From Anaerolineales bacterium (GTDB lineage: Bacteria > Chloroflexota > Anaerolineae > Anaerolineales > Villigracilaceae), in NCBI GenBank assembly GCA_014860745.1, contig JACZJC010000002.1, positions 1-64,000 on the forward strand: DNA of 64,000 bases, in the 5' to 3' direction. Positions 1 to 64,000 of the stretch are shown here, piece by piece. Position 1 is the stretch's first letter, and each line of letters opens with the position of its first letter. The translations under genes were made by a program, and so were the position numbers. A model generated the notes under the pieces. The model did not search any database. It had not been told where the DNA came from and saw only the letters and a list, made by a program, of their open reading frames with translations.

Positions 1-52
1 TTCCCGGACCGTTCGAACTGCCGCCCGCAAAGATTCATTTCCCAACGCTGAA

Positions 53-1255
53 TCATTCATCTGCGCGATCAAAGCCAGCAGGTATTGCAAATCCTCGCGG
101 ACGCGCTTGACACTGCCCGGGATCGGCGCGGCCTTGTTCCACCCAATGGATGGCTTCACCCGTGGCGGTGGCAATCGCTTCGAATGTTTTCGTGCGTAAA
201 ATTTCAGCATTCGCGCTCTCAAGTTTATTCATCAACTGTGCATTGTTGATGGCGATCGCAACCTGTTCAGCCATCGCTTGCAAAGAGTTGATGTCATCTT
301 CTGAAAACGCATTCAACTGATCGCTTTGCACGGTCAAAGCTCCAAGCGCAACCGAGTTCACCACGAGGGGCAACGCCATCTCGGAGCGGGTATTCGGCAA
401 AAACGGATTCTTGAAACGCGACTCTTCCCCGTCCACATCCAACGCGATCTTCGCTTCCTGGCTGATGATGGCCGACCCGATCATGGATTTATCATCCACA
501 GGCAGGCGGTAGTTCTCCTCCATCATTTTGCGTCCTGCGGCGGCATACCCAGCGCGCAGCACCGCCCACTGACGATCCTCTGAAACAAGAAAGATGCCCG
601 AATAATAAAAGTGGAACTCGCTGCAAATGATATTGACCGTGTGCTTCAGCAGTTCATCCAGCTCCAAAATGGAAGTGACCATCTGCCCGACGCGCGCCGC
701 CGTTTCGAGCAGCCGATGCCTGCGTTCGAGCATGGCAACCATGCGTTCGTTCTGCTGAAGCAAATGTTTATTCTTCTCGAGTGCGCTGCTCAACTGGCGG
801 ATATTGCCTTCAAGACGTTCCACCAACTCCTGTTGATAGGCCTGCAAATGTATTTCGGCATGGTCCAGTTTTTCAACCCTGCCGTGCAGGTATTCATCCA
901 CCAGGCGTTCAAAGTCATCGTCAATCGGCTTGGAGATGAAACCCACCGCCCCAGCCGCAAGCGCACGTTCCCGCGCTCCGGGAGAAGTATCCGCCGAGAC
1001 AATGACGATGGGCGTGCTCGGCAGCATTTTCTTTAAGCGAGTGGCCGCTTCGCTGCCCGACATATGCGGGAGGTTGTGGTCAAGCAGGATCAGGCTGGGA
1101 TTCGTTTCCTCGGCAAGCTGTAATCCATTCAAGGGGTCAGCTGCCTCAAGCACCACATACTTATCCGACAGCAAACGCCGCACGAGCGCGCGTGATTCGT
1201 CGCTGTCTTCGATATAAAGAATCTGAGGGAGGGTGCGTGGATTTGGAGTGGTCAT
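53..1255 (-). CDS. Response regulator with GAF domain; C-terminal frameshift, partial at the window edge
   Basis: Cytoplasmic signalling protein. A receiver domain spans about residues 11-125, with acidic pair E16-D17, phosphoacceptor D59 (motif LILLDHNLP) and the conserved Lys in ISKPID. A coiled-coil linker (about 130-185) and a GAF domain (about 195-345) follow. The ATG at 1255 directly precedes the receiver domain. The last 35 residues look wrong. After GEAIHWV the open frame becomes low-quality Arg/Pro/Ala sequence and stops at 53, while another frame reads on as NKAAPIPGSVKRVRED and stays open to base 1. The natural protein therefore probably continues beyond the window into a further domain, and 53-137 is a frameshifted tail (true mutation or sequencing error). 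It lies 38 bp downstream of two ABC ATPase genes on the same strand and could be co-transcribed with them. The family call is firm; the partner and signal are unknown. Confidence 0.8.
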   Translation of the reverse strand: MTTPNPRTLPQILYIEDSDESRALVRRLLSDKYVVLEAADPLNGLQLAEETNPSLILLDHNLPHMSGSEAATRLKKMLPSTPIVIVSADTSPGARERALAAGAVGFISKPIDDDFERLVDEYLHGRVEKLDHAEIHLQAYQQELVERLEGNIRQLSSALEKNKHLLQQNERMVAMLERRHRLLETAARVGQMVTSILELDELLKHTVNIICSEFHFYYSGIFLVSEDRQWAVLRAGYAAAGRKMMEENYRLPVDDKSMIGSAIISQEAKIALDVDGEESRFKNPFLPNTRSEMALPLVVNSVALGALTVQSDQLNAFSEDDINSLQAMAEQVAIAINNAQLMNKLESANAEILRTKTFEAIATATGEAIHWVEQGRADPGQCQARPRGFAIPAGFDRADE

Positions 1256-1293
1256 GAGTTTTTACGCAATGCGTATTATGCAATACGTAATTT

Positions 1294-2451
1294 CTACCTG
1301 CTTGCCGATCGATAATCCGCGACTCGATGCTTATCCAGCCGCTTTTGGACGATCTTTGCCACCGCCTCCGCCGTGATCGGTGACTCATTCATCACGCGGA
1401 TAAAATCTGCGCGCGGCAGGGCCAGCACCTCCACGGGTCCGCTGCCCGCCCGCACATTGGCAATGGACTTTCCCCCGCGCAGCAATTCCATCTCTCCGAA
1501 GAACTCGCCGTTGGACAGGCGTGAAATGACATTCTCTCTTTTCTTTTTATCCTGAAGAATGACTTCCACCTCTCCCCTGCGGATCATGAAGAAATAACCC
1601 ACCGATTCATTGCGGGAAATGATAGTCTCGTGCGGCTGGTACATGCGTTCTTCCACGAGCTTGGTAAATTCGAGCATGTGACGATGCCTTAATTGCGGCA
1701 AGGATATGGCAATCGTCTCGTTAATCAATTCTCCGTCCGAAAGGATGATATTACGGTGGGTGCGCGAGGTCAGGGACGGATCATGCGTGACCATGACGAT
1801 GGTTTTTCCGAGCGAGACGAAATGCTCAAAGAGCTGAATGATCGTATCCGCGGAACGAGTGTCGAGGTTGCCTGTCGGTTCGTCGGCGATGAGCAGGGGC
1901 GGGTCGCACGCCATGGCGCGGGCAATGGCTGCCAATTGCTGCTGGCCTGTGGAAACCAGTATGGGTAATTTGTTCGCAAATTTTTCCAGACCCACCAGCT
2001 TCAACAATTCCATTGCGCGCGCCGGGCGCTCATCGAAGTCGTACATGTCCACGTAGTCCATCGGAAGCATGACGTTTTCGAGCAGAGTAAGCATGGGCAG
2101 TAACTGGAAGAACTGGAAGACGATGCCTAAATTCCTTCCGCGCCAATTGGAACGCTGGCTTTCCGTCATGCCCGTATAAATATCCGTGCCGTTGACAACG
2201 ACCTGCCCGTCGCTGGGATGGTCGATGCCGGTGACCATGTTCAACAGCGTGGATTTGCCGCTGCCCGATTTCCCGACAATGGAGACGAACTCGCCGCGTT
2301 TTATCGCCAAGTCCACGCCTTTGAGGACGGTGAACTCTCCTGCCGCGTTGGAAAAACGTTTGACGACACCGTGCAATTGGATCATGGCATCGGAGGAGGC
2401 TGCTGTATTTCGGACGGTATCATTTGTCGGCCTGGTGCGAGGCGTTTTCAT
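1294..2451 (-). CDS. ABC transporter ATPase (LolD/MacB type) fused to a cyclic-nucleotide-binding domain
   Basis: The ATPase domain is residues 24-240, with Walker [10 protein letters not shown] (60-68) and Walker [13 protein letters not shown]. The signature motif is altered to VSTGQ instead of LSGGQ. Residues about 255-375 form a cyclic-nucleotide-binding (CNB) fold, recognisable from [15 protein letters not shown] and the [10 protein letters not shown] phosphate-binding-cassette-like stretch. LolD/MacB ATPases normally end after about 230 residues, so the CNB tail is an addition and may gate transport by a small ligand (inference). The ATG overlaps the stop of the upstream ATPase gene by four bases (ATGA), so the two are translationally coupled. 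No FtsX/MacB-type permease lies in the window. The cassette could power a distantly encoded permease, or the CNB may serve only as a protein-protein module. Confidence 0.85.
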
Positions 2452-3194
2452 TTTCTGCGCCTCCGAATCGTTTTGTCGATCTTTGGTTCGTCGGAGTCGA
2501 CCTCGCCTGCCAGTTCTCCATCCACAATTTTGATGCTGCGTGAGAAGCGGCTCGTCAGCCCCAGGTCATGTGTGACCATGACAATCGTCTTGCCCTGATC
2601 GGTGACGAGATGCTCGAACACTTCGAAGATGTGGTCGGCGGTGAGGGAGTCGAGGCTGCCAGTGGGCTCATCGGCAGCAAGGATGGCCGGGTCGTTGGCG
2701 AGGGCGCGAGCAATGGCAACGCGCTGTTGCTGCCCGCCCGAAATGAAGGCCGGCAGTTTGTCGGCATGTTCCTCGAGCTCCACCATTTGCAGCAACTGCA
2801 TGGCGCGGTCCCGCGACTCGCGCGGTTTGAAATTTTCGGAGAGGTCCATTGGCAGGGTAATGTTTTCGACGAGGGTAAGCATGGGCAAAAGCTGAAAGGA
2901 TTGATAGACCACGCCCATGTTCCTGCCCCGCCAAAGGGCTCGCTGATCCTCTGTCATGCGATGAACAGATATGCCGCCGCCGCCATCGTTCACGATGACT
3001 TCGCCCTCGGTAAGCAGGTCCACGCCGTTGATCATGTTCAGCAATGTGGATTTCCCCGCGCCGGATTTACCCACGATCCCCACAAATTCCCCCGCGTTGA
3101 TTTTCAGGTTTACATTCTTTAGCGCAGCGAAATCTCCGGCTGCCGTGGAGTAGGTCTTCGATACATTCTTTAATTCGATCAATGATGGTTCCAT
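2448..3194 (-). CDS. ABC transporter ATP-binding protein, LolD/MacB type
   Basis: Canonical ATPase subunit of the MacB/LolD family, which powers FtsX-like permeases in lipoprotein or peptide export. It has Walker [11 protein letters not shown]-loop [10 protein letters not shown], an intact signature [14 protein letters not shown], Walker [14 protein letters not shown] and H-loop VTHD. The length (about 248 residues from the chosen ATG) is typical. An in-frame TTG lies 30 bases upstream, but the ATG at 3194 starts directly before the conserved beta strand ([15 protein letters not shown]) and is preferred. No strong ribosome-binding site is visible for either start. The gene overlaps the next ATPase-CNB gene by four bases, so the two ATPases probably form a heterodimer around a permease encoded elsewhere (inference). 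Confidence 0.88.
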
Positions 3195-3256
3195 AGTCAA
3201 CTTGATTTTACCGCCTTTGTGCAATTCGTTGCAAAAGGCGGGTTTGCAAATGGTTT

Positions 3257-3889
3257 TCAGTCGTTTTGCATACAGGAAATCAATTCACCCACAACTCCCT
3301 GTGGTTCCGAGTTCGTGATCGCCAGCACCGGCACCACTCCTACTGAATATACATCGCGGACGTTTCCCATCTTCCAACGCCCGGGAAGAATTCCGACTGC
3401 ATTAGATTCGGAATTCAACACGTCAGACATTTCCTGCGGGCCGGCGGCCATCCGCGCAAGGGAGGTGACGCTTCTTCCCTTCATCACAAGCTGGTCAAAC
3501 AAAATTTGCACATCCACCCCTGATGCATACACCCAGACCTGCGCTCCGGCAGTTCCCCGCCCGGCGAACAAATCCTGCGCGGCCTGCATGGATAAATTTT
3601 GCAGCGTACTTTCGCGGTGTGTGACGATGAGAATTTCCTCCTCACCAATTTGATAGGCAGGGGTGAGCAAGGTTTCCGGCTCGCCGAGGCGCAGATAAAT
3701 TTGAGGAGACTTCGCGTTGACTATCAAGATGACACCAAGCTTATTGGCACAGGCATAGAGATCGCTCATCCACGGCTGGGCAGCCGGGGTTGAGTAGACG
3801 GTGATGAGTCCGCTTTGGAAGCCGGGCTGGGCTGTCGGTGCGCAAGAGGTAAACAGGAAGATAGAAAACAGAAAGAGGAATTTTCGCAT
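3257..3889 (-). CDS. Putative lipoprotein, PstS/substrate-binding-like fold
   Basis: Predicted exported lipoprotein of about 210 residues. The chosen ATG (3889) gives MRKFLFLFSIFLFTSCAP, a short signal peptide with lipobox FTSC. The longer reading frame adds 23 residues that overlap uppP and do not look like a signal peptide. The mature part begins with an ITVYSTPAAQPWM strand and carries repeated beta/alpha segments (QEMSDVLNSESNAVGILP) that resemble type II periplasmic binding proteins of the phosphate/tungstate type, but no ligand motif is clear. It starts 7 bp after the uppP stop codon and is probably translationally coupled to it. The function is unknown; the binding-protein fold is an inference from overall pattern. 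Confidence 0.7.
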   Translation of the reverse strand: MRKFLFLFSIFLFTSCAPTAQPGFQSGLITVYSTPAAQPWMSDLYACANKLGVILIVNAKSPQIYLRLGEPETLLTPAYQIGEEEILIVTHRESTLQNLSMQAAQDLFAGRGTAGAQVWVYASGVDVQILFDQLVMKGRSVTSLARMAAGPQEMSDVLNSESNAVGILPGRWKMGNVRDVYSVGVVPVLAITNSEPQGVVGELISCMQND

Positions 3890-3896
3890 GAACGCT

Positions 3897-4715
3897 TTAA
3901 AACAGTCTGGAGACCAAAAGAATGATCCCCACAACCGCACAATAAACGGCGAATACAAACATGGAATGTCTGCTCAGGTAGCTGATCAACCATTTCACAG
4001 CCAACCAGCCGACTATTGCCGAAGTGACAAAACCAACTACTAGCACCGGTAGGAATTCCGTTGTATTGGGCATAAGGATGACCTTTACGGATTCATACAC
4101 TCCCGCCGCCACTAGAATGGGCGCCGACATGAGAAAGGCAAAACGCGCCGCCGAGGAACGCTCCAGGCCGCGCACCATGCCCCCCGCAATCGTCGAACCT
4201 GAGCGCGAAGCGCCGGGGAAGATAGCCAGCACTTGAAAAAACCCCACGGTCAGCGCATCCAGCCAGGTGGCGGATTCGAGTGTACGGGTCTGCTTGTGGA
4301 TATTTTCCACGAAGGCGATCAGGACAGCCGTCACTAACAGGCGGGTCCCCGCCTGAAAGAATGGCTGCTCAAAATTCGATAGAACGATATTTTGGAGGGT
4401 AAACCCCGCAATCAATGCTGGAATGGTAGCCACAATCACTAGCCATCCCAGGCGGGAATGCAAATTTTCGAAAGGCTTGCGATTCTGAATCCCAAGGAAA
4501 AAAGCTGTGGCAATCTGCCAGATGTCCTTCCAAAAAAACGCCAGCATGGAAACCACCGTGCCGAGTTGAACGATGACATTGAATGAAAAGGTCCTGTCAT
4601 TGGCGGGAAGCCCAAGCAGGCTGCCGGCAACGAGCAGATGCGCGGTGGATGAGACGGGGATGAATTCGGTCAGTCCCTGAACGATGCCGAGAATGAAGGC
4701 GTGGAGGATGGTCAT
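3897..4715 (-). CDS. uppP: Undecaprenyl-diphosphatase UppP (BacA family)
   Basis: Integral membrane phosphatase that converts undecaprenyl diphosphate to the monophosphate, recycling the lipid carrier for peptidoglycan and other wall polymers. At 272 residues it is of normal length. Both family signatures are present: QGLTEFIPVSSTAHL near the N-terminus (the glutamate-rich catalytic motif) and PGASRSGSTIAGGMVRG with the catalytic Arg/Ser loop. At least seven hydrophobic segments are visible. The ATG at 4715 has AAGGAAA a few bases upstream. The downstream lipoprotein gene begins 7 bp after the stop, suggesting one transcript. Confidence 0.95.
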   Translation of the reverse strand: MTILHAFILGIVQGLTEFIPVSSTAHLLVAGSLLGLPANDRTFSFNVIVQLGTVVSMLAFFWKDIWQIATAFFLGIQNRKPFENLHSRLGWLVIVATIPALIAGFTLQNIVLSNFEQPFFQAGTRLLVTAVLIAFVENIHKQTRTLESATWLDALTVGFFQVLAIFPGASRSGSTIAGGMVRGLERSSAARFAFLMSAPILVAAGVYESVKVILMPNTTEFLPVLVVGFVTSAIVGWLAVKWLISYLSRHSMFVFAVYCAVVGIILLVSRLF

Positions 4716-4746
4716 AGTTTCCTTTTAACACGAGGGAAAAGGGTGC

Positions 4747-5880
4747 TTAACCCTTGTGTCCTTCGGGTTTAATTCGTTTTGCATTATTTGCCCACTGACT
4801 TAACAATTCAGGAACCCGGGCTTCAAAACTTCCCTCTGCAATATAAATTCTGATTTGTTCCATCAAACGGATCAACGCCCGCAGATTATGAATGGAGATC
4901 AACGTCCCCGCCAGAAATTCCTTCGCCACGATCAGGTGACGAATATAGGCGCGTGTAAAGGTTATGCAGGCATAACAATCGCAGGTCTCATCGATGGGAC
5001 GTTCATCCCGCGAGAAGGATGCGTTCATCAAGTTCAGGCGGCCTTCAGGAGCGAATGCGGAATGATGACGCGCCAGCCTCGTCGGCAGGACGCAATCGAA
5101 GATGTCTATGCCGCGCAGCACGCCCTGGATCAAATCTTCAGGCGTGCCCACACCCATTAGATAACGCGGCCTGCCTTCGGGAAGAAGAGGCGTGACCACA
5201 TCCAGGGTGGAGTACATCTCTTCCTTTGTCTCCCCCACTGAGAGGCCGCCGATGGCAATGCCCGGTGTATCCAGCGAAGCAATGAAGTTTGCCGACTCAG
5301 CCCGCAGGTGCGGGTCAACGCCGCCTTGCAAAATTCCAAACAAAGCCTGGTCGGCGCGAGTCTTCACCTTGAGAGAACGTTCCGCCCAACGGTGAGTCCG
5401 TGCCATTGCGATCTTGCTGTAGGCGGCGTCGTTCGGGTCGGAGCATTCGTCGAAAGCCATGATAATATCCGCGCCGAGATTCTCCTGTATGGCAATCGAC
5501 TTCTCAGGCGTGAAGCGGTGCGTGGAACCGTCGATATGACTCTTGAAAGTCACACCGTCATCGTCAATTTTGCGGGTTTGTGCGAGCGAGAAGACTTGAA
5601 ATCCGCCCGAATCCGTGAGCATGGGCTTGTGCCATTGCATAAATTTGTGCAGGCCGCCCATGTCACGCACGAGTTCATCACCGGGGCGCAGATACAAATG
5701 ATAGGTGTTGCTCAACACAAGGGAGGCGTTGATATCTTTGAGATGTTCAGGGGTTAGGGTCTTGACCGTGGCCTGCGTGCCAACAGGTGCAAAGACGGGA
5801 GTAATGAGGTCACCGTGCGGTGTGGTGAAGATCCCCGTGCGGGCGCGGCTGTTTTTGGCTGTGATTTGAAATGAGAACAT
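4747..5880 (-). CDS. tgt: Queuine tRNA-ribosyltransferase (TGT)
   Basis: Exchanges the wobble guanine of GUN-anticodon tRNAs for preQ1, the first tRNA-bound step of queuosine synthesis. Visible signatures are the base-binding Asp in TDSGGFQVFSL, GGLSVGE in the middle, the nucleophilic Asp in DCVLPTRLARH, and the zinc site C-x-C-x2-C (CDCYAC) followed by a distant His. About 377 residues from the ATG at 5880; an in-frame TTG upstream (5904) adds eight non-conserved residues and was not chosen. The gene stands alone on the minus strand, preceded by a palindromic intergenic repeat. No preQ1 synthesis or transport gene is in the window. Confidence 0.95.
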   Translation of the reverse strand: MFSFQITAKNSRARTGIFTTPHGDLITPVFAPVGTQATVKTLTPEHLKDINASLVLSNTYHLYLRPGDELVRDMGGLHKFMQWHKPMLTDSGGFQVFSLAQTRKIDDDGVTFKSHIDGSTHRFTPEKSIAIQENLGADIIMAFDECSDPNDAAYSKIAMARTHRWAERSLKVKTRADQALFGILQGGVDPHLRAESANFIASLDTPGIAIGGLSVGETKEEMYSTLDVVTPLLPEGRPRYLMGVGTPEDLIQGVLRGIDIFDCVLPTRLARHHSAFAPEGRLNLMNASFSRDERPIDETCDCYACITFTRAYIRHLIVAKEFLAGTLISIHNLRALIRLMEQIRIYIAEGSFEARVPELLSQWANNAKRIKPEGHKG

Positions 5881-5910
5881 TGGGATGATTATAAGCGATG
5901 GCAACTATTC

Positions 5911-6027
5911 GTCATTGCGAGGGCGCACTTGCTCTTAGCCCAAAGCAATCTAACATAAACTCGGAGATTGCTCACCGCACTGGCGCGCGGCGCAAGTGTC
6001 AGCGGACGAACACCGCCTCGCAATGAC
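5911..6027. repeat. Palindromic REP/MITE-like intergenic repeat, copy 1
   Basis: The element is bounded by GTCATTGCGAGG and its complement CCTCGCAATGAC, with an inner GAGATTGCTCACCGC segment. The same outer arms and inner GCAATCTC/GAGATTGC boxes recur at 14483-14579 and 51503-51653. It ends one base before the stop codon of the rRNA methyltransferase gene. No transposase is encoded, so it is either a non-autonomous element or a REP-type repeat. Confidence 0.8.
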
Positions 6028-6028
6028 A

Positions 6029-7273
6029 TTATGTCGTTGCAAACAAACACTTGAGATACGCACCTTCTTCAAAGTTGATGGGATGATCGAGGGCGTGCCC
6101 CGTCCGTTCGATTTCCATCAGCCTGCGGCCCGCTTCTCTCGCGGACTGGTGAATGGAGTCGAAAAACGAATCAGCATCCACACGGCTGGAGCAGGAGGCT
6201 TGCACAAGCGTACCGCCTTTTCGCAGAACGCCCAAGCCGAGACGGGTCAATTTGCGATAGGCCGCCAGCGCGGATGCGATCTGCTTTTCGTTTTGAGCGA
6301 ACATAGGCGGGTCGATGATGACCATGTCAAAGAGACGTTTTTGGGCCTCCATGCGGGCAAGGACATCGAATGCATCTTCGGCAAATGTTTCGTGGGATAC
6401 TGCGGCTACCGTTGGAAAATGCCGATTGTGCCCCATGTTGCGGACAGCGGCTTCGATGGCTGGCGCGCTGATATCCACACTGAGGACTTCTTTCGCACCG
6501 CCACGCGCAGCATAGACGGAGAATCCGCCAGTGTAGGCGAATACATTTAGCACGGACTTATCCCTGGACAATTCTTCCACCTTTGCGCGGTTGTCACGCT
6601 GGTCGAGGAAGAAGCCCGTCTTTTGCCCGTGAATGGGATCAGACTCAAAGGTGAGGCCATTTTCCATAAACAGAATCAGGCTCGGGGGCGTGAGAAGCGA
6701 GAGCGTCATCCCGTCACTGAGGCCGTGTAAAAATTCCGTCTGCTTTTGAAGGATGCGGTTGAGTCGCAAAATCAAATGCTCGGCGGGGCTGACTTGTGCC
6801 AGTGCGTCGCAAAATTCTTTGAGGTGCGGAATCCACGCGGGGGTGTAAAGTTTGAGAACGAGGGTCTCGTCGTAACGGTCAATGACCAGACCGGGGAAAC
6901 CGTCATTCTCGCCGTGAACGAGACGATAGCCTGTGGTGTCTGTTCCTTCCAATGATTCACGGACTTGCGCGGCAAGATTAAGTTTATTTTGAAACCACTC
7001 CGCGTTGATGGTAGCGGGCCGGCGGCTTTGCAAAACGCGCACGCGAATGGTGGATGTGGGGTCGTACAAACCGATGGCGAGAAATCGGCGCTTGTTATCG
7101 AAAATGACGGCAAGGTCGCCGGGCGCACCCTCGTGACTTTGCTCGGTGATGGATTGATCGAAGACCCACGGATGCCCCTGCCGCAAGGCGCGTTCTACGG
7201 GCGCGGTGACATGCAGCGCAATTCGTTTTGCGGAGGGAGCGGGTAGTTGGGATAGGGAGGCGATAAATTCCAT
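6029..7273 (-). CDS. Class I SAM-dependent rRNA methyltransferase, RlmI-like (PUA domain)
   Basis: Likely 23S rRNA cytosine-5 methyltransferase of the RlmI/COG1092 family, about 414 residues. An N-terminal PUA-like RNA-binding segment (RQGHPWVFDQSI) is followed by an EEHD-like middle part and the Rossmann methyltransferase. The family hallmark KTGFFLDQRDNR, SAM motif VLNVFAYTGGFSVYA, acidic VDIS, motif IV DMVIIDPPMFA and the late ASCSSRVDAD loop are all present. The ATG at 7273 was chosen because the extra 24 residues of the longer frame are Leu/Cys-rich and unlike the family. It is followed at once by repeat copy 1. The exact target base is inferred from the family. Confidence 0.9.
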   Translation of the reverse strand: MEFIASLSQLPAPSAKRIALHVTAPVERALRQGHPWVFDQSITEQSHEGAPGDLAVIFDNKRRFLAIGLYDPTSTIRVRVLQSRRPATINAEWFQNKLNLAAQVRESLEGTDTTGYRLVHGENDGFPGLVIDRYDETLVLKLYTPAWIPHLKEFCDALAQVSPAEHLILRLNRILQKQTEFLHGLSDGMTLSLLTPPSLILFMENGLTFESDPIHGQKTGFFLDQRDNRAKVEELSRDKSVLNVFAYTGGFSVYAARGGAKEVLSVDISAPAIEAAVRNMGHNRHFPTVAAVSHETFAEDAFDVLARMEAQKRLFDMVIIDPPMFAQNEKQIASALAAYRKLTRLGLGVLRKGGTLVQASCSSRVDADSFFDSIHQSAREAGRRLMEIERTGHALDHPINFEEGAYLKCLFATT

Positions 7274-7326
7274 TGTGGTGAGATTATACAGTAGGGATGA
7301 TAAACATCGCTCGAGGTTGAAGCAAC

Positions 7327-7355
7327 AAAACCACAGATTCAACACCTGTGGTTTT
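7327..7355 (-). terminator. Intrinsic terminator after the lipoprotein gene
   Basis: A perfect 10-bp stem AAAACCACAG / CTGTGGTTTT with a 9-base loop. Read on the minus strand it ends in TTTTGTTGCTT, so it terminates the transcript of the 7395-9463 gene pair. Confidence 0.75.
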
Positions 7356-7394
7356 GATCATACGAATTCATATCGTCTTGCAAATAGGATGTTC

Positions 7395-8465
7395 TTATAA
7401 CTGAATATCCTCCAGCAGGATGGTAACCGTCGTCACACCGGCGTCAGTTGTGATGATAACCGTCAGATTCTGATCACCCTGCTGATAATCCAGGAATGCT
7501 GTCGATTCAGTAATGGTGGGTTCTTCACCAAGCAGCGCCCAACCCAGACCAGGAATCTCCTCCTGATAGAATGCGGCAACATCGGACAGAGGAGTGACAG
7601 TGTTATAAGTCAGAAGTCCCGGCATGTTCACCACGTCGGCGGCGTCTGGCAGCAGTGGCACATCCACCAGTCCCGCCGGGCAGTCGTCGGGTAGTGCGAA
7701 CGCGACAGGTTGATTGACATCGGTCAGCTCATAATCCAAAGTGAGCGTGCCTTCGATGCCTTCGCCAAAGTAATCCGCATTCCCTTTTGTAGTCAGCAAA
7801 TATTTGACGATATAGCCTCCATCAGAGGCGACCCACATCTCACCCGTCGATTGAGCGATGTCCAATTGTCCAGAGGCGCGCTCATCGAAGGTGTAATGAT
7901 TCGCGGCCACATCGTTGACCGTTTCAGCCCCCGCCTCTTCCGCACCGAGGACGAAGGTCAGGAATCCCGCTGGTTCCAGCCGGTCGCCCAACGAATTCCC
8001 TTCTTCGATCACATTTGCAGTACAGGCATTCTCCCCGCGGCGCTCATAGTCCGCTCCATCGGCTTCAGCCATGAATACGGGGTCGAGATCCGTCAGATCA
8101 CCTGTTTTCTCGATGGTCAATTGGAGAGTCGCAGGTTCCTTTGTGCTTAACATGACATAGGTCTTAGACCATTGTTGAGTTTGCCCATCCCGAGTTCCAT
8201 CAAAAGACATGATCAGTGTAGCCTTATAGCTGGATAGTTCTACAAGACCTGCTCTCGTGTCTGGAAAATCGAAAGGGCCAGGGCCGAAGTTTACATTCAC
8301 CTCGGCAGACACCGCGCCTGACTCTGGTGCGGCTGTTGAAGAATCACTCGCTGCTGTTGCAGGAATACTTGTCGGTGTGAGGCAGGCTAATGAAATCAAT
8401 AGGGGCATGATCATGAACAGGATCATCTTCCATTGTTTGAATGATTGTGTCATTTGTTTTTTCAT
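7395..8465 (-). CDS. Hypothetical secreted lipoprotein
   Basis: A 356-residue protein with a basic start, a hydrophobic core and the lipobox LISLAC, followed by a Ser/Thr/Ala/Pro-rich linker, so it is probably anchored outside the membrane. The body is predicted to be mostly beta strands (YKATLIMSFDGTRDGQTQQW, TLDYELTDVNQPVAF) and resembles LolA/LppX-like lipoprotein-carrier or LppX_LprAFG-type folds in pattern only, so no function is assigned. Its ATG overlaps the stop of the upstream secreted-protein gene (ATGA), so the two are co-translated. A clean intrinsic terminator follows. Confidence 0.75.
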   Translation of the reverse strand: MKKQMTQSFKQWKMILFMIMPLLISLACLTPTSIPATAASDSSTAAPESGAVSAEVNVNFGPGPFDFPDTRAGLVELSSYKATLIMSFDGTRDGQTQQWSKTYVMLSTKEPATLQLTIEKTGDLTDLDPVFMAEADGADYERRGENACTANVIEEGNSLGDRLEPAGFLTFVLGAEEAGAETVNDVAANHYTFDERASGQLDIAQSTGEMWVASDGGYIVKYLLTTKGNADYFGEGIEGTLTLDYELTDVNQPVAFALPDDCPAGLVDVPLLPDAADVVNMPGLLTYNTVTPLSDVAAFYQEEIPGLGWALLGEEPTITESTAFLDYQQGDQNLTVIITTDAGVTTVTILLEDIQL

Positions 8466-9463
8466 CTGGCACTCTCCAACGGAATCACGTAGACATTAGC
8501 TGAGCCGAGCGCAGGTTCTGGACCTCCGTCCATCTGTTGGCTCAGTTGGATCACCCCGCCGAAGGAAGGAACGGTGACTGTTAGCGGAGATGGAGTGATT
8601 GGCAACGCACTACTTCCCGAACCAATCCCGGGGCAGGTTACGACATCTGTAAATGGCACCGTGTCGTAGTTCAGTTCCAACAAAAGTTGACCACTATCAC
8701 TCAGATTGCCTCGCATCTTGACCTGGCCTATTCCAAGCGAGTTCACGGCGCCGCAATTTGGTACTTTAGATGTGGAAACCCAGTACACGGGAGCCGTACC
8801 CGTGAAGATGTAGCCGGTCTCATCCGCTGTCACCTGACCATCAGTGCTCACACCCCTGAATTTGATACAACCGTACGGGCCACACCAATTCATTTGAGAG
8901 CCTATGATCACCTTGTATTTGCAATTTACGACCTTCACCGATACTTTGTCACTGACATATTGACCGTGGGCTGACGCTTCAAAATAGAGAGTTGTTGTGC
9001 CGGCCTTCTTTGCCTTAAATGTAAAGTAAGCTGTATTCGGCGTTGGTTCATAACCACCGGCCTCATCAATGTCCTCATCGGAAGGAGCTGTAGTCCGGGT
9101 GGTAAGAGTTCCTTTCTTGGCACCATGGAAGTCACCCACGCTCGGATCTTGTGAGAACGCCTCAACCGTTATTCCTTGCAGTGCGTATCGATCAAAATCA
9201 AAGCTGCCTGACGTTGTGGGGGGAGTATAGACGCGCACTGCGTATTGCGCCGTTTTTCCAACGCAGACTCTAGTTTTAGGATTTACCAGTTCCATGTAAA
9301 CATTAACCGGCACGCCAGCCGGGGCCGCTTGAGCCGGCGGTGTTTGAGTCACGCTTCCGATGGCAAGCGCGAGCATCAGCGCGATGAAAACAGTCCGCCA
9401 ACGTGGAATTGGGCTCCCAGCCTGTGTGGATAATCCCCTCGAGTTATGAGAATTTCTATTCAT
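8462..9463 (-). CDS. Hypothetical secreted protein with cohesin/Ig-like N-terminal half
   Basis: A 333-residue protein with a positively charged N-terminus, a long hydrophobic stretch (VFIALMLALAIGSV) and an Ala-rich cleavage region near residue 47. The mature N-terminal part, with VCVGKTAQYAVRVYTPP and AYFTFKAKKAGTTTLYFEA, reads like a bacterial Ig-like or invasin beta-sandwich. Two further Cys-containing segments (CGPYGCIKF, VVTCPG) follow. GAGG lies about 8 bases upstream of the ATG. It is translationally coupled to the downstream lipoprotein gene, and the pair may act together on the cell surface (inference). No enzymatic motif is visible. Confidence 0.72.
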   Translation of the reverse strand: MNRNSHNSRGLSTQAGSPIPRWRTVFIALMLALAIGSVTQTPPAQAAPAGVPVNVYMELVNPKTRVCVGKTAQYAVRVYTPPTTSGSFDFDRYALQGITVEAFSQDPSVGDFHGAKKGTLTTRTTAPSDEDIDEAGGYEPTPNTAYFTFKAKKAGTTTLYFEASAHGQYVSDKVSVKVVNCKYKVIIGSQMNWCGPYGCIKFRGVSTDGQVTADETGYIFTGTAPVYWVSTSKVPNCGAVNSLGIGQVKMRGNLSDSGQLLLELNYDTVPFTDVVTCPGIGSGSSALPITPSPLTVTVPSFGGVIQLSQQMDGGPEPALGSANVYVIPLESAR

Positions 9464-9768
9464 GGTACGTACCTCAATCTTTCATAAATAACAGGCTATC
9501 ACATGCGCAACACAATCAAAACCCTGCGCCAGCATGGCACCGGATTTTCGATAGAAGCCGCCCCCTGGAGTTGTGAGAATTTCAAGACTTTGGCCGGACT
9601 CACAATCGGTGTGATGTGGTGAGTCAATTTACCCCCGTGATAAATACCATAAATAGGGTCAATTTTGACCAAATTATGTCTGGATCATTATATCATCTAT
9701 CACAGATGTTCAATCGGGCATATTACCTGCTTCAAGGATTTGGCATGGTGAAATTGCACTAAACAAAA
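9464..9768. other. Intergenic region upstream of the secreted protein
   Basis: About 300 bp without a credible reading frame on either strand. It should hold the promoter of the minus-strand pair 8462-9463. The AT-rich stretch around 9640-9710, with repeated TCATTATATCATCTATCA-type sequence, is the likeliest place, but no convincing -35/-10 pair could be fixed. Confidence 0.5.
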
Positions 9769-9796
9769 AAAACCGAGACTCATCGCCTCAGGTTTT
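9769..9796 (-). terminator. Intrinsic terminator after the small lipoprotein gene
   Basis: On the minus strand AAAACC-TGAG pairs with CTC-GGTTTT (one bulged base), directly followed by eight T residues and GTTT. It lies 12 bp downstream of the 9809 stop. Confidence 0.85.
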
Positions 9797-9808
9797 CTTG
9801 CCTATCAT

Positions 9809-10162
9809 TTAACGCCGCCGCCTGCCTCCTGAAAATCCTAAAATGGCAAATAACAAAATAGCCCCAATAAGGAAGCCAAGGTTATACAGTGGCCCAGTGT
9901 TGTGGACTTCGTACATTTGTATTTCAGGATTGAAAAACGATATGATCAGAGTCACAACGGAAATCAGCCCATGCCAGAGTCCCGTGCCGAGGCCAGCTAC
10001 GTTTCCATTCTCTGCTGGCGTGTCCTCTTCCGGGTTGGGTCCAGGCATGGTGAATTGGATTTCGCTATCCGGCTTGCCGAGATCCACAGGTTCGCCGGGG
10101 GCACAAGCTGTCAGGGTCACAAGCAATGCGGCAAACAAAACAAGTACGAGTATTTTCTTCAT
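9809..10162 (-). CDS. Small lipoprotein with membrane segments
   Basis: A 117-residue protein: signal peptide MKKILVLVLFAALLVTLTAC with lipobox LTAC, a Pro/Glu-rich linker (GPNPEEDTPAENG), a hydrophobic segment (LWHGLISVVTLIISFF), a second transmembrane helix (YNLGFLIGAILLFAILGF) and the basic end GGRRRR. The ATG at 10162 was chosen because AGGAG lies 8 bases upstream and the signal peptide begins there; the longer frame adds 16 unlikely residues. Such small proteins are often annotated only as hypothetical. No function is visible. Confidence 0.75.
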   Translation of the reverse strand: MKKILVLVLFAALLVTLTACAPGEPVDLGKPDSEIQFTMPGPNPEEDTPAENGNVAGLGTGLWHGLISVVTLIISFFNPEIQMYEVHNTGPLYNLGFLIGAILLFAILGFSGGRRRR

Positions 10163-10308
10163 CTCACTAACTCCTCGATGATTCAATTTGAATAAGCAAT
10201 CACAGTCCATTCAAATCATACAATAAGCGTTTCTCCGCCACATCCATCAGCTGGGGAGGATTTATCTCCACCACTTGGGGGAGGGAAATTCATTCCCGGG
10301 AACATGAA

Positions 10309-10333
10309 AACCGCAGGCATATCACCTGCGGTT
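10309..10333 (-). terminator. Hairpin terminator overlapping the DUF2255 stop codon
   Basis: A 9-bp stem AACCGCAGG / CCTGCGGTT with a 7-base loop, followed on the minus strand by TTTTCATG. The U-tract is short, so termination may be partial. Confidence 0.6.
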
Positions 10334-10722
10334 CACTCTTGACTCACCACCAACTCTGTCGTCGTATCCCGCGACCTTTTCCGTGACATATCCTTCACAT
10401 ACTGAATATCCCCCGGCTTGTTGTACTTCTCCTTATACGCCGCGCTGACCAGATCCTTCAGCCGTTCGCTGCGCGTCTGGATTGCCCGAACGGGGATTTC
10501 CCTGTCACCGACGACGATACTTCCCTGCGGGTCTTCGAGGAAGGTCCGCCACCAACTGCGCGGCTTCAAGCTCCACGAACGGATGAAGACCCGTCTCTTC
10601 ACCACCACAACCCAAATTCCAATGATGCGGTGAGTCGAATCCGTGCCGGCGTGTATGCCAAGGATTCTCCCTTTCTGAAGGGTTTCGAGAACTTCATTTG
10701 AAAATCGACTTGTGGATTTCAT
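10333..10722 (-). CDS. DUF2255 family protein
   Basis: A 129-residue cytoplasmic protein. The core KPRSWWRTFLEDPQGSIVVG and the C-terminal VSAAYKEKYNK match the DUF2255 pattern: a small split-barrel-like domain often annotated as a nitroreductase-family deazaflavin relative. The ATG at 10722 has GGAGGTG five bases upstream. The longer frame adds 32 residues that overlap the neighbouring gene and are rejected. Biochemical role unknown. Confidence 0.75.
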   Translation of the reverse strand: MKSTSRFSNEVLETLQKGRILGIHAGTDSTHRIIGIWVVVVKRRVFIRSWSLKPRSWWRTFLEDPQGSIVVGDREIPVRAIQTRSERLKDLVSAAYKEKYNKPGDIQYVKDMSRKRSRDTTTELVVSQE

Positions 10723-10801
10723 CTTTACACCTCCAAGGCAAACTGTACAGGCCATCGTTTCAGATTGTTGGGATGCTTTGCTCCCGCTGAGCGGATCACC
10801 C

Positions 10802-11203
10802 CTATTTTCTCTCCTCATCCTCCAACTCCACCAGCAGCAAATCCAGAGCCCCCACAGAAATCTGAAGTTCGCGAAGTGAAATTAACATCGAAACGATCAT
10901 CAGGATCAACGCGATGGCAAAGCTCCATTGTCCGCCGATCACCCAGCCTGCGAAAAGAGCAAACATACTGACCACACAAAACAGCAGGCTCAACACTCCC
11001 ACGATCTGCATGTTGCGGATCAGATACACGCGGTGGCGCAGATTCGCGATCTGGCCGAGCAGGTTATCGTCATCGTCATTCTTGTAGCGGTCGTGCAAAT
11101 TGCGGATGATAGTGGCCAGCGTCAAAAACCGATTGGTATACGCCAGCAGCAAAAGAGATACAGTCGGGAACAACAAAGCGGGGGTCGAAAGGGTAAATTC
11201 CAT
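10802..11203 (-). CDS. DUF2721 family membrane protein
   Basis: A 133-residue protein with an N-terminal hydrophobic helix (ALLFPTVSLLLLAY), a conserved soluble stretch rich in Arg/Asn (NRFLTLATIIRNLHDRY, LRHRVYLIRNMQ), two further transmembrane helices and an acidic tail. This arrangement fits DUF2721. Starts 6 bp after the upstream gene and was probably transcribed with it. Function unknown. Confidence 0.75.
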   Translation of the reverse strand: MEFTLSTPALLFPTVSLLLLAYTNRFLTLATIIRNLHDRYKNDDDDNLLGQIANLRHRVYLIRNMQIVGVLSLLFCVVSMFALFAGWVIGGQWSFAIALILMIVSMLISLRELQISVGALDLLLVELEDEERK

Positions 11204-11209
11204 TTATAC

Positions 11210-11725
11210 CTACGCCACCCCAAAACTCACGTGGCTGGGATTCACCAGCAGCATCGGCACATGCACATTGAAATTCGGCAGGTACGGATTGCTGATATCC
11301 GCATCATAGACGGACATCCACCCCGCATGCGAAACATCCAAATAAGTGGTCAGGTCGGTCTGCGCCGAAATTCGCAGTTTCGCTTTGAGCATAAAGGATC
11401 CCATCAACATATCCACCGGCTGCATTCTGCGGTTCGTCTCAGAGGCATCGTAATCCAGCGGATCCTGGGCGGGCGGCGCCAGATGAAACGCGGTCACCTC
11501 CGCTGTCGGGACGAACACCTCGGAATAAGCAAACGATTTGGGCGGCGTCCCGCTCAACAGGATCACATTCGGTCTGTGTACCTCGATATAATTCGGAACT
11601 CCCTGCGTGCGCAGCCAGATGCTCACCCGCAAATTTTCCTTGATCACAATCTCCCCGCGCACAAGCATATTATGAGTGTACAACATCACCAGAGCAGTTT
11701 TTTCGTCAGGGGCCAGCGGCTTCAT
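11210..11725 (-). CDS. Hypothetical protein
   Basis: A 171-residue protein without signal peptide or transmembrane helix. Beta-rich N-terminal half (NMLVRGEIVIKENLRVSIWL, YIEVHRPNVILL) and a second half with GSFMLKAKLRISAQ. The ATG at 11725 has AGGAGTG five to six bases upstream, better placed than the in-frame codon 15 bases earlier. It is first in a minus-strand set with the DUF2721 gene. I do not recognise the family. Confidence 0.65.
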   Translation of the reverse strand: MKPLAPDEKTALVMLYTHNMLVRGEIVIKENLRVSIWLRTQGVPNYIEVHRPNVILLSGTPPKSFAYSEVFVPTAEVTAFHLAPPAQDPLDYDASETNRRMQPVDMLMGSFMLKAKLRISAQTDLTTYLDVSHAGWMSVYDADISNPYLPNFNVHVPMLLVNPSHVSFGVA

Positions 11726-11896
11726 TGACACTCCTTCCATTCGAATTGATTATACAACACCCTTCCATGCCGCTGCTGGAACATTTACGGAATGCCACAT
11801 ACTTTGGCAAACCTGGAGCATAAATTTAGACGTGAAAGCCAATCGAAACATCTGCCGATTTATGAGACAAGCGGTATACTCCCACCCAATCTTCTT

Positions 11897-13621
11897 ATGA
11901 CATCCACCCCGAAGAACAACAAACGCTGGATCATCCCGCCTCGCATCACGCCCGAAGCTGATTCGGAACTATCGAAATTCCCACCCGTTTTGCGGCAGAT
12001 CCTTTTCAATCGCGGCTACGCCACCGAAGCTGATGCGCGCGCCTATCTAAACGCCAAACCCGGCATCAGCTATGACCCGTTCCAAATGACGGACATGCGC
12101 AAAGCCGTAGTCCGAATCCAATTTGCCATCCAAAACAAGGAACCCATCGCCATCTACGGCGATTACGATGTGGACGGAGTCACCGCCACTGCCCTGCTCG
12201 TGGAGGCGCTGAGAAATCTAAACGCGGACGTGCGCGGCTACATCCCCAACCGCTTTGAAGAAGGCTACGGATTAAATAACAACGCGTTGGATGAACTCAA
12301 AGCCGATGGAGTCAAACTCGTCCTCACCGTGGACTGCGGCATCCGCTCGCCAAGTGAAGCGCTTCACGCCCAAACCATCGGCCTGGACCTCATTATCAGC
12401 GATCACCACCACCCCGACGGTGAAAACCTGCCCCCCGCCTTTGCCGTCATCAACCCCAAACAACATGGGGATATGTATCCCGATAAAGACCTCGCTGGTG
12501 TAGGAATTGCATACAAAATAGCGGAAGCTCTTTTGGGCGAGGGACAACAAACCGTAGACAACAGTCAAATCCTAAACAATCTTCTCGATCTGGTTGCATT
12601 GGGAACCGTCGCCGACCTGGCTCCCCTCGTCGGAGAGAACAGAATCCTGGTACGAAAAGGTCTTCGGCAGATGCGGCAAACCACGCGGCAGGGATTATTC
12701 TCGCTCGCGGCGGTATCCGAACTTAAGTTGGCAAAGGTCAACGCAGGGCATATCGGCTTCATGCTTGGACCGCGTTTGAATGCTGCGGGCAGATTAAAGG
12801 AAGCGCTCGCCGCATTTGAGTTATTGACCACCAACGATGTTTTTAAAGCGGGCGAACTTGCCCAAATGCTCGACATGCAAAACCGCGAACGCCAGCGCAT
12901 CACCCGCGATATGCAAAAACAAGCTGAAGAAATAGCAGTGAGCGAAGACCCGGAGGCCTATCTGCTCTTTGCTGCGCATGAAGAATTTAACTCGGGAGTT
13001 GTCGGTCTCGCCGCCTCCCGCCTGACGGAAAGCTACTATCGCCCCGCCATTGTCGCTGCCAAAGGCACCGATGAGACTCGCGGCTCCTGCCGTTCGATTC
13101 CCGAATTCCACATCACCGACGCCCTCGATCAATGCGCAGACTTGCTCGTCCGCCACGGGGGGCATGCGGCGGCGGCCGGTTTCACAGTGAAGAATGAAAA
13201 TCTGTCCGAGTTGGTTGCACGGCTAAAGGCCATCGCGAAGGAAAAACTGTCTCACGAAGATCTCAGGCCCACGGTCACGGCAGATGCGGAAGTTTCGCTT
13301 GTCGATATCCGCCCGGATTTGTATGAAAAATGTCTACGATTTCTTGAACCCACCGGTTATGGAAATCGCGAGGCAGCGTTTGTCGCGCGGGGCGTCAAAG
13401 TCAAAAGCTCCCGCACTGTCGGCGCAGATGGCAAGCATTTAAAGTTGACTCTTGAGGATGAGACTCGAACCGCACACGATGCCATTGGCTTCAAACTCGG
13501 AGACTGGCAAAAAAATATGCCCCCGCGTGTGGATATTTTATTCACTTATGAAGTGAACGAATACAACGGCCGCGTGGGCTATCAATTGAATTTAAAGGAT
13601 CTGAGGGCGGCAACGGGTTAA
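11897..13621 (+). CDS. recJ: Single-stranded-DNA-specific exonuclease RecJ
   Basis: 5'-3' exonuclease acting on single-stranded DNA in recombination and mismatch repair. The DHH-family motifs are all visible: YGDYDVDGVTAT (motif I), VDCGIRS (II), ISDHHHPDGE (III), PDKDLAGVGIAYK (IV), plus the DHHA1 domain with ending motif GGHAAAAGFTV and a C-terminal OB-like domain (NRE AAFVARGVKVKSSRTVG). About 574 residues from the ATG at 11897, a normal length. The 35 extra N-terminal residues of the longer frame are not conserved-looking and overlap the intergenic region. Converges with the SDR gene 12 bp away. Confidence 0.93.
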   Translation: MTSTPKNNKRWIIPPRITPEADSELSKFPPVLRQILFNRGYATEADARAYLNAKPGISYDPFQMTDMRKAVVRIQFAIQNKEPIAIYGDYDVDGVTATALLVEALRNLNADVRGYIPNRFEEGYGLNNNALDELKADGVKLVLTVDCGIRSPSEALHAQTIGLDLIISDHHHPDGENLPPAFAVINPKQHGDMYPDKDLAGVGIAYKIAEALLGEGQQTVDNSQILNNLLDLVALGTVADLAPLVGENRILVRKGLRQMRQTTRQGLFSLAAVSELKLAKVNAGHIGFMLGPRLNAAGRLKEALAAFELLTTNDVFKAGELAQMLDMQNRERQRITRDMQKQAEEIAVSEDPEAYLLFAAHEEFNSGVVGLAASRLTESYYRPAIVAAKGTDETRGSCRSIPEFHITDALDQCADLLVRHGGHAAAAGFTVKNENLSELVARLKAIAKEKLSHEDLRPTVTADAEVSLVDIRPDLYEKCLRFLEPTGYGNREAAFVARGVKVKSSRTVGADGKHLKLTLEDETRTAHDAIGFKLGDWQKNMPPRVDILFTYEVNEYNGRVGYQLNLKDLRAATG

Positions 13622-13633
13622 TAATCTGAACGA

Positions 13634-14458
13634 TTATTTCACATTCAATTCATCTTCCCGCTCGGGAATGGTGAAGCGGGTGATGGTGGTGTAATCCACA
13701 AAGCCGGGGATGAATTTATTCATGAACGCAGTTACACTCCATAACCAGGGGATGATCCACATGCGGCGCGGACGGCGCACCAATTTTACAACGGCGCTGC
13801 CAACCTGTTCCGCAGTCAACAGCATGAATTTTGGTGTCGAGGCATTTGTCTTGCGTTTGATGCCTGCATGCTGGTTGAACTCAGTGACCACCCCGCCGGG
13901 ATAGATCAATGAAACGTCGATGCCCCATGGTTTTACTTCACGCCGCAGGGCTTCCGAGAATCCATGCACGGCATGTTTCGACGCGGCATAGATGGTATAG
14001 GTAGGCGTACCGATCAGCCCGGCCATGGAGCACATATTAATGATGCTGCCGGCGCGCTGTTTGATCATCACCGGCAACACCTGCCGCGTGGTCTGAATGA
14101 CGCCCATTACGTTCACGTCGATCTGCGCCTGAATATCTTTAATTGGATCGAGATTCTCAAGCCAATCCAGCCTTCCAAAACCCGCATTGTTTACAAGCAC
14201 GTCGATGCGCCCGAATTTTTCAAGGGTTTGCGCAACCAGCATTTGAATGTCTTCAAGTTTGGAGAGGTCGGCCTGTACAACGAAAGTTTCCGCGCCGTTC
14301 CCCATCGAATTTATATCCATGGCAAGGGATTGAAGCTTGTCCACACGGCGGGCGGCAAGGACGATCTTCGCTCCTTCGCGCCCAAATTCTCGGGCAGTGG
14401 CTTCTCCAATACCAGAGGAAGCGCCAGTAACAATAACCACTTTACCTTTAATGTCCAT
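13634..14458 (-). CDS. Short-chain dehydrogenase/reductase (SDR)
   Basis: A 274-residue classical SDR with NAD(P)-binding TGASSGIGEATA, the NNAGFG motif, catalytic Ser in IINMCSMAG and the Tyr-x3-Lys pair in YAASKHA. An Arg after the second strand (AARRV) suggests NADP(H). The C-terminal region with FMLLTAEQVGSAVVKLVRRPRR resembles the YqjQ/DltE-like group acting on lipids or small alcohols. RBS AAAGGAG precedes the ATG. A palindromic repeat lies directly upstream. The substrate cannot be deduced. Confidence 0.88.
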   Translation of the reverse strand: MDIKGKVVIVTGASSGIGEATAREFGREGAKIVLAARRVDKLQSLAMDINSMGNGAETFVVQADLSKLEDIQMLVAQTLEKFGRIDVLVNNAGFGRLDWLENLDPIKDIQAQIDVNVMGVIQTTRQVLPVMIKQRAGSIINMCSMAGLIGTPTYTIYAASKHAVHGFSEALRREVKPWGIDVSLIYPGGVVTEFNQHAGIKRKTNASTPKFMLLTAEQVGSAVVKLVRRPRRMWIIPWLWSVTAFMNKFIPGFVDYTTITRFTIPEREDELNVK

Positions 14459-14482
14459 TGGATTCTCCTTTCATCTTCTTCC

Positions 14483-14579
14483 GTCATTGCGAGCCGCCGC
14501 TCTTGCACCTGGCGGTGAAGCAATCTCCAACATGATGAGAAGATTCTTTCGGTCAGACAAACACCGCCCTCGCAACGAC
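14483..14579. repeat. Palindromic REP/MITE-like intergenic repeat, copy 2
   Basis: The arms GTCATTGCGAG and CTCGCAACGAC flank inner GAAGCAATCTCC and AGAAGATTCTTTC boxes. It matches copies at 5911-6027 and 51503-51653 in its outer arms, but is shorter. It fills the whole gap between the SDR gene and the end of the TolB-like gene. Confidence 0.78.
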
Positions 14580-14585
14580 ATGCTG

Positions 14586-15596
14586 TCACGGACCCCAGCG
14601 GGGCTGGTAATCACAATAATCGTTGTTGGTCACCCGGCGCACATCTGTCCCATCCACCCGCATGATGTAAATCTCGCAGCCGTGATCATCGCCGAATCTA
14701 TCAAAGTAGGAGGTGAATACCACCCACTGTCCATCCGGCGAAAAGGATGGGCCTTGTGAATTTCCGCCGGTCGGGGATAGCATCCTTGCATTCGAGCCGT
14801 CCGCGTTCATAATGTAGACATCGCGGTTCCACGGCTGGCCGGAATAGGTGACAATGACCTGTCCATCGGGCGACCAATCGCTCCGGCCGCGCATGGCAGG
14901 CAGGCTGCTAATTCTTTTTAGTTCGCTGCCATCGGTGCTGATGCTGAATAATTGCACCGCGCCTTCCATATCCGAAGCAAACAAAATCAGGCTTCCATCC
15001 GGCGACCAGGTCGGGTCCCATCCGGTGGCATTCTGAATTTTGCGCGGGCTGCTTCCATCGCGATTCATCAGCCATAATTCGTTTGCGTTTGCCGTTGAAA
15101 GTTTAAAGACTATGGTCGAACCATCGGGTGAAATTTCGGGGCCGTTCAAATTGCCGAGCCGGTCGGTCAATTGGGTGATGGACCCAGAAGCAATTTCCAC
15201 CTCATAAATTTCATAAATATTCGGCTCGCGGAAGGCGGCATAGACCACGCTCTTCCCATCAGGCGCGACAGACGGATAGTAATGTTGTTTTGTATTATCG
15301 GTGGTCAGGCGGCGAAAGCCTGTCCCATCCGCATTGATGATGCAGATTTGATTATTGGCCGTGACTTTGAATACCTGACAGGTATAGGCGATCTGCCCGG
15401 ACGGCTCTCCCCCAGGGACGGCTGGTACAACAGCCTGATTATCAGATTCCCCTGACAGCGGGGTGGCGGCCGCGAGTGTGGCAAACAGGTCCGGGGTTGG
15501 GTTGGAAGCAGTGGAGGGGATGTTGCAGGCAAAGATGAATATCAATCCCGCCAATAAAATCAATGTGGTCCGGGTATTCATCTTATAAAGATTCAA
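14586..15596 (-). CDS. TolB-like WD40/PD40 beta-propeller lipoprotein
   Basis: A 336-residue exported lipoprotein (lipobox IFAC near residue 24) with about five PD40/TolB-type blades, each carrying the diagnostic SPDGxxVxF pattern (YPSVAPDGKSVVYAAF, SPDGSTIVFKL, WSPDGSLILFASD, SFSPDGQWVVFTSYF). Probably a surface or cell-wall binding protein. The start is likely the TTG at 15596: AAGGAG lies 7 bases upstream of it, whereas the ATG five codons later has no ribosome-binding site. It stands alone between a repeat and rnpB. Ligand unknown. Confidence 0.82.
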   Translation of the reverse strand: MNLYKMNTRTTLILLAGLIFIFACNIPSTASNPTPDLFATLAAATPLSGESDNQAVVPAVPGGEPSGQIAYTCQVFKVTANNQICIINADGTGFRRLTTDNTKQHYYPSVAPDGKSVVYAAFREPNIYEIYEVEIASGSITQLTDRLGNLNGPEISPDGSTIVFKLSTANANELWLMNRDGSSPRKIQNATGWDPTWSPDGSLILFASDMEGAVQLFSISTDGSELKRISSLPAMRGRSDWSPDGQVIVTYSGQPWNRDVYIMNADGSNARMLSPTGGNSQGPSFSPDGQWVVFTSYFDRFGDDHGCEIYIMRVDGTDVRRVTNNDYCDYQPRWGP

Positions 15597-15639
15597 ACTG
15601 GAACTCCTTACCAGTAAATCGACAATCAGAAGATAACGC

Positions 15640-16099
15640 CTCAGGCTGGTCTATAAGCCGCATTCTGTCCGGCAGATTGCTCTGCCTGTGCAGTCATCTC
15701 TCTGGGCGATGTGTCGCCACATCGCTCGGTGCAGCCTACCCGGAACTGGCCTCTCCCACAAGAGGAAGAGGCGCTTGCGAAGACGAGCCGTCTCCCATCG
15801 TCCACAGACGATTTCGTCCCTGCTTGGCCTTGCTCCCGGCGGGGGTTACCTGGCCACACGCATTACTGCGCGCGCCGGTGGTCTCTTACACCACCTTTTC
15901 ACCATCACTCTCACCCCGAGGGGTGGAGAGCTGTTTGTTTCTGTGGCCCTTATCCGGCAGGTTCACGCTTTTCAGCGTGTTCCCGTCAACGAGTGACGGG
16001 AGTTCCCCGCCCCGGGTGCTATCCGACGCCGTGCTCTATGGAGTGCGGACTTTCCTCGATCCCGACAACGCAGGACCGCGACTGCCCGACCAGCCTGAG
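15640..16099 (-). ncRNA. rnpB: RNase P RNA (bacterial class A)
   Basis: RNA subunit of ribonuclease P, which matures tRNA 5' ends. On the minus strand the 5' and 3' ends form a perfect 12-bp P1 helix (CTCAGGCTGGTC with GACCAGCCTGAG). Near the 5' end is the universally conserved GAGGAAAGTCCGCACTCC; near the 3' end are AGAGAGATGACTGC and GGACAGAATGCGGCTTATAG. The ACAGAAA element and GGTAA/GCACCGAG-type loops fit class A. At about 460 nt it is long for the class, probably because of an extended P12 or P3 arm. The reading frames in this stretch are shadows. A promoter sits just upstream. Confidence 0.95.
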
Positions 16100-16106
16100 T
16101 AATTTC

Positions 16107-16135
16107 ATGATACTCGCAAGGGAAGGGGCGGTCAA
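16107..16135 (-). promoter_or_regulatory. Promoter of rnpB
   Basis: On the minus strand TTGACC (16130-16135) is followed after exactly 17 bases by TATCAT (16107-16112), about 7 bases before the expected RNA 5' end. A good sigma-A promoter. Confidence 0.8.
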
Positions 16136-16215
16136 CGTCTCAAAGGTGGACATTTCGGGAAAAGACATTAAAATAGAGAGGCATTTATCACCCAAGCAAT
16201 AAACGAGGAATCATC

Positions 16216-17352
16216 TTGAGCAACATGCCCGGCAAATTTGTGATCGGTCTTACTGGCAACATAGCAACTGGAAAAAGCGTTGTGCGCCGCATGCTGGAGC
16301 ATTTGGGTGCGTACACCATCGATGCAGATGCGCTCACCCACCGAACCTATGCAAAAGGTGCGCCAGGCTACCAGCAGGTGATCGATAAATTTGGAAAGTG
16401 GCTGCTCAACAAAGACGGCGAGATCGACCGCAAGAAGCTTGGCAACCTTGTCTTCTCTGACCCGGAGGCCATGAAGCAACTGGAAGCGATCGTCCATCCG
16501 CTTGTTCGTCAGGCGGCGCAGATTCTCACCAAACGCGCCACCCAGCCTGTGGTCGTGATCGAAGCGATCAAACTCCTTGAAGGTGAATTGCGAAAGGTGT
16601 GCGATTCCATCTGGGTGACGAATGCCCCGGAAGAGGTGCAAGTGGAACGGCTGGTCCGCAAACGCGGGTTGACCCGCGGCCAGGCCCTGGAACGAATCCA
16701 TTCGCAATCAGCGCAAAGCGCGAAGGTGGCAGTGGCGAATATTGTCATCACGAACACCGGCTCGTATGATGATCTTTGGAAACAGGTCGGCGAAGCCTGG
16801 AAGGAAATTGTCCCCGGTGCCGGGGAAGCCGCCGTTGAAACTGCCGTTATCAAAAAAACTCCGACTGGTGAATTTTCAGTCAAACGCGGCAAGCCGAAAC
16901 ACTCGGCATCCATAGCGGAGTTGATCACCCGCCTTGGTAAGCGCAAGGTGACCGCCAGTGATGTGATGGAGGATTTCGGCGATAAAGCCTATATGATTCT
17001 GGAACAGGATGGTCAATTGGTGGGGCTGGCCGGCTGGCAGGTGGAAAACCTTGTAACACGCACCACCGAAATTTATCTCGAAGAGCACGTAAATGCACAA
17101 AAGGCGCTCGAAACCCTTGTGAAGGAAGTGGAAAGCGCCTCAGGCGAATTACAAAGTGAAGCTTCGCTCGTCTTCGCATTGCATGAACTCTCGAATCAGG
17201 AAGAACTCTGGAAACAACTCGGCTACGAACGCCGCACACCGGAAACCCTTGGCGTGCAAGCCTGGCAGGACGCCGCAACCGAATCCAACCCCCCAGGAAG
17301 CGTGCTCTTCTTTAAACAATTGCGCCAGGATCGCGTCCTGCGCCCCATTTAA
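16216..17352 (+). CDS. coaE: Dephospho-CoA kinase CoaE fused to a C-terminal GNAT-like domain
   Basis: Residues 1 to about 205 are dephospho-CoA kinase, the last step of coenzyme A synthesis: P-loop GNIATGKS (14-21), the DADALTH motif, HPLVRQ, and the lid VERLVRKRGLTRGQALERI with Q-rich SAQSAK after it. Normal CoaE ends near here. A linker and an extra domain of about 170 residues follow (DKAYMILEQDGQLVGLAGWQ, KALETLVKEVES, LWKQLGYERRT), whose strand-helix order and terminal LGYERR resemble a GNAT acetyltransferase; the acetyl-CoA P-loop is not clear, so it may be non-catalytic. The start is probably TTG at 16216 (GAGGAA 7 bases upstream); an ATG three codons later is possible. It begins the plus-strand run that includes cdaA. 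Confidence 0.88.
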   Translation: MSNMPGKFVIGLTGNIATGKSVVRRMLEHLGAYTIDADALTHRTYAKGAPGYQQVIDKFGKWLLNKDGEIDRKKLGNLVFSDPEAMKQLEAIVHPLVRQAAQILTKRATQPVVVIEAIKLLEGELRKVCDSIWVTNAPEEVQVERLVRKRGLTRGQALERIHSQSAQSAKVAVANIVITNTGSYDDLWKQVGEAWKEIVPGAGEAAVETAVIKKTPTGEFSVKRGKPKHSASIAELITRLGKRKVTASDVMEDFGDKAYMILEQDGQLVGLAGWQVENLVTRTTEIYLEEHVNAQKALETLVKEVESASGELQSEASLVFALHELSNQEELWKQLGYERRTPETLGVQAWQDAATESNPPGSVLFFKQLRQDRVLRPI

Positions 17353-17425
17353 GGTTGAGAGTCGGTATCAGGTAGTTAGGTTTACCCTCCCCTGATTGCC
17401 GATCCTCCACCCTCCACCCTAAACC

Positions 17426-18298
17426 GTGACTGAATTCCTCAACAATCTCTTCTTTATCTTTCACCGAATCAGCTGGCTGAGCGTTTTTGATATCTTGCTT
17501 GTCACGCTGATTTTCTTTGGCTTGCTTTATTCCCTGCGCGATACCCAGGCCATGGCTTTGCTGCGCGGAATGATCCTGCTGGTCGTGGCGCTCATCCTGC
17601 TGACAAGCCTTGTGGATCTTCCCGCCTTCTCATGGTTCGCACAAAATTCCCTGCCCGCGCTGCTGCTTGCCCTCCCGGTGATATTTGCTCCGGAAATTCG
17701 GCGGACACTGGAACGCCTCGGTCGGGCCGGGACCGTTTGGCCGCTTACCGTTAAATCAGCAGACCTGTTGCTGGAGCAGACCATCCATGCCGTGGTGACT
17801 GCCACAGCCAGATTATCCGCCCGCCAGCATGGAGCGTTGATCATCATGCAAAGGCTGGACAATCTCGACGAGTTCGCTCACACCGGCGTGCAGATGAACG
17901 CACGCGTAACCCCGGAATTGTTGCTGCAAATTTTCTATCCCAACACCCCGCTCCACGATGGTGGCGTCATCGTCGTCAACTCGCAGATCGTGGCGGCGGC
18001 TTGTGTTCTTCCGCTCTCCGCCAGTGGAATCTTAAACCGCACTCCGGAACGTCAAATGGGGTTGAGGCATCGCGCTGCGCTGGGTATATCGGAGACCAGC
18101 GACGCGATCGCAATCGTCGTTTCAGAGGAGACGGGAGCCATTTCCATCGCTCATGCCGGCAGGATGCTGCGCCGCCTCGACCCTGAACGGCTGGAAAATA
18201 TTTTGATCGCATTCTTTCGTCCGAATGGCAGGGAATACAAGCCGAATTTTTTCGAAAAATTATTTCCCGGTTTGTTCCGCAGAAAAGAAGATAAATAA
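17426..18298 (+). CDS. cdaA: Diadenylate cyclase CdaA
   Basis: Membrane-bound enzyme that makes the second messenger c-di-AMP from two ATP, controlling osmolyte/K+ transport and wall homeostasis. Three N-terminal transmembrane helices (to about residue 90) are followed by the DisA_N/DAC domain with the catalytic LHDGGVIVVN around residue 178 and the RHRAALGISE motif around 213. At 290 residues it is typical. The start is GTG. The stop overlaps the ATG of cdaR by one base (TAATG), the conserved cdaA-cdaR coupling. glmM, often third in this operon, is absent here; der follows instead. Confidence 0.95.
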   Translation: MTEFLNNLFFIFHRISWLSVFDILLVTLIFFGLLYSLRDTQAMALLRGMILLVVALILLTSLVDLPAFSWFAQNSLPALLLALPVIFAPEIRRTLERLGRAGTVWPLTVKSADLLLEQTIHAVVTATARLSARQHGALIIMQRLDNLDEFAHTGVQMNARVTPELLLQIFYPNTPLHDGGVIVVNSQIVAAACVLPLSASGILNRTPERQMGLRHRAALGISETSDAIAIVVSEETGAISIAHAGRMLRRLDPERLENILIAFFRPNGREYKPNFFEKLFPGLFRRKEDK

Positions 18299-19551
18299 TG
18301 CTTCGCTGGATCTCTCAAAATTACCGCACCTTTCTCTGGGCGTTCGCTTTGGCCATAGCGGTTTGGATTTCCGCTGTTACCTCCGCCGACCCGGATGAAA
18401 CGCGCTCACTCCAATCCCCTATCCCGGTAGAGATCATTGGCCAATCGCCAAATCTGGTGCTGAGTAGCAATGTTCCCAAGGAGGTGGCGTTAACTTTGCG
18501 CGCACCGCGTTCCGTTTGGGATCTGATCGAATCCGACCCGAAAATCGTCCGTGCAATTTTGGATCTCTCCGGCCTGAGTTCGGGCGAGCATGAAATTGAG
18601 TTGCAAATTCAGGTGAATGCGCGCCCGGTGCAGATCGTATCGGTGGCGCCGAGCAATATTTCATTTTCACTTGAACCGCTCATAAAACAAACCTTCGATC
18701 TGGATTTAACCTTATCCGGGGAAGCCGCCGTCGGGTATCAGATCGGGGAAGCAACCCTCGAGCCGCTGCAAGTTGTAGTATCCGGCGCCCAGTCCCAGGT
18801 CGAGAGGGTGAAGCGCGCGCGGGTTTCGGTCAACATTAACGGCGTCCGCGAAAATTACGATCAATCGCTGACAGTTGAAGTGTTGGACGAGAAAGGGCAA
18901 AAAGTGGAAGGAGTTTCCGTCTCCCCGGAAGCCGTTCACGTTGTCCTGCCGGTCAGCCAGCAGGGTGGGTACCGCGATGTGGCGGTAAAAGTGGTCATTG
19001 TCGGCCGTGTTGCAAGCGGATACCGCCTTACGGATTTATCTGTCTTTCCGCCAGTGGTGACGATCTTTTCCACCGACCCGCAGCTTGTCGGTAATTTGCC
19101 CGGGGTGGTCGAAACCCAACCGCTTGACCTGCAAAACGCGCAGGACGATATCAACACCCGCCTTGCCATAAATCTCCCCATCGGCATTTCCATCATCGGC
19201 GAGCAGACGGTCTTGATTCAGGCCGGGGTTTCGCCGATTGAAAGTAGTGTTACACTGGCAGGGGAAAAAATCGAAATCATCGGGCTGGAAAACGGACTGA
19301 CCGCGCAGATCTCCCCCACCACAGTGGATGTGATCATCTCCGGCCCGCTCTCCCTGTTGGACAGTCTCACCCGGCAGGGCGTGCGTGCCACCGTGGATTT
19401 AACCGGCCTGGCAGCCGGGACATATCAGATCACTCCCAAGGTGGAGATTTTGATCTCGGATGTGATCGTTGAGTCGATCCTGCCGAATACCGTGGAGGTT
19501 ATCATCAGTCCCATACAAACCCCGGCGGTAACACCTTCTCCCACACCGTAA
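18298..19551 (+). CDS. cdaR: YbbR/CdaR domain protein, regulator of CdaA
   Basis: A 417-residue protein with a single N-terminal transmembrane helix (FLWAFALAIAVWISAV) and an extracytoplasmic part made of four YbbR repeats, recognisable by their recurring PxxVxVxGPxSxVxxV pattern (LQVVVSGAQSQVERVK, TTVDVIISGPLSLLDSL). It ends in a Thr/Pro-rich tail. In Firmicutes CdaR binds and modulates CdaA; the one-base overlap with cdaA supports the same role here. The repeats suggest a cell-wall-facing sensor. Confidence 0.9.
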   Translation: MLRWISQNYRTFLWAFALAIAVWISAVTSADPDETRSLQSPIPVEIIGQSPNLVLSSNVPKEVALTLRAPRSVWDLIESDPKIVRAILDLSGLSSGEHEIELQIQVNARPVQIVSVAPSNISFSLEPLIKQTFDLDLTLSGEAAVGYQIGEATLEPLQVVVSGAQSQVERVKRARVSVNINGVRENYDQSLTVEVLDEKGQKVEGVSVSPEAVHVVLPVSQQGGYRDVAVKVVIVGRVASGYRLTDLSVFPPVVTIFSTDPQLVGNLPGVVETQPLDLQNAQDDINTRLAINLPIGISIIGEQTVLIQAGVSPIESSVTLAGEKIEIIGLENGLTAQISPTTVDVIISGPLSLLDSLTRQGVRATVDLTGLAAGTYQITPKVEILISDVIVESILPNTVEVIISPIQTPAVTPSPTP

Positions 19552-19577
19552 CCAAGAAGTCGGATTAATTTATCACC

Positions 19578-20942
19578 ATGAAACCAGTTGTAGCATTAGT
19601 AGGCAGGCCGAACGTCGGCAAATCCACCCTGTTCAACCGCCTGGCCGGCGAGCGGCTTGCCATTGTGGATGAAACCCCCGGCACCACGCGTGACCGTTTA
19701 TTTGGCGAAGCGGAATGGAATGGCCGCACCTTCAGCATTGTTGATACGGGCGGTATCGATCCAACCCATGGCGGCAAGACTCCACTCTCTGTTGGTTCGG
19801 TTGACTTTATTCAGGATATCCGACGGCAAGCCCAGGTTGCCATTCAGGAGGCCGATGCGGTCCTTTTTGTCAATGACGGTGATATAGGTGTCACCGAGCC
19901 GGACCGAGAAGTGGCCGATATCCTGCGCCGGTCTCAAAAAAAATTACCCGACGGCACATTCTGGCCGCCAATCTTCCTGGTGGTGAACAAGTGTGAAAAC
20001 AGGGACAGGCGTGAGCAGGCCGCGGAATTCTATGAGCTTGGCCTGGGCGAACCCTTTGCCATCTCTGCGATCCACGGGACAAGCACCGGCGATCTGCTCG
20101 ATGCGCTCGTGGCATCCTTCCCCGAACAAATCGAGGAAGAGGCAGACGACAGCATTAAGATCGCGCTGGTTGGAAAACCAAATGCAGGCAAATCAAGCCT
20201 GTTGAATAAATTGGTCGGTGAGGAACGGGTAATCGTCAGCCCAATTGCAGGAACGACCCGCGACTCGATTGACTCAAAGATCGAATATGAAGGCCTGCAG
20301 ATCACCCTGATCGACACAGCCGGCATCCGTCGGCGCGGAAAGATCGAGCATGGCGTGGAACAATACAGCGTGCTGCGTTCCTTCAAATCCATCGAGCGCG
20401 CGGATGTGGCCCTGTTAATGATCGATGCAACCACGGGCATCACCTCCCAGGATGCTCACATTGCCGGCTTCATCCTCGATGAATGGAAATCCTGCGTGGT
20501 GTTGGTGAATAAATGGGATGCCATCGAAAAAGACGGCGAAACGATGGAGGCTTTTACCGCAAGGATTCGCAATGATCTAAACTTTATGGATTATGTGCCG
20601 ATTCTATACATCTCTGCCAAAACCGGCCAACGCGTGGATCAGGTGCTGCCGATGGCCCTGCGAGTTCAGGAGGAACGTCTTGCGCGCCTGACGACCTCCA
20701 CCATCAACCAGATCATTCACAAGGCACAAGATGCGCATCCGCACCCAACCCATGCGGGGCGCGCGCTCAAGATGTTTTACGGCACCCAGGTCCGCAGCGA
20801 TCCGCCGACCTTTATGATCTACGTCAACGAGCCAACGTTAATGCACTTTACGTATTTACGTTATCTTGAGAATCAGATCCGCGCCGAGTACGGTTTTTTA
20901 GGGACGCCAATTAGAATTGTTACAAAAGGACGCAGGGAATAA
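19578..20942 (+). CDS. der: Ribosome biogenesis GTPase Der (EngA)
   Basis: Double Era-like GTPase required for 50S ribosome assembly. Two complete G domains are visible. The first has GRPNVGKS, DTGGID and NKCENR. The second has GKPNAGKS, DTAGIRRRG, NKWD and ISAKTG. A C-terminal KH-like domain follows (MIYVNEPTLMHFTYLRYLENQ). The 454 residues match the family. A strong intrinsic terminator follows. Confidence 0.97.
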   Translation: MKPVVALVGRPNVGKSTLFNRLAGERLAIVDETPGTTRDRLFGEAEWNGRTFSIVDTGGIDPTHGGKTPLSVGSVDFIQDIRRQAQVAIQEADAVLFVNDGDIGVTEPDREVADILRRSQKKLPDGTFWPPIFLVVNKCENRDRREQAAEFYELGLGEPFAISAIHGTSTGDLLDALVASFPEQIEEEADDSIKIALVGKPNAGKSSLLNKLVGEERVIVSPIAGTTRDSIDSKIEYEGLQITLIDTAGIRRRGKIEHGVEQYSVLRSFKSIERADVALLMIDATTGITSQDAHIAGFILDEWKSCVVLVNKWDAIEKDGETMEAFTARIRNDLNFMDYVPILYISAKTGQRVDQVLPMALRVQEERLARLTTSTINQIIHKAQDAHPHPTHAGRALKMFYGTQVRSDPPTFMIYVNEPTLMHFTYLRYLENQIRAEYGFLGTPIRIVTKGRRE

Positions 20943-20954
20943 TCACCTACTCCA

Positions 20955-20985
20955 GACCCTAAAGGTTTTAAAAACTTTTAGGGTC
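20955..20985 (+). terminator. Intrinsic terminator after der
   Basis: Stem GACCCTAAA / TTTAGGGTC with a further inner GTTT/AAAC pairing, followed by TTATAAAA. It closes the cdaA-cdaR-der transcript. Confidence 0.85.
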
Positions 20986-21004
20986 TTATAAAAAGGCACT
21001 ACGA

Positions 21005-21388
21005 ATGAACAAAAAATCCATTCTTCACCTCGGCGATATCATCGCCTTCGCTGTCCTCACCCTCATTGGTTTCGCCACTCATGGCGAAACCGCCTTATCC
21101 TTCATTCCACGCATGACAATCACCTTTCTGCCGCTTTTGTTGGGCTGGTTTCTCCTCGCACCCTGGCTGGGATTATTCGATGAACAGGTCATCGCAGACC
21201 CAAAGAATCTCTGGCGCATCGTCCTTGCCATGATCTTCATTGCGCCGCTGGCGGCCACATTACGAGGCGCATGGCTGGGCGATTCCGTAATTCCGCTTTT
21301 TGCGCTCATCCTGGGCGGGAGCAGTGCGCTCGGCATAATGGTCTGGAGATGGGTTTATATTTTTATTGCAAGGCTTGCTGCAAAATAA
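21005..21388 (+). CDS. DUF3054 family membrane protein
   Basis: A 127-residue integral membrane protein with four hydrophobic helices. The start GDIIAFAVLTLIGFATHG and the FLLGWF/LAPWLGLFD block fit the DUF3054 pattern, as does the conserved Arg-containing AATLRGAWLG. Function unknown. It sits alone between der and the ECF sigma gene. Confidence 0.8.
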   Translation: MNKKSILHLGDIIAFAVLTLIGFATHGETALSFIPRMTITFLPLLLGWFLLAPWLGLFDEQVIADPKNLWRIVLAMIFIAPLAATLRGAWLGDSVIPLFALILGGSSALGIMVWRWVYIFIARLAAK

Positions 21389-21421
21389 CATCCCCATCAT
21401 TTCGCGGGTAAAATAGAAACC

Positions 21422-22030
21422 ATGGACGAAACCGCACTCATTCATTCCGCACAAAACGGCGATCTTGACGCGTTCAACACCCTGATCTTGCATTATCAGG
21501 ATGCTGTATTCAACACAGCGGTGCGCATCCTCGGCGATGAAGATATGGCACAGGACGCAGCCCAGGAAGCATTCATCTCCGCCTTCCGCAGTATCACATC
21601 CTTCCGCGGCGGTTCCTTCAAAGCCTGGATCATGCGAACTGTCACCAATGCCTGCTACGATGAACTGCGGCGCCAGAAGCGGCGTCCCACCACCCCGCTC
21701 GAACCGGAAACCAGTGACGGCGAAGAAATGGATTCACCCAAGTGGCTGGCAGATCCCAATATGACCCCTGCCCAACAATCGGAAGCCGATGAACTGGAAC
21801 ATGCCATCCAACATTGTCTTGATGAACTCCCCACCGACTTCCGCACGGTGGTAGTGCTGGCCGATATTCAAGGCATGGATTACACAGAAGTCGCCGCGGC
21901 ATCGCAGGTCCCGCTTGGCACCATCAAGAGCCGCCTTGCGCGCGCGCGCCTGCGCCTGCGTGAATGCCTGCGCGGCTTCGAGGAACTTTTACCTTCATCA
22001 TTCCGTCTTGAAGGGGAAAGAACCTTATGA
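21422..22030 (+). CDS. ECF RNA polymerase sigma factor
   Basis: A 202-residue extracytoplasmic-function sigma factor. Region 2 includes LILHYQDAVFNTAVRILGDEDMAQDAAQEAF, which I quote only by ends: it binds core and the -10 element. FRGGSFKAWIMRTVTNACYD follows it. Region 4 carries the helix-turn-helix MDYTEVAAASQVPLGTIKSR. The linker between them is acidic. The stop overlaps the ATG of the next gene by four bases (ATGA), typical for a sigma/anti-sigma pair. Its regulon and signal are not visible. Confidence 0.92.
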   Translation: MDETALIHSAQNGDLDAFNTLILHYQDAVFNTAVRILGDEDMAQDAAQEAFISAFRSITSFRGGSFKAWIMRTVTNACYDELRRQKRRPTTPLEPETSDGEEMDSPKWLADPNMTPAQQSEADELEHAIQHCLDELPTDFRTVVVLADIQGMDYTEVAAASQVPLGTIKSRLARARLRLRECLRGFEELLPSSFRLEGERTL

Positions 22031-22728
22031 AAAATTTTCGTGAGATCGAACTCCTCTCTGTATATCTGGACGGACAACTCAATGAATCCGAATCAAAGCG
22101 ATTGGAAACCCGCCTCGCATCGGACCTTGAGCTTGCTTCCGTTTTAAATGATCTTCGTCTCACCCGCGGCATTCTCCGCAAATTACCCGCCCGCAAAGCT
22201 CCGCGTAATTTCACACTCACCCGCAAAATGGCCGGACTCAAACCGCCATTACCGCGCTCGTATTCATTCTTTAGATTTTCGACAGCTGTTGCGACCATTC
22301 TGCTCATGTTTACTTTCGCAGCGAATTCAGTGGCGCGATTAAGTTTTGGATTTGGTGCAGCAGCCCCTGCTGCCGGGCCGGCTTTTGGAATGGGTGGTGG
22401 AGGCTGTGATGAGCCTTGCGGGGAAGCCTTGCAGGCTGCCGCAACCGAGGCCCCAGCCGCAACGGAAGCGCCTGCAATCGAAGCTCCACCTGCTGATATG
22501 CTGCCTGCTCCAACTACAGACGGAACCCTCCGCGAATCAGAACCATCCCCGGATGCGGTGCAGACACCCAAAGAACCGGCAGTTGAATCAGAATTACAGA
22601 ATCAGGCTCCCGTTGAAAAGGAAGCGGTAATCCCTGTCATGTGGCAGGTTATATTGCTGGTCGTGATTGGATCGAGCGGACTGACGATGTGGCTCATCCA
22701 ACGATCTGCTTCGCGAAAATGGCAATAG
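22027..22728 (+). CDS. Putative anti-sigma factor, membrane-bound
   Basis: A 233-residue protein coupled to the ECF sigma gene by an ATGA overlap. The N-terminal 70 residues (ELLSVYLDGQLNESESKRLE) have the helical layout of an anti-sigma (ASD/zf-HC2-like) domain but lack the His-x3-Cys-x2-Cys zinc site. There is a central transmembrane helix (STAVATILLMFTFAANSV), a Gly/Ala and TEAPAATEAP-rich extracellular linker of about 110 residues, and a second transmembrane helix near the C-terminus (MWQVILLVVIGSSGLTMWLI). The linker between two helices would form an extracytoplasmic loop. The role is inferred from position and the N-terminal pattern. Confidence 0.78.
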   Translation: MKNFREIELLSVYLDGQLNESESKRLETRLASDLELASVLNDLRLTRGILRKLPARKAPRNFTLTRKMAGLKPPLPRSYSFFRFSTAVATILLMFTFAANSVARLSFGFGAAAPAAGPAFGMGGGGCDEPCGEALQAAATEAPAATEAPAIEAPPADMLPAPTTDGTLRESEPSPDAVQTPKEPAVESELQNQAPVEKEAVIPVMWQVILLVVIGSSGLTMWLIQRSASRKWQ

Positions 22729-22735
22729 TTTTCCA

Positions 22736-23224
22736 ATGTCCAGGCCTGGGTTTATAAAATTCTGTCCGCGCTGCGGGGCACAGGTTATGGAAGCGGAAAA
22801 GTTTGGCAAACTGCGCCCGGTCTGCCCTCAATGCGGCTGGATTTACTTTCAAGACCCGAAAGTTGCGGCGGCTGTCCTCATCGAAGAGGATGGCCGCGTT
22901 TTGCTTGTACGGCGCGCCCACGAGCCTTACCGCGGGTTATGGACCTTGCCTGCGGGATTCATCAACGGCGGGGAAAATCCTGCCGAGGCGGCCGAACGTG
23001 AATGTCTGGAAGAAACAGGTTTGAGTGTGCGCGTGAAGCGGGTGTTGGATATCATCTCCGGACGCGAGCATGAGCGCGGCGCGGATTTCATTATCATTTA
23101 TCTTGCAGAGATCATCAGCGGCGAGCTGACCCCTGCCGACGATGCGGATGCCGTCGAATGGTTTTCGCGGGTTGACCTACCGCCGCTGGCTTTCAAAGCG
23201 ACGCAACAGATTTTGTCGAAATAA
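22736..23224 (+). CDS. NUDIX hydrolase with N-terminal zinc ribbon
   Basis: A 162-residue hydrolase of nucleotide-diphosphate-type substrates. The N-terminal zinc ribbon CPRCG...CPQCG (about residues 10-34) is joined to a Nudix fold. The Nudix box is complete: GFINGGENPAEAAERECLEE with TGL following (G-x5-E-x7-RE-x2-EE-x-G). The zinc ribbon plus Nudix layout is shared with NADH pyrophosphatase NudC, but the protein is shorter and lacks NudC's SQPWPFPxS motif, so the substrate is uncertain. A perfect terminator follows at once. Confidence 0.88.
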   Translation: MSRPGFIKFCPRCGAQVMEAEKFGKLRPVCPQCGWIYFQDPKVAAAVLIEEDGRVLLVRRAHEPYRGLWTLPAGFINGGENPAEAAERECLEETGLSVRVKRVLDIISGREHERGADFIIIYLAEIISGELTPADDADAVEWFSRVDLPPLAFKATQQILSK

Positions 23225-23254
23225 ACGGACTTCGGAATTTTCCGAAGTCCGTTT
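23223..23254. terminator. Strong terminator after the NUDIX gene, probably bidirectional
   Basis: A perfect 14-bp stem AAACGGACTTCGGA / TCCGAAGTCCGTTT with a 4-base loop. T-rich sequence follows on the plus strand (GTTTATTATTT), and the A-rich 5' side gives U residues on the minus strand too. Confidence 0.88.
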
Positions 23255-23328
23255 ATTATTTAACTAACCTTACCTGAGTTTTCTTCGCGACCCGCCCAGC
23301 GAAAGCAAAATACCTTGGAGTCTAGAAT

Positions 23329-25461
23329 CTATCGCTGGTAGGTGATGAACTCGTAACTTTCCTGAATGTTGTTATCGAAGTCAACCGCGTAGAAACCAAT
23401 GGCATATTCGCCGTCCACTGGATAGCGCGACTCGAACCAGAATCCCTTTTCGCCGTATGTGAATATATCACCGCTGAGAGAATAATCGAAATAGGTTTCG
23501 TCGTTCTCGTTGAAGTAATAGGATTGTACGTAATCCTGGAATGTGTCGCCAATTTGCGGGGTGATCGCAACGGCTGTGGCGACTCCGTCGCCATCCGGGT
23601 CCGGCAGGGCGTAAACATTCAAAAGGTCTCCATCGGGGTTGAATACCAATTTCGCATCGACCGGGATGGAGCTATTGATGGGAGTGTATTGCCCGTAAAG
23701 GGAATAGGTCGTCACGCCGTCTGCATTGTAATATTCATCGGGCTCGAACAATGCAAAGGCTTCCTTTTCGCCGTCCATAAGAACGTAGAGACTCGGGACC
23801 CATTCATATTCGACCTGAATGGGGCTGGGGCCGTAATCCGGCGAGTTGACACCTCCGATGGTGGTCATCTCCGGGGCAATGTGAAAGGAAATATCACCCA
23901 CCCAGTAGGCATCTGCATCCGGGTTGTAGAAATACAGGATGAAGTAAATATAGGAGACATTGCCAGTCACTGTTGTGGACAATGTGAGCGACTCATCGCC
24001 TGTGAGCAAATTATCCGAAAGTTGGATGGGGGCAACGGTAAGTTCCGATGCGCCCGGTCCGATGACGGTGCCGGCGCGGTTGGGTTCAAAGGCCTGTCCC
24101 TCCTGCGGGACAAATGCCTGGCCGGTGTAATGGAAGGCGAGGAATTCATCCCATGAGGATTTTTCCAAAAAGGCGGCCGCATCGATGCCGTAGCGAAGGG
24201 GGGCATCGTCGCTGAATTCGGTAAAAATGTAAATATCCGAAATGGGGAAATGGAATGAGATACCATAGGACCCGGCCATCCCCGGACCGTGTTTTTCAGC
24301 GACGATGGCGTTCCCGGCGGCAGTGCGCAATTGTTCATTCGCCTGCACAATCGCGGGATCATTCGTGGTTGCCATGATCTCTGCAAAGTTGACCAGATCG
24401 ATGTATGGAGATGGCAGGCGTTCATCGAACACCGAGTAATAGGCGCGCGTGTACTGCCGTCCCTGTGCCACCCACTGCTGATCCACCGCCGCCAGCGTGG
24501 AGATAAACTGGTTGAAGGCGCTGATAAGTTCCGGGACCCGGGCGCTGTCGATGGCGCTCAAGGTGGTATCCGCCTCGATCTCAGCGATCTCAGAGGATGA
24601 CCTTGTCAAAGTGAGCGCAACGTCCTCCACGATGTAAGTCGATACGATATATTGGGATACTTCCCGGCCGCTCACAGTTGGATTCTGAGCAAGCCGCTGC
24701 AGCCAGGCGGTATAAGACCAGCCCATAGCCGGGACCACCTCTTCTGAAGCGATCATATAATTTGAATAAGGGTAGAGCGAACCATAGACTTCCATCATGC
24801 CCATCAAACAGGCATCGAACCCGATGATCTCGAATTTCTGCCCGCCCATGGATTGCTGCACCTGTGCAATAGAATTCGTAATCTCAGGCAGGGAAAGCCT
24901 GTTATTTGAACCCAAGTCCGAGAAGCCCTCAGCCCAGCCCGCGCCGTGATCAGACATGATCAGAATATACTTTTTGGCGGGATATTTTTGAATGGACCAG
25001 GTCACAAAATCGACCAGGGTCCGCGGGTCGCCCATGTCCGCTTCGCCTACATATTCGACCACCGGGGATGTGATGGTGCTGACATCTTCGTCCCGGGCGA
25101 TCAGATAACGGCGGGTATCCACCCAGTCACCGTCGCCGTTGAATCCCCCCTCGGCGCGATCCAACTGTACGACGATATTCATCTGCGGGGTGGAGCCGAC
25201 CAGCTCCATCTCGTTGACATCAAACCACACATCGCCTTCCAGGATTTCATCATCCGCATCTGCGTAGACGATGACGGTCCACTCCGGCAGGTTGGATGTA
25301 TCCGCAGGGACGATGACATCAGGCGGGTTGTTCGTTTGGGGCGTGACCCCTAAAAGTGTATCCCCGTAATAATAAAGACCAATGGCGCCGCAACATACAC
25401 ATGCAAGGCATATGACGACTGCTGCAACAATTGCCGGGATCCCGAATTTCGAATTACTCAT
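23329..25461 (-). CDS. Clostripain-family (C11) cysteine peptidase, membrane-anchored
   Basis: A 710-residue protein. An N-terminal hydrophobic anchor (PAIVAAVVICLACVCCGAIG) holds an extracytoplasmic C11 peptidase domain. The catalytic His lies in YILIMSDHGAGWAEGF and the catalytic Cys in IGFDACLMGMMEVYG, the classical clostripain dyad. The approximately 250 residues after the peptidase are beta-rich and may form an adhesion or processing domain. The ATG at 25461 has GGAGG five bases upstream; an in-frame TTG four codons earlier overlaps that ribosome-binding site and is rejected. Clostripain relatives cleave after Arg or Lys; the target is unknown. Confidence 0.9.
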   Translation of the reverse strand: MSNSKFGIPAIVAAVVICLACVCCGAIGLYYYGDTLLGVTPQTNNPPDVIVPADTSNLPEWTVIVYADADDEILEGDVWFDVNEMELVGSTPQMNIVVQLDRAEGGFNGDGDWVDTRRYLIARDEDVSTITSPVVEYVGEADMGDPRTLVDFVTWSIQKYPAKKYILIMSDHGAGWAEGFSDLGSNNRLSLPEITNSIAQVQQSMGGQKFEIIGFDACLMGMMEVYGSLYPYSNYMIASEEVVPAMGWSYTAWLQRLAQNPTVSGREVSQYIVSTYIVEDVALTLTRSSSEIAEIEADTTLSAIDSARVPELISAFNQFISTLAAVDQQWVAQGRQYTRAYYSVFDERLPSPYIDLVNFAEIMATTNDPAIVQANEQLRTAAGNAIVAEKHGPGMAGSYGISFHFPISDIYIFTEFSDDAPLRYGIDAAAFLEKSSWDEFLAFHYTGQAFVPQEGQAFEPNRAGTVIGPGASELTVAPIQLSDNLLTGDESLTLSTTVTGNVSYIYFILYFYNPDADAYWVGDISFHIAPEMTTIGGVNSPDYGPSPIQVEYEWVPSLYVLMDGEKEAFALFEPDEYYNADGVTTYSLYGQYTPINSSIPVDAKLVFNPDGDLLNVYALPDPDGDGVATAVAITPQIGDTFQDYVQSYYFNENDETYFDYSLSGDIFTYGEKGFWFESRYPVDGEYAIGFYAVDFDNNIQESYEFITYQR

Positions 25462-25600
25462 TGTTACCTCCAAGAATATGTAGGATGGTCATTTCAACGA
25501 ATACGATTTTCCAATGCTTCGGTTTCCCGTCTGCAATGGGAAATACGGTTTAATTTTATGATATATCCCCAAAAATACAATCACCCAATTGTTTCAGGGA

Positions 25601-26362
25601 TCAATCCAAAACAAGCTCAACTGGACAGTGATCTGAGCCCATCACATTCTCGTGGATGATCACATCCTTCACTCTGGGGACAAGAGCCTCGGAAACCAGG
25701 AAATAATCCAAACGCCAGCCGATGCCGTGGGCGCGCGCATTCAAGCGGTAGGTCCACCATGTGTATTGGACTTTGTCCGGGTAAAGATGTCGGTAGACAT
25801 CCACAAAGCCACTATCGAGAAATTTTTGCACCCACTCGCGTTCCTCAGGCAAAAAGCCGGAGGTCTTTTCGTTCGCCTTCGGATTTTTCAAATCAATCGG
25901 CATATGGGCGGTGTTGAAATCGCCGGTGATAATGATGCCTTCCCCTTTTTGATGAAGCATATTGCACAATTCAAGTAGATGAGCATAGAACTCAAGCTTA
26001 TATTCCACGCGCTCCTGTCCGCGCTGCCCATTCGGGAAGTAAATATTGAAGAGTCGCAGATCAGCCCAAACGGTCTGAATGACGCGTCCCTCCCCGTCGA
26101 ATTGCGGCGCATCCATACCCATCGTTATTTCGTCAGGTTGATCCTTGTAGAAAGTCGTCACTCCGCTGTAGCCGGGGCGCTGCGCCGCATTCCAAACGAA
26201 GGGAAGTTTCAACATGCCGACCTGGTCTTCGTTCAACTGCTGCGGCCACGCCTTCACTTCCTGCAAACACAGGGCATGCGGGTTTTGCTCGAACGCCCAA
26301 TCCAACGCGTTCCTGCCAAGCGCGGCACGGATTCCATTTACGTTCCATGTGATGATTTTCAT
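25601..26362 (-). CDS. xth: Exodeoxyribonuclease III (AP endonuclease)
   Basis: DNA repair enzyme that cuts abasic sites and degrades 3' ends. The exonuclease-endonuclease-phosphatase motifs are all present: WNVNGIRA, CLQEVKAWP (catalytic Glu), YSGVTTFYK, GDFNTAHM (catalytic Asp/Asn), GWRLDYFLVS and SDHCPVEL (catalytic His). The ATG at 26362 gives 253 residues and starts with MKIITWN, as in the family. It is divergently arranged with the CheY-like gene. Confidence 0.94.
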   Translation of the reverse strand: MKIITWNVNGIRAALGRNALDWAFEQNPHALCLQEVKAWPQQLNEDQVGMLKLPFVWNAAQRPGYSGVTTFYKDQPDEITMGMDAPQFDGEGRVIQTVWADLRLFNIYFPNGQRGQERVEYKLEFYAHLLELCNMLHQKGEGIIITGDFNTAHMPIDLKNPKANEKTSGFLPEEREWVQKFLDSGFVDVYRHLYPDKVQYTWWTYRLNARAHGIGWRLDYFLVSEALVPRVKDVIIHENVMGSDHCPVELVLD

Positions 26363-26415
26363 CGGCAAGGCCTGTTTTTGTTTTATGGTAAACTAGATTT
26401 GAAGACAGGAGAACC

Positions 26416-26808
26416 ATGGATAATACAACTGTCAAAACGATCCTTTGCATCGAAGATGAACCAGAGATGATCGATTTGATCCGGCTCATTCTTGGCCGCC
26501 GCGGGTTCGATGTGCAAGGAGCGGCGGGCGGAATCGAGGGCATTAAGATGGTCCGCGAGATTCATCCGGATCTCGTTTTACTCGATTTGATGATGCCCGA
26601 TATGGATGGCTGGGAAGTATACCAACAAATGAAGGCCGATACAGCCACCCGCGACATCCCTGTCATCGTCGTCACGGCAAAGGCACAGAACATCGATAAA
26701 GTGCTTGGCCTGCACATTGCAAAAGTGGATGACTACATCGCCAAGCCTTTCGGTCCGCAGGAATTAATGGACAGTGTGGAAAAAGTATTCAGCCAGAAAT
26801 CATCCTGA
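26416..26808 (+). CDS. CheY-like single-domain response regulator
   Basis: A 130-residue stand-alone receiver. Acidic residues in CIEDEPE, phosphoacceptor Asp in LLDLMMPDMDG, Thr in VVTAKA and Lys in YIAKPF are all in place, so it is probably phosphorylatable. AGGAG is just upstream of the ATG. No output domain and no histidine kinase nearby; it may feed a phosphorelay or bind a partner. Confidence 0.92.
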   Translation: MDNTTVKTILCIEDEPEMIDLIRLILGRRGFDVQGAAGGIEGIKMVREIHPDLVLLDLMMPDMDGWEVYQQMKADTATRDIPVIVVTAKAQNIDKVLGLHIAKVDDYIAKPFGPQELMDSVEKVFSQKSS

Positions 26809-26861
26809 AATTATCCCTACACTTCCGGGCGGCGCAGCAGCCACCCGATTTCATACTAATC

Positions 26862-27233
26862 ATGCCCCGCCTCATTACAATCCATAACCTTAATAGATCG
26901 ATTGAAAAACCTGCGCAAGTGGGATTCTGCGACTCATTCTTTTGCAAACTGCGCGGACTCATGTTCCGCACCCGCCTCGCCCTCGACGAGGGCCTGCTCC
27001 TCGTCGAAAAGCGGGACGCGCGCCTCGACACTTCCATCCACATGTTCTTCGTGCCGTTCGATCTGGCTGTCTTTTGGATCAACTCGGATATGACCGTGGT
27101 GGATAAGGTTATTGCAAAGTCCTGGCATCCTGCTTACTTTCCCAAAGCAGATGCCAGATACACCCTTGAGATACACCCCAGTCGGTTTGGGGATTATGAA
27201 CCAGGTGACAAGGTCGAATTCAAGAATGTTTAA
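26862..27233 (+). CDS. DUF192 family protein
   Basis: A 123-residue protein of the DUF192 family. Features are the opening FCKLRGLMFRTRLALDEGLLL block, then MFFVPFDLAVFWIN, VVDKVIAKSWHPAY and the C-terminal YTLEIHP. No signal peptide, unlike many relatives that are exported. The final codons overlap the start of the LysM-M23 peptidase gene by eight bases. Function unknown. Confidence 0.88.
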   Translation: MPRLITIHNLNRSIEKPAQVGFCDSFFCKLRGLMFRTRLALDEGLLLVEKRDARLDTSIHMFFVPFDLAVFWINSDMTVVDKVIAKSWHPAYFPKADARYTLEIHPSRFGDYEPGDKVEFKNV

Positions 27234-28635
27234 ACATGTAATCCTGATTTTTTTTCTTCTGGCAAGTCTGGTCGCCTCATCCCAACCTGTTCATGCCCAG
27301 GAAATCAGCGGGCCGATTTATATCGTCCAGCCGGGCGACAGTCTTTCCTCCATCGCAGCGCGATTCAATGTGAGCATGAATGAACTTATGGCTGCAAATG
27401 GGATTACAGACCCTAACCAGCTGGCAGCAGACCAGCAGCTCGTCATACCGGGGCTGGAGGGAATCACGGGACTCTTAAGTACCGAGATCATCAACTTCGG
27501 AGATTCCTACCGCAGCCTGATGCGCCAGACGCAAGTGCCGGACAGCTTGTTCAAGCGGCTCAACCACGTTGTCAGCCCGAGTGAATTTTATGTGGGGGTA
27601 AGCATGATCCTCCCCGGATCGGGTGGCAGCGAAAATAACAAGCGAGTCTCCCCTGCTGCAGGCGAATCCCTGTTGGAGATAGCGGTAAAAAATGATACTG
27701 ATGTCTGGTCGCTGGCAGAGATTAACGGTTTGCATGGTTCGTGGGATGGTTTGCCCGGCGATACCCTTTTTGCGCCTGGTGAAAATAACAACACCAGCAC
27801 AACTACCGGCTTGCCATCAGCATTCGTCAGTGCGGAAATACGCGACCTTCCGCTTAAACAAGGAGGCACGGGAGTAATCAAAGTACAAACCATTCCCGGC
27901 GTTACTCTCGGCGGCTTGCTTGTTGATCGTCCATTAAATTTCTTTACAGATGGAAATGGAACGCAAGTTGCATTGCAGGGAATCCATGCCCTGCTGGAGC
28001 CGGGCATTTATCCCCTGCGGCTGGATGCAACCCTCCCTGACGGGAGCAAACAATCTTACGAACAATCCATACTAATCGTTTCAGGTAACTATCCCGAAGA
28101 GCTTCTTTATAATATTGACCCGGTAACCATTGACCCTGCTATAACAGAACCGGAATTACAGCAACTGATGCAGATCACCACACCATCTAACCCAACCAAA
28201 TACTGGACGGATGATTTCATCTCTCCCGCAATCTCATACGCTGAGTCAACTTTCTTTACTTCGAGATACGGCAATCGCCGCACTTATATTGGAAGTGGGG
28301 CAGAACTTCAAGTTCAAGGATTCCATACAGGGCTTGATTTTGGCGGCGGCGTGGGTCTTGCCATTACGGCACCGGCGGCGGGAGTGATCGTTTTTGCCGG
28401 CCCACTAACAGTGCGAGGCAATGCCACAATCATAGACCATGGCTGGGGGGTTTATAGCGGTTTCTGGCATCAATCCGAGATACAGGTACAGGTGGGGCAG
28501 GTTGTGCAACAAAATGAGGTGATCGGACTCGTTGGCGGAACAGGCCGAGTAACAGGTCCTCACTTGCATTGGGAGTTGTGGGTCAATGGCATTCAGGTGG
28601 ATCCGCTCGATTGGCTGATTCAAGCCTACCCGTAG
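27226..28635 (+). CDS. LysM and M23 (LytM) peptidase-domain protein
   Basis: Secreted cell-wall-binding protein of about 469 residues. Signal peptide MFKHVILIFFLLASLVASS with cleavage near VHA-Q. A LysM domain follows (YIVQPGDSLSSIAARFNVS), then a second weaker LysM-like unit (ESLLEIAVKNDTDVWSLAEI). A C-terminal M23 domain has the zinc-site patterns HTGLDFG (His, Asp) and GPHLHWELWVNG (H-x-H), plus GYIDHG-type TIIDHGWGVYSGFWH. Likely a peptidoglycan endopeptidase or an activator of one. The ATG at 27226 was chosen because the signal peptide begins there; it overlaps the end of the DUF192 gene. Confidence 0.9.
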   Translation: MFKHVILIFFLLASLVASSQPVHAQEISGPIYIVQPGDSLSSIAARFNVSMNELMAANGITDPNQLAADQQLVIPGLEGITGLLSTEIINFGDSYRSLMRQTQVPDSLFKRLNHVVSPSEFYVGVSMILPGSGGSENNKRVSPAAGESLLEIAVKNDTDVWSLAEINGLHGSWDGLPGDTLFAPGENNNTSTTTGLPSAFVSAEIRDLPLKQGGTGVIKVQTIPGVTLGGLLVDRPLNFFTDGNGTQVALQGIHALLEPGIYPLRLDATLPDGSKQSYEQSILIVSGNYPEELLYNIDPVTIDPAITEPELQQLMQITTPSNPTKYWTDDFISPAISYAESTFFTSRYGNRRTYIGSGAELQVQGFHTGLDFGGGVGLAITAPAAGVIVFAGPLTVRGNATIIDHGWGVYSGFWHQSEIQVQVGQVVQQNEVIGLVGGTGRVTGPHLHWELWVNGIQVDPLDWLIQAYP

Positions 28636-28694
28636 GATGAAGCGTTGCACTTCATCCGCGAATATGCTAAACTCCTGCAAAGGATTTGCCCAGC

Positions 28695-29186
28695 ATGAAT
28701 AACGTCATCAATTTCCTGAAACAAAGCGATATTTTCTATCAATTCACGCCGACCCAGTTGGAGTTGGTTGGGAATTTGTGTAGTGAGGTTGTGTACAATA
28801 CCGGGGAAATCATCTTCCAGGAAAATAGCGGCAGCAAGGAACTTTATGTGATCGTGCAGGGTGAGGTGGATATTTTGATCAACCGCAATACCACCGGGGA
28901 TTTGGAGAAAAAGGAGACAGCGGTTGCACGGCTGCGGAGGGGTCAGTCTTTTGGGGAAGTGGCATTGGTAGATGAAGGGCTTCGATCCGCTTCGGCGAGA
29001 GCGGCCCAAAAAGATACCCGTCTGCTGGTCATTCAACGAGACAAGCTCATCATGCTTTGTGAAACCTACCCCCAACTGGGCTACCGCCTGATGCACAACC
29101 TTGCCGCCGACCTTGCGATGAAAATCCGCAACACTGACCTGCGCATTCGCGAGCAGCTACTATATAAACCCCATGGTAATAGTTAA
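28695..29186 (+). CDS. Cyclic-nucleotide-binding domain protein
   Basis: A 163-residue single-domain CNB protein. The fold is recognisable from GEIIFQENSGSKELYVIVQG, the RRGQSFGEVALVDEG phosphate-binding cassette and the SARAAQKDTRLLVIQRDKL strand; no DNA-binding or catalytic domain is attached. The Glu of FGEVAL is kept, and Arg-Ser-Ala is present where cAMP binders have Arg-Thr/Ser-Ala, so nucleotide binding is possible. ATG at 28695 (AAAGGA 9 bases upstream) is preferred to a TTG nine bases earlier. Confidence 0.85.
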   Translation: MNNVINFLKQSDIFYQFTPTQLELVGNLCSEVVYNTGEIIFQENSGSKELYVIVQGEVDILINRNTTGDLEKKETAVARLRRGQSFGEVALVDEGLRSASARAAQKDTRLLVIQRDKLIMLCETYPQLGYRLMHNLAADLAMKIRNTDLRIREQLLYKPHGNS

Positions 29187-29216
29187 AAACTTCATTAAAA
29201 GTCTAGACACGAGCAC

Positions 29217-29245
29217 TTGACCTAATCACAAAACCACCGTATCAT
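29217..29245 (+). promoter_or_regulatory. Promoter of the livKHMGF operon
   Basis: TTGACC (29217-29222) and TATCAT (29240-29245) with a 17-base spacer, the same hexamers and spacing as the rnpB promoter. It lies about 215 bases upstream of livK, leaving a long leader. Confidence 0.7.
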
Positions 29246-29292
29246 TATTACTTAATAAAAATGCAAGGCTTTTTATTAGTGGTGAAAGGTTG

Positions 29293-29335
29293 AGCCTGAA
29301 AAATTCCGAGAAACAGGGATTTTGAGGCTTTCTTT
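29293..29335 (+). terminator. Possible leader hairpin/attenuator upstream of livK
   Basis: AGCCT-g-AAAAT-t-CC pairs with GG-g-ATTTT-g-AGGCT, giving about 12 bp with small mismatches, followed by TTCTTTG. It lies between the promoter and livK, so it could act as a leaky terminator. Downstream are AGGAGGTGAGG (29359-29369) without a following AUG frame and a second hairpin CCCGC-TTGT-GCGGG (about 29408). Confidence 0.4.
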
Positions 29336-29459
29336 GTATATGTGCATTTCAATTCAAAAGGAGGTGAGGCTGACATAGGAAGTATTGTCTACTGCCCGTA
29401 ATCACCCGCTTGTGCGGGAAATTGAATTCACCTAACATAATATTTGGAGGAGTATAGTA

Positions 29460-30770
29460 ATGAATAAGCGTTTGCTCGCTTTGCTTTCCGTGTTGGTTCT
29501 CGCCAGCATGGTGCTCGCCGCCTGCGGCACCCCTGCCACAGAAGCGCCTGCCGCTGCCACTGAGGCGCCTGCCGCCGCAACCGAAGCCCCGGCTGCCATG
29601 TACGAATGCACCGACGCGCTCGGCTGTGTAACCATTGCCCCCGGAGAACCTGTTCACATCGCCTACTGGGGTGTTCTCTCTGGCCCCGATAGCTCCCTTG
29701 GTGAAGACTCCAAGCGTGGTGTTGAAATCGCCATTGACGATCTTGGCGGCCAGTTCCAGGGTCACGATATCCTTTTGACCACTGAAGATGCAGGCTGCAC
29801 CCCAGAGGGTGGCGCCACTGCCGCGACAAAACTCGCGACTGACACATCCATTGTGGGTTTGATCGGTTCCAGCTGCTCGGATGAGACCGTTGGCGGTATT
29901 GCCACACTCACCAATGCTGGCTTGACCACCATTTCCCCATCCAACACACGCCCAGTTTTGAGCGATCCCGCTCGTGGTCCTGACTATGCCGGTTACCTGC
30001 GCACCGCCCACAGCGATGCATTCCAGGGCAAGGCCGTTGCTGAATTCGCATTCAACTACCTCAAGGTTACCAAGGCAGCAACCCTTCACGATGGCTCAAC
30101 CTATGCTCAAGCTCTTCAACAAGTTTTCGCCGATGAGTTCGTCAAACTCGGTGGAACAATTGTTGCCCAGGAAGCTGTTGCCAAGGATGCCACGGATATG
30201 CGCCCTGTTTTGACCACAATTGCTGCTGCCGCACCTGAATTCCTGTATTACCCGGTCTTCGTTGCAGTTGGTGGTTATGTCACTGCCCAAATCCGCGATG
30301 TTGCCGGTCTTGAAACTGTATATATCGCTGGTTCTGATGGTATCTTCACTGCCGATCTGCTCAAAGGCGGCGGCGCAAACACTGAAGGCATGTTCCTCTC
30401 CAGCCCGGACTTCAGCGCCTTCACCGGTGATTATGCCGGCTTCATTGCGAAACACGAAGCCAAATATGGTGGCGCAACACTCTCCACCTTCCACGCTCAT
30501 GCTTACGATGCTGCCAACATTCTTTTTGCGGCTTTGGAGCAGGTCGCTGTGGTAGAAGCCGATGGCACCATTTACGTTCCACGCCAGGCTCTGCGTGATG
30601 CCATCTACGCCACAAAAGACTTTGCTGGCGTCACTGGTAACCTATCCTGCTCAGCCTCTGGTGACTGCGGCGCTCCCGTCATTGCAGTTTACGAAATCGT
30701 AAACTCTGATCCCGCCTCCTGGAATCCAGCTGATGCTGCCGCCCCGAACCCGAAGAAAGTCTATCCGTAA
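29460..30770 (+). CDS. livK: Branched-chain amino-acid-type ABC transporter substrate-binding lipoprotein
   Basis: A 436-residue extracytoplasmic receptor of a LIV-I type importer. Signal peptide ends in the lipobox LAAC at residues 19-22, followed by three TEAPAAA-like linker repeats. The periplasmic-binding-fold type I (LivJ/K, AmiC-like) is recognised by HIAYWGVLSGPDSSLGED, RGVEIAIDDLGG, VGLIGSSCSDE and LTTISPSNTRP. The ligand cannot be read from the sequence; LIV-type receptors bind amino acids, amides or small carboxylates. It has a strong GGAGGA upstream and its own leader. A perfect 15-bp hairpin separates it from livH, a usual way to make excess receptor. Confidence 0.93.
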   Translation: MNKRLLALLSVLVLASMVLAACGTPATEAPAAATEAPAAATEAPAAMYECTDALGCVTIAPGEPVHIAYWGVLSGPDSSLGEDSKRGVEIAIDDLGGQFQGHDILLTTEDAGCTPEGGATAATKLATDTSIVGLIGSSCSDETVGGIATLTNAGLTTISPSNTRPVLSDPARGPDYAGYLRTAHSDAFQGKAVAEFAFNYLKVTKAATLHDGSTYAQALQQVFADEFVKLGGTIVAQEAVAKDATDMRPVLTTIAAAAPEFLYYPVFVAVGGYVTAQIRDVAGLETVYIAGSDGIFTADLLKGGGANTEGMFLSSPDFSAFTGDYAGFIAKHEAKYGGATLSTFHAHAYDAANILFAALEQVAVVEADGTIYVPRQALRDAIYATKDFAGVTGNLSCSASGDCGAPVIAVYEIVNSDPASWNPADAAAPNPKKVYP

Positions 30771-30791
30771 GTCAGCAACAAAATAAATAAA

Positions 30792-30825
30792 ATTGATGGG
30801 GCAGACTAACGTCTGCCCCATCAAT
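30792..30825 (+). terminator. livK-livH intercistronic hairpin
   Basis: A perfect 15-bp stem ATTGATGGGGCAGAC / GTCTGCCCCATCAAT with a 4-base loop but no U-tract after it. It probably acts as a 3' stabiliser or partial terminator that sets receptor:permease stoichiometry. Confidence 0.65.
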
Positions 30826-30854
30826 TACACCTCTCATTTTCAAGGAGGCAGTCC

Positions 30855-31919
30855 ATGCGCACGAGTCTGGGTGAAAAAATATTAGATCTGGCAGTCAGCG
30901 GTTTCCTATGGGGATTTCGTATTTTAATTGTTCTGATTGTGGTCTTGGGCACATTTTTAACGATCCGCGCCGGAAAATACACGGGCGAGCAATGGATTGA
31001 TTTCCTCGTATTTGGTATTTCACAGGGGAGTATTTACGCTCTGATAGCACTTGGTTATACAATGGTTTACGGCATCCTGCGGATGATCAATTTTGCTCAC
31101 GGCGAAATTTTCATGAGCGGGGCATTCGGCGGATATTTCATTGCAACATGGCTTACAGTCATCGGTTTTATGGATAAGTATCCCGTATTAGGCTTAATAG
31201 CCTCAATGTTGTTTGGCATGCTTATCTCAACCTTAATTGCCCTATTGGTCGAACGCATTGCCTATCGTCCCCTACGTGGAGCGCCCCGTCTCGTACCATT
31301 AATTAGCGCAATTGGTGCTTCATTTTTCCTGCAATATACATTCCGTGGTTTTTTTGGACCTGGTGTTTATGCATACCCAAGTATGAAAGCACTGGAAGGT
31401 CAATGGAATTTTTTTGGCATCGGAATTCTTAAGGTTCAGATTGTTGTGGCAATTGCCGCCTTCATCATGATGGCTATTCTCTACTCCATCGTGATGTTCA
31501 CAAAAATCGGCAAAGCCATGCGTGCTGTTTCCGAAAATAAAGATGTAGCCGCACTCATGGGAATTGACGTCAATCGTATTATTGTCACCACATTTGCGTT
31601 AGGCGCTGCGATGGCAGGTGCGGCGGGCGTACTATATGCACTGACCTACCGTCAGGTTAACTTTTTTACAGGCTTCACCCCGGGCATTAAGGCATTTACC
31701 GCCGCTGTATTAGGAGGAATTGGCAATATCCCAGGCGCCATGGTGGGCGGACTTGTTCTTGGGATTGTTGAATCTGTTGGCCCCGCCCTTTTCCTTGACA
31801 GCCTCGGTATCCCCCGCCCCTACCAGCTCAAAGACGCGATTGCCTACATTATGCTGGTTATGATCTTGCTATTCCGCCCGTCTGGCATCCTCGGCGAACG
31901 CGTTTCCAAGAAGGCTTAA
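30855..31919 (+). CDS. livH: Branched-chain amino-acid-type ABC transporter permease LivH
   Basis: A 354-residue inner-membrane permease. Signatures are ISQGSIYALIALGYTMVYGILRMINFAHGE (described by its ends) and the EAA-like AMRAVSENKDVAALMGIDVNR loop that docks the ATPases, plus AVLGGIGNIPGAMVGG. About eight membrane helices. One extra N-terminal helix precedes the usual start. AAGGAGG stands 7 bases before the ATG. livM starts 5 bp after its stop. Confidence 0.94.
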   Translation: MRTSLGEKILDLAVSGFLWGFRILIVLIVVLGTFLTIRAGKYTGEQWIDFLVFGISQGSIYALIALGYTMVYGILRMINFAHGEIFMSGAFGGYFIATWLTVIGFMDKYPVLGLIASMLFGMLISTLIALLVERIAYRPLRGAPRLVPLISAIGASFFLQYTFRGFFGPGVYAYPSMKALEGQWNFFGIGILKVQIVVAIAAFIMMAILYSIVMFTKIGKAMRAVSENKDVAALMGIDVNRIIVTTFALGAAMAGAAGVLYALTYRQVNFFTGFTPGIKAFTAAVLGGIGNIPGAMVGGLVLGIVESVGPALFLDSLGIPRPYQLKDAIAYIMLVMILLFRPSGILGERVSKKA

Positions 31920-31923
31920 CACG

Positions 31924-33693
31924 GTGAAAATGATGATGAAAAAAGATTATCTCATCTGGATTGCTATCAAAACCGGCTTGCTTAGCGGTGTCATTGCAAT
32001 ATTTCTTTGCCTTATTGGCATGGTGGAAGTCTTCAGCAAGCGTGATGTTATTGAAAAAATTATCACGCTCGGAGATTTTATTCTCCTTGCTACGGCCGTC
32101 TCTGCAGGAGTGATTGCCGCCCGCGCGACCTCAAACCCGGAACAACAAAAACAACCACTCAAAAACCTGATTGCAGGCGCACTTGCAGGCATAACCACCG
32201 GCGTGGTGATTGCCGCGTTTATAGGATTAAGCCAGCAAATCAACCTGCGTAGCGTATTTCTGAGCGCATCACCATCGCTGTTTGATCTTCTCACATTCAA
32301 GGGCGGAACAAACTGGATATGGATGTACCCTGCGATTGGTATGGCCGCAGGTCTACTGGGGACAATCCTGTTTCTCCTGCCTGAAAAATTCCGCCAGCCC
32401 ATCACGCGCGCAATTTTCATCACTTTTTTACTGGCACTATTCTCAGGTCTCTTTCGCGTGGTGATGATTAACCAGTCAGACAACATTGCGAAAGCAGGAA
32501 AATACCTATTCGGGCAAACCGGACTTACCTTAAGCGGTGCGATTATATTCTTTGTCGCTGTTGTTTCTATTTCCATGTTTTGGTCTGCTGAATCCACAAA
32601 CCTTCAGAAAGGTTTTGCTCGTATTCCTAAAAAGGGTCAGACCGGTGTACGAGTGGTAGTATTTGCCATACTTGCATACATGGTGCTCATGTTACCTCAG
32701 GTATCCGGGCCATTCATCGCTCAGGTCATTGTTATCGTCAGCCTATATGCCCTGATGGGACTCGGTCTAAATATTACACTTGGATTCGCCGGCCTGCTGG
32801 ATCTTGGCTTTGTGGCCTTTTTCGCAGTCGGTGCCTATACAGTGGGTTTGCTCACATCCTACGGCATATTTGGACTGCAGCATGTCTCCTTCTGGGTGGC
32901 AGTGCCTATAGCCGTATTAGTATCCATGATGTTTGGCGCGTTTCTCGGCTTACCAGTACTCGGTGTACGTGGTGACTATCTGGCAATCGCCACGCTTGGC
33001 TTCGGAGAAATTGTCCGTCTGTTGGCTGGATCAGATTTCCTCGCCCCGTTCTTCGGTGGCCCACAAGGCATCATCGGTATTCAAAAACCCTGCCTGGGTA
33101 CGCTGGGGGAATTTGTTCGGGTGGACGTGCCACGTATTTGTAACGGGCTTGAGTTTGCCGGCCCAAAAGAAATATACTATCTGGCCGTCGCCAGCGCAAT
33201 ACTGATCGCTTTTATTGCATTGCGCCTACAAAGATCCCGGCTTGGCCGCGCATGGATGGCTATTCGCGAAGATGAAGATGTGGCGGAAGCGCTTGGTATC
33301 AACCTGATCCAGACAAAACTGCTGGCTTACATGCTCGGTGCGGCATTTGCCGGGTTGGGTGGTGCGATCTTTACGGTGCTGGTCGGCTCCATTTTTGCCA
33401 CCAGTATGCAATTGATCGTCTCCATCAACGTTGTCTCCCTAATTATCGTCGGGGGGATGGGAAGTGTTCCCGGGGTTATTGTCGGCGCAATCGCCCTGAT
33501 CGGCCTGCCTGAACTTCTCCGTGAAGTTTCAGAATATCGTTTTCTGTTCTACGGTGCAGCCTTAATTATGATGATGCTCGCCAAGCCGGAAGGTTTATGG
33601 CCGTCTCAAGCTACTCTTCGCGAACTACACCACGATGATTCTGGCGAAGATTCAGAAATAGCATCAACTAAATCATCACAAGCAAAGGCATAG
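31924..33693 (+). CDS. livM: Branched-chain amino-acid-type ABC transporter permease LivM, N-terminally extended
   Basis: A 589-residue permease, much longer than usual LivM (about 300-430). The conserved part begins near residue 265 (ALMGLGLNITLGFAGLLDLG) and includes LGVRGDYLAIATLGFGEIVR, the docking loop AIREDEDVAEALGINLIQTK and VGGMGSVPGVIVGAI. The first 240 residues add about six hydrophobic helices in two groups (residues 10-60 and 85-215), not needed for transport in relatives. The start is GTG 5 bp after livH; the next in-frame ATG is two codons later. The protein is expected to pair with LivH to form the translocation path. Confidence 0.92.
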   Translation: MKMMMKKDYLIWIAIKTGLLSGVIAIFLCLIGMVEVFSKRDVIEKIITLGDFILLATAVSAGVIAARATSNPEQQKQPLKNLIAGALAGITTGVVIAAFIGLSQQINLRSVFLSASPSLFDLLTFKGGTNWIWMYPAIGMAAGLLGTILFLLPEKFRQPITRAIFITFLLALFSGLFRVVMINQSDNIAKAGKYLFGQTGLTLSGAIIFFVAVVSISMFWSAESTNLQKGFARIPKKGQTGVRVVVFAILAYMVLMLPQVSGPFIAQVIVIVSLYALMGLGLNITLGFAGLLDLGFVAFFAVGAYTVGLLTSYGIFGLQHVSFWVAVPIAVLVSMMFGAFLGLPVLGVRGDYLAIATLGFGEIVRLLAGSDFLAPFFGGPQGIIGIQKPCLGTLGEFVRVDVPRICNGLEFAGPKEIYYLAVASAILIAFIALRLQRSRLGRAWMAIREDEDVAEALGINLIQTKLLAYMLGAAFAGLGGAIFTVLVGSIFATSMQLIVSINVVSLIIVGGMGSVPGVIVGAIALIGLPELLREVSEYRFLFYGAALIMMMLAKPEGLWPSQATLRELHHDDSGEDSEIASTKSSQAKA

Positions 33694-33703
33694 TGAGGTT
33701 GCA

Positions 33704-34531
33704 ATGGCTGTTATCCTAACCGCAAAAAAAGTCATAAAACGCTTTGGCGGCCTTGTGGCTGTCAACTCGGTTGATTTTGATATACCCGAAAAATCCATTG
33801 TCAGTATCATCGGCCCAAACGGCGCAGGCAAAACCACATTCTTTAACTGCATCACAGGTTTTGGAAAAATTGACGAGGGAGAAATCTCCTTTGAAGGAAC
33901 AAAAATTCACCGCTTGCGACCCGATCAGATTACTCATCTTGGTATTTCGCGCACCTATCAGAACATTCGCTTGTTTCCAGATATGACTGCCCTTGAAAAC
34001 ATTCTGGTAGGCCAGCACCTATTTTTACACTCCAGTTGGATCAGCGCGGTATTTAATACACCTGGGGTTCGCACAGAAGAAAAAATGGCTCTGGCTGAGG
34101 CGCAGAGGTTGCTAAATTATGTTGATCTAAAAGGCAAAGGTGACATGCTCGCGCGCAACTTGCCTTATGGCGCGCAGCGCCGGCTTGAGATTGCCCGTGC
34201 GCTAGCAACCAAGCCGAAATTGCTATTGCTGGACGAACCCTCTGCAGGCATGAACCCTCGCGAAACCGAAGACCTGACAGCATTTATCCACCGCATACGC
34301 GATGAACTGGGTATTTCGATCCTGCTGATCGAACATCATATGCGCGTTGTGATGGGCATTTCCGAGCGCATCACCGTGCTTGATTACGGTGAAAAGATCG
34401 CCGAAGGAACACCTAAAGAAATACAGAGCAACCCGCGCGTAATCGAAGCTTATCTCGGTCGCGGAGCATCCACCGCAGGCATGGCAAATGCCCATGAACG
34501 TTTTTCCGAAAGCAAATCCAAATCTGGGTAG
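33704..34531 (+). CDS. livG: Branched-chain amino-acid-type ABC transporter ATPase LivG
   Basis: A 275-residue ATPase with Walker A GPNGAGKTT, Q-loop RTYQNIRLF, Walker B KLLLLDEPSAGMNP and His-loop ILLIEHHMRVVM. The signature position reads LPYGAQRRLEIARAL, the variant typical of LivG (LSYGxQRRLEIARAL). A BCA_ABC_TP_C tail (VIEAYLGRGA) is present. It starts 10 bp after livM and drives the LivH/LivM permease with LivF. Confidence 0.95.
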   Translation: MAVILTAKKVIKRFGGLVAVNSVDFDIPEKSIVSIIGPNGAGKTTFFNCITGFGKIDEGEISFEGTKIHRLRPDQITHLGISRTYQNIRLFPDMTALENILVGQHLFLHSSWISAVFNTPGVRTEEKMALAEAQRLLNYVDLKGKGDMLARNLPYGAQRRLEIARALATKPKLLLLDEPSAGMNPRETEDLTAFIHRIRDELGISILLIEHHMRVVMGISERITVLDYGEKIAEGTPKEIQSNPRVIEAYLGRGASTAGMANAHERFSESKSKSG

Positions 34532-34537
34532 GCCAAG

Positions 34538-35251
34538 ATGTCCATATTAAACCTCGATAACGTCCACACCTACTACGGCAATATCCATGCCCTAAAAGGT
34601 ATATCCATCAACATTGAGAAGGGTGAAATTGTGACCCTGATTGGAGGAAATGGCGCCGGAAAGACAACCACCCTGCGAACCATTTCAGGATTGCTGAAAC
34701 CACGTGAAGGAAAAATCCACCTTAATGGCGATGATATCCTGAAATATCAAGCTCATGAGATCGTCTATAAAGGCGTTTCCATGGTGCCGGAAGGGCGTGG
34801 AGTATTTGCCAGGCTCACCGTATTGGAAAACCTTGAAATGGGTGCCTACAGCCGCAACAGTAAAGAAGAATTATCCCGCAACATGGAAAGGGTGTTCACA
34901 CTATTTCCCCGTTTAAAAGAACGTCGTACGCAGGTGGCTGGCACGCTTTCCGGTGGTGAACAGCAGATGCTCGCAACTGGCCGTGGTCTTATGTCGAATC
35001 CATCTGTGCTTCTCATGGATGAACCATCCATGGGACTTGCTCCGGTTTTGGTGGAGTTGATTTTCGACACCATCCAGCAAATAAATAAAGAAGGCACGAC
35101 CATCTTGCTTGTCGAGCAAAACGCGCTGATGGCCCTGTCTATTGCGAACCGTGGTTACGTTTTACAGACCGGCGAGATCATAATCAGTGATACCGCTGAG
35201 AATTTGAAGAAAAACCCGACGGTTCAAAAAGCATACCTGGGTATGGAGTGA
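34538..35251 (+). CDS. livF: Branched-chain amino-acid-type ABC transporter ATPase LivF
   Basis: A 237-residue ATPase with Walker A GGNGAGKTT, the LivF-type MVPEGRGVFARLTVLENLEM segment (quoted in part), signature LSGGEQQMLATGRGLM, Walker B VLLMDEPSMGLAP and His-loop VEQNA. Six bases after livG. It completes a five-gene importer; a terminator hairpin follows, then a gene for an ornithine-cyclodeaminase-family enzyme. Confidence 0.95.
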   Translation: MSILNLDNVHTYYGNIHALKGISINIEKGEIVTLIGGNGAGKTTTLRTISGLLKPREGKIHLNGDDILKYQAHEIVYKGVSMVPEGRGVFARLTVLENLEMGAYSRNSKEELSRNMERVFTLFPRLKERRTQVAGTLSGGEQQMLATGRGLMSNPSVLLMDEPSMGLAPVLVELIFDTIQQINKEGTTILLVEQNALMALSIANRGYVLQTGEIIISDTAENLKKNPTVQKAYLGME

Positions 35252-35276
35252 CCGTCCCGAAAAACAATACCAAATC

Positions 35277-35308
35277 AAACGCAGAGGGCCTTTATGGTCT
35301 CTGCGTTT
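35277..35308 (+). terminator. Intrinsic terminator after livF
   Basis: A 10-bp stem AAACGCAGAG / CTCTGCGTTT with an inner GGCC-TTTAT-GGT loop, ending in TTTTAG. It separates the transporter from the two catabolic genes, perhaps only partly because the next ribosome-binding site is 10 bases away. Confidence 0.7.
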
Positions 35309-35327
35309 TAGATTCCAGGAGGAATTC

Positions 35328-36317
35328 GTGTTGATCTTGAATGCCCATGAAGTCAAAATGGCGCTTCCTATGGCCGAGTTGATCGGTGGAATGAAGCAGG
35401 CCTATGCCTCACTATCAGAAGGCAGGGCACAAGTGCCTTTGAGGACCCGGCTTTCAATTCCCCCGCACGATGCGATGAGTATATTCATGCCCGCCTATGT
35501 CCAAACCGATGAAACGGAAGCCCTCGCAGTAAAGGTTGTTTCCCTTTTTCCAAATAACCCGGCACGCGGACTGTCTTTCATTCAAGCGGCTGTCATTGTT
35601 TTCGAAGCGGACACCGGCCGGGCGATTGCCCTGCTAGAGGGGAGTTCGCTGACCGCGCTTCGAACCGGCGCAGGGAGTGGCGCAGCCATAGACATCCTTG
35701 CACGACCGGACAGCCGGACCGTGGCAATCTTTGGTGCTGGCGCACAGGGACGGACCCAACTTGAAGCCGCCTGCACGATCCGCCAGATCGTCAAGGCACG
35801 GGTCTACGACTCTGATTTCGATAGAGCAAAAACATTTGCAAAGGAGCTGGCCGGGCAAGGCCGGATTCCGCAAGACTTGACAGCTGCCACAACCACGCAA
35901 GAAGCCGTGATGGATGCTGATATCATTTGCACTGCCACCACTTCCACCACGCCCGTTTTTTCAGATAGCGATATAAAACCTGGAGTGCATATATCCGCAA
36001 TCGGCTCCTACACGCCGGAGATGCAAGAAGTTCCTGCCAGGACGATCAAACGGGCGAAGGTGGTGGTCGATTCGCGTTCCGCGGTGCTGGCCGAATCCGG
36101 AGATCTGATCCAACCCATCCAAAGCGGAATGATCACAGAATCTCACGTTTTTGCAGAGCTGGGTGAGATTATTCTCGGAAAAAAACCAAGCAGAGAATCC
36201 AGCGATGAAGTGACCTTTTTTAAATCCGTCGGCGTTGCCGTGCAGGATGCAATGGCCGCCCAGCTTGCAATGAAAAATTCCTTGCAAAACAATCTGGGAA
36301 CGGAAATCCCCTTCTAG
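35328..36317 (+). CDS. Ornithine cyclodeaminase / mu-crystallin family enzyme
   Basis: A 329-residue NAD(P)-dependent enzyme of the OCD family, which includes ornithine cyclodeaminase, ketimine/pyrroline-carboxylate reductases and alanine dehydrogenase. Family features are the ALRTGAGSGAA motif (residues about 107-117), Rossmann VAIFGAGAQGRTQLEA, and the CTATTSTTPVF segment followed by GVHISAIGSYTPEMQEV. GTG start with AGGAGG 5-6 bases upstream. It sits between livF and an FAD-dependent amine oxidase, which suggests that the imported substrate yields or uses an imino acid (inference). It cannot be assigned to one member of the family from sequence alone. Confidence 0.88.
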   Translation: MLILNAHEVKMALPMAELIGGMKQAYASLSEGRAQVPLRTRLSIPPHDAMSIFMPAYVQTDETEALAVKVVSLFPNNPARGLSFIQAAVIVFEADTGRAIALLEGSSLTALRTGAGSGAAIDILARPDSRTVAIFGAGAQGRTQLEAACTIRQIVKARVYDSDFDRAKTFAKELAGQGRIPQDLTAATTTQEAVMDADIICTATTSTTPVFSDSDIKPGVHISAIGSYTPEMQEVPARTIKRAKVVVDSRSAVLAESGDLIQPIQSGMITESHVFAELGEIILGKKPSRESSDEVTFFKSVGVAVQDAMAAQLAMKNSLQNNLGTEIPF

Positions 36318-36333
36318 AGAAAATATAACAACC

Positions 36334-37488
36334 ATGAACCTACCAACCACAGCAGACATTGTCATCATCGGCGGGGGTGTGATGGGAGCCAGCGCGGCTT
36401 TTTATCTCGCCAAACGCGGTGTGAAAAATATCGTCCTTATTGAAAAAGAAGATTATTTTGGCACTGGCGCAACAGGCAGGTGCGCGGGCGGGGTGCGCTA
36501 CCAGTTCTCCACGGAGATCAACGTCAAACTATCGCTTGAAAGCCTGCCAATAATCGAGCAATTCAAGGACGAGACCGGGTACGATGTAAACTATCAGCAA
36601 TGCGGATATTTGCTGGTGGCAACAAATGAAAAAGATGCCGCCACATTCAAGAGAAACGTGGAATTGCAGAACAGGCTTGGCGTGCAAACCCGGTTATTGA
36701 GCGGAGACGACGTCCGCGCGCGGCTGCCGATGATGAATTTCGATGACGCCTTGGCAGGCACGTTCAACCAAAAGGACGGCATTGTCGACCCGAACAGCGT
36801 GGTGATGGGGTACATCATGGCGGCGCAGAAGATGGGAGTGAAAGCTGTCAGCGGCGCGGAGGTGATCGGAATCACGGTCAGCGGCGGGAATGTTGAAGGG
36901 GTGCAAACAAGCCTCGGCGGAATCAAGACGCGGACCATCCTTAATGCGGCAGGACCCTGGTCGAGTCTCATCGGCGATATGGCTGGAGTCCAAATCCCGG
37001 TCATCCCCCTCCGCAGGCAGATGTTCACCACAAATCCTTTGAAGGAAGTGCCGCATGATTTCCCGTTCGTGATCGATTTTGCGAAGTCTTTGTATTTCCA
37101 CCGCGAAGGCGAAGGACTGTTGATCGGCATGAGCAACCAGGAAGAAAAGCCCGGCTTCGACCAGAATGTTGATGAAGATTTTGAACTTGTGAATCTCGAA
37201 GCCGCCATCGAACGAATGCCGCTGGTGGAAAAGGCCAGCCGTGCCGCGCATTGGGCGGGATTATATGAAGTGACTCCGGATGCGCACCCGATCTTTGGCG
37301 GAACGGATGTGAAGGGATTTTTCCTTTGCACGGGTTTTTCAGGACACGGATTTATGCATGGGCCTGTCTCTGGAAAGTTGATGAGCGAGCTTATCGTTGA
37401 TGGAAAATATTCCAGTGTGGATGTTTCGATGCTGGATTTAAAACGCTTCGCAGAAGGAAGATTAATTCAAGAGTACAATGTAGTTTAA
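36334..37488 (+). CDS. FAD-dependent oxidoreductase, sarcosine-oxidase-beta/DAO family
   Basis: A 384-residue flavoenzyme. FAD-binding IVIIGGGVMGASAAFYLAKRG (start quoted) is followed by LIEKEDYFGTGATGRCAGGVR, which places it with SoxB-type N-methyl/secondary amine oxidases; the C-terminal AGLYEVTPDAHPIFGG and CTGFSGHGFMHGP are the second conserved region. Substrates of the family are sarcosine, proline, glycine or dimethylglycine; no alpha, gamma or delta subunit is nearby, so it may be a monomeric dehydrogenase. Located 16 bp after the OCD gene and probably in the same transcript. Confidence 0.9.
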   Translation: MNLPTTADIVIIGGGVMGASAAFYLAKRGVKNIVLIEKEDYFGTGATGRCAGGVRYQFSTEINVKLSLESLPIIEQFKDETGYDVNYQQCGYLLVATNEKDAATFKRNVELQNRLGVQTRLLSGDDVRARLPMMNFDDALAGTFNQKDGIVDPNSVVMGYIMAAQKMGVKAVSGAEVIGITVSGGNVEGVQTSLGGIKTRTILNAAGPWSSLIGDMAGVQIPVIPLRRQMFTTNPLKEVPHDFPFVIDFAKSLYFHREGEGLLIGMSNQEEKPGFDQNVDEDFELVNLEAAIERMPLVEKASRAAHWAGLYEVTPDAHPIFGGTDVKGFFLCTGFSGHGFMHGPVSGKLMSELIVDGKYSSVDVSMLDLKRFAEGRLIQEYNVV

Positions 37489-37569
37489 TTAAACACGAAG
37501 GGCACCAAGTACACAAAGGGAAAAGCCCTTTCCATGCTCCTTCGTGACCTTTGTGTACTTTGTGTTTAA
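37489..37569. repeat. Imperfect palindromic intergenic repeat (ACACAAAG type)
   Basis: TTAAACAC (37489) pairs with GTGTTTAA (37569), and AGTACACAAAGG (37508-37519) pairs perfectly with CCTTTGTGTACT (37548-37559). The inner part has GAAAAGCCCTTTCC and CCTTCGTGA. It lies 10 bases before cinA and is unlike the GTCATTGCGAG family. No second copy was found in the window. Confidence 0.7.
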
Positions 37570-37579
37570 ACAGGAACGT

Positions 37580-38707
37580 ATGACATCCGCAGAGATCATC
37601 ACCATCGGAACGGAAATATTGCTCGGGGAAATCGTCGACACCAACACCCGCTACATCGCGCGCACCCTGCGCGGATTAGGTGTTGATTTGTACCGCACCA
37701 TCACCATCGGCGACAATATGGATCGAATCGCCGAGGCGATTCAAAATTCAATGCAGCATGCGAATATCATCATTACCACGGGCGGGCTGGGTCCCACCGT
37801 GGACGATCCCACCCGCGATGCGGTCGCAAAAGCCATGGGGGTCGAAACGGAATTTCGTGAAGATCTATGGGAACAGGTTGTCGCAACGATTGCGCGTTAC
37901 GGGCGCAAACCTTCCGAGAATCAAAAGCGGCAGGCATACGTTCCCAAAGGCGCCATCGGTTTGATGAATCCCGTGGGCACTGCGCCGTGTTTTATCGTCG
38001 AAACTGAAAATAACGCGGTCATCTCCCTGCCCGGCGTTCCGCAGGAAATGGAACACATCCTGCACGAGTCGGTTATCCCGTATTTGCAAAAAAGATTTAA
38101 TCTCGACGAAATCATCAAAGTCCGCGTGCTGCATTGTGCGGGTCTCGGCGAAGGCATGATCGATGAAAAGATCGCCGATCTGGAAACATTCAGCAATCCA
38201 ACGGTTGGCCTTGCCGCGCACACGGGAGTCGTGGATGTGCGCATTGCTGCAAAGGCAAAGAGTGAAGCTGAAGCGAACGAAATGATCGCGCTCGTCGAGA
38301 CGGAAGTTCGCGAGAGGCTTGGCAGCATCGTCTTTGGAGCGGATGAAGACAGGCTTGATGAAGTCGTATTAAATACAGTGGCGCGGATGGGATGGACTCT
38401 CACCGCGATCGAAAGCGGACTCGATGGATTGCTGGCGCGCAAAATTCCGCACAGCGCCTCCCTTCCCAATCTGACAGCTGATTCTCTCATGCAAGCCTTG
38501 CGCTCGGCCCGGGCAGATTCAAAAGCGGACATTGCCCTTGGCGTTTCTGTTTTCATGGACGAACGCGCCGCAGAAATGGCAATGGTCACACCCAAAGGGG
38601 AAAAGACCCACCGCATCACCTACGGCGGTCCTCCGCGTAGCCTGCCCTATTGGAGCGTAAACCTGGCGCTGAACTGGCTGCGAGTGACTGTGGAGGAAAT
38701 GGGTTAA
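37580..38707 (+). CDS. cinA: CinA-like protein with degenerate C-terminal domain
   Basis: A 375-residue protein. The N-terminal MoaB/MogA-like domain is intact and conserved (IITIGTEILLGEIVDTNTRY, TTGGLGPTVDDPTRDAVAKA, MNPVGTAPCF, LPGVPQEM). This domain hydrolyses ADP-ribose-type substrates in some relatives. The C-terminal CinA domain, normally NMN deamidase with the motif ESCTGGL, here reads ESGLDGL and has lost the catalytic Ser, and its downstream loops are shortened, so that activity is probably lost (inference). The ATG at 37580 matches the family; the stop overlaps the next ATG by one base. Confidence 0.88.
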   Translation: MTSAEIITIGTEILLGEIVDTNTRYIARTLRGLGVDLYRTITIGDNMDRIAEAIQNSMQHANIIITTGGLGPTVDDPTRDAVAKAMGVETEFREDLWEQVVATIARYGRKPSENQKRQAYVPKGAIGLMNPVGTAPCFIVETENNAVISLPGVPQEMEHILHESVIPYLQKRFNLDEIIKVRVLHCAGLGEGMIDEKIADLETFSNPTVGLAAHTGVVDVRIAAKAKSEAEANEMIALVETEVRERLGSIVFGADEDRLDEVVLNTVARMGWTLTAIESGLDGLLARKIPHSASLPNLTADSLMQALRSARADSKADIALGVSVFMDERAAEMAMVTPKGEKTHRITYGGPPRSLPYWSVNLALNWLRVTVEEMG

Positions 38708-39696
38708 TGTCCCCGCCCAAACATCGCAAGGAATCCCATTGGGTCACGATTGCATGGGCGTTGAACATCATCGGCCTTGGTTCGATTGCGCTGGTGCTGG
38801 TGGCCTACTTGGCATTCCAGCCTGTCCTTGCCGCGCCGCAGGAGCAGGAGCCGCTTTTCACGGCCACTCTCCCTGCCACATTTACGCCTAACCCGTTGTC
38901 CCTTTTTCTGCCGACGGTTACGCCCAACCCGCGCTCGACGATGATCGTTGTCGACACGCCCACCCCGTTCGTGATCAAAAATGCGGGCACTTTTGGGAAC
39001 GCCCGCGTAACGACAATCGGGTATTCCGTCTCCGGGCGCCCGATCGAGGTGTACACCTTTGGCAACGGTGAGAAAGAGCGTATGATCGTGGCGGGCATTC
39101 ATGGCGGCTATGAATGGAACACGATCGCGCTGGCCGATGAATTGATCCAGCATATCTTCGACAACCCGGATATTATTCCCAGCGATGTGACCTTGTACAT
39201 CCTGCGGAATTTAAATCCCGATGGCGACGCGCGAGACCATGGCATTGATGGCCGCGTCAACAATCATGGTGTGGACTTAAACCGCAATTTCCCCACCAAT
39301 TGGGCCGCAGATTGGGACCGTGACGGGTGCTGGAGCTATGGCCCCACAACAGGCGGCACAGGTCCCGGCTCCGAGCCGGAGACGCGCGCCGTAATGTACT
39401 TTTTACAATCCCACGAGGTGGAGACCCTCATCAGTTACCACAGCGCCGCACTGGGAGTCTTTCCCGGAGGCGAACCCTGGGAAAAAAATTCGATAAAATT
39501 TGCAAAAGCCCTTTCCCGGGCCACAGGCTATCCCTTCCCACCCATCGACACGGGCTGCGTCTTCACCGGCACCCTTGCAGATTACGCCGTCGAAATGGGC
39601 GCAGTTTCGGTGGACATGGAACTTTCAACCCATAAATCAACCGATTTCAGGGAAAATTTAAAAGCCCTGGAAGTTTTGCTGAATTGGGAAAAATAA
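38707..39696 (+). CDS. M14 zinc carboxypeptidase-like protein, membrane-anchored
   Basis: A 329-residue extracytoplasmic peptidase. An N-terminal transmembrane helix (TIAWALNIIGLGSIALVLVA) and a Thr/Pro-rich linker (TLPATFTPNP) lead to an M14 domain. Zinc ligands are visible in GIHGGYEWNTIA (His, Glu) and the His of YHSAALG. Substrate-binding LNRNFPTNW and catalytic Glu in DMELSTHKS are also present. The 200-residue core is typical of gamma-D-glutamyl-diamino-acid peptidases of the cell wall. Start overlaps the cinA stop (TAATG). Confidence 0.9.
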   Translation: MSPPKHRKESHWVTIAWALNIIGLGSIALVLVAYLAFQPVLAAPQEQEPLFTATLPATFTPNPLSLFLPTVTPNPRSTMIVVDTPTPFVIKNAGTFGNARVTTIGYSVSGRPIEVYTFGNGEKERMIVAGIHGGYEWNTIALADELIQHIFDNPDIIPSDVTLYILRNLNPDGDARDHGIDGRVNNHGVDLNRNFPTNWAADWDRDGCWSYGPTTGGTGPGSEPETRAVMYFLQSHEVETLISYHSAALGVFPGGEPWEKNSIKFAKALSRATGYPFPPIDTGCVFTGTLADYAVEMGAVSVDMELSTHKSTDFRENLKALEVLLNWEK

Positions 39697-39703
39697 AAAA
39701 AAC

Positions 39704-39733
39704 AGATTCGAAAATCTTCCGATCCTCGAATCT
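39704..39733 (+). terminator. Possible terminator after the M14 peptidase gene
   Basis: An 8-bp stem AGATTCGA / TCGAATCT with a 14-base loop followed by TCTACTTCC. The U-tract is poor, so this is only a candidate. Confidence 0.4.
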
Positions 39734-39776
39734 TCTACTTCCCCGATATCGAAGCCTGTTAGAAGAAGGAGATTGA

Positions 39777-41759
39777 ATGACACAAAAAGCAGACGTACTT
39801 TTCACAAATGCCATCGTCCTCAGCATGGACGGCAATTTGACACAACACGACCCCGGCGCAGTTGCCGTTAAAGGGGATTCGATTATCGCGGTTGGGTTTG
39901 AAGCGGAGATCAAGAAGGAATTTTCAGCGGGCGAAACCATCGATTGCGGCGGCAAAGTGCTGATGCCAGGCCTGGTCAACGCGCATACGCACGTTCCCAT
40001 GACCCTTCTGCGCGGCCTGGCCGACGACCTGCGGCTCGATGTCTGGCTGATGGGTTACATGCTGCCGGTGGAACGTGAATTTGTCTCGCCGGAGTTCGTG
40101 CGGCTTGGCACGTTACTTGCCTGTGCCGAACAGATCCGCAGCGGTGTGACCACGTTCAATGACATGTACTTCTTTGAAGATGACATTGCCCAAGCCACCG
40201 CAGATGCAGGCATGCGTGCGGTTTGCGGCCAATCCATCATGAAATATCCCGCACCGGATGCGGCGGCCTTCGAAGATTCAATCGCCTACGCCCGTGAGTT
40301 CATCAAAAAGTGGAAGGGGCATCCGCTCATTGTCCCTGCCATTGCGCCGCACGCGCCGTATTCCACCACGCCTGAGATCCTGCGCACTTGCGCTGACATT
40401 GCAAAAGAATTCGATGTGCCGCTGCACATTCACATTTCTGAAACTGCCTTTGAAGTGGAAACCATGCGCAACGAGCAAGAGATGCCTGTCGTTCCATATG
40501 TAAAGAAGCAAGGCATCCTTGAAGCCAAGGTCATCGCCGCACATTGCGTGCACATTGACGTTGGTGAGATCAAAACCTTGAAGCACGCGAATGCTGGCGT
40601 TTCTCACAACCCATCATCCAATCTCAAACTCGCCTCAGGATTTGCACCCGTTCAAAAAATGCTTGAAAATGGCCTCAACGTGGGCATCGGCACAGACGGA
40701 CCTGCTTCCAACAACGACCTCGATATGTTCGAGGAAATGCGCCTTGCTTCTTTCGTCGCGAAAGCCTCCTCCAATGACCCGACCGTCGTCCCCGCGGCAA
40801 CTGCCCTTTTGATGGCAACCCGCATGGGCGCGCAGGCGCTTCATATCGGACATTTGACAGGGTCGCTGGAACCGGGCAAACGCGCCGACCTGATCCTTGT
40901 CGACACCTCCCCCGTTCACAACTCGCCCCGTTTTCTGCGGGACCCGCTGAATGCCTATGCCCAGCTCGTCTTCGCTTCCAAATCCACGGATGTGACCGAT
41001 GTAATGGTGAACGGGAAATGGTTGATGCGGAATCATGAACTGCTCACCTTGAATGAAAAGGAATTGCTGGAACAGGCGCGCGACCTGGCAAAAAAGATCG
41101 ATGCCTTCCTGACCGCACGCGAACAATCCGTGCTTTCCAAGTTGATTGCGCTCGGCGGTTCGATGGAGCAGGAGTCGTTCGAGGTGCAGGTAAAGGTCAA
41201 AATAACGGAACCAGACCAACTGGTCCAGAATATGAAGCGGCCGGAGATCGAGATCACCGCGTACAAACATTATCATCAATACGATGATTATTTCCTCTTC
41301 GAAGATCCATCCCAGGGACGGCTGCGCTTCCGCGAAGATAATCTGATCAACGAAAAAGGTGACGTGGAAAATGTCCGCTCACGCCTGACCCTGCTTGGGC
41401 AGAAACGCGAGGGAGCGATCAAGCATGATGTGTTGCTTTCTCGCAGCCGCTTCCTCGCGCCAGCCGTGCATACTTCGCGCTTTTATCGTGAATACTTCAA
41501 ACCGAAACAGGAAATTTCTGTTGAAAAGAATCGCCTGCGCTGGCATATCCGCTATAAGAACACAGAGTTCTTTATCAATCTTGATGAAGTGAAGGAACCG
41601 CAAATGGGAACCTTCCTTGAGATCAAAAGCCGCACCTGGAGCCGCAAGGATGCCGACCTGAAAGCCGAACTGGCGGCTGAGTTGCTGGAATTGCTTGGCG
41701 TGGGCGGCGCGGAGGCAGTGACCCTGGACCTGATCGAAATCTTAACGCAAGCGGAATAA
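39777..41759 (+). CDS. mtaD: MtaD-type MTA/SAH deaminase fused to a C-terminal CYTH domain
   Basis: A 660-residue fusion. Residues 1 to about 445 form an amidohydrolase of the 5-methylthioadenosine/S-adenosylhomocysteine deaminase type: metal site H70-T-H72, substrate Glu in VERE, HIHISE (H219, E222), AAHCVHI (H256) and GTDGPASNN (D307). These are complete, so it should deaminate adenosine-type purine derivatives. Residues about 466-645 match the CYTH fold (adenylate cyclase IV/thiamine-triphosphatase superfamily): FEVQVKVK opening, RLRFRED, SRLTLLG, INLDEV and GTFLEIKSR. The signature E-x-E-x-K is E-V-Q-V-K, one acid changed to Gln, so catalysis is uncertain. AAGGAG precedes the ATG. A membrane-protein gene begins one base after its stop. 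Confidence 0.88.
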   Translation: MTQKADVLFTNAIVLSMDGNLTQHDPGAVAVKGDSIIAVGFEAEIKKEFSAGETIDCGGKVLMPGLVNAHTHVPMTLLRGLADDLRLDVWLMGYMLPVEREFVSPEFVRLGTLLACAEQIRSGVTTFNDMYFFEDDIAQATADAGMRAVCGQSIMKYPAPDAAAFEDSIAYAREFIKKWKGHPLIVPAIAPHAPYSTTPEILRTCADIAKEFDVPLHIHISETAFEVETMRNEQEMPVVPYVKKQGILEAKVIAAHCVHIDVGEIKTLKHANAGVSHNPSSNLKLASGFAPVQKMLENGLNVGIGTDGPASNNDLDMFEEMRLASFVAKASSNDPTVVPAATALLMATRMGAQALHIGHLTGSLEPGKRADLILVDTSPVHNSPRFLRDPLNAYAQLVFASKSTDVTDVMVNGKWLMRNHELLTLNEKELLEQARDLAKKIDAFLTAREQSVLSKLIALGGSMEQESFEVQVKVKITEPDQLVQNMKRPEIEITAYKHYHQYDDYFLFEDPSQGRLRFREDNLINEKGDVENVRSRLTLLGQKREGAIKHDVLLSRSRFLAPAVHTSRFYREYFKPKQEISVEKNRLRWHIRYKNTEFFINLDEVKEPQMGTFLEIKSRTWSRKDADLKAELAAELLELLGVGGAEAVTLDLIEILTQAE

Positions 41760-41760
41760 C

Positions 41761-42780
41761 ATGGAAACAGCAAAGAAGTCCCTTGCCATACTTTGCGCGA
41801 TCCTGTTCGTGGTAACCGCCGTCGGGGCACTCTTTTTCTTCAACTTTGACCGAAACGCATTCACCGCGGAGACCTACCAGGCTGCTTTCGCGCGCGAGGA
41901 TTTTTACAATAAAATTCCCGGGGTCATGGCGGAAGCCGTCACTTCCCCGGATTCCGGCCAGGGTCAGTTCCCGCTGGTGATGCGAGGGATGACACGCGAG
42001 GCATGGGAAACTTTCTTCCGAAGCCTGCTCCCGCCCGATGTTTTGAAGGGCATGGGGGATCAGGCGCTTCATTCAACTTTTGCCTACTTTAACGGGCAAA
42101 CCGATTCAGCGCATATCGACCTTACTCCGCTAAAAACAAGTATGGCAGGGAATGCGGGCATGCAGGCAATTTTCTCCATTTTGAGCACACAGCCGGCGTG
42201 TACTCTGGACCAGATGGCGCGAATGACGCTTGGAATTTTTACGGGCGGTGAGATCGAGTTTTGCAACCCGCCCGCGGAATTAAACCCGGTACTCACGCCG
42301 ATCATCCAAACCCAGTTACAAGTGACAGCAGCTGCGATTCCGGACCAGGTGACAATCATCAGTGCATCGCCGCAAAACGACCCGCGTGAACGTTTGCAAA
42401 CCGCCAGGTTTTTTATGCGGTTGAGTCCGATTTTGCCGCTCGTCTTCCTGCTGGGGTTGACCATGCTTGTGGTCAGGTCTTTTAAGAGTTGGTTGAGCTG
42501 GTGGGGAATCCCATTTCTGGCCGCGGGCACAATTTCGTTCCTGATGGCTTTAACCGGCGCGCCTTTGTTTGGCGCGGTCCTGCAACGGATGCTGGTCAAC
42601 CGCATGCCCGCCTACCTCCCTGCCATTTTTCTGGATTATGGCAGCGATCTCGCCTCTGCGATGCTGAAAGCTTTGCTCACTCCGATTTTATGGCAGGGAT
42701 TGCTGCTCGCCCTGCTTGGGTTGGGGATGGCAGTCGCAGGGTATTTTGTGAAAGAGCAAAAAACTGTTGCAGATCAATAA
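41761..42780 (+). CDS. Hypothetical multi-spanning membrane protein
   Basis: A 339-residue protein. One N-terminal transmembrane helix (SLAILCAILFVVTAVGALFF), an extracytoplasmic region of about 200 residues, and four C-terminal helices (residues about 225-330, LPLVFLLGLTMLVV, GIPFLAAGTISFLMAL, GLLLALLGLGMAVAGYF). The loop has two Cys (PACTLDQ, EFCNPP) that may form a disulphide. It begins one base after the MtaD-CYTH stop and is surely co-transcribed. I do not recognise the family. Confidence 0.7.
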   Translation: METAKKSLAILCAILFVVTAVGALFFFNFDRNAFTAETYQAAFAREDFYNKIPGVMAEAVTSPDSGQGQFPLVMRGMTREAWETFFRSLLPPDVLKGMGDQALHSTFAYFNGQTDSAHIDLTPLKTSMAGNAGMQAIFSILSTQPACTLDQMARMTLGIFTGGEIEFCNPPAELNPVLTPIIQTQLQVTAAAIPDQVTIISASPQNDPRERLQTARFFMRLSPILPLVFLLGLTMLVVRSFKSWLSWWGIPFLAAGTISFLMALTGAPLFGAVLQRMLVNRMPAYLPAIFLDYGSDLASAMLKALLTPILWQGLLLALLGLGMAVAGYFVKEQKTVADQ

Positions 42781-42790
42781 GTTCAGCCCC

Positions 42791-42818
42791 TTGACAAATA
42801 GACGTTTATCTATATAAT
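42791..42818 (+). promoter_or_regulatory. arsR promoter with ArsR operator in the spacer
   Basis: TTGACA (42791-42796) and TATAAT (42813-42818) are separated by 16 bases; both hexamers match consensus. The spacer contains the palindrome ATAGA-CGTTTA-TCTAT (42798-42813). The same palindrome with six-base centre recurs before the Cys-rich peptide gene and before arsM. A repressor bound there would block RNA polymerase; autoregulation by ArsR is expected. Confidence 0.85.
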
Positions 42819-42839
42819 ATCAAATAGAAAGTCATCAAT

Positions 42840-43151
42840 ATGAAATTTAACCCTGTTCTCTTCGCGAAAGCCATTTCCGACGAAACCCGCCAGAAGATCA
42901 TGAACATCTGCTGCTGCGAGTCTCTTTCCGTGAACGAAATCGTAGAAAAGTTGGATGTTTCCCAGCCCACCGTTTCGCATCACCTCGCCATTCTGCGCGA
43001 GGCTGATTTGGTCACCATCCGCGAAGAAGGCAAGCAAACTTTTTACACCCTCAACCAGGAACGTGTTGCATATTGCTGCGGCCAGCTCATGGTCAAATTT
43101 GCGCCTGAGTCTGTTGCAACTGAAAACCTGTTGAAAACCATCAAGGCCTGA
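42840..43151 (+). CDS. arsR: ArsR/SmtB-family metalloregulator
   Basis: A 103-residue repressor with winged helix-turn-helix VNEIVEKLDVSQPTVSHHLA. Cys residues that could bind As(III) form a CCC run (24-26, motif NICCCESLS) and a CC pair (79-80, VAYCCGQ). The usual ELCVCDL motif of ArsR is replaced by the CCC run, a variant of the alpha-3 site. Expected to leave its operators on binding trivalent arsenic. The gene is followed by a terminator, so the downstream genes have their own promoters with matching operators. Confidence 0.9.
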   Translation: MKFNPVLFAKAISDETRQKIMNICCCESLSVNEIVEKLDVSQPTVSHHLAILREADLVTIREEGKQTFYTLNQERVAYCCGQLMVKFAPESVATENLLKTIKA

Positions 43152-43152
43152 T

Positions 43153-43191
43153 CGGGACGCGTCTTCAGCTGGGACGCATCCCGTTTTTTTT
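43153..43191 (+). terminator. Intrinsic terminator after arsR
   Basis: Stem CGGGA-c-GCGTC / GACGC-a-TCCCG (one mismatch), loop TTCAGCTG-like, followed by eight T. Directly after the arsR stop. Confidence 0.85.
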
Positions 43192-43220
43192 GGCAAGTAT
43201 CATAGACAAACTTCTATATG
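43190..43220 (+). promoter_or_regulatory. Promoter/operator of the Cys-rich peptide gene
   Basis: Palindrome ATAGA-CAAACT-TCTAT (43202-43217) matches the arsR operator in arms and spacing. TTGGCA (43190-43195) and TCTATA (43213-43218) with a 17-base spacer form a plausible promoter, although the match is weaker than at arsR. It suggests separate ArsR control of the small gene. Confidence 0.65.
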
Positions 43221-43234
43221 AAAGGAGTAACCCC

Positions 43235-43315
43235 ATGACCGAACTTCCTGTCATCAACAACGATTGTTGCGAAGAAGAATGCTGCGGCGGCAATTGCGAT
43301 CCTGGTTGTTGCTAA
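43235..43315 (+). CDS. 26-residue cysteine-rich peptide in the arsenic regulon
   Basis: A tiny open frame starting MTELPVINN and continuing DCCEEECCGGNCDPGCC to a stop. Seven of the last 16 residues are Cys, in CC-x3-CC-x3-C-x3-CC spacing. AAAGGAG lies 8 bases before the ATG, and the gene has an ArsR-type operator of its own. Cys pairs at this density suggest soft-metal or arsenite binding, like a minimal metallothionein or an arsenic chaperone handing As(III) to ArsM, whose own N-terminus has two CC pairs. Neither role is proven. It is far below normal ORF-calling length and easily missed. Confidence 0.72.
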   Translation: MTELPVINNDCCEEECCGGNCDPGCC

Positions 43316-43385
43316 GCAAGTACGATCTCTGTTCATCGCAAGATGGGCAGAGCGAATTTATCGGAAAAAAAATTTACTCAAATTC

Positions 43386-43406
43386 ATAGACAATCATCTA
43401 TATAAT
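43386..43406 (+). promoter_or_regulatory. arsM promoter region with ArsR operator
   Basis: Palindrome ATAGA-CAATCA-TCTAT (43386-43401) overlaps -10 TATAAT (43401-43406). No good -35 hexamer is visible, so activity may be weak or need another factor. AAGGAG then precedes arsM. Confidence 0.75.
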
Positions 43407-43423
43407 ATAAAAGGAGAAATACA

Positions 43424-44227
43424 ATGACGCAATCCCCCACCCCTATCCATGAGACTGTTCGCGAGCATTATGCCGAGCGGATCAAGAGCAGCGCTTCTTG
43501 CTGCGGATCTGACAACTGCTGCAGTCCCGAAAGCAATCTCTACCCTGCTGATCTTCTCACCACCGTTCCATCTGACGTATCCAGCACCAGCTACGGCTGC
43601 GGCGACCCGATCACCCTTGCCTCTTTGCAACCAGGTCAAACTGTCCTTGATCTCGGCTCCGGCGCAGGACTCGATTGTTTGTTGGCTGCCCAGAAAGTCG
43701 GTCCCGAAGGACGCGTGATCGGCGTGGACATGACTCCCGAAATGATCGAGCGTGCCAAAGACAACGCGAAGCGAGTCAATGCAACGAATGTCGAGTTCCG
43801 CCAGGGCTACCTCGAAGACATTCCCGTTGACAGCAACACCGTCGATGTCGTCATTTCCAACTGCGTGATCAATCTCGCGCCCGATAAAAACAAAGTCTTC
43901 TCTGAGATCATGCGCGTGCTCAAACCCGGGGCAAAACTGGCCGTTTCCGATATCGTCACCACCGATGGGCCGCTGCCCGTAGAAGTGAAGAAAAGCCTGA
44001 GCGCCTGGGCCGGCTGCATCGCCGGTGCATTGGATGTGCGCGAATACAAGTCCATGATGGAAGCAGCCGGGCTGACCGACATAGAGCTTAAACCCCAATA
44101 TTTCGATAAGGCCATGATCGATGACGCCGTCCGCGATATGAAGGACATCCACGAATTGAACCAATATTCGCAGGATGAACTGTATAAAAGCGTGTTCAGC
44201 GCCAAAATCTCGGCTCGAAAAAAATAA
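43424..44227 (+). CDS. arsM: Arsenite S-adenosylmethionine methyltransferase ArsM
   Basis: A 267-residue cytosolic enzyme that methylates As(III) to volatile or less toxic methylarsenicals. SAM motif DLGSGAG (76-82) and GVDMTPEMIERAK. The catalytic cysteines of ArsM are present: C59 (SYGCGDP), C147 (VISNCVINL) and C198 (WAGCIAGA). The N-terminus has two extra CC pairs (26-27 and 32-33), ASCCGSDNCCSPES. Controlled by an ArsR-type operator. No arsenite efflux (arsB/acr3) or reductase (arsC) gene is in the window, so methylation seems to be the main local defence. Confidence 0.94.
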   Translation: MTQSPTPIHETVREHYAERIKSSASCCGSDNCCSPESNLYPADLLTTVPSDVSSTSYGCGDPITLASLQPGQTVLDLGSGAGLDCLLAAQKVGPEGRVIGVDMTPEMIERAKDNAKRVNATNVEFRQGYLEDIPVDSNTVDVVISNCVINLAPDKNKVFSEIMRVLKPGAKLAVSDIVTTDGPLPVEVKKSLSAWAGCIAGALDVREYKSMMEAAGLTDIELKPQYFDKAMIDDAVRDMKDIHELNQYSQDELYKSVFSAKISARKK

Positions 44228-44241
44228 ACAACACCAATAAC

Positions 44242-44278
44242 CAACTCAGCCCAGTCCATTACGGTCCGGGCTGAGTTG
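44242..44278. terminator. Hairpin terminator between arsM and the patatin gene
   Basis: An 11-bp stem CAACTCAGCCC / GGGCTGAGTTG in the gap between convergent genes; its U-tract is weak on both strands. Confidence 0.6.
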
Positions 44279-44301
44279 CGATTCTGGAACGTTCCACCCG
44301 G

Positions 44302-45147
44302 CTATGAACTCGAAAGCAGGCGCAGAATGTGCGGCAATTGTTTGGCAGCCGCCTCCCTGCCGCGCACCACTACCTCGGGAATGCGTTCCACATCGAACAT
44401 GGAGATCGTCCCTTCAAATTCCGGAATGATGGGAAAGATCTCGGCGTGATGCGCAAGATTATAGAACGAATACGTGGAAGTCAGGATATTGTTCATGTAA
44501 ATGCTGTTGAGGTGCTCCTGGACCGCGGTCATCGAGCGGAAACGGCTGCGATTGTCGATGGTAAAGCCCATCGCAATGATGATATCCGCACCGTCTTGAA
44601 TCGCAACGTCGATAGGAAGCGGGTCCGATACGGCGCCATCGATCAGAAGTTGACCGTTCACCTCCCACGGCGGGAAGATGATCGGAATCGCCACACTGGC
44701 GCGGAGCGCATCGAAAATATTCCCTTGCGAAAGAGTCACTTTTTCGCCGCTCAGGAACTCGGTCGCCACCACTTTAAACGGGAGGCGCATATCCGCAAAG
44801 GTCTGATCGCCGAACACGCCGCGCAGGCTATTGTTTAGAAAGGTATCGTCAACCAGTCCGCTTCGTTCGGTGAAGCGCAGGGTGCCGTCCTTGCTGGCTT
44901 TCAAGCTCTCCGTGTATCCCTGCATGATATCCCTGGTCCACATGGACTGTGACCTTGCCACCATTTGGTCCACACTGGCATTGTTCGCGATCATCGCGCT
45001 GTAGAGGCTGCCGCCGCTGCAGCCTACAACGCTGTTCACCTCAATGCCCTCCTCCTGCAATAGCTGCCAAAGCCCAATGGCTGCCGCACACTTGACTCCG
45101 CCAGAGCCGATCACCAGAGAGATTCGTTTCGTTGAAGCCATGTGCAT
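44302..45147 (-). CDS. Patatin-like phospholipase, paralogue 1
   Basis: Lipid acyl hydrolase of about 282 residues. The oxyanion loop GSGGVKCAAAIG, nucleophile elbow GCSGGS and catalytic Asp in DGAVSDPLP form the Ser-Asp dyad. The C-terminal part has EFEGTISMFDV. No signal peptide, so it acts in the cytosol. Either ATG at 45147 or 45141 is possible; the longer frame overlaps paralogue 2. It is the last gene of the partner-switching operon, next to a close relative, showing a tandem duplication. Confidence 0.88.
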   Translation of the reverse strand: MHMASTKRISLVIGSGGVKCAAAIGLWQLLQEEGIEVNSVVGCSGGSLYSAMIANNASVDQMVARSQSMWTRDIMQGYTESLKASKDGTLRFTERSGLVDDTFLNNSLRGVFGDQTFADMRLPFKVVATEFLSGEKVTLSQGNIFDALRASVAIPIIFPPWEVNGQLLIDGAVSDPLPIDVAIQDGADIIIAMGFTIDNRSRFRSMTAVQEHLNSIYMNNILTSTYSFYNLAHHAEIFPIIPEFEGTISMFDVERIPEVVVRGREAAAKQLPHILRLLSSS

Positions 45148-45151
45148 CTCG

Positions 45152-46003
45152 CTATCTGCCGAGCATCTTTTTAATGTACGGAAGTTGTTTTTCCGCGGCG
45201 CGCTCACCCTCTTCGATCACATAGGACAGTTTGTCCGTATCGAACAATTTGATGCGGTATTGGAACTCCGGCAGGATGGGTACGATCTCGGAATGATGCG
45301 CAAGGTTATGAAAGGAATAATTGGCCTTGAGCAGGTTGTTCGAGGTCATGCTGCTGATCTGAAAATTATAGCGCATCAACGAGGTGACCTGTTCCTGGTA
45401 GGGACTTTCAAACCCCATCGCGATGATGATGTCTGCGCCTTCCTTGATGGCAACCCCGATCGGCAACGGGTCACTTTGATAGCCGTCAATGAGGAAACGT
45501 CCGTTCACTTTGTACGGCGGGAAGATGTATGGAATGGCAATGCTTGCGCGCACCGCTTCAGCTATCGACCCTTCGGATAAAACAACCTGGTCGCCGTTAT
45601 AAAAATCCGTGGCGGTAACGAACAGCGGGATCTTTGCATCGGCAAACGAGGCGCTTTCAAAGCCTTCGCGCAAGCGGCGGTTAATGAGGCGGTCATCGAT
45701 CAGCCCAAACGACTCATCGAAGCGGAACAGCTTTGGGAAGACGATCTGCAAAATGGCGCGGCTGTTGCGTTTGCGGGTCATGTCGCGGGTCCACATGCGA
45801 AGCGTCGTTTCCACGGCCCGCTCCACCGGCCAGCCCAGGGCGATCAGTGCGGCGTAGATCGAGCCGCCCGAACATCCCACCACCATATTCACCGGGATGT
45901 TTTCGCGCGCCATCACCCGCATCAACCCGAGCGCCGCCGCGCATTTGACACTGCCTGACCCGATCACAAGCGCAACACGCGGTTCAACTTTCTTTTCTGA
46001 CAT
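45152..46003 (-). CDS. Patatin-like phospholipase, paralogue 2
   Basis: A 283-residue paralogue of the adjacent gene, with GSGSVKCAAALG oxyanion loop, GCSGGS nucleophile elbow and catalytic Asp in IDGYQSDPLP. An ICDSDKL-like tail replaces that of paralogue 1. The gene starts 14 bp after the STAS antagonist, so it belongs to the kinase/phosphatase operon. Phospholipase action is inferred from the family; the lipid target is unknown. Confidence 0.88.
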   Translation of the reverse strand: MSEKKVEPRVALVIGSGSVKCAAALGLMRVMARENIPVNMVVGCSGGSIYAALIALGWPVERAVETTLRMWTRDMTRKRNSRAILQIVFPKLFRFDESFGLIDDRLINRRLREGFESASFADAKIPLFVTATDFYNGDQVVLSEGSIAEAVRASIAIPYIFPPYKVNGRFLIDGYQSDPLPIGVAIKEGADIIIAMGFESPYQEQVTSLMRYNFQISSMTSNNLLKANYSFHNLAHHSEIVPILPEFQYRIKLFDTDKLSYVIEEGERAAEKQLPYIKKMLGR

Positions 46004-46017
46004 CGGACGTCCTCCGC

Positions 46018-46353
46018 CTAGGAATAACTGGCGACAGCCTCATCGACGCTGTCGAACATTTTCAGAATGTTGGTGAAGCCGCTCAAGGTGAGCACTTTCA
46101 AAACATCCGGCTGCACACCGGTTAAACGCAGGTCGCCGCCCTGGGAACGGGTGTCTTTGATCGCGCCCAGCAGCACGCGAAGCCCGGCGCTGCTGGTGTA
46201 ATCCACGCCTGCCAGGTCTCCCACGAGGTTGATGTTGCCCCTGGCAACCTGCCCCTGAATGAATTCCGTGATCTTCGGCGCCATCATTGCGTCGATGCTG
46301 CCTTTCAACGAAAGGATCGTCACATTGCCCATCTGTCTGTCTTGGATTTCCAT
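46018..46353 (-). CDS. STAS-domain anti-anti-sigma factor
   Basis: A 111-residue RsbV/SpoIIAA-type antagonist. The phosphorylatable Ser lies in VDYTSSAGLRVLL. The loop GVQPDVLKVLTLSGF is typical. In partner switching, the dephosphorylated form releases an anti-sigma or other target kinase. It starts 6 bp after the large kinase/phosphatase gene, which carries both an HATPase and a PP2C module that could phosphorylate and dephosphorylate it. AAGGAG precedes the ATG. Confidence 0.93.
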   Translation of the reverse strand: MEIQDRQMGNVTILSLKGSIDAMMAPKITEFIQGQVARGNINLVGDLAGVDYTSSAGLRVLLGAIKDTRSQGGDLRLTGVQPDVLKVLTLSGFTNILKMFDSVDEAVASYS

Positions 46354-46359
46354 ACTGCA

Positions 46360-49300
46360 CTACTCCTTCTTCGTATTGGATTTTAAAAGATTTTTTTCGA
46401 GGATGAACTGATTTACATTTTGCTCAGCCCTTCCGTATGACACCTCATCCATTAATTCCTTGACAAAGTAAATTCCCAGCCCGCCGATCTCGCGTTCCTT
46501 CCAGCCCGCCTCCAGTTCCGGACGTTTCGCCTGGTCCGGCGAAAAGAACATTCCATTGTCCCGAATGATGAGGCGCGCTTTTTCGGCATCTGCATCGAAG
46601 GAGAGGGAGATCCAGCCCGGTTCCTCCCGCCCTTCAAACCCATAGCCAATGATGTTGGCGCACAATTCGTCCACCACCAATTTGAACGAAAAGACATCGT
46701 CCTTAACCAGCCCGTGCTGGACCGCTGCCGCCTCTATGAACTCGCGCAGCTCACCCAAAGCGTCCATGCGCGCATCGCGGCGAATCTGGTGCCGAACCCG
46801 TTGTTCAACCGCCAATTTGCGGCGGAGAGAGATCAGGGTGATATCGTCAAATTGCGACTGCCCGCCGATATGCCGTTTGAGCTGAGCGGTCAATTCATAG
46901 ACCATGCTAAACGTGGAAGCCCACGGCGCGGAAATAGCTGACAACAGTCTTTTTTCTCCGAACTGTTCTCCTGCCACATTTTTTGCATCGGTCACGCCGT
47001 CGGTAAAGCCGACCAGCACATCTCCCTCACGGAGGTGAATTTGGTCCACGCGAAAATCCATATCACGGAACAGCCCCACTGCCGGGCCAGTCGGCAAGAG
47101 GCGCATGGCTTCCTGTCCATTACGGTCAAGAATCATGGGCGGCTCGTGCCCGCCGTTGATATAGTACAGGTCGCCGCTATCGGGGTCAAGCACGCCAAAG
47201 AACAAGGTTGCAAACATGTTGGACTTGCCGTGATAATCTGCGATGAAGTTGTTTGTATTCAGCACGATCTCCAGCAAATTCGAGCGGATGGTTTCCCGGT
47301 CGAGGTGAATCCTGCTGAAGGCGCGCAGCAGACTGCGGAAAAGCACCATAAAGAGAGCCGCGCCCACGCCTTTATCGCAAACATCCGCGATGATGAAGGC
47401 GGTGAATTTGCTGTGATTGAACTGAAACACATCGTAGAAATCGCCGGCCACCTGCCGCGCCGCATCGAATTGCACACTGATATCCCAGCCGGGCAGGTCG
47501 GGCAATTTCTCGGGGAAGAATCCGGATTGGATCTGGCGGCCAATTTCGAGGTCCCGCTCTGCGACGTTCAGTGCCTGTTCGGTCTCCGCATGCAGCCTGG
47601 CATTATCGATCACCACGGCGATATGGCTGGCGATTGTCTCCGCGAGCGAGATTTCGGCCGGGGTGAAAATGTGGAATGGGTCTCTGGCGGGCATGCCGAT
47701 CGTGCCGATTGCTTCGCCTCGCGTCAGCAGTGGGACGATCATAATGGCCCTTGTTCCGCGCGCGCGCGAAACATCCGCCACCGAAGCTGTGCGCGGATCG
47801 TTTTGGGCATCCTGGACCACCAAGGTCTTTTTTGCGCGAATCACCTCCTGCGAAGATGTATTCCCCTCAAATGGCAGGATGAGTCCCAGCGCGCTTTTTT
47901 CCTCCGAATTAATGGCATGAAAGGCAACGATCTCAAGATGATCCTTCATTGCAGTGAGCAGCCCGATGCCCGCATTGCGAATCGGAAAGATGCGGGTGAG
48001 TTCCACACAAAGCGCCTGCAGGATATCGTTCAAATTCAACGATTGGTTGACGATCATCGAAATACGGTTGATGGCCGCCATTTCCTCTGCGTGGGCTTCT
48101 GTTTCACGTTTTGCTTTCAGGAGTTCTTCCTGCGCATGGACGCGCTCAGTGATATCGCGCATGATTCCCCGCGTGCCAACGACCTCGCCATCCACGATGA
48201 TCGGGTTAATGGAGGTCTCGGCAATGAAACCGCGCCCGTTGCGGTCGAGATAATCGTAACGAAACATCTCGGAAGGCTGTTTGCTTTTTATCACCTCATT
48301 GTATTTTTGAAACACAGATCGGATCGAGCTGCGGTCTGTGAAGTGACGGAAATGATGCCCGACAACTTCGCTGCGTGTGGAAAACCCCAGTTGCTTGTAA
48401 AACGCCACATTGGCAAATGTGATAACGCCTGTCGGGTCGGCCTCCACATAAGGTTCCTTAAGGGAATCCAGCACGGTCTCAAGGGTTTGCTTGGCCGCTT
48501 TCAGGTTCGTTTCGGCCTGTCGTTTCTCGCTGACATCGCTCAGTTGAATGATCCAGCCTGGGATTCTCTTTCCCCCACCGACCCGTGAAGTCAGAACATC
48601 GAAGGTGCGGTTCGTATCACCAAGCACCACCGGCCTGCCATGAACCTCGAACGAATCATCGTCCAATGCCGCAGAGACCGAATCCATGAACTCCGCACGG
48701 TTCTTAAAAAGCTCGGTCAACCCCTCCACGGAAGCCAAAGGATCAAAGATTCTCAAGATGATCCGCGCCGCCGGGTTGACATCCAAAACATTCCGCTCCC
48801 CATCCAGAATGATGATCCCCGTCGCTAGTCTCCGTACAATGGCGTCATGCGCAAACGGCACAACCGCCAGAATCTGCCCGCCAAAGATCGCCCAAGCAAA
48901 TGCCAGCCCCGTCACCGTGAAAATGATCGGAGTCGGATCTGGAAAACCAATCGGCAGCGGCCCAAAAAGATAATACACATTGCCCAGCAGAGGAGCCAGC
49001 GCCCCCATCAAAAGCCCATAGACCTGAATGCCGTATCGCTTAAAGTTGGAATAGATTGAAGCCGCAAGAATGACAATGCCAAGCACCATCACAAAATACG
49101 AATACACCGTATGCAAAAAGAACAACGGCCCATACGTATTCTCCAATGAAACATATCCCCCCGCAAAGACAAGCTCCGACTCATGAAAGAATTGCCCGTG
49201 GATGAAATTCGTCAGATGGAGCAGATACAAAAAGGTGGGAATCAACCAAATTCGCCAGCCAACCCGCTCAAAAGCGGTGCGAAAAATACCGGTCAATTTT

Positions 49301-49563
49301 ACGGTCAACAGACACCACGCCGTCGGCACGATCATGATCCCTGCATACGTAAAATGGCTCCAGAATGCCTGCCATTCAAACTCGGGGCTTAGCAGCTGGA
49401 CCGCATTTGCGAATGCCCATAACGCTGCACCAAACATCAACAAAGAAAAAACGTTCGTCTCCCTTTTTTTGATCGCCCGGCTCCGCACATAAAGCCCAAT
49501 TCCGAGCAAGACAAAGCCCGGAATGATCTGCCATACAAGGTAGGGATTTGATTGGAATTCCAT
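46360..49563 (-). CDS. 7TM-PAS-PAS-GAF-PP2C-HATPase partner-switching regulator
   Basis: A 1067-residue membrane signalling protein. Domains in order: seven-helix histidine-kinase-7TM sensor (residues 1-235); two PAS domains (about 245-345 and 360-480, with GIIILDGERNVLDVNPAAR and ADPTGVITFANVAFYKQLGF); GAF (about 500-660); SpoIIE/RsbU-type PP2C phosphatase (about 680-890, DISVQFDAARQVAGDFYDVF and LVGFTDGVTDAKN); and a GHKL ATPase of the RsbW/SpoIIAB kind (about 930-1060, DELCANIIGYGFEG and IRDNGMFFSP). It thus joins the phosphatase and kinase of a partner switch in one chain. There is no His-phosphotransfer domain, so it is not an ordinary two-component kinase. STAS and two patatins follow. 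Confidence 0.92.
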   Translation of the reverse strand: MEFQSNPYLVWQIIPGFVLLGIGLYVRSRAIKKRETNVFSLLMFGAALWAFANAVQLLSPEFEWQAFWSHFTYAGIMIVPTAWCLLTVKLTGIFRTAFERVGWRIWLIPTFLYLLHLTNFIHGQFFHESELVFAGGYVSLENTYGPLFFLHTVYSYFVMVLGIVILAASIYSNFKRYGIQVYGLLMGALAPLLGNVYYLFGPLPIGFPDPTPIIFTVTGLAFAWAIFGGQILAVVPFAHDAIVRRLATGIIILDGERNVLDVNPAARIILRIFDPLASVEGLTELFKNRAEFMDSVSAALDDDSFEVHGRPVVLGDTNRTFDVLTSRVGGGKRIPGWIIQLSDVSEKRQAETNLKAAKQTLETVLDSLKEPYVEADPTGVITFANVAFYKQLGFSTRSEVVGHHFRHFTDRSSIRSVFQKYNEVIKSKQPSEMFRYDYLDRNGRGFIAETSINPIIVDGEVVGTRGIMRDITERVHAQEELLKAKRETEAHAEEMAAINRISMIVNQSLNLNDILQALCVELTRIFPIRNAGIGLLTAMKDHLEIVAFHAINSEEKSALGLILPFEGNTSSQEVIRAKKTLVVQDAQNDPRTASVADVSRARGTRAIMIVPLLTRGEAIGTIGMPARDPFHIFTPAEISLAETIASHIAVVIDNARLHAETEQALNVAERDLEIGRQIQSGFFPEKLPDLPGWDISVQFDAARQVAGDFYDVFQFNHSKFTAFIIADVCDKGVGAALFMVLFRSLLRAFSRIHLDRETIRSNLLEIVLNTNNFIADYHGKSNMFATLFFGVLDPDSGDLYYINGGHEPPMILDRNGQEAMRLLPTGPAVGLFRDMDFRVDQIHLREGDVLVGFTDGVTDAKNVAGEQFGEKRLLSAISAPWASTFSMVYELTAQLKRHIGGQSQFDDITLISLRRKLAVEQRVRHQIRRDARMDALGELREFIEAAAVQHGLVKDDVFSFKLVVDELCANIIGYGFEGREEPGWISLSFDADAEKARLIIRDNGMFFSPDQAKRPELEAGWKEREIGGLGIYFVKELMDEVSYGRAEQNVNQFILEKNLLKSNTKKE

Positions 49564-49827
49564 ATTGAACGCAAAACTCTCTTGGTCTGTTGTTATAGTC
49601 TGGCGTCTTGCATCGTTCGATTCGAACAGGGAATGCTGCGCGTAAAACGCTTCCTCCTTGCCAACGGACCAAACGCCTCACCCCGTACCCAGCCTGCTGC
49701 CTGTCCCCTAACCAAACCTCCGCCGCAACAGGATTCGGGCGATTGAAAAAACAGCTTCCTCTGAATTTGGATTATTTATATCATATTCATTCGTAATAAT
49801 GTATACGGAGAGGCTCGTGGTTTCATC
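49564..49827. other. Intergenic region between the kinase and TetR genes
   Basis: About 260 bp upstream of both divergent genes. A minus-strand promoter for the kinase gene is expected but could not be placed. The sequence AACAGGATTCGGGCGATTGAAAAAAC has no clear structure. No reading frame here looks real. Confidence 0.5.
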
Positions 49828-49875
49828 TTGACAGTGCAATCTTTCGGGAGTAAAAACAAACCGACCAGTCGGTTT
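49828..49875 (+). promoter_or_regulatory. tetR promoter with TetR-type operator
   Basis: TTGACA (49828-49833) and TAAAAA (49851-49856) with 17-base spacing. The perfect 8-2-8 palindrome AAACCGAC-CA-GTCGGTTT (49858-49875) sits just downstream of the -10, over the expected start site, as in autorepressed TetR-family promoters. Confidence 0.85.
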
Positions 49876-49927
49876 TTATATTTCCCATGCCACCTCCTCG
49901 ATCAGCGGAGAGGGATGTAAGGAATAA

Positions 49928-50512
49928 ATGCAGCAGCGTAGTGAAGAAACCCGCTCGAAGATCATTGCCTCAGCCATCAAACTATTCTCCAACCGCGGAT
50001 TCGCCGCAGCGAGCGTGGATGATATTTGCAAAGAAGCAGGCATCAGCAAAGGCGCGTTCTATCACCATTTTGAAAGCAAGCAAGCTTTGTTCCTTGCCCT
50101 GCTCGACGGCTGGCTTCAAACCATAGACCACGCCATCGAAGCCTCCAAAGATAAGACCGTGCCCGAAACTTTTATGCAGATCACCGAGGCTTTTCCATAC
50201 ATCTTTGCAACAGCCAATGAAAACCTCCCGATGTTCCTGGAATTCTGGCTGCAAGCCAGCCGCGAAGAAAGAATCTGGCAGGCCAGCATTGCGCCCTATC
50301 GGCGGTATCACAAGTATTTCACCCTGCTCATCAAAAAGGGCGTGGACGAAGGATCATTCGTGGCGGTGGACCCAGAATTGACCTCGCGCATGATCATTTC
50401 CACGGCAATGGGTTTGTTGCTGCAAAGTCTGCTGGACCCGAAAGGCGCGAAATGGGAAAAGGTGGCGCGCGATAGCACGAACATGCTTGTGAATAGTTTA
50501 TTGAAGAAATGA
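49928..50512 (+). CDS. TetR/AcrR family transcriptional regulator
   Basis: A 194-residue repressor. The N-terminal helix-turn-helix is canonical (IIASAIKLFSNRGFAAASV, then CKEAGISKGAFYHHFESK) and the ligand-binding C-terminal part is helical and variable. It most likely binds the palindrome just upstream. The extended-SDR gene starts 13 bp after its stop and is probably the regulated target. Ligand unknown. Confidence 0.93.
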   Translation: MQQRSEETRSKIIASAIKLFSNRGFAAASVDDICKEAGISKGAFYHHFESKQALFLALLDGWLQTIDHAIEASKDKTVPETFMQITEAFPYIFATANENLPMFLEFWLQASREERIWQASIAPYRRYHKYFTLLIKKGVDEGSFVAVDPELTSRMIISTAMGLLLQSLLDPKGAKWEKVARDSTNMLVNSLLKK

Positions 50513-50525
50513 GGATATTAAAAGC

Positions 50526-51500
50526 ATGTGGCTGGTAACCGGTGCAACGGGACATGTGGGAAATGTCCTTGTGCGAAAACTTTTGGAACACCGTGAAAAG
50601 GTGCGGGCATTGATTCTGCCGGGCGAAAGCCGCGAATCAATTTCGGGATTAAAGGTCGAAGCGTTTGAGGGCGACATCCTCAATTTTGATTCGGTCTTCG
50701 AATCCTTGCGCGGCATCAAAGGTGTTTTCCATCTGGCAGGTGTCATCTCGATCATGCCTGGGCCGAATCTACTTGTGCGCAAGGTCAACGTGGAGGGCAC
50801 AAAAAATATTTTACGCGCCGCAATGGAAAAGGGAATTGAAAAACTGGTTTATACGTCATCCATCCATGCGATCCAACGCGTGGAAGATGGAGTGATCGAT
50901 GAGCGCGTGCCATACGACATGAATAATCCCTACGGCGCCTATGACCGCTCAAAGGCGGAGGCAACTCTTGAGGTTTTGAATGCGGCTCGCTGCGGACTGG
51001 AAGCTGTAGTGGCCTGCCCCACCGGCGTGATCGGCCCGTATGATTTTCGCGGCTCGATGATGGGCGCGGTGATTCACGATGCGGCGGTTGCGAAACCAAC
51101 ACTATATGTAGACGGCGCCTATGATTTCGTGGATGTGCGCGATGTGGCCGATGGATTAATTTCCGCGGCAGAGAACGGCAAGCGCGGCGAAAGTTATATT
51201 TTGTCGGGGCAAAAGATCTCGGTGCGCTATTTGCTTGAAACCGTGCGTGAAATTACGGGAAAGCATTTCTTTCAGATGAAAATCCCATTCGACCTGGCGA
51301 AGTTTGCGGCAATGTTCACGCCGATGTATTATCGCTTCGCGAAGGAAACGCCGCGTTTTACGCCCTATTCACTGGAGGTGCTGCAAAGCAATTCGAATAT
51401 TAGTCACGCAAAAGCGACAAGGGAATTAGGTTATTCGCCACGTTCATTGTATGAAAGTATCAAAGATACAGTGAAGTGGTTTTTGGAAAAGAAAAAATAA
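50526..51500 (+). CDS. NAD-dependent epimerase/dehydratase (extended SDR)
   Basis: A 324-residue enzyme of the dihydroflavonol-4-reductase-like group. It has the NAD-binding motif TGATGHVGNVLVRKLLE, VFHLAGVIS, KLVYTSSIHAIQ and the catalytic Tyr-x3-Lys in YGAYDRSKA. The C-terminal part starts with KISVRYLLETVREI. Co-transcribed with TetR, so it likely acts on a compound sensed by that repressor. The substrate cannot be named. Confidence 0.9.
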   Translation: MWLVTGATGHVGNVLVRKLLEHREKVRALILPGESRESISGLKVEAFEGDILNFDSVFESLRGIKGVFHLAGVISIMPGPNLLVRKVNVEGTKNILRAAMEKGIEKLVYTSSIHAIQRVEDGVIDERVPYDMNNPYGAYDRSKAEATLEVLNAARCGLEAVVACPTGVIGPYDFRGSMMGAVIHDAAVAKPTLYVDGAYDFVDVRDVADGLISAAENGKRGESYILSGQKISVRYLLETVREITGKHFFQMKIPFDLAKFAAMFTPMYYRFAKETPRFTPYSLEVLQSNSNISHAKATRELGYSPRSLYESIKDTVKWFLEKKK

Positions 51501-51502
51501 TC

Positions 51503-51653
51503 GTCATTGCGAGAAGGGAGTTTTTCCCGACGGCACTTGCGCCGCACGTGATTTGCTTAGCAAATCATGCGGTGAGCAATCTCAAATTGTATTGGAGATT
51601 GCTCACCCATTCGGGTACGATGTCGGGCGGAAGAACATCGCCCTCGTAATGAC
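51503..51653. repeat. Palindromic REP/MITE-like intergenic repeat, copy 3
   Basis: Longest copy. Outer arms are GTCATTGCGAG and CTCGTAATGAC. Inner arms GAGCAATCTC and GAGATTGCTC are perfect inverted repeats. A further nested palindrome lies in between: GTGATTTGCT-TA-GCAAATCATG. It fills the gap between the reductase and degV genes. Confidence 0.85.
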
Positions 51654-51676
51654 ATAATAACCAAAAGGAGAAAAAC

Positions 51677-52540
51677 ATGAAAATCGTAACAGACTGCGCA
51701 GCGGATATGTCCAATGAAGAACTGGAAAAACTCGGCGTTGTACAAGCCCCATTATTCATCCAGTTCCCCGAAGGCGAGGTAAGCGCCACTGATATTTCAG
51801 CAGACGATTTTTACAACCGTCTCGAGGCAATGAGGCCGCTAATCCCCACCACAGCACAGCCTTCCAGCGGAATCTTTGCGGAGTTGTACCGCAAACTGGC
51901 ACAGGTGGAAAAGAATATCTTTTCCATTCACATATCGTCGGGGTTGAGCGGAACGATCAACTCGGCGCGGGATGGCGGCGAACAAGTGAAGGGCGAAGCG
52001 AATGTCAACTTTTGGGATACGCTTACCCTCTCCGGCGGGGAACGATTTCAGGTGATGGCTGCGGCGCTGGCAGGCAAGGCTGGCTGGGCTATGAACGCCA
52101 TTCAGGAACGGCTGACAAAAATCCGCGAGAAGACCGAAGTGATCTACACCCTCGACACATTGGAATATCTCGCGCGCGGCGGGCGCATTGGACGCGTGAA
52201 GGCAATGGCAGGCGCACTACTTAATCTCAAGCCTGTCATCCGCGTGGATTCAGATGGCAAATACAGCACCGTCACAAATGGGCGCACGCTGGGCAAATCC
52301 ATGGCCGCGATTGCGGATCATTTGCGCGAGAAATATGGCAACACCCCGCTATGGGTCACAGTTTTGCATGGACGATTCGCCGAAAAAGCCGATTTGCTCT
52401 CGAATGAATTCAAGGAAAAACTTAACATCGCAAAATTGGAAGTGGCGCGCATCTCCCCTGTTTTAGGCGTACACACAGGCCCGGGCATTGTCGGCGCGGC
52501 GGTTGTACCCATGGAATTGATGAGCGATTTGGTGAAGTAA
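51677..52540 (+). CDS. DegV family fatty-acid-binding protein
   Basis: A 287-residue DegV-family protein; relatives (FakB) bind fatty acids for phosphorylation by FakA. Visible family marks are VTDCAADMSNEELEKLGV, PTTAQPSSGIF, ISSGLSGTINSA, TLEYLARGGRIGR and GVHTGPGIVG. RBS AAAGGAG before the ATG. No FakA-type kinase in the window. A 19-bp terminator hairpin follows. Confidence 0.92.
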   Translation: MKIVTDCAADMSNEELEKLGVVQAPLFIQFPEGEVSATDISADDFYNRLEAMRPLIPTTAQPSSGIFAELYRKLAQVEKNIFSIHISSGLSGTINSARDGGEQVKGEANVNFWDTLTLSGGERFQVMAAALAGKAGWAMNAIQERLTKIREKTEVIYTLDTLEYLARGGRIGRVKAMAGALLNLKPVIRVDSDGKYSTVTNGRTLGKSMAAIADHLREKYGNTPLWVTVLHGRFAEKADLLSNEFKEKLNIAKLEVARISPVLGVHTGPGIVGAAVVPMELMSDLVK

Positions 52541-52552
52541 AAAAGAAGGAAG

Positions 52553-52595
52553 AAACACAAACGGACTTGCAAATTCTGCAAGTCCGTTTGTGTTT
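52553..52595 (+). terminator. Strong terminator after degV
   Basis: A perfect 19-bp stem AAACACAAACGGACTTGCA / TGCAAGTCCGTTTGTGTTT with a 5-base loop. It shares the AAACGGACTT core with the terminator at 23223-23254. The genes converge here, so it may act in both directions. Confidence 0.85.
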
Positions 52596-53727
52596 AGGAA
52601 GGGGTAAATTGTCTTGCTTTCGCAATCCGTTCCCCCAGCGGCGGATGAGAATAAAACAAGAAGACCACCCATTTTTCAGGATCGACTTCGCCAAGGTTTT
52701 GATTCGCCAGCCTTGTAAACGCCGATGCAAAGGCTTCGTTTTTGCCTGTGGACTGCAAGGCATAATCATCGGCCATATTTTCGCGCCAGCGGGAGACGGC
52801 ATTATTTAGCGGCATGGTGATCAATCCATACGCGCCAAGGATCAGCTCCAACGCGGGGAAGGCGGCAACATCTGCAGGGGATGCAAAACCAAATAAAGCT
52901 ATCGCCCACTTCAATGCCAAAGAAGCGAGATACAAGCCGAGGGTGGTCATGAGCGTGCCAAAAGCAATGAAAAGCGGAATGTCGCGGTGAACGTGGTGTC
53001 CAAGTTCGTGCGCGAGAATCGTCTCCACTTCGTCGATGGTGAATTCATTGATGAGCGTATCACCCAGGACAATGCGGCGAGTGTTGCCGATTCCGGTCAA
53101 TGCAGCGTTGGCGGCTTTTGTGCGTTTGGACATGTCAAATTTAAAAACGCCGCGCACCTTTGTATTCGCCCGCTCCGCTAGTTTGAGAAGGCGGTCAGCA
53201 AGTTCCTTGTGCTCCTCGCTCAGCGGTACAAATTTATTGAAAATTGGCATAACGAGAATGGGAGCCAGATTGGAAATGAGAATATCGAAGACGAACAATC
53301 CACCCGCCGCCCACAGCCACCAAAGGTCTCCGGTAAGCCGCAGGGCTAGATAAAGCAGTTCAACTAGAATCAGGCCAATGGGCGCTCCGATTGCCATTCC
53401 TTTCAAACCGTCGATGACCCAATCCTTGAAGGACTGATTTGATTGCCCATAACGATGCGGTAGAACAAATCCGCTGAAATAATTGAGCGGCAAGGCGAGC
53501 AAGGAATAGATCCCGCCAAAAACCAGTACAAAGGCAGGCACAAGCAGCCAGGGATTCGCAAACAGTTCCATTTGGACAAGCCATGCGCGCAAGGATACTG
53601 CCCAACCAAGGAAAAGCCACATCGCAGCATAGATCGCGCTAAAGATCGTGCCGGCCAGCCATACGCGGCGGCTGATGCGGGAATATTCCTTTGCAAGTTT
53701 TTGTTTTTCAGGATCGAGTGTGGTCAT
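52594..53727 (-). CDS. M48 family metallopeptidase (Ste24-like)
   Basis: A 377-residue integral membrane protease. The zinc motif is HELGHHVHRD, with the third ligand Glu in a downstream ENMADDYAL block. Several N-terminal and central membrane helices agree with the CAAX prenyl protease 1 (Ste24/HtpX) fold. N-terminal peptide substrate and lipid dependence unknown. The last bases overlap the degV terminator. Confidence 0.92.
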   Translation of the reverse strand: MTTLDPEKQKLAKEYSRISRRVWLAGTIFSAIYAAMWLFLGWAVSLRAWLVQMELFANPWLLVPAFVLVFGGIYSLLALPLNYFSGFVLPHRYGQSNQSFKDWVIDGLKGMAIGAPIGLILVELLYLALRLTGDLWWLWAAGGLFVFDILISNLAPILVMPIFNKFVPLSEEHKELADRLLKLAERANTKVRGVFKFDMSKRTKAANAALTGIGNTRRIVLGDTLINEFTIDEVETILAHELGHHVHRDIPLFIAFGTLMTTLGLYLASLALKWAIALFGFASPADVAAFPALELILGAYGLITMPLNNAVSRWRENMADDYALQSTGKNEAFASAFTRLANQNLGEVDPEKWVVFLFYSHPPLGERIAKARQFTPS

Positions 53728-53756
53728 GGGATGATTCGATTTTGGATTTTGGATGT

Positions 53757-53841
53757 TTCGACAAGCTCAACACAAGTTTGCGATGGATAGCTGGTGGCCG
53801 AGTGGTCTTAAGCGTTCTTCGCGAAAGGCGTATCGAGACCA
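53757..53841. repeat. REP-like sequence TTTCGACAAGCTCAA...TCGAGACC
   Basis: Between the M48 and isochorismatase genes. It begins TTTCGACAAGCTCAACAC and later has GGTGGCCGAGTGG, GTTCTTCGCGAAAGG and TCGAGACCA. Such motifs are common REP elements. The inner TTCTTCGCGAA is a short palindrome. A single copy occurs here. Confidence 0.5.
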
Positions 53842-53845
53842 TGAG

Positions 53846-54421
53846 TTACAGTTTTGGACTGGCGTCCATTTCGGAAGCAAGTGATGCAATAATTTCTTCC
53901 GATTTCATGACGTGCCCATAGGATTTCAACGCTGCGAGAAACGCCTTGTGGACATGCTCCGCGGGGATGGTTGTCTCCCCGTATTTCAAATCCCGCGTAG
54001 CACAGGCGTCCTCTGCGACCCAGACCTGGAAGCCAAAATCTGCCGCTGCACGAGCGGTGGCGTCCACACACATGTGGGTCATCATGCCTGTGATGACAAC
54101 GCGCTCGATCCCCCACTCTTTCAACCTCTCCAGCAAATTTGTCTCGCGGAAGGAATTGGGGTAATGCTTATAAACGATCGGCTCGCCTTCAAAATGCGCA
54201 ACAGAATCGTGGATATCGGAACCTGCTGTGCCTTTCACAAAAAAGGGAGCATCGGGTTTCAGTGCGATGTGCTGGATGTGGATATGATGTCCGCTGTGCT
54301 CGCGGAAGCATTGCAGCAGCATGTACGCCTTCTTCCCGGCCTCGAGCGGGTCGACCAATTCCATCTTTCCGCCGGGGAAGTAATCATTTTGAATGTCGAT
54401 GACCAATAACGCAGTTTTCAT
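53846..54421 (-). CDS. Isochorismatase-family cysteine hydrolase
   Basis: A 191-residue hydrolase of the isochorismatase/nicotinamidase superfamily. The catalytic Asp lies in LLVIDIQNDYFPGG, Lys in VKGTAG and Cys in ITGMMTHMCVDATARAA, with the cis-peptide before it. RBS AGGAG before the ATG. Substrate not decidable; relatives with the MMTHMCVD pattern are often annotated as generic cysteine hydrolases. Confidence 0.9.
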   Translation of the reverse strand: MKTALLVIDIQNDYFPGGKMELVDPLEAGKKAYMLLQCFREHSGHHIHIQHIALKPDAPFFVKGTAGSDIHDSVAHFEGEPIVYKHYPNSFRETNLLERLKEWGIERVVITGMMTHMCVDATARAAADFGFQVWVAEDACATRDLKYGETTIPAEHVHKAFLAALKSYGHVMKSEEIIASLASEMDASPKL

Positions 54422-54434
54422 AGCTTCTCCTGTT

Positions 54435-56024
54435 TCAAATGGCGGCCGCCTTGTTTAATAATTCATCCGCCTGACGTTTCAAGTGCAATATATTCGTCAC
54501 TGACTTGGCTTTTTCGAAATCGGCCTTCGCTTTGCCAATGTCATTCAATTCCATGTATGATTTTCCCCGCCCCAAATACAGGCGCGGCTCACGCGGGTTG
54601 ACCGCCAGGGCGCGGGTGTAAAAGTCAACGGCGAGGGAATGCTCATTGTTCACCCGGCAGGCATCGGCGCAGCCCTGAAGCGCGAGCGCATTCCGCGGGT
54701 TTTTGGCGAGGACGCGTTCATAATAATCCTTTGCCCAATCCAGGTTACCCTCAAAGAGTGCGAGGTTGATCTCCGCCACCACCAGTGCATCCAGGGGCGA
54801 GATGCGCACTGCCAGATCCTGGTCTTTATGGGTGGCCTCGAGATTTCCAAGCTTGAAATGCGCCAGCGACCGAACCAGATAAAAAAGCGGTACCCGTCCC
54901 TGCAGGGAGATGGCCTTATTCAATTCATCGAGCGCGGCCTGAAATTCGCTGCGATCCAGATAAATGGAGCCGCGGTCGAAAAATGGAACCGCCCAATGCG
55001 GGTTGACGTTTTGCGCGCGGGCGAATAATTCCAGCGCTGCCTCGTAATTTTTTTCAAGGGCGTACACTTCACCGCGTAGTTGATTGGCAAAGGAATGGTT
55101 CGGTTCCATCTTCAATACGCGTTCGATGTCCGCTACGGCACGTTCCTTCTGACCCATCAATAAATATGAACTTGCGCGGGCCAGGAAATGATTGACGGGA
55201 TGCGCGGATTCCTTTTCGATTTCGCGGGTGTAATACTGCGCCGCGCGTTCATAATCGCCCAGCAGGTAATAATATCCTCCCCGCTTGAAAAGATAATTTA
55301 TCCCTAAATTGACCCTGCGCAAAAGGGAGCGATTTAACGAGCTGACTGCCAGGGCGATGATGACACAAAACCCAAGCAGGATGTAATCTCGTGTGACTAT
55401 CCCAAAAACAATCAGGACCAACAGGAAAGGCACACTTACCACAAGGGTAATCCAATCCGCATTGGTTTTTCCGAACAATAATTCCATGAGCGCATGCAGG
55501 ATGTTGCCGCCATCCAGCGGATAAACGGGCAGCAAATTAAAAACAATGAGGATCGTATTCAGCAGCGCAAGGGAGAAAAATAAATTGATAAAGGTCTGCG
55601 CCCAAAGGAACAACCCAACATTGTTGGAAACCGGCAGGGAAATAAAATGGAGAAAAATGTAAGCCGCAATGCAAAGGAAAGCAAGCGCCATGTTGATAAG
55701 CGGCCCCGCCGCTGCGATGAAGAGGTTGTGGGCGGGCTTCTCCGGTTTGTAGGCAAGGTGGGTGAACCCGCCCAGCAGCCAGACGAAAACGCTCTTCACT
55801 TCCACACCCACAAACTGTGCGGCAAAGGCATGCCCCATTTCATGCAGGAAAATAAAAAGCAGGAATCCACCCACCCAAAAAATCGCCTCGACTATTCCTC
55901 GGAGATCCACCGGATGAAAGAGGACATATGCGATCGGGAGACTGAGCAGCACAGAAAAATGGAAACGGATATCCACACCGCGCAGCCGGCCGAGCGACCA
56001 GGACCCGCTAAAAAACTTCAGCAT
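54435..56024 (-). CDS. Site-2 protease (M50) fused to TPR repeats
   Basis: A 529-residue protein. The N-terminal 240 residues are an intramembrane zinc protease (RseP/SpoIVFB group): HEMGH at 61-65 in a transmembrane helix and LPVYPLDGGNILHAL with the third ligand Asp. After the membrane part, about 270 residues form at least seven TPR units (ARASSYLLMGQKERAVADIE, AVPFFDRGSIYLDRSEFQAA, YLGRGKSYMELNDIGKAKAD). The TPR tail probably binds or presents a membrane protein substrate in the cytosol. No anti-sigma partner is nearby. Confidence 0.9.
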   Translation of the reverse strand: MLKFFSGSWSLGRLRGVDIRFHFSVLLSLPIAYVLFHPVDLRGIVEAIFWVGGFLLFIFLHEMGHAFAAQFVGVEVKSVFVWLLGGFTHLAYKPEKPAHNLFIAAAGPLINMALAFLCIAAYIFLHFISLPVSNNVGLFLWAQTFINLFFSLALLNTILIVFNLLPVYPLDGGNILHALMELLFGKTNADWITLVVSVPFLLVLIVFGIVTRDYILLGFCVIIALAVSSLNRSLLRRVNLGINYLFKRGGYYYLLGDYERAAQYYTREIEKESAHPVNHFLARASSYLLMGQKERAVADIERVLKMEPNHSFANQLRGEVYALEKNYEAALELFARAQNVNPHWAVPFFDRGSIYLDRSEFQAALDELNKAISLQGRVPLFYLVRSLAHFKLGNLEATHKDQDLAVRISPLDALVVAEINLALFEGNLDWAKDYYERVLAKNPRNALALQGCADACRVNNEHSLAVDFYTRALAVNPREPRLYLGRGKSYMELNDIGKAKADFEKAKSVTNILHLKRQADELLNKAAAI

Positions 56025-56077
56025 CGATTAGCACGCTTCACACCCGGCTTTGAACGGGTCTTTCCATAGGCAGGCAT

Positions 56078-56701
56078 TTACTTCCGCCCAAAATCCGCGG
56101 GGTTCTCGCCCCACAGGTCGGTATCCCATTTGATGATCTTGTCTTCGGGAAGTTCGTTCTCTGCAAGCCAGTTCTCGGCGCTTTGGATCAACGCGAATAC
56201 CACCGCATTCTTCGCAGTCCGTTTGAGCTTCGTCTTGCATTGACCGTTATAGACCCAGAGGATGGCATTCTCCGAATCGGAATAGACCGGTATATGCATG
56301 TTATGTTTCGCCTGCCAGGTAAGCGCATGGACGATTGCCAGAAATTCCCCCACGTTATTCGTCCCATCGGCGTAGGGACCGGTACGGAAAATCTCCTTGC
56401 CACTTTCGGTTGTTACACCGCGGTATTCCAATTTGCCGGGCGAACCGCTGCATGCCGCGTCTACACACATGGATGGCAGCAGCGGTTGGATACTGGCTAG
56501 TTTCCACTTGCCGCTGGTGGAAGCTTTTCCCTTATACTCATCGTAATTTGCAAGATACGCGGCGTCCGCTTCGTGTTCGCTTTCGAAGGCCTTGTATTGC
56601 GCGCCGACAAAACCCTTCACTTGTTTTTCGCACTCCGCCCAGGAAGTGAAGATGCCCGTCTTACGGCCCTTCCAAACCACGTAATACTTCTGCTTCGGCA
56701 T
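56078..56701 (-). CDS. rnhA: Ribonuclease HI with N-terminal hybrid-binding (viroplasmin) domain
   Basis: Degrades RNA of RNA-DNA hybrids. The N-terminal 50 residues form a caulimovirus-type viroplasmin/hybrid-binding domain (YYVVWKGRKTGIFTSWAEC). The RNase H domain has the four acids: D in MCVDAACSG, E in NNVGEFLAI, D in VYSDSENA and D in ENPADFGRK. This layout is that of the RnhA with HBD known from Firmicutes and Bacteroidetes. 207 residues. Confidence 0.92.
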   Translation of the reverse strand: MPKQKYYVVWKGRKTGIFTSWAECEKQVKGFVGAQYKAFESEHEADAAYLANYDEYKGKASTSGKWKLASIQPLLPSMCVDAACSGSPGKLEYRGVTTESGKEIFRTGPYADGTNNVGEFLAIVHALTWQAKHNMHIPVYSDSENAILWVYNGQCKTKLKRTAKNAVVFALIQSAENWLAENELPEDKIIKWDTDLWGENPADFGRK

Positions 56702-56769
56702 TCTTCAATTTTACATCAAATCACAACCCAACTCTTCCATCGTGCGGGCCGCCTGAAATAATATTTGTC

Positions 56770-56797
56770 TTGACAAAAAAAATTATTCACGTAAAAT
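56770..56797 (+). promoter_or_regulatory. Promoter of the candidate RNA
   Basis: TTGACA (56770-56775) and TAAAAT (56792-56797) with a 16-base spacer. Transcription should start near 56804 and run into the structured region. Confidence 0.8.
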
Positions 56798-56803
56798 ACG
56801 CCA

Positions 56804-56989
56804 ACTCTAACCATGAAACTTTTCAACTTTTGCTTGTGTCTATGGCGGGGTTCGTAACCACTGCCAGAGACGCATTCTCACCGACGAGCAGTCAATGACC
56901 TGGGACAGTGGAACGGCCTCCGCGCACCAAATACACAAGCGCTGGATGGATCACACTGTCCGTTTGTTTTCAGGTTGACTGCTTTTTTT
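56804..56989 (+). ncRNA. Candidate structured RNA (sRNA or leader) upstream of the sulfurtransferase gene
   Basis: About 185 nt with its own promoter and terminator and no credible frame. Elements: P1 GCTTGTGT / ACACAAGC (56832-56839 with 56933-56940); hairpin 56844-56865 (GGCGG-GGTT-CGT-AACC-a-CTGCC); hairpin GAGA-CGCAT-TCTC (56867-56879); and a long 3' stem in which GCAGTCAA and CCTGGGACAGTG (56888-56910) pair with CACTGTCC and CAGGTTGACTGC (56954-56982), followed by seven T. P1 and the long stem cross each other, so they form a pseudoknot or exclude one another, as in a riboswitch. It is not a tRNA, SRP or RNase P RNA. 6S RNA or a leader of the rhodanese gene remain possible. Identity unknown. 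Confidence 0.6.
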
Positions 56990-57108
56990 GTTTTATACCC
57001 AGAAAGGGCAGCCCATCACGCCAGAAAAGTTACTTTAAAAACCATGGCAGATTGCTCCTACGATAGTCATCAAATATAAATTTCAATAAGAAAAAGGAAC
57101 TCTTAGTC

Positions 57109-57948
57109 ATGCCTTACGCACATCCTGAATATCTTGTCGATACAGAATGGGTCGCCCAACACCTAGACGACCCAAACGTCCGCATCATCGAGTCGGATGA
57201 AGACCCCCTGCTTTATCCGATGGGACACATCAAAAACTCGGTGCAAGTGGATTGGTTCACCACCCTGCAGCATCCGCTGCGCCGTGACTTTCTAACATTA
57301 GAGCAGTTTGAAGAAATGGCATCCAGGCTCGGCATCACCAACGACACCACGATCGTTTTTTACGGCGACAAATCCAATTGGTTCGCCTGCTATGCGCTGT
57401 GGCTCTTTGAATATTACGGCCACAAGGACGTCAGGATCATGAATGGCGGGCGAAACAAATGGGAGCAGGAGAAGCGGCCACTCGTGAAGGAAATCCCTTC
57501 GGCAGCCCGGACAACCTACCGTGCGAAGGAAGCGAATAAGTCGATTCGCGCATTCCGCGATGATGTCTTCAAACAGTTGGAAGCGAAGAAACCGCTGGTG
57601 GATGTCCGTTCGCCGAAGGAATTCTCCGGTGAACTTCTGCACATGCCGAATTATCCGCAGGAAGGCGCGACTCGCGGCGGGCACATCCCCACCGCGGTAA
57701 GCATTCCGTGGGCACAGGCGGTTAACGAAGCGGACGCAACGTTCAAATCTCCCGAGGAGCTGCGCGCCATCTACGAAGGAAAAAATATCAAAGCGGATGA
57801 AGAAGTCATCGCGTATTGCCGCATCGGCGAGCGCTCCTCGTTGACGTGGTTTGTGTTGAAGTATCTGCTGGGTTATCCTGCCGTGAAGAACTATGACGGT
57901 TCATGGACAGAATGGGGCAACCTCGTGGATGCGCCGATCGAAAAATAA
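57109..57948 (+). CDS. Thiosulfate/3-mercaptopyruvate sulfurtransferase (rhodanese)
   Basis: A 279-residue two-domain rhodanese. The N-terminal domain is inactive; the C-terminal domain carries the active loop CRIGERS (Cys near residue 238), typical of thiosulfate sulfurtransferase. It includes [14 protein letters not shown] and DGSWTEWGN at the end. RBS AAGGA upstream. sufE follows after a hairpin, so sulfur transfer to iron-sulfur assembly or another acceptor is plausible (inference). The candidate RNA lies about 120 bp upstream. Confidence 0.92.
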
Positions 57949-57958
57949 ATCATAATTT

Positions 57959-57985
57959 GTTCGGGCGGGGAGATCCCGCCCGAAC
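57959..57985 (+). terminator. Hairpin between the rhodanese and sufE genes
   Basis: A perfect 11-bp stem GTTCGGGCGGG / CCCGCCCGAAC with a 5-base loop. No U-tract, so an intercistronic stabiliser or weak terminator. Confidence 0.55.
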
Positions 57986-57998
57986 TCATGAAAATATC

Positions 57999-58427
57999 AT
58001 GTCTCTCCCTCCCAAACTTCAGGAAATCGTGGATGACTTCGCGGGTATGGCCCGCGATGAGAAGATCGAAACATTGATCGGATATGCCGAGTCGCTGCCG
58101 GAGCTGCCAGATCGATTCCAGGAGGAACGCTCCAACATGGAAGCAGTTCCCGAATGCATGACCCCCGTGTTTTTAATTGCCGAAAAACAAGCCGATGGCG
58201 GGCTGGTCTTTCACTTTGATATTCCCCCGCAATCGCCTACCGTGCGCGGGCTTGCCGCCATTCTTGCTGCAGGACTGAATGGCTGCAAGCCCGAAGAGAT
58301 CATCACCGTGCCTGCGGATTTTTACGCCCCAATGAATCTCGAAGAGGCGATCTCGAGCCAGCGCTTGAACGGATTTCGCGGCGTGCTGGCTCACATGAAA
58401 CAGGTCGCTGTCAATACGATGAAATAA
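57999..58427 (+). CDS. sufE: SufE-family cysteine desulfuration protein
   Basis: A 142-residue protein that takes persulfide sulfur from a cysteine desulfurase. It has the SufE opening LQEIVDDFAGMARDEKIETLIGYAESLPELP (described by its ends), acceptor Cys in VPECMTPVFLIAE, and the conserved GFRGVLAHMKQ C-terminus. The ATG at 57999 gives the family length; the longer frame overlaps the rhodanese gene. No sufS is in the window; the rhodanese may be a sulfur partner. Confidence 0.9.
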   Translation: MSLPPKLQEIVDDFAGMARDEKIETLIGYAESLPELPDRFQEERSNMEAVPECMTPVFLIAEKQADGGLVFHFDIPPQSPTVRGLAAILAAGLNGCKPEEIITVPADFYAPMNLEEAISSQRLNGFRGVLAHMKQVAVNTMK

Positions 58428-58541
58428 ACAAGGGCATCTTTAGTTCGCGGACTTCATCGGTGTTTCAACAAAAAAGCCAGGCTTAAGTTTATTCCGGGTT
58501 GTCCGTGTACTCAAATCCCATCAACTTTCAGGCGGGGTTTA

Positions 58542-58949
58542 TTATTTTTCCTCTTCCCAACCCTGCTCTTCGACTGACATAAATATATCCGTGGCAGAGA
58601 TCAGGCCGATCAACGCGCCGCTTTCATCCGCGATCGGCAGGTGATGGATTTTATACTCCTGCATCAACTGCGAACATTCCATCAACGTCCATTCGGCGCG
58701 GCCGGTGACAATCGGCCCGGACATGATCTCACGCACGGTCGTCTCGGCGGGGTTGCGGCCCGCGCCGACGATCTTGTCGCGCACATCCGTGGTGGTGACA
58801 ATGCCATAGGATGGGTTCTTCTCGCTCACATCCACAACGACGCTGTGAATATTGCGGCGGCGCATCAACGTCATGGCATAGGAAACGCTTGAATCGGGGT
58901 CAACAACTACGACAGGGCTGGACATCCAATCTCGTACGAGGTGCGGCAT
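58542..58949 (-). CDS. CBS-domain pair protein
   Basis: A 135-residue protein made of two CBS motifs (VRDWMSSPVVVVDPDSSVSY and VREIMSGPIVTGRAEWTLME). The second ends with LPIADESGALIGLISATDI. Usually binds adenosine nucleotides and reports energy charge. RBS AAGGAGAG. No attached enzyme or transporter domain; the partner is unknown. Confidence 0.92.
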   Translation of the reverse strand: MPHLVRDWMSSPVVVVDPDSSVSYAMTLMRRRNIHSVVVDVSEKNPSYGIVTTTDVRDKIVGAGRNPAETTVREIMSGPIVTGRAEWTLMECSQLMQEYKIHHLPIADESGALIGLISATDIFMSVEEQGWEEEK

Positions 58950-59034
58950 AAGGTTCTCTCCTTGATAATAAATAATCAGCGTAGAAAATATTAATAATGC
59001 CGATCAAGTGTCGGCTTGGGATGAGGCGGCTCTT

Positions 59035-60270
59035 TTATTCGATGATCGCGAACCAGGTTTTTCCTCCATCGGTGGTCTTGTAAAGTTTGCGCTGGTCGGT
59101 CGGGCTCGTCGTCACCACCCAGCCTGTTGAGGAATTGACGAAGCTCATGTCGGTGAGCGATTCGCCGAAGTTGACGTCGGGGTTGATTACCTCGAATGTG
59201 GCCGCCGCATCTTTCGTCACGTAGAACTGGTTGTTGTAATAGAAGATCATTTCCTTCGCCGACGGGATTTCCAGCCTTCCCAAACTTGGGAGTTTTGCTG
59301 GGGCGGGGTCCCATGTTTCGCCGCCATTTTTGGTGGTGAATATTATTGTTTGCTGGTCTGTGGATGTCATTCGAATGGCGAGAAATCCCTGCTCCGGCGC
59401 GAAGAATTTTACCTGCTCGATCATCAGCTCGCTGGATTGCGCTTCTGCGGGGAGCATCATGGTTGCCTGTGCCCAGGTTTTGCCGCCATCTTCAGTGCGG
59501 AATAAATAAGTGGAACCTGAAGAATAGATCACCCCGCCAATCCAGGCGGTGTTCACATCGAGCGGGACCAGCATTACTTTTATACCGCTGAGGGGCAGGC
59601 TATCACCGGCACCTTCAAGGTTCGGGTCGTTGGTAAAGGCTCGCGCCCATGTTGCCCCGCCATCACTGGTTCGAAAAACGGAAACAGCCATGGAGCCCGC
59701 CCCCACGCCGAGATCGGCCATCATCCAGCCGTGATCAGCATCCACAAATTCGATGTCGCCGGAGCTGAAGGGGGTCTCGGAGGAGTCCCAGGTGATGCCG
59801 CCATCGGAAGTCCGGTAGAGGGTGCCGCCATTGGGATAATTATTAGGGTCGATAACCTGCACCCAGGCATGGGTTTTATTGAGAAATTCGGTGAACACTG
59901 AGTATCCAACATCGGTCAACCCGGGTGGTGTGACGTTGTACCATGTTACCCCGCCATCGTTGGTTCTGATTAATTCTGTCTCCGTCACTGCCCAGCCGTA
60001 GACTTCATCCAGCATATTAATGAAGATGATGGAGGGAGATTCGATCAAAGGCGCGTCAATGCTGGCAGGTAAGGGAGTGCCCCGCGGAGCAAGCGAGGGC
60101 TGTGTAACAGTCTGCGTCTCGGTTGCAGGGGCTTCCGTGGCAACGGGCTCTGCTGTGTTTTGTGATTGCAGGTTTTGGGTGGCAGGTATGGCAGTGCAGG
60201 CAGTGAGCAAGGAAAGAAGAATGCTTGCGCTGAGTAATATCGAAGTGACGAAGGAATGATTATTTTTCAT
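59035..60270 (-). CDS. Ycf48-like/BNR-repeat beta-propeller lipoprotein
   Basis: A 411-residue lipoprotein. Signal with lipobox LTAC, a Thr/Glu-rich TEAPATETQ linker, then seven-bladed propeller repeats with the sialidase/Ycf48 pattern RTxDGGxTW (LIRTNDGGVTWYNVTP, YRTSDGGITWD, FRTEDGGKTWAQ, YKTTDGGKTWFAI). Likely surface-bound. The ATG at 60270 has AGGAGA just upstream; the longer frame adds a non-signal N-terminus. Enzymatic residues of sialidases are not seen, so it may be a binding protein. Confidence 0.87.
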   Translation of the reverse strand: MKNNHSFVTSILLSASILLSLLTACTAIPATQNLQSQNTAEPVATEAPATETQTVTQPSLAPRGTPLPASIDAPLIESPSIIFINMLDEVYGWAVTETELIRTNDGGVTWYNVTPPGLTDVGYSVFTEFLNKTHAWVQVIDPNNYPNGGTLYRTSDGGITWDSSETPFSSGDIEFVDADHGWMMADLGVGAGSMAVSVFRTSDGGATWARAFTNDPNLEGAGDSLPLSGIKVMLVPLDVNTAWIGGVIYSSGSTYLFRTEDGGKTWAQATMMLPAEAQSSELMIEQVKFFAPEQGFLAIRMTSTDQQTIIFTTKNGGETWDPAPAKLPSLGRLEIPSAKEMIFYYNNQFYVTKDAAATFEVINPDVNFGESLTDMSFVNSSTGWVVTTSPTDQRKLYKTTDGGKTWFAIIE

Positions 60271-60332
60271 GTTTCTCCTAGGAGGTCTCGGGTATGAGTC
60301 TAAGGCCAGGCTATGATCCTTGACCTTCACCT

Positions 60333-61544
60333 TTAGACGAGACTTTCGATTACTGTCGCTTCACCCTGCCCTACTCCAACGCAAAGGGTTGCGACCCCGT
60401 ATTTGACCTTGCCGCGATTCTTCATCTCATGCACCAGGGTAGTCATTAGACGTGCGCCGGAACAGCCAAGGGGATGCCCGATGGCAATCGCGCCGCCGTT
60501 GACGTTGACAATCTCAGGGTCGAGTTCCAGGTCTTCCATCACAGCCAGAGATTGTACGGCAAAGGCCTCATTGATTTCAATCAAACCGATATCTTTCATT
60601 TTCAAACCAGCTCGCTGTAAAGCCTTTCTTGTGGCAGGGATGGGGCCATATCCCATCACACGCGGCGGCACCCCAGCCGAGGCAGAGGTGACAATGCGGG
60701 CAAGCGGCTTGAGTTTCAACTCGACGGCTTTTTCTTCACTCATAATCAAAAGCGCCGCTGCCCCATCATTTAATCCAGACGAATTTCCAGCCGTGACGGT
60801 TCCGCCTTCTTTTTTGAAGGCAGGCTTAAGCTTTGCCAGCGACTCCATGGTTGTATCGCGGCGCGGACGTTCATCCGTGTCCACAAGTTTTGGGTCGCCT
60901 TTTTTCTGGGGAATGGAAAGAGGAAGGATCTCCAGTTTGAAGCGTCCCGAGTCCATGGCGGCTAGCGCGCGTTGATGAGAGCGGAGGGCAAATTCATCCT
61001 GTTTTTCGCGAGTGATGTGCGGACGTTCCGCCGCGATATTTTCAGCAGTCTCGCCCATTGACTCGGTGCCGTACATTTCCTTCATTTTGGGATTCGGATA
61101 TCGCCAACCAAGCGCGGTGTCATATGCAGTTAAATTGCCGAATGAAAAACCCGCCTCTGCCTTCGGAAGGGAGTAGGGGGCCCGGCTCATGGATTCGACT
61201 CCACCCGCAATGTATACGTCTCCCTCGCCCGCCTTGATGGCGCGCGCCGCCATGTTGATGGCATTCAATCCCGAAGCACAGAGCCGGTTCACAGTGACGC
61301 CTCCAACTTCCACAGGCAGGCCAGCCAACAGCGCAGCCATGCGCGCCACGTCACGGTTATCTTCACCGGCCTGGTTCGCGCACCCCAAAAAAACTTCCTC
61401 AATTAGTGCAGGGTCGATCTGGTTGCGTTCAAGCAGAGACTTGATCACCTGCGCCGCCATATCGTCGGGGCGGATGGATGAAAGGATGCCGCCCAACGCT
61501 CCAATGGGAGTGCGGATCGCATCAATGATGACAGGGTTTTTCAT
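60333..61544 (-). CDS. Acetyl-CoA C-acyltransferase (thiolase)
   Basis: A 403-residue thiolase for beta-oxidation or acetoacetyl-CoA synthesis. Catalytic Cys89 ([11 protein letters not shown]), His in [17 protein letters not shown] and the second Cys in [10 protein letters not shown]. The ATG at 61544 gives [15 protein letters not shown], the normal start. FadA-type length. The sulfatase gene ends 20 bp away; no fadB or other beta-oxidation gene is in the window. Confidence 0.93.
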
Positions 61545-61564
61545 TGTTTTGATACTCCAATTCC

Positions 61565-62977
61565 TCAAGGCCGAATTTCATGAACTCGCGCAGAAAGTTC
61601 CAGCATGGTCAACTCATATTCCGGCAGACCTGCAAGGTTGTTTAGTTCAAACGGGTCGTCCAGCAGATGATATAACTCGCGTTCCCCGGTTTCGTATTCG
61701 ATATATTTCCATTCGTCCGTGCGAAAACCGACGTATGCAGGCACCAGCGAGGTCATACTTCGATCTTCTCCGTCATCCTGGTATTGTTCGATCAGAAAAC
61801 CATCTCGCCATTGCGCGGAGGGGTCTTCGATTAATGGCAGGAAGCTTTCCCCGTCGAATGTGGGGTGATCCGCAACCCCGGCAAGTTCCGCCAGGGTAGG
61901 AGCAAGGTCGATGTTGAGAATCAGGTTCGGGTCCGCGCGGGAGGCGGTTATCTTCTGCGGATACGAAATAACAAGGGGGACATGAATGCAGGTCTCGTAG
62001 GGACAGGCCTTGCCGATCAAACGATGGTTGCCCAACGCAAAGCCATTATCAGACATGAAAATAATAACCGTGTTGTCGCGAATATTTTCCTTTTCCAGCG
62101 TATTGACCAGCTCGCCCACCGCATCATCCACGCTCATTAACGAGCGCAGCATTCTTTGGTAAACTTTTTCCACATAGTCAGCCGACTGCGGTTCGTACGA
62201 ATTCAACCATGCAGGTTTGTCCGTAAGGTCGGCTTCGAAATAATCGGGCGGGTTATAACGGGCAAAGGTATCATCATATATTTTGAATAGATCCTTGTGA
62301 CGGTCCGCGGCCAGATAGGGTTGGTGAGGTGAATAGGCATTGAACATCAGGAAAAATGGGACATCGCTGTTTTCACGAATGAAGTCAACCGCCTTGCCGC
62401 TCAAAACATCGGTGCTATAGTCTTCGGGATCAAATCCATATTGGACGGTCGTTCCATTTTCACTGAGGGTGTAACCGTAATAAAAATCCTTGTCAGCATC
62501 CTTTAAAACAAAGGCATCCCATTCGTCCCACCCTGGAGGGATATACCCTTCAGGCAGCGCATTATAGTCATTTAAGTATTTTCCAATTAACGCGGTGCGA
62601 TAGCCGCCGGCTTGCAGCCACATCGGCAGGGTGGATGAATCATCGAACACGGTTGCGCCGCCGATGGGAGCGCGGTTGGTTTTCACGCCGTGGTTATGGA
62701 CATATTGTCCCGTAAGAATGCTGGCGCGGCTTGGACAGCACAACGGAGTTGTGACATAAGCGTTCGTGAAATCGATACCCTTCGCCACCAGTTCCTTTTG
62801 TACATTGGGCATATATTGCAGAGTTTGATACGGCTGGTCATCGGTAAGAATGATGATGATGTTTGGTTTATCGATTCGGGTTGGTTGTTCTGAAAAGGAG
62901 CAGGCAGTCAGTGAGCCGCTTGGGAAGAGGACAAGGGATAGAGCCAAAATAACCAGCAACGGTCTGGGTAACTTCAT
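61565..62977 (-). CDS. Sulfatase (exported lipoprotein)
   Basis: A 470-residue type I sulfatase. Lipobox LTAC follows a hydrophobic signal. Metal-binding DD at 46-47 (IILTDDQP). The formylglycine motif is CCPSR, with the Cys at 80, followed by [14 protein letters not shown]. Also [16 protein letters not shown]. The pattern is close to N-acetylglucosamine-6- or other glycosaminoglycan sulfatases. A formylglycine-generating enzyme or anSME is needed but not in the window. Confidence 0.93.
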
Positions 62978-63378
62978 TTATTCTCCGATTAAGGTTTGTT
63001 TTGGATTCTACCATTTATAAAACAAACGGCGCCGGGAAAATTGATGCCTGCATGTTCGTAGATTCTGTTCGGGTATTCCGGGATTCCAACAAGATTCCAG
63101 ACAAGATGGATACCATGAAATTACCTCCCTGCGAGTGGTTCTGCCCGGGGTGGAAAGTTTTCGTGCAAATACCCTCAGTTTTCAGGCAATTTATCATATC
63201 AAAAAGGGATGATATTCAGCATCCTCCTACATGACGCTTGGCACTACTCGCTTTATTCCGAAAACGACATAATCAGGGTGGTGAAGGAATTCACCTAATT
63301 TTGTCAAACTACTCCACAAGAGTCTCGAAAGGTCTTTAAGTCCTTTCGAAGCCTACAAATTAAATAAAAGGAGTCCGG
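62978..63378. other. Intergenic region between the sulfatase and ferredoxin genes
   Basis: About 400 bp between divergent genes. TCGAAAGG / CCTTTCGA (63325-63332 with 63342-63349) forms an 8-bp hairpin just before the ferredoxin-subunit ribosome-binding site and could be a leader element. The middle part has no credible frame and no RNA motif that I recognise. A promoter is expected for each gene but none is clear. Confidence 0.5.
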
Positions 63379-63624
63379 ATGGCTGTAAAAGGCTGGATCG
63401 AAGTAAGCGATACATATTGCAAAGGCTGCGAAATTTGCATCAGCGCCTGTCCGCAGGCAGTGATCGAGTTGAACATGGCGCAGCTCACCCCCAAGGGATA
63501 TCACCCTGCGCACACATTTAAAGATGGATGCACGGGGTGTGCCATTTGCGCTGTGGTTTGTCCGGATGCAGCGATTACGGTTTATCGTGAAATAACCAAG
63601 GTCAACACGCCTGTCACGGCGTAA
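63379..63624 (+). CDS. 2-oxoacid:ferredoxin oxidoreductase, ferredoxin-like (delta) subunit
   Basis: An 81-residue protein with two 4Fe-4S cluster motifs, [15 protein letters not shown] and [15 protein letters not shown] (C-x2-C-x2-C-x3-C-P). It is the small electron-transfer subunit of the Por/Kor/Vor family. RBS AAAGGAG before the ATG. The alpha-subunit gene begins 14 bp after its stop, fixing the operon order delta-alpha and so on. Confidence 0.92.
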
Positions 63625-63638
63625 TTTTGGAGAAACGA

Positions 63639-64000
63639 ATGCCAAAAGAATTATGGAAAGGCAATGAAGCCATCGCGGAAGCCGCAGTGCGCGCGGGGCT
63701 GGAGGCCTATTTCGGTTATCCCATCACCCCGCAAACGGAAATTCTCGAATACCTCTCGCGCCGATTGCCCGAGCTTGGGCGCGCTTTCGTGCAGGCGGAA
63801 TCCGAGCTGGGCGCGATCAACATGGTCTATGGCGCGGCATGCACAGGCGTACGGGTGATGTCATCATCATCGAGCCCCGGCGTGAGTTTGATGATGGAAG
63901 GTTTATCTTATATCGCGGGAACCGAAGTTCCCGCTGTTTTAGTGAACGTCATGCGCGGCGGACCGGGTCTCGGCAATATCGCGCCTGCCCAGGGAGATTA
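63639..64000 (+). CDS. 2-oxoacid:ferredoxin oxidoreductase alpha subunit (partial)
   Basis: Starts [16 protein letters not shown] and continues [17 protein letters not shown], the typical opening of the alpha subunit of the pyruvate/2-ketoglutarate/2-ketoisovalerate:ferredoxin oxidoreductases. [32 protein letters not shown] and [16 protein letters not shown] follow. Cut by the window edge after about 120 residues. GGAG stands upstream of the ATG. Converts 2-oxoacids to acyl-CoA with reduction of ferredoxin; the exact 2-oxoacid is undetermined. Confidence 0.92.

Follow-up and report, generated by a model that had tools for sequence, protein, structure and literature searches.

The locus analysed here raises two questions: whether a frame of only 26 codons between arsR and arsM is a real gene and what its product would do, and how three successive genes, each preceded by the same palindrome, are controlled by one repressor. 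The window, which is the whole 64,000-nucleotide stretch of DNA that was analysed, had been given an initial annotation in which the mini-gene was a separate transcription unit under ArsR and its product an arsenite-binding peptide, a chaperone for ArsM or a metallothionein-like buffer. Here, we followed up these claims by comparing the locus with its relatives.

The arsenic locus of the window

Family matches confirmed the assigned identities of arsR and arsM. The window ArsR belongs to the ArsR/SmtB family (PF01022, 55.5 bits against a cut-off of 22; NF033788, 82.9 bits against a cut-off of 55), and the two CC pairs annotated near the N-terminus of ArsM are present, residues 26-33 being CCGSDNCC. 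Acr3 and two ArsP_1 proteins are encoded elsewhere in the genome of the window. The window ArsR lacks the classical As(III) site ELCVCDL, a CxC(x2)C motif located around the recognition helix, and has LSVNEIV at what we take to be the place of this motif. Among 22 aligned ArsR sequences, C24, C25, C26 and C80 are invariant and C79 is nearly so. ArsR of this type looks like a differently built sensor.

A pattern scan of the window found the palindrome ATAGA-N6-TCTAT, with identical arms and spacing, in three exact copies that precede, in turn, arsR, the 26-codon frame and arsM, exactly where they had been annotated (Table 1). When one mismatch was allowed, the window held five matches, a number reached in none of 100 shuffles. 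The exact palindrome does not occur elsewhere in the 4.32-Mb assembly, so that the three copies of the window are all there are; a reversed control pattern occurred nine times in the same assembly. The terminator reported ahead of the mini-gene was also recovered, with a predicted fold of -18.2 kcal/mol (z -2.5) followed by eight U, as were the operator and the ribosome-binding site of the mini-gene itself. A recognisable sigma70 promoter was found in the window at operator 1 only. This confinement, the one-mismatch site ahead of arsR and the hairpin downstream of the peptide gene had been missed by the initial annotation. An exact or one-mismatch site near the same +26 offset from the arsR operator recurs in many relatives.

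Table 1. Coordinates of features in the arsR-arsM region of the window
Feature	Position	Strand	Remarks
sigma70 promoter of arsR	42791..42818	+	TTGACA 42791-42796, 16 bp spacer, TATAAT 42813-42818; spacer filled by operator 1
ArsR operator 1	42798..42813	+	Promoter-blocking; putative ArsR binding site
Degenerate operator, one mismatch	42824..42839	+	26 bp beyond operator 1; ends directly 5' of the arsR ATG
arsR, ArsR/SmtB repressor	42840..43151	+	Family matches
Intrinsic terminator 3' of arsR	43153..43191	+	Stem 43153-43183, U8 43184-43191; end 10 nt 5' of operator 2
Operator 2	43202..43217	+	Internal, without recognisable promoter; proposed roadblock
Shine-Dalgarno of peptide gene	43220..43227	+	GAAAGGAG; abuts operator 2
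26-residue, 7-Cys peptide gene	43235..43315	+	MTELPVINNDCCEEECCGGNCDPGCC; stop included; frame, Shine-Dalgarno, homologues
Conserved RNA hairpin	43327..43352	+	CUCUG...CAGAG; 11 bp, 11 nt past the peptide stop
A8T3 tract	43365..43375	+	End 10 nt 5' of operator 3; short in the window
Operator 3	43386..43401	+	Internal, 5' of arsM; TATAAT 43401-43406 without -35; Shine-Dalgarno AAAAGGAG 43409-43416
arsM, arsenite S-adenosylmethionine methyltransferase	43424..44227	+	NF008823, 303.4 bits, cut-off 263

A conserved family of small cysteine-rich peptides

The peptide encoded by the mini-gene has the annotated pattern CC-x3-CC-x3-C-x3-CC. Short frames of 15-60 amino acids number 2613 in the window when each start codon is counted, and one other among them contains at least 25% Cys. 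In 3000 dinucleotide shuffles of the sequence between arsR and arsM, a 7-Cys frame of the same density never arose, the largest count being 6 Cys. A longer frame (43190-43315, TTG start) was rejected since the operator would fall inside the gene and the conserved start would be missing.

A scan for ArsM in the genome collection gave 344 relatives, of which the best 80 were kept (L034-L113); 64 of these arsM loci (L034-L097) were examined in detail, and all 80 were searched for Cys-rich short frames. The initial annotation had suggested looking for small frames with Cys pairs at orthologous loci, and homologues of 23-29 residues with a Shine-Dalgarno sequence were indeed found in 25 of the 64, although the loci are related and many come from metagenome assemblies, so that the counts are not of independent events. 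The other 39 loci have no peptide; three of the 64 (L091, L095 and L097) lack sequence upstream of arsM. At L095 there is a further, less certain downstream candidate with a TTG start and no visible Shine-Dalgarno. The 16 loci L098-L113 yielded no peptide-like frame, and L105 among them has one Cys-rich frame that looks unrelated.

The aligned peptides share the start MNELPV, followed by four loosely conserved residues and then by Cys pairs with D, E, G or N spacers. Exactly seven Cys are present in 20 of the 25 distinct peptides (six in 3, eight in 2), and this number is kept while length and Cys spacing vary. Cys makes up 24-30% of each peptide, there are 3-8 acidic residues in each, K, R and H are absent from 23 of the 25, and W, F, Y, K and R sum to 4 over the whole set. 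Across all 325 pairs of 26 peptide sequences, the median pS was 0.71 and the median pN 0.23, with pN below pS in 322 pairs. In the conserved Cys columns, Cys is kept while TGC and TGT codons alternate. The low pN and the synonymous alternation show that selection acts on the protein sequence, beyond the DNA. A chance frame was rejected on the strength of the homologues, the purifying selection and the shuffles of the gap, and we conclude from sequence conservation that the frame is a real gene of a conserved family.

With a profile of incomplete sensitivity (the members at L081 and L084 came from the short-frame scan), the peptide was found in 30 of the 152 genomes searched from the GTDB family to which the window belongs (E<=0.05) and in 24 of 400 genomes evenly sampled from the order, all 24 within that family (E<=0.001). 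A sample of the phylum gave 9 of 400 genomes, eight from the same family and one with a weak partial match interrupted by a stop. In these samples of family, order and phylum, sure members are thus confined to the window's GTDB family. A plasmid collection contained no match to a consensus-like peptide. In Pfam, none of the 25 peptides matched a metallothionein, and the sole match was a sub-threshold conotoxin in four of them; NCBIfam has no family for the window peptide or for three typed peptides; the ArsD models of Pfam and NCBIfam did not match the window peptide, and a profile search of the PDB returned nothing. No published description of the peptide was found in PubMed Central, a library outside which most subscription papers lie. 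The predicted peptides are an unnamed family that neither Pfam nor NCBIfam covers. On the arsM tree, which is weakly supported, presence of the peptide requires at least 14 changes by parsimony, three of them forced by well-supported branches. Together with the 39 loci that have no peptide, this patchy presence suggests that the peptide is dispensable.

Two kinds of operator

To compare the operators, sites were anchored on the exact operator, and the identity of the arms therefore follows from the selection of exact sites. At the arsR operators, TTGACA is complete (6/6) at 46 of 52 exact sites with the operator filling the 16-bp spacer, and the best promoter score of 45 sites averaged 11.98 of 12 (8.64 when shuffled). 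None of the 52 has a Shine-Dalgarno sequence. Of 45 arsR operators, 31 have no T-run on their 5' side and 14 have some T-run at scattered distances.

The operators ahead of the peptide gene and of arsM are of a different kind. A -35 element of at least 5/6 was seen at 0 of 20 peptide operators and 4 of 44 arsM operators, compared to about 4.5% at random, and the best promoter scores equalled those of shuffled sequences (7.67 vs 7.65 for the peptide; 8.00 vs 7.98 for arsM). Promoters lying wholly 5' of these operators scored 6.94 vs 7.35 (shuffled) for the peptide and 6.95 vs 7.46 for arsM. A T-run ends exactly 10 nt 5' of the operator at 12 of 18 peptide sites and 32 of 43 arsM sites; it has 6-7 T at 38 of 44 exact arsM sites, while operator 3 of the window has just TTT. 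The DNA 5' of the internal operators folds better than shuffled versions of itself (median z -3.1 for the peptide and -2.9 for arsM), and z is below -2 at 15/20 peptide, 33/44 arsM and 16/52 arsR sites. In this 5' hairpin, identity is near random (0.32 for the peptide, 0.29 for arsM); it is 0.48 and 0.52 in the 10-nt spacer, whose length is mostly fixed. A Shine-Dalgarno sequence follows 18 of 20 peptide operators and 41 of 44 arsM operators, and lies at op+20 in 17 of the 20 exact peptide operators. ArsP operators (n=6) are mixed and form no clear module of T-run, operator and Shine-Dalgarno.

The description of the mini-gene as a separate transcription unit is not borne out by these results, since the peptide and arsM operators carry no sigma70 promoter above shuffled background and the position of the Shine-Dalgarno calls for an upstream start: it overlaps or directly follows the sole -10-like hexamer, and an mRNA that keeps it must therefore begin further upstream. 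We infer that these operators are ArsR-gated read-through (roadblock) sites fed by the arsR promoter. Strong terminators would leave little read-through, which counts against such a gate. A natural gate of terminator and operator was not found described in one open-access library (PubMed Central).

Alternatively, the peptide gene and arsM could each be an ArsR-repressed unit with its own operator-overlapping promoter, in which the T-run serves as an UP element and the -10 lies at the right end of the operator. The arsM operators do keep a TCTATATAA(T/G) extension and match TATAAT at 5-6/6 positions in 31 of 44 cases (6/6 in the window), the T-run stands at a fixed distance from the operator, and an unusual promoter with its -10 at op+15 is conceivable; dedicated promoters of neighbouring ars genes are reported in Thermus thermophilus (PMC5658604). 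However, there is no -35 above background, the peptide sites reach merely 3-4/6 to TATAAT, and little or nothing of the conserved Shine-Dalgarno would remain in the mRNA; at all 52 arsR operators, where the promoter is clear, there is no Shine-Dalgarno. We consider this arrangement rather unlikely.

Position of the peptide gene

Among the 25 peptide loci, the peptide gene lies upstream of arsM in 22 and downstream in three (L070, L081 and L084); L141 is a fourth downstream case. Genes for flavodoxin-domain and cytochrome c proteins stand between the peptide gene and arsM at L044/L147, and an ArsP cluster member does so at L051/L146. In three genomes (G004, G015 and G057; completeness 96, 95 and 95%), a unit of arsR, an operator with one mismatch and the peptide gene was found and no ArsM, the best methyltransferase matches reaching 69, 49 and 46 bits where 263 are required; the missing 4-5% of these genomes could still hold a gene. 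At E<=1e-10, neither ArsP_1 nor Acr3 was found in G015 and G057, and G004 has one ArsP_1. On the gene maps of 17 loci, where most neighbours were clustered and not scanned, no RiPP modification enzyme was recognised. The varied positions and the genomes without detected ArsM suggest that the peptide is a member of the regulon in its own right, and its occurrence 3' of arsM and in these three genomes makes it probably neither a chaperone of ArsM nor a mere leader peptide.

The proposed chaperone for ArsM is thereby weakened. A metallochaperone that passes As(III) to ArsM would suit the 22 of 25 peptide genes upstream of arsM and the resemblance of CCGSDNCC in ArsM to the CC pairs of the peptide, but the peptide is found where no ArsM was detected and 39 of the 64 arsM loci do without it, and we regard this role as improbable.

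A hairpin between the peptide gene and arsM

An 11-bp hairpin, beginning 7-13 nt past the stop codon, is common to 22 aligned sequences between the peptide gene and arsM. Its base, CUCUG/CAGAG, is almost invariant, and double changes occur at 5 of the 11 pairs. Most loci with the gene order of the window have the hairpin; L067 does not. Other inverted repeats take its place in L070, L081 and L084, where the peptide is 3' of arsM, and in L139, L144 and L145, where no ArsM was found; L141 reads N at this place, so that six of the seven off-pattern loci could be read. The gap from hairpin to T-run is about 13-20 nt in the common form (measured by eye), unlike a normal terminator. A strict pattern of the hairpin, which misses most true hairpins, occurred once in the genome of the window and in 3 of 41 genomes, always beside the peptide gene, and the control gave no occurrence. 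A search of Rfam gave a single sub-threshold lncRNA match, which we took as chance. Protection of the mRNA end is one possible role of the hairpin; another is a coupling between translation of the peptide and read-through into arsM.

Cysteine attenuators are known in mycobacteria, and a poly-Cys frame with CC before its stop and a conserved hairpin shortly thereafter might likewise be a cysteine-sensing leader, in which a ribosome stalled at the Cys codons alters the hairpin and opens the way to arsM. Such a leader would lie upstream of the gene that it controls and its Cys codons alone would matter. The peptide departs from this on both counts: residues other than Cys are kept through synonymous change, and the gene lies 3' of arsM at four loci and occurs in three genomes without detected ArsM. 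In addition, the six readable off-pattern loci have other hairpins at that place. Attenuation therefore seems a poor account of the frame, with little probability left to it.

A proposed function for the peptide

The peptides are built like metallothioneins, being very small, with 24-30% Cys and almost no aromatic residues. The best explanation, which we think somewhat more probable than not, is that the window peptide acts by itself as a thiol buffer of the metallothionein type, directed at As(III) and controlled by ArsR, and that the internal operators are gated by the same repressor. Of the roles first suggested, arsenite binding of a metallothionein-like kind stands as the best reading and the ArsM chaperone is the less likely one. 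The peptide is presumably made, and its ligand would be As(III), with methylarsenite or further thiophilic metals as possible additions; ArsR presumably sits on the palindromes. Without arsenic, ArsR on operator 1 would block the arsR promoter, and ArsR on operators 2 and 3 would stop leaked RNA polymerase at the T-run 10 nt upstream. As(III) bound to the cysteines of ArsR (C24-C26, perhaps with C79/C80) would free the operators, polymerase from the single arsR promoter could then continue into the peptide gene and arsM, and the peptide would hold free As(III) during methylation by ArsM. More tentative, and slightly on the doubtful side, is the full combination in which T-run, 10-nt spacer, operator and Shine-Dalgarno form gates before both the peptide gene and arsM under one promoter, ArsR when bound would keep polymerase at the T-run and so bring termination to completion, and the peptide is a new 7-Cys arsenic-buffering family.

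Arsenic as the ligand is suggested by the context (arsM and ArsP), and genomes without ArsM could use another metal. Under a further alternative, the peptide is a thiol buffer or chaperone for Cu, Zn, Cd or Hg, and arsenic is a mere neighbour. G015 and G057, which show none of ArsM, ArsP_1 and Acr3, would fit this, as would a size and a Cys number equal to those of fungal copper metallothioneins (25 residues, 7 Cys). The same type of ArsR and the same operator are found at arsM and ArsP genes, however, and the vicinal CC pairs of the peptide resemble As(III) sites. Another metal as the main ligand is therefore rather unlikely.

Discussion

Judged from sequence comparison, the locus adds an unnamed family of Cys peptides of 23-29 residues to arsenic detoxification, from genes whose shortness makes them easy for gene callers to overlook. 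A repressor and a peptide may be the minimal form of this detoxification in the genomes that yielded no ArsM. If the gate is real, it would amount to a naturally occurring attenuation switch gated by a repressor, with parts otherwise familiar from engineered biosensors, and independently gated genes, one of them for a peptide, would be fed by a single promoter. The possible cooperation of repressor and terminator at a fixed distance would be useful for arsenic biosensors and for understanding the interplay of roadblock and termination.

The peptide resembles the fungal copper metallothioneins in having about 25 residues, 7 Cys and few or no aromatic residues. It differs in being bacterial and linked to ArsR, with CC pairs and acidic spacers, and it matches no sequence family. 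With ArsD, an arsenite metallochaperone, it shares vicinal Cys pairs within an arsenic operon, but ArsD is a folded protein of about 120 residues and the peptide has no match to an ArsD model. The cyanobacterial smtB-smtA pair is alike in that an ArsR/SmtB repressor adjoins the gene of a small Cys-rich peptide under its control, a form shared by the arsR-peptide pairs of G004, G015 and G057; an ArsR/SmtB-metallothionein locus has reportedly been found in Oscillatoria brevis as well. SmtA is about twice as long as the peptide, with CxC and His ligands, and the locus of the window differs further in its arsenic setting, its vicinal CC pairs, its internal operators after terminators and the absence of a Pfam metallothionein match. 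As for the operators, repressor roadblocks to RNA polymerase, ArsR among those named, are covered in a review (PMC10310618), and an extra binding site that acts as a roadblock reduces the leakiness of engineered biosensors, according to a second paper (PMC12970293). The internal operators resemble these roadblocks in that a repressor site, with no recognisable promoter there, would lie inside a transcribed unit. Unlike them, the sites of the window are natural and repeated before successive genes, typically 10 nt from a T-run, where they would presumably block polymerase.

Operators and frames around the ars genes

The operator of the regulon (ATAGA-N6-TCTAT, a putative ArsR site) also lies, exact or with one mismatch, upstream of permeases of the ArsP cluster, of which that of L035 is an ArsP_1 match, and upstream of a flavodoxin-domain protein at L147; these sites point to a wider regulon. 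In the window, a degenerate site lies 26 bp past operator 1, the copy preceding arsR, and right at the arsR start; many relatives also have a site near this offset.

After the first operator and before arsR lies an unnamed protein, about 104-123 residues long, that carries a motif resembling ERLCCPFLEF. L046, L052 and L081 also give short matches to this protein, and two members searched against Pfam and NCBIfam gave no match.

The slot between operator and arsM, where the window encodes the 26-residue 7-Cys peptide, is filled by a different short frame at L036, L087 and L092, all without the 7-Cys peptide. These frames share the pattern LLTxG...C..CxCK (examples, MEKGILYLLTNGVSLCGFCKCKRSQGRSK and MTHGILFLLTRGLSLCGICKCKTTRRTK) and possibly form a second Cys peptide family. 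At L046 and L052, a hydrophobic peptide beginning MYAEILLIIGIPAILFGLARS occupies the slot; the L046 copy had no Pfam match.

Coordinates of features in the window and at the compared loci (L-numbers)
Feature	Location	Strand	Position
Operator, 1 mismatch	window 42824-42839		26 bp past operator 1, immediately 5' of arsR start
Operator, exact or 1 mismatch	L035:3914, L036:3882, L147:7968, L147:4739		before ArsP-cluster permeases or flavodoxin-domain protein (latter in L147)
ERLCCPFLEF-motif protein	L139:4819-5133	(-)	
ERLCCPFLEF-motif protein	L142:3342-3713		
ERLCCPFLEF-motif protein	L072:2068-2391		
Short Cys frame	L036:2915-3004		operator-arsM gap
Short Cys frame	L092:2918-3004		operator-arsM gap
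Short Cys frame	L087		corresponding gap ahead of arsM
43-residue hydrophobic peptide	L046:2851-2982; also L052		operator-arsM slot

ArsM variants

At L055 (genome G056), arsM is broken by a TAG stop near codon 14, which leaves a frame of 13 codons. Several related genomes (e.g. G018:C17, G046:C68 and G044:C297, as genome:contig) have second, distant ArsM-like frames with a single in-frame TGA, which may be selenocysteine-containing relatives. The window ArsM itself matches the NCBIfam ArsM selenoprotein models, with scores under the models' cut-offs.
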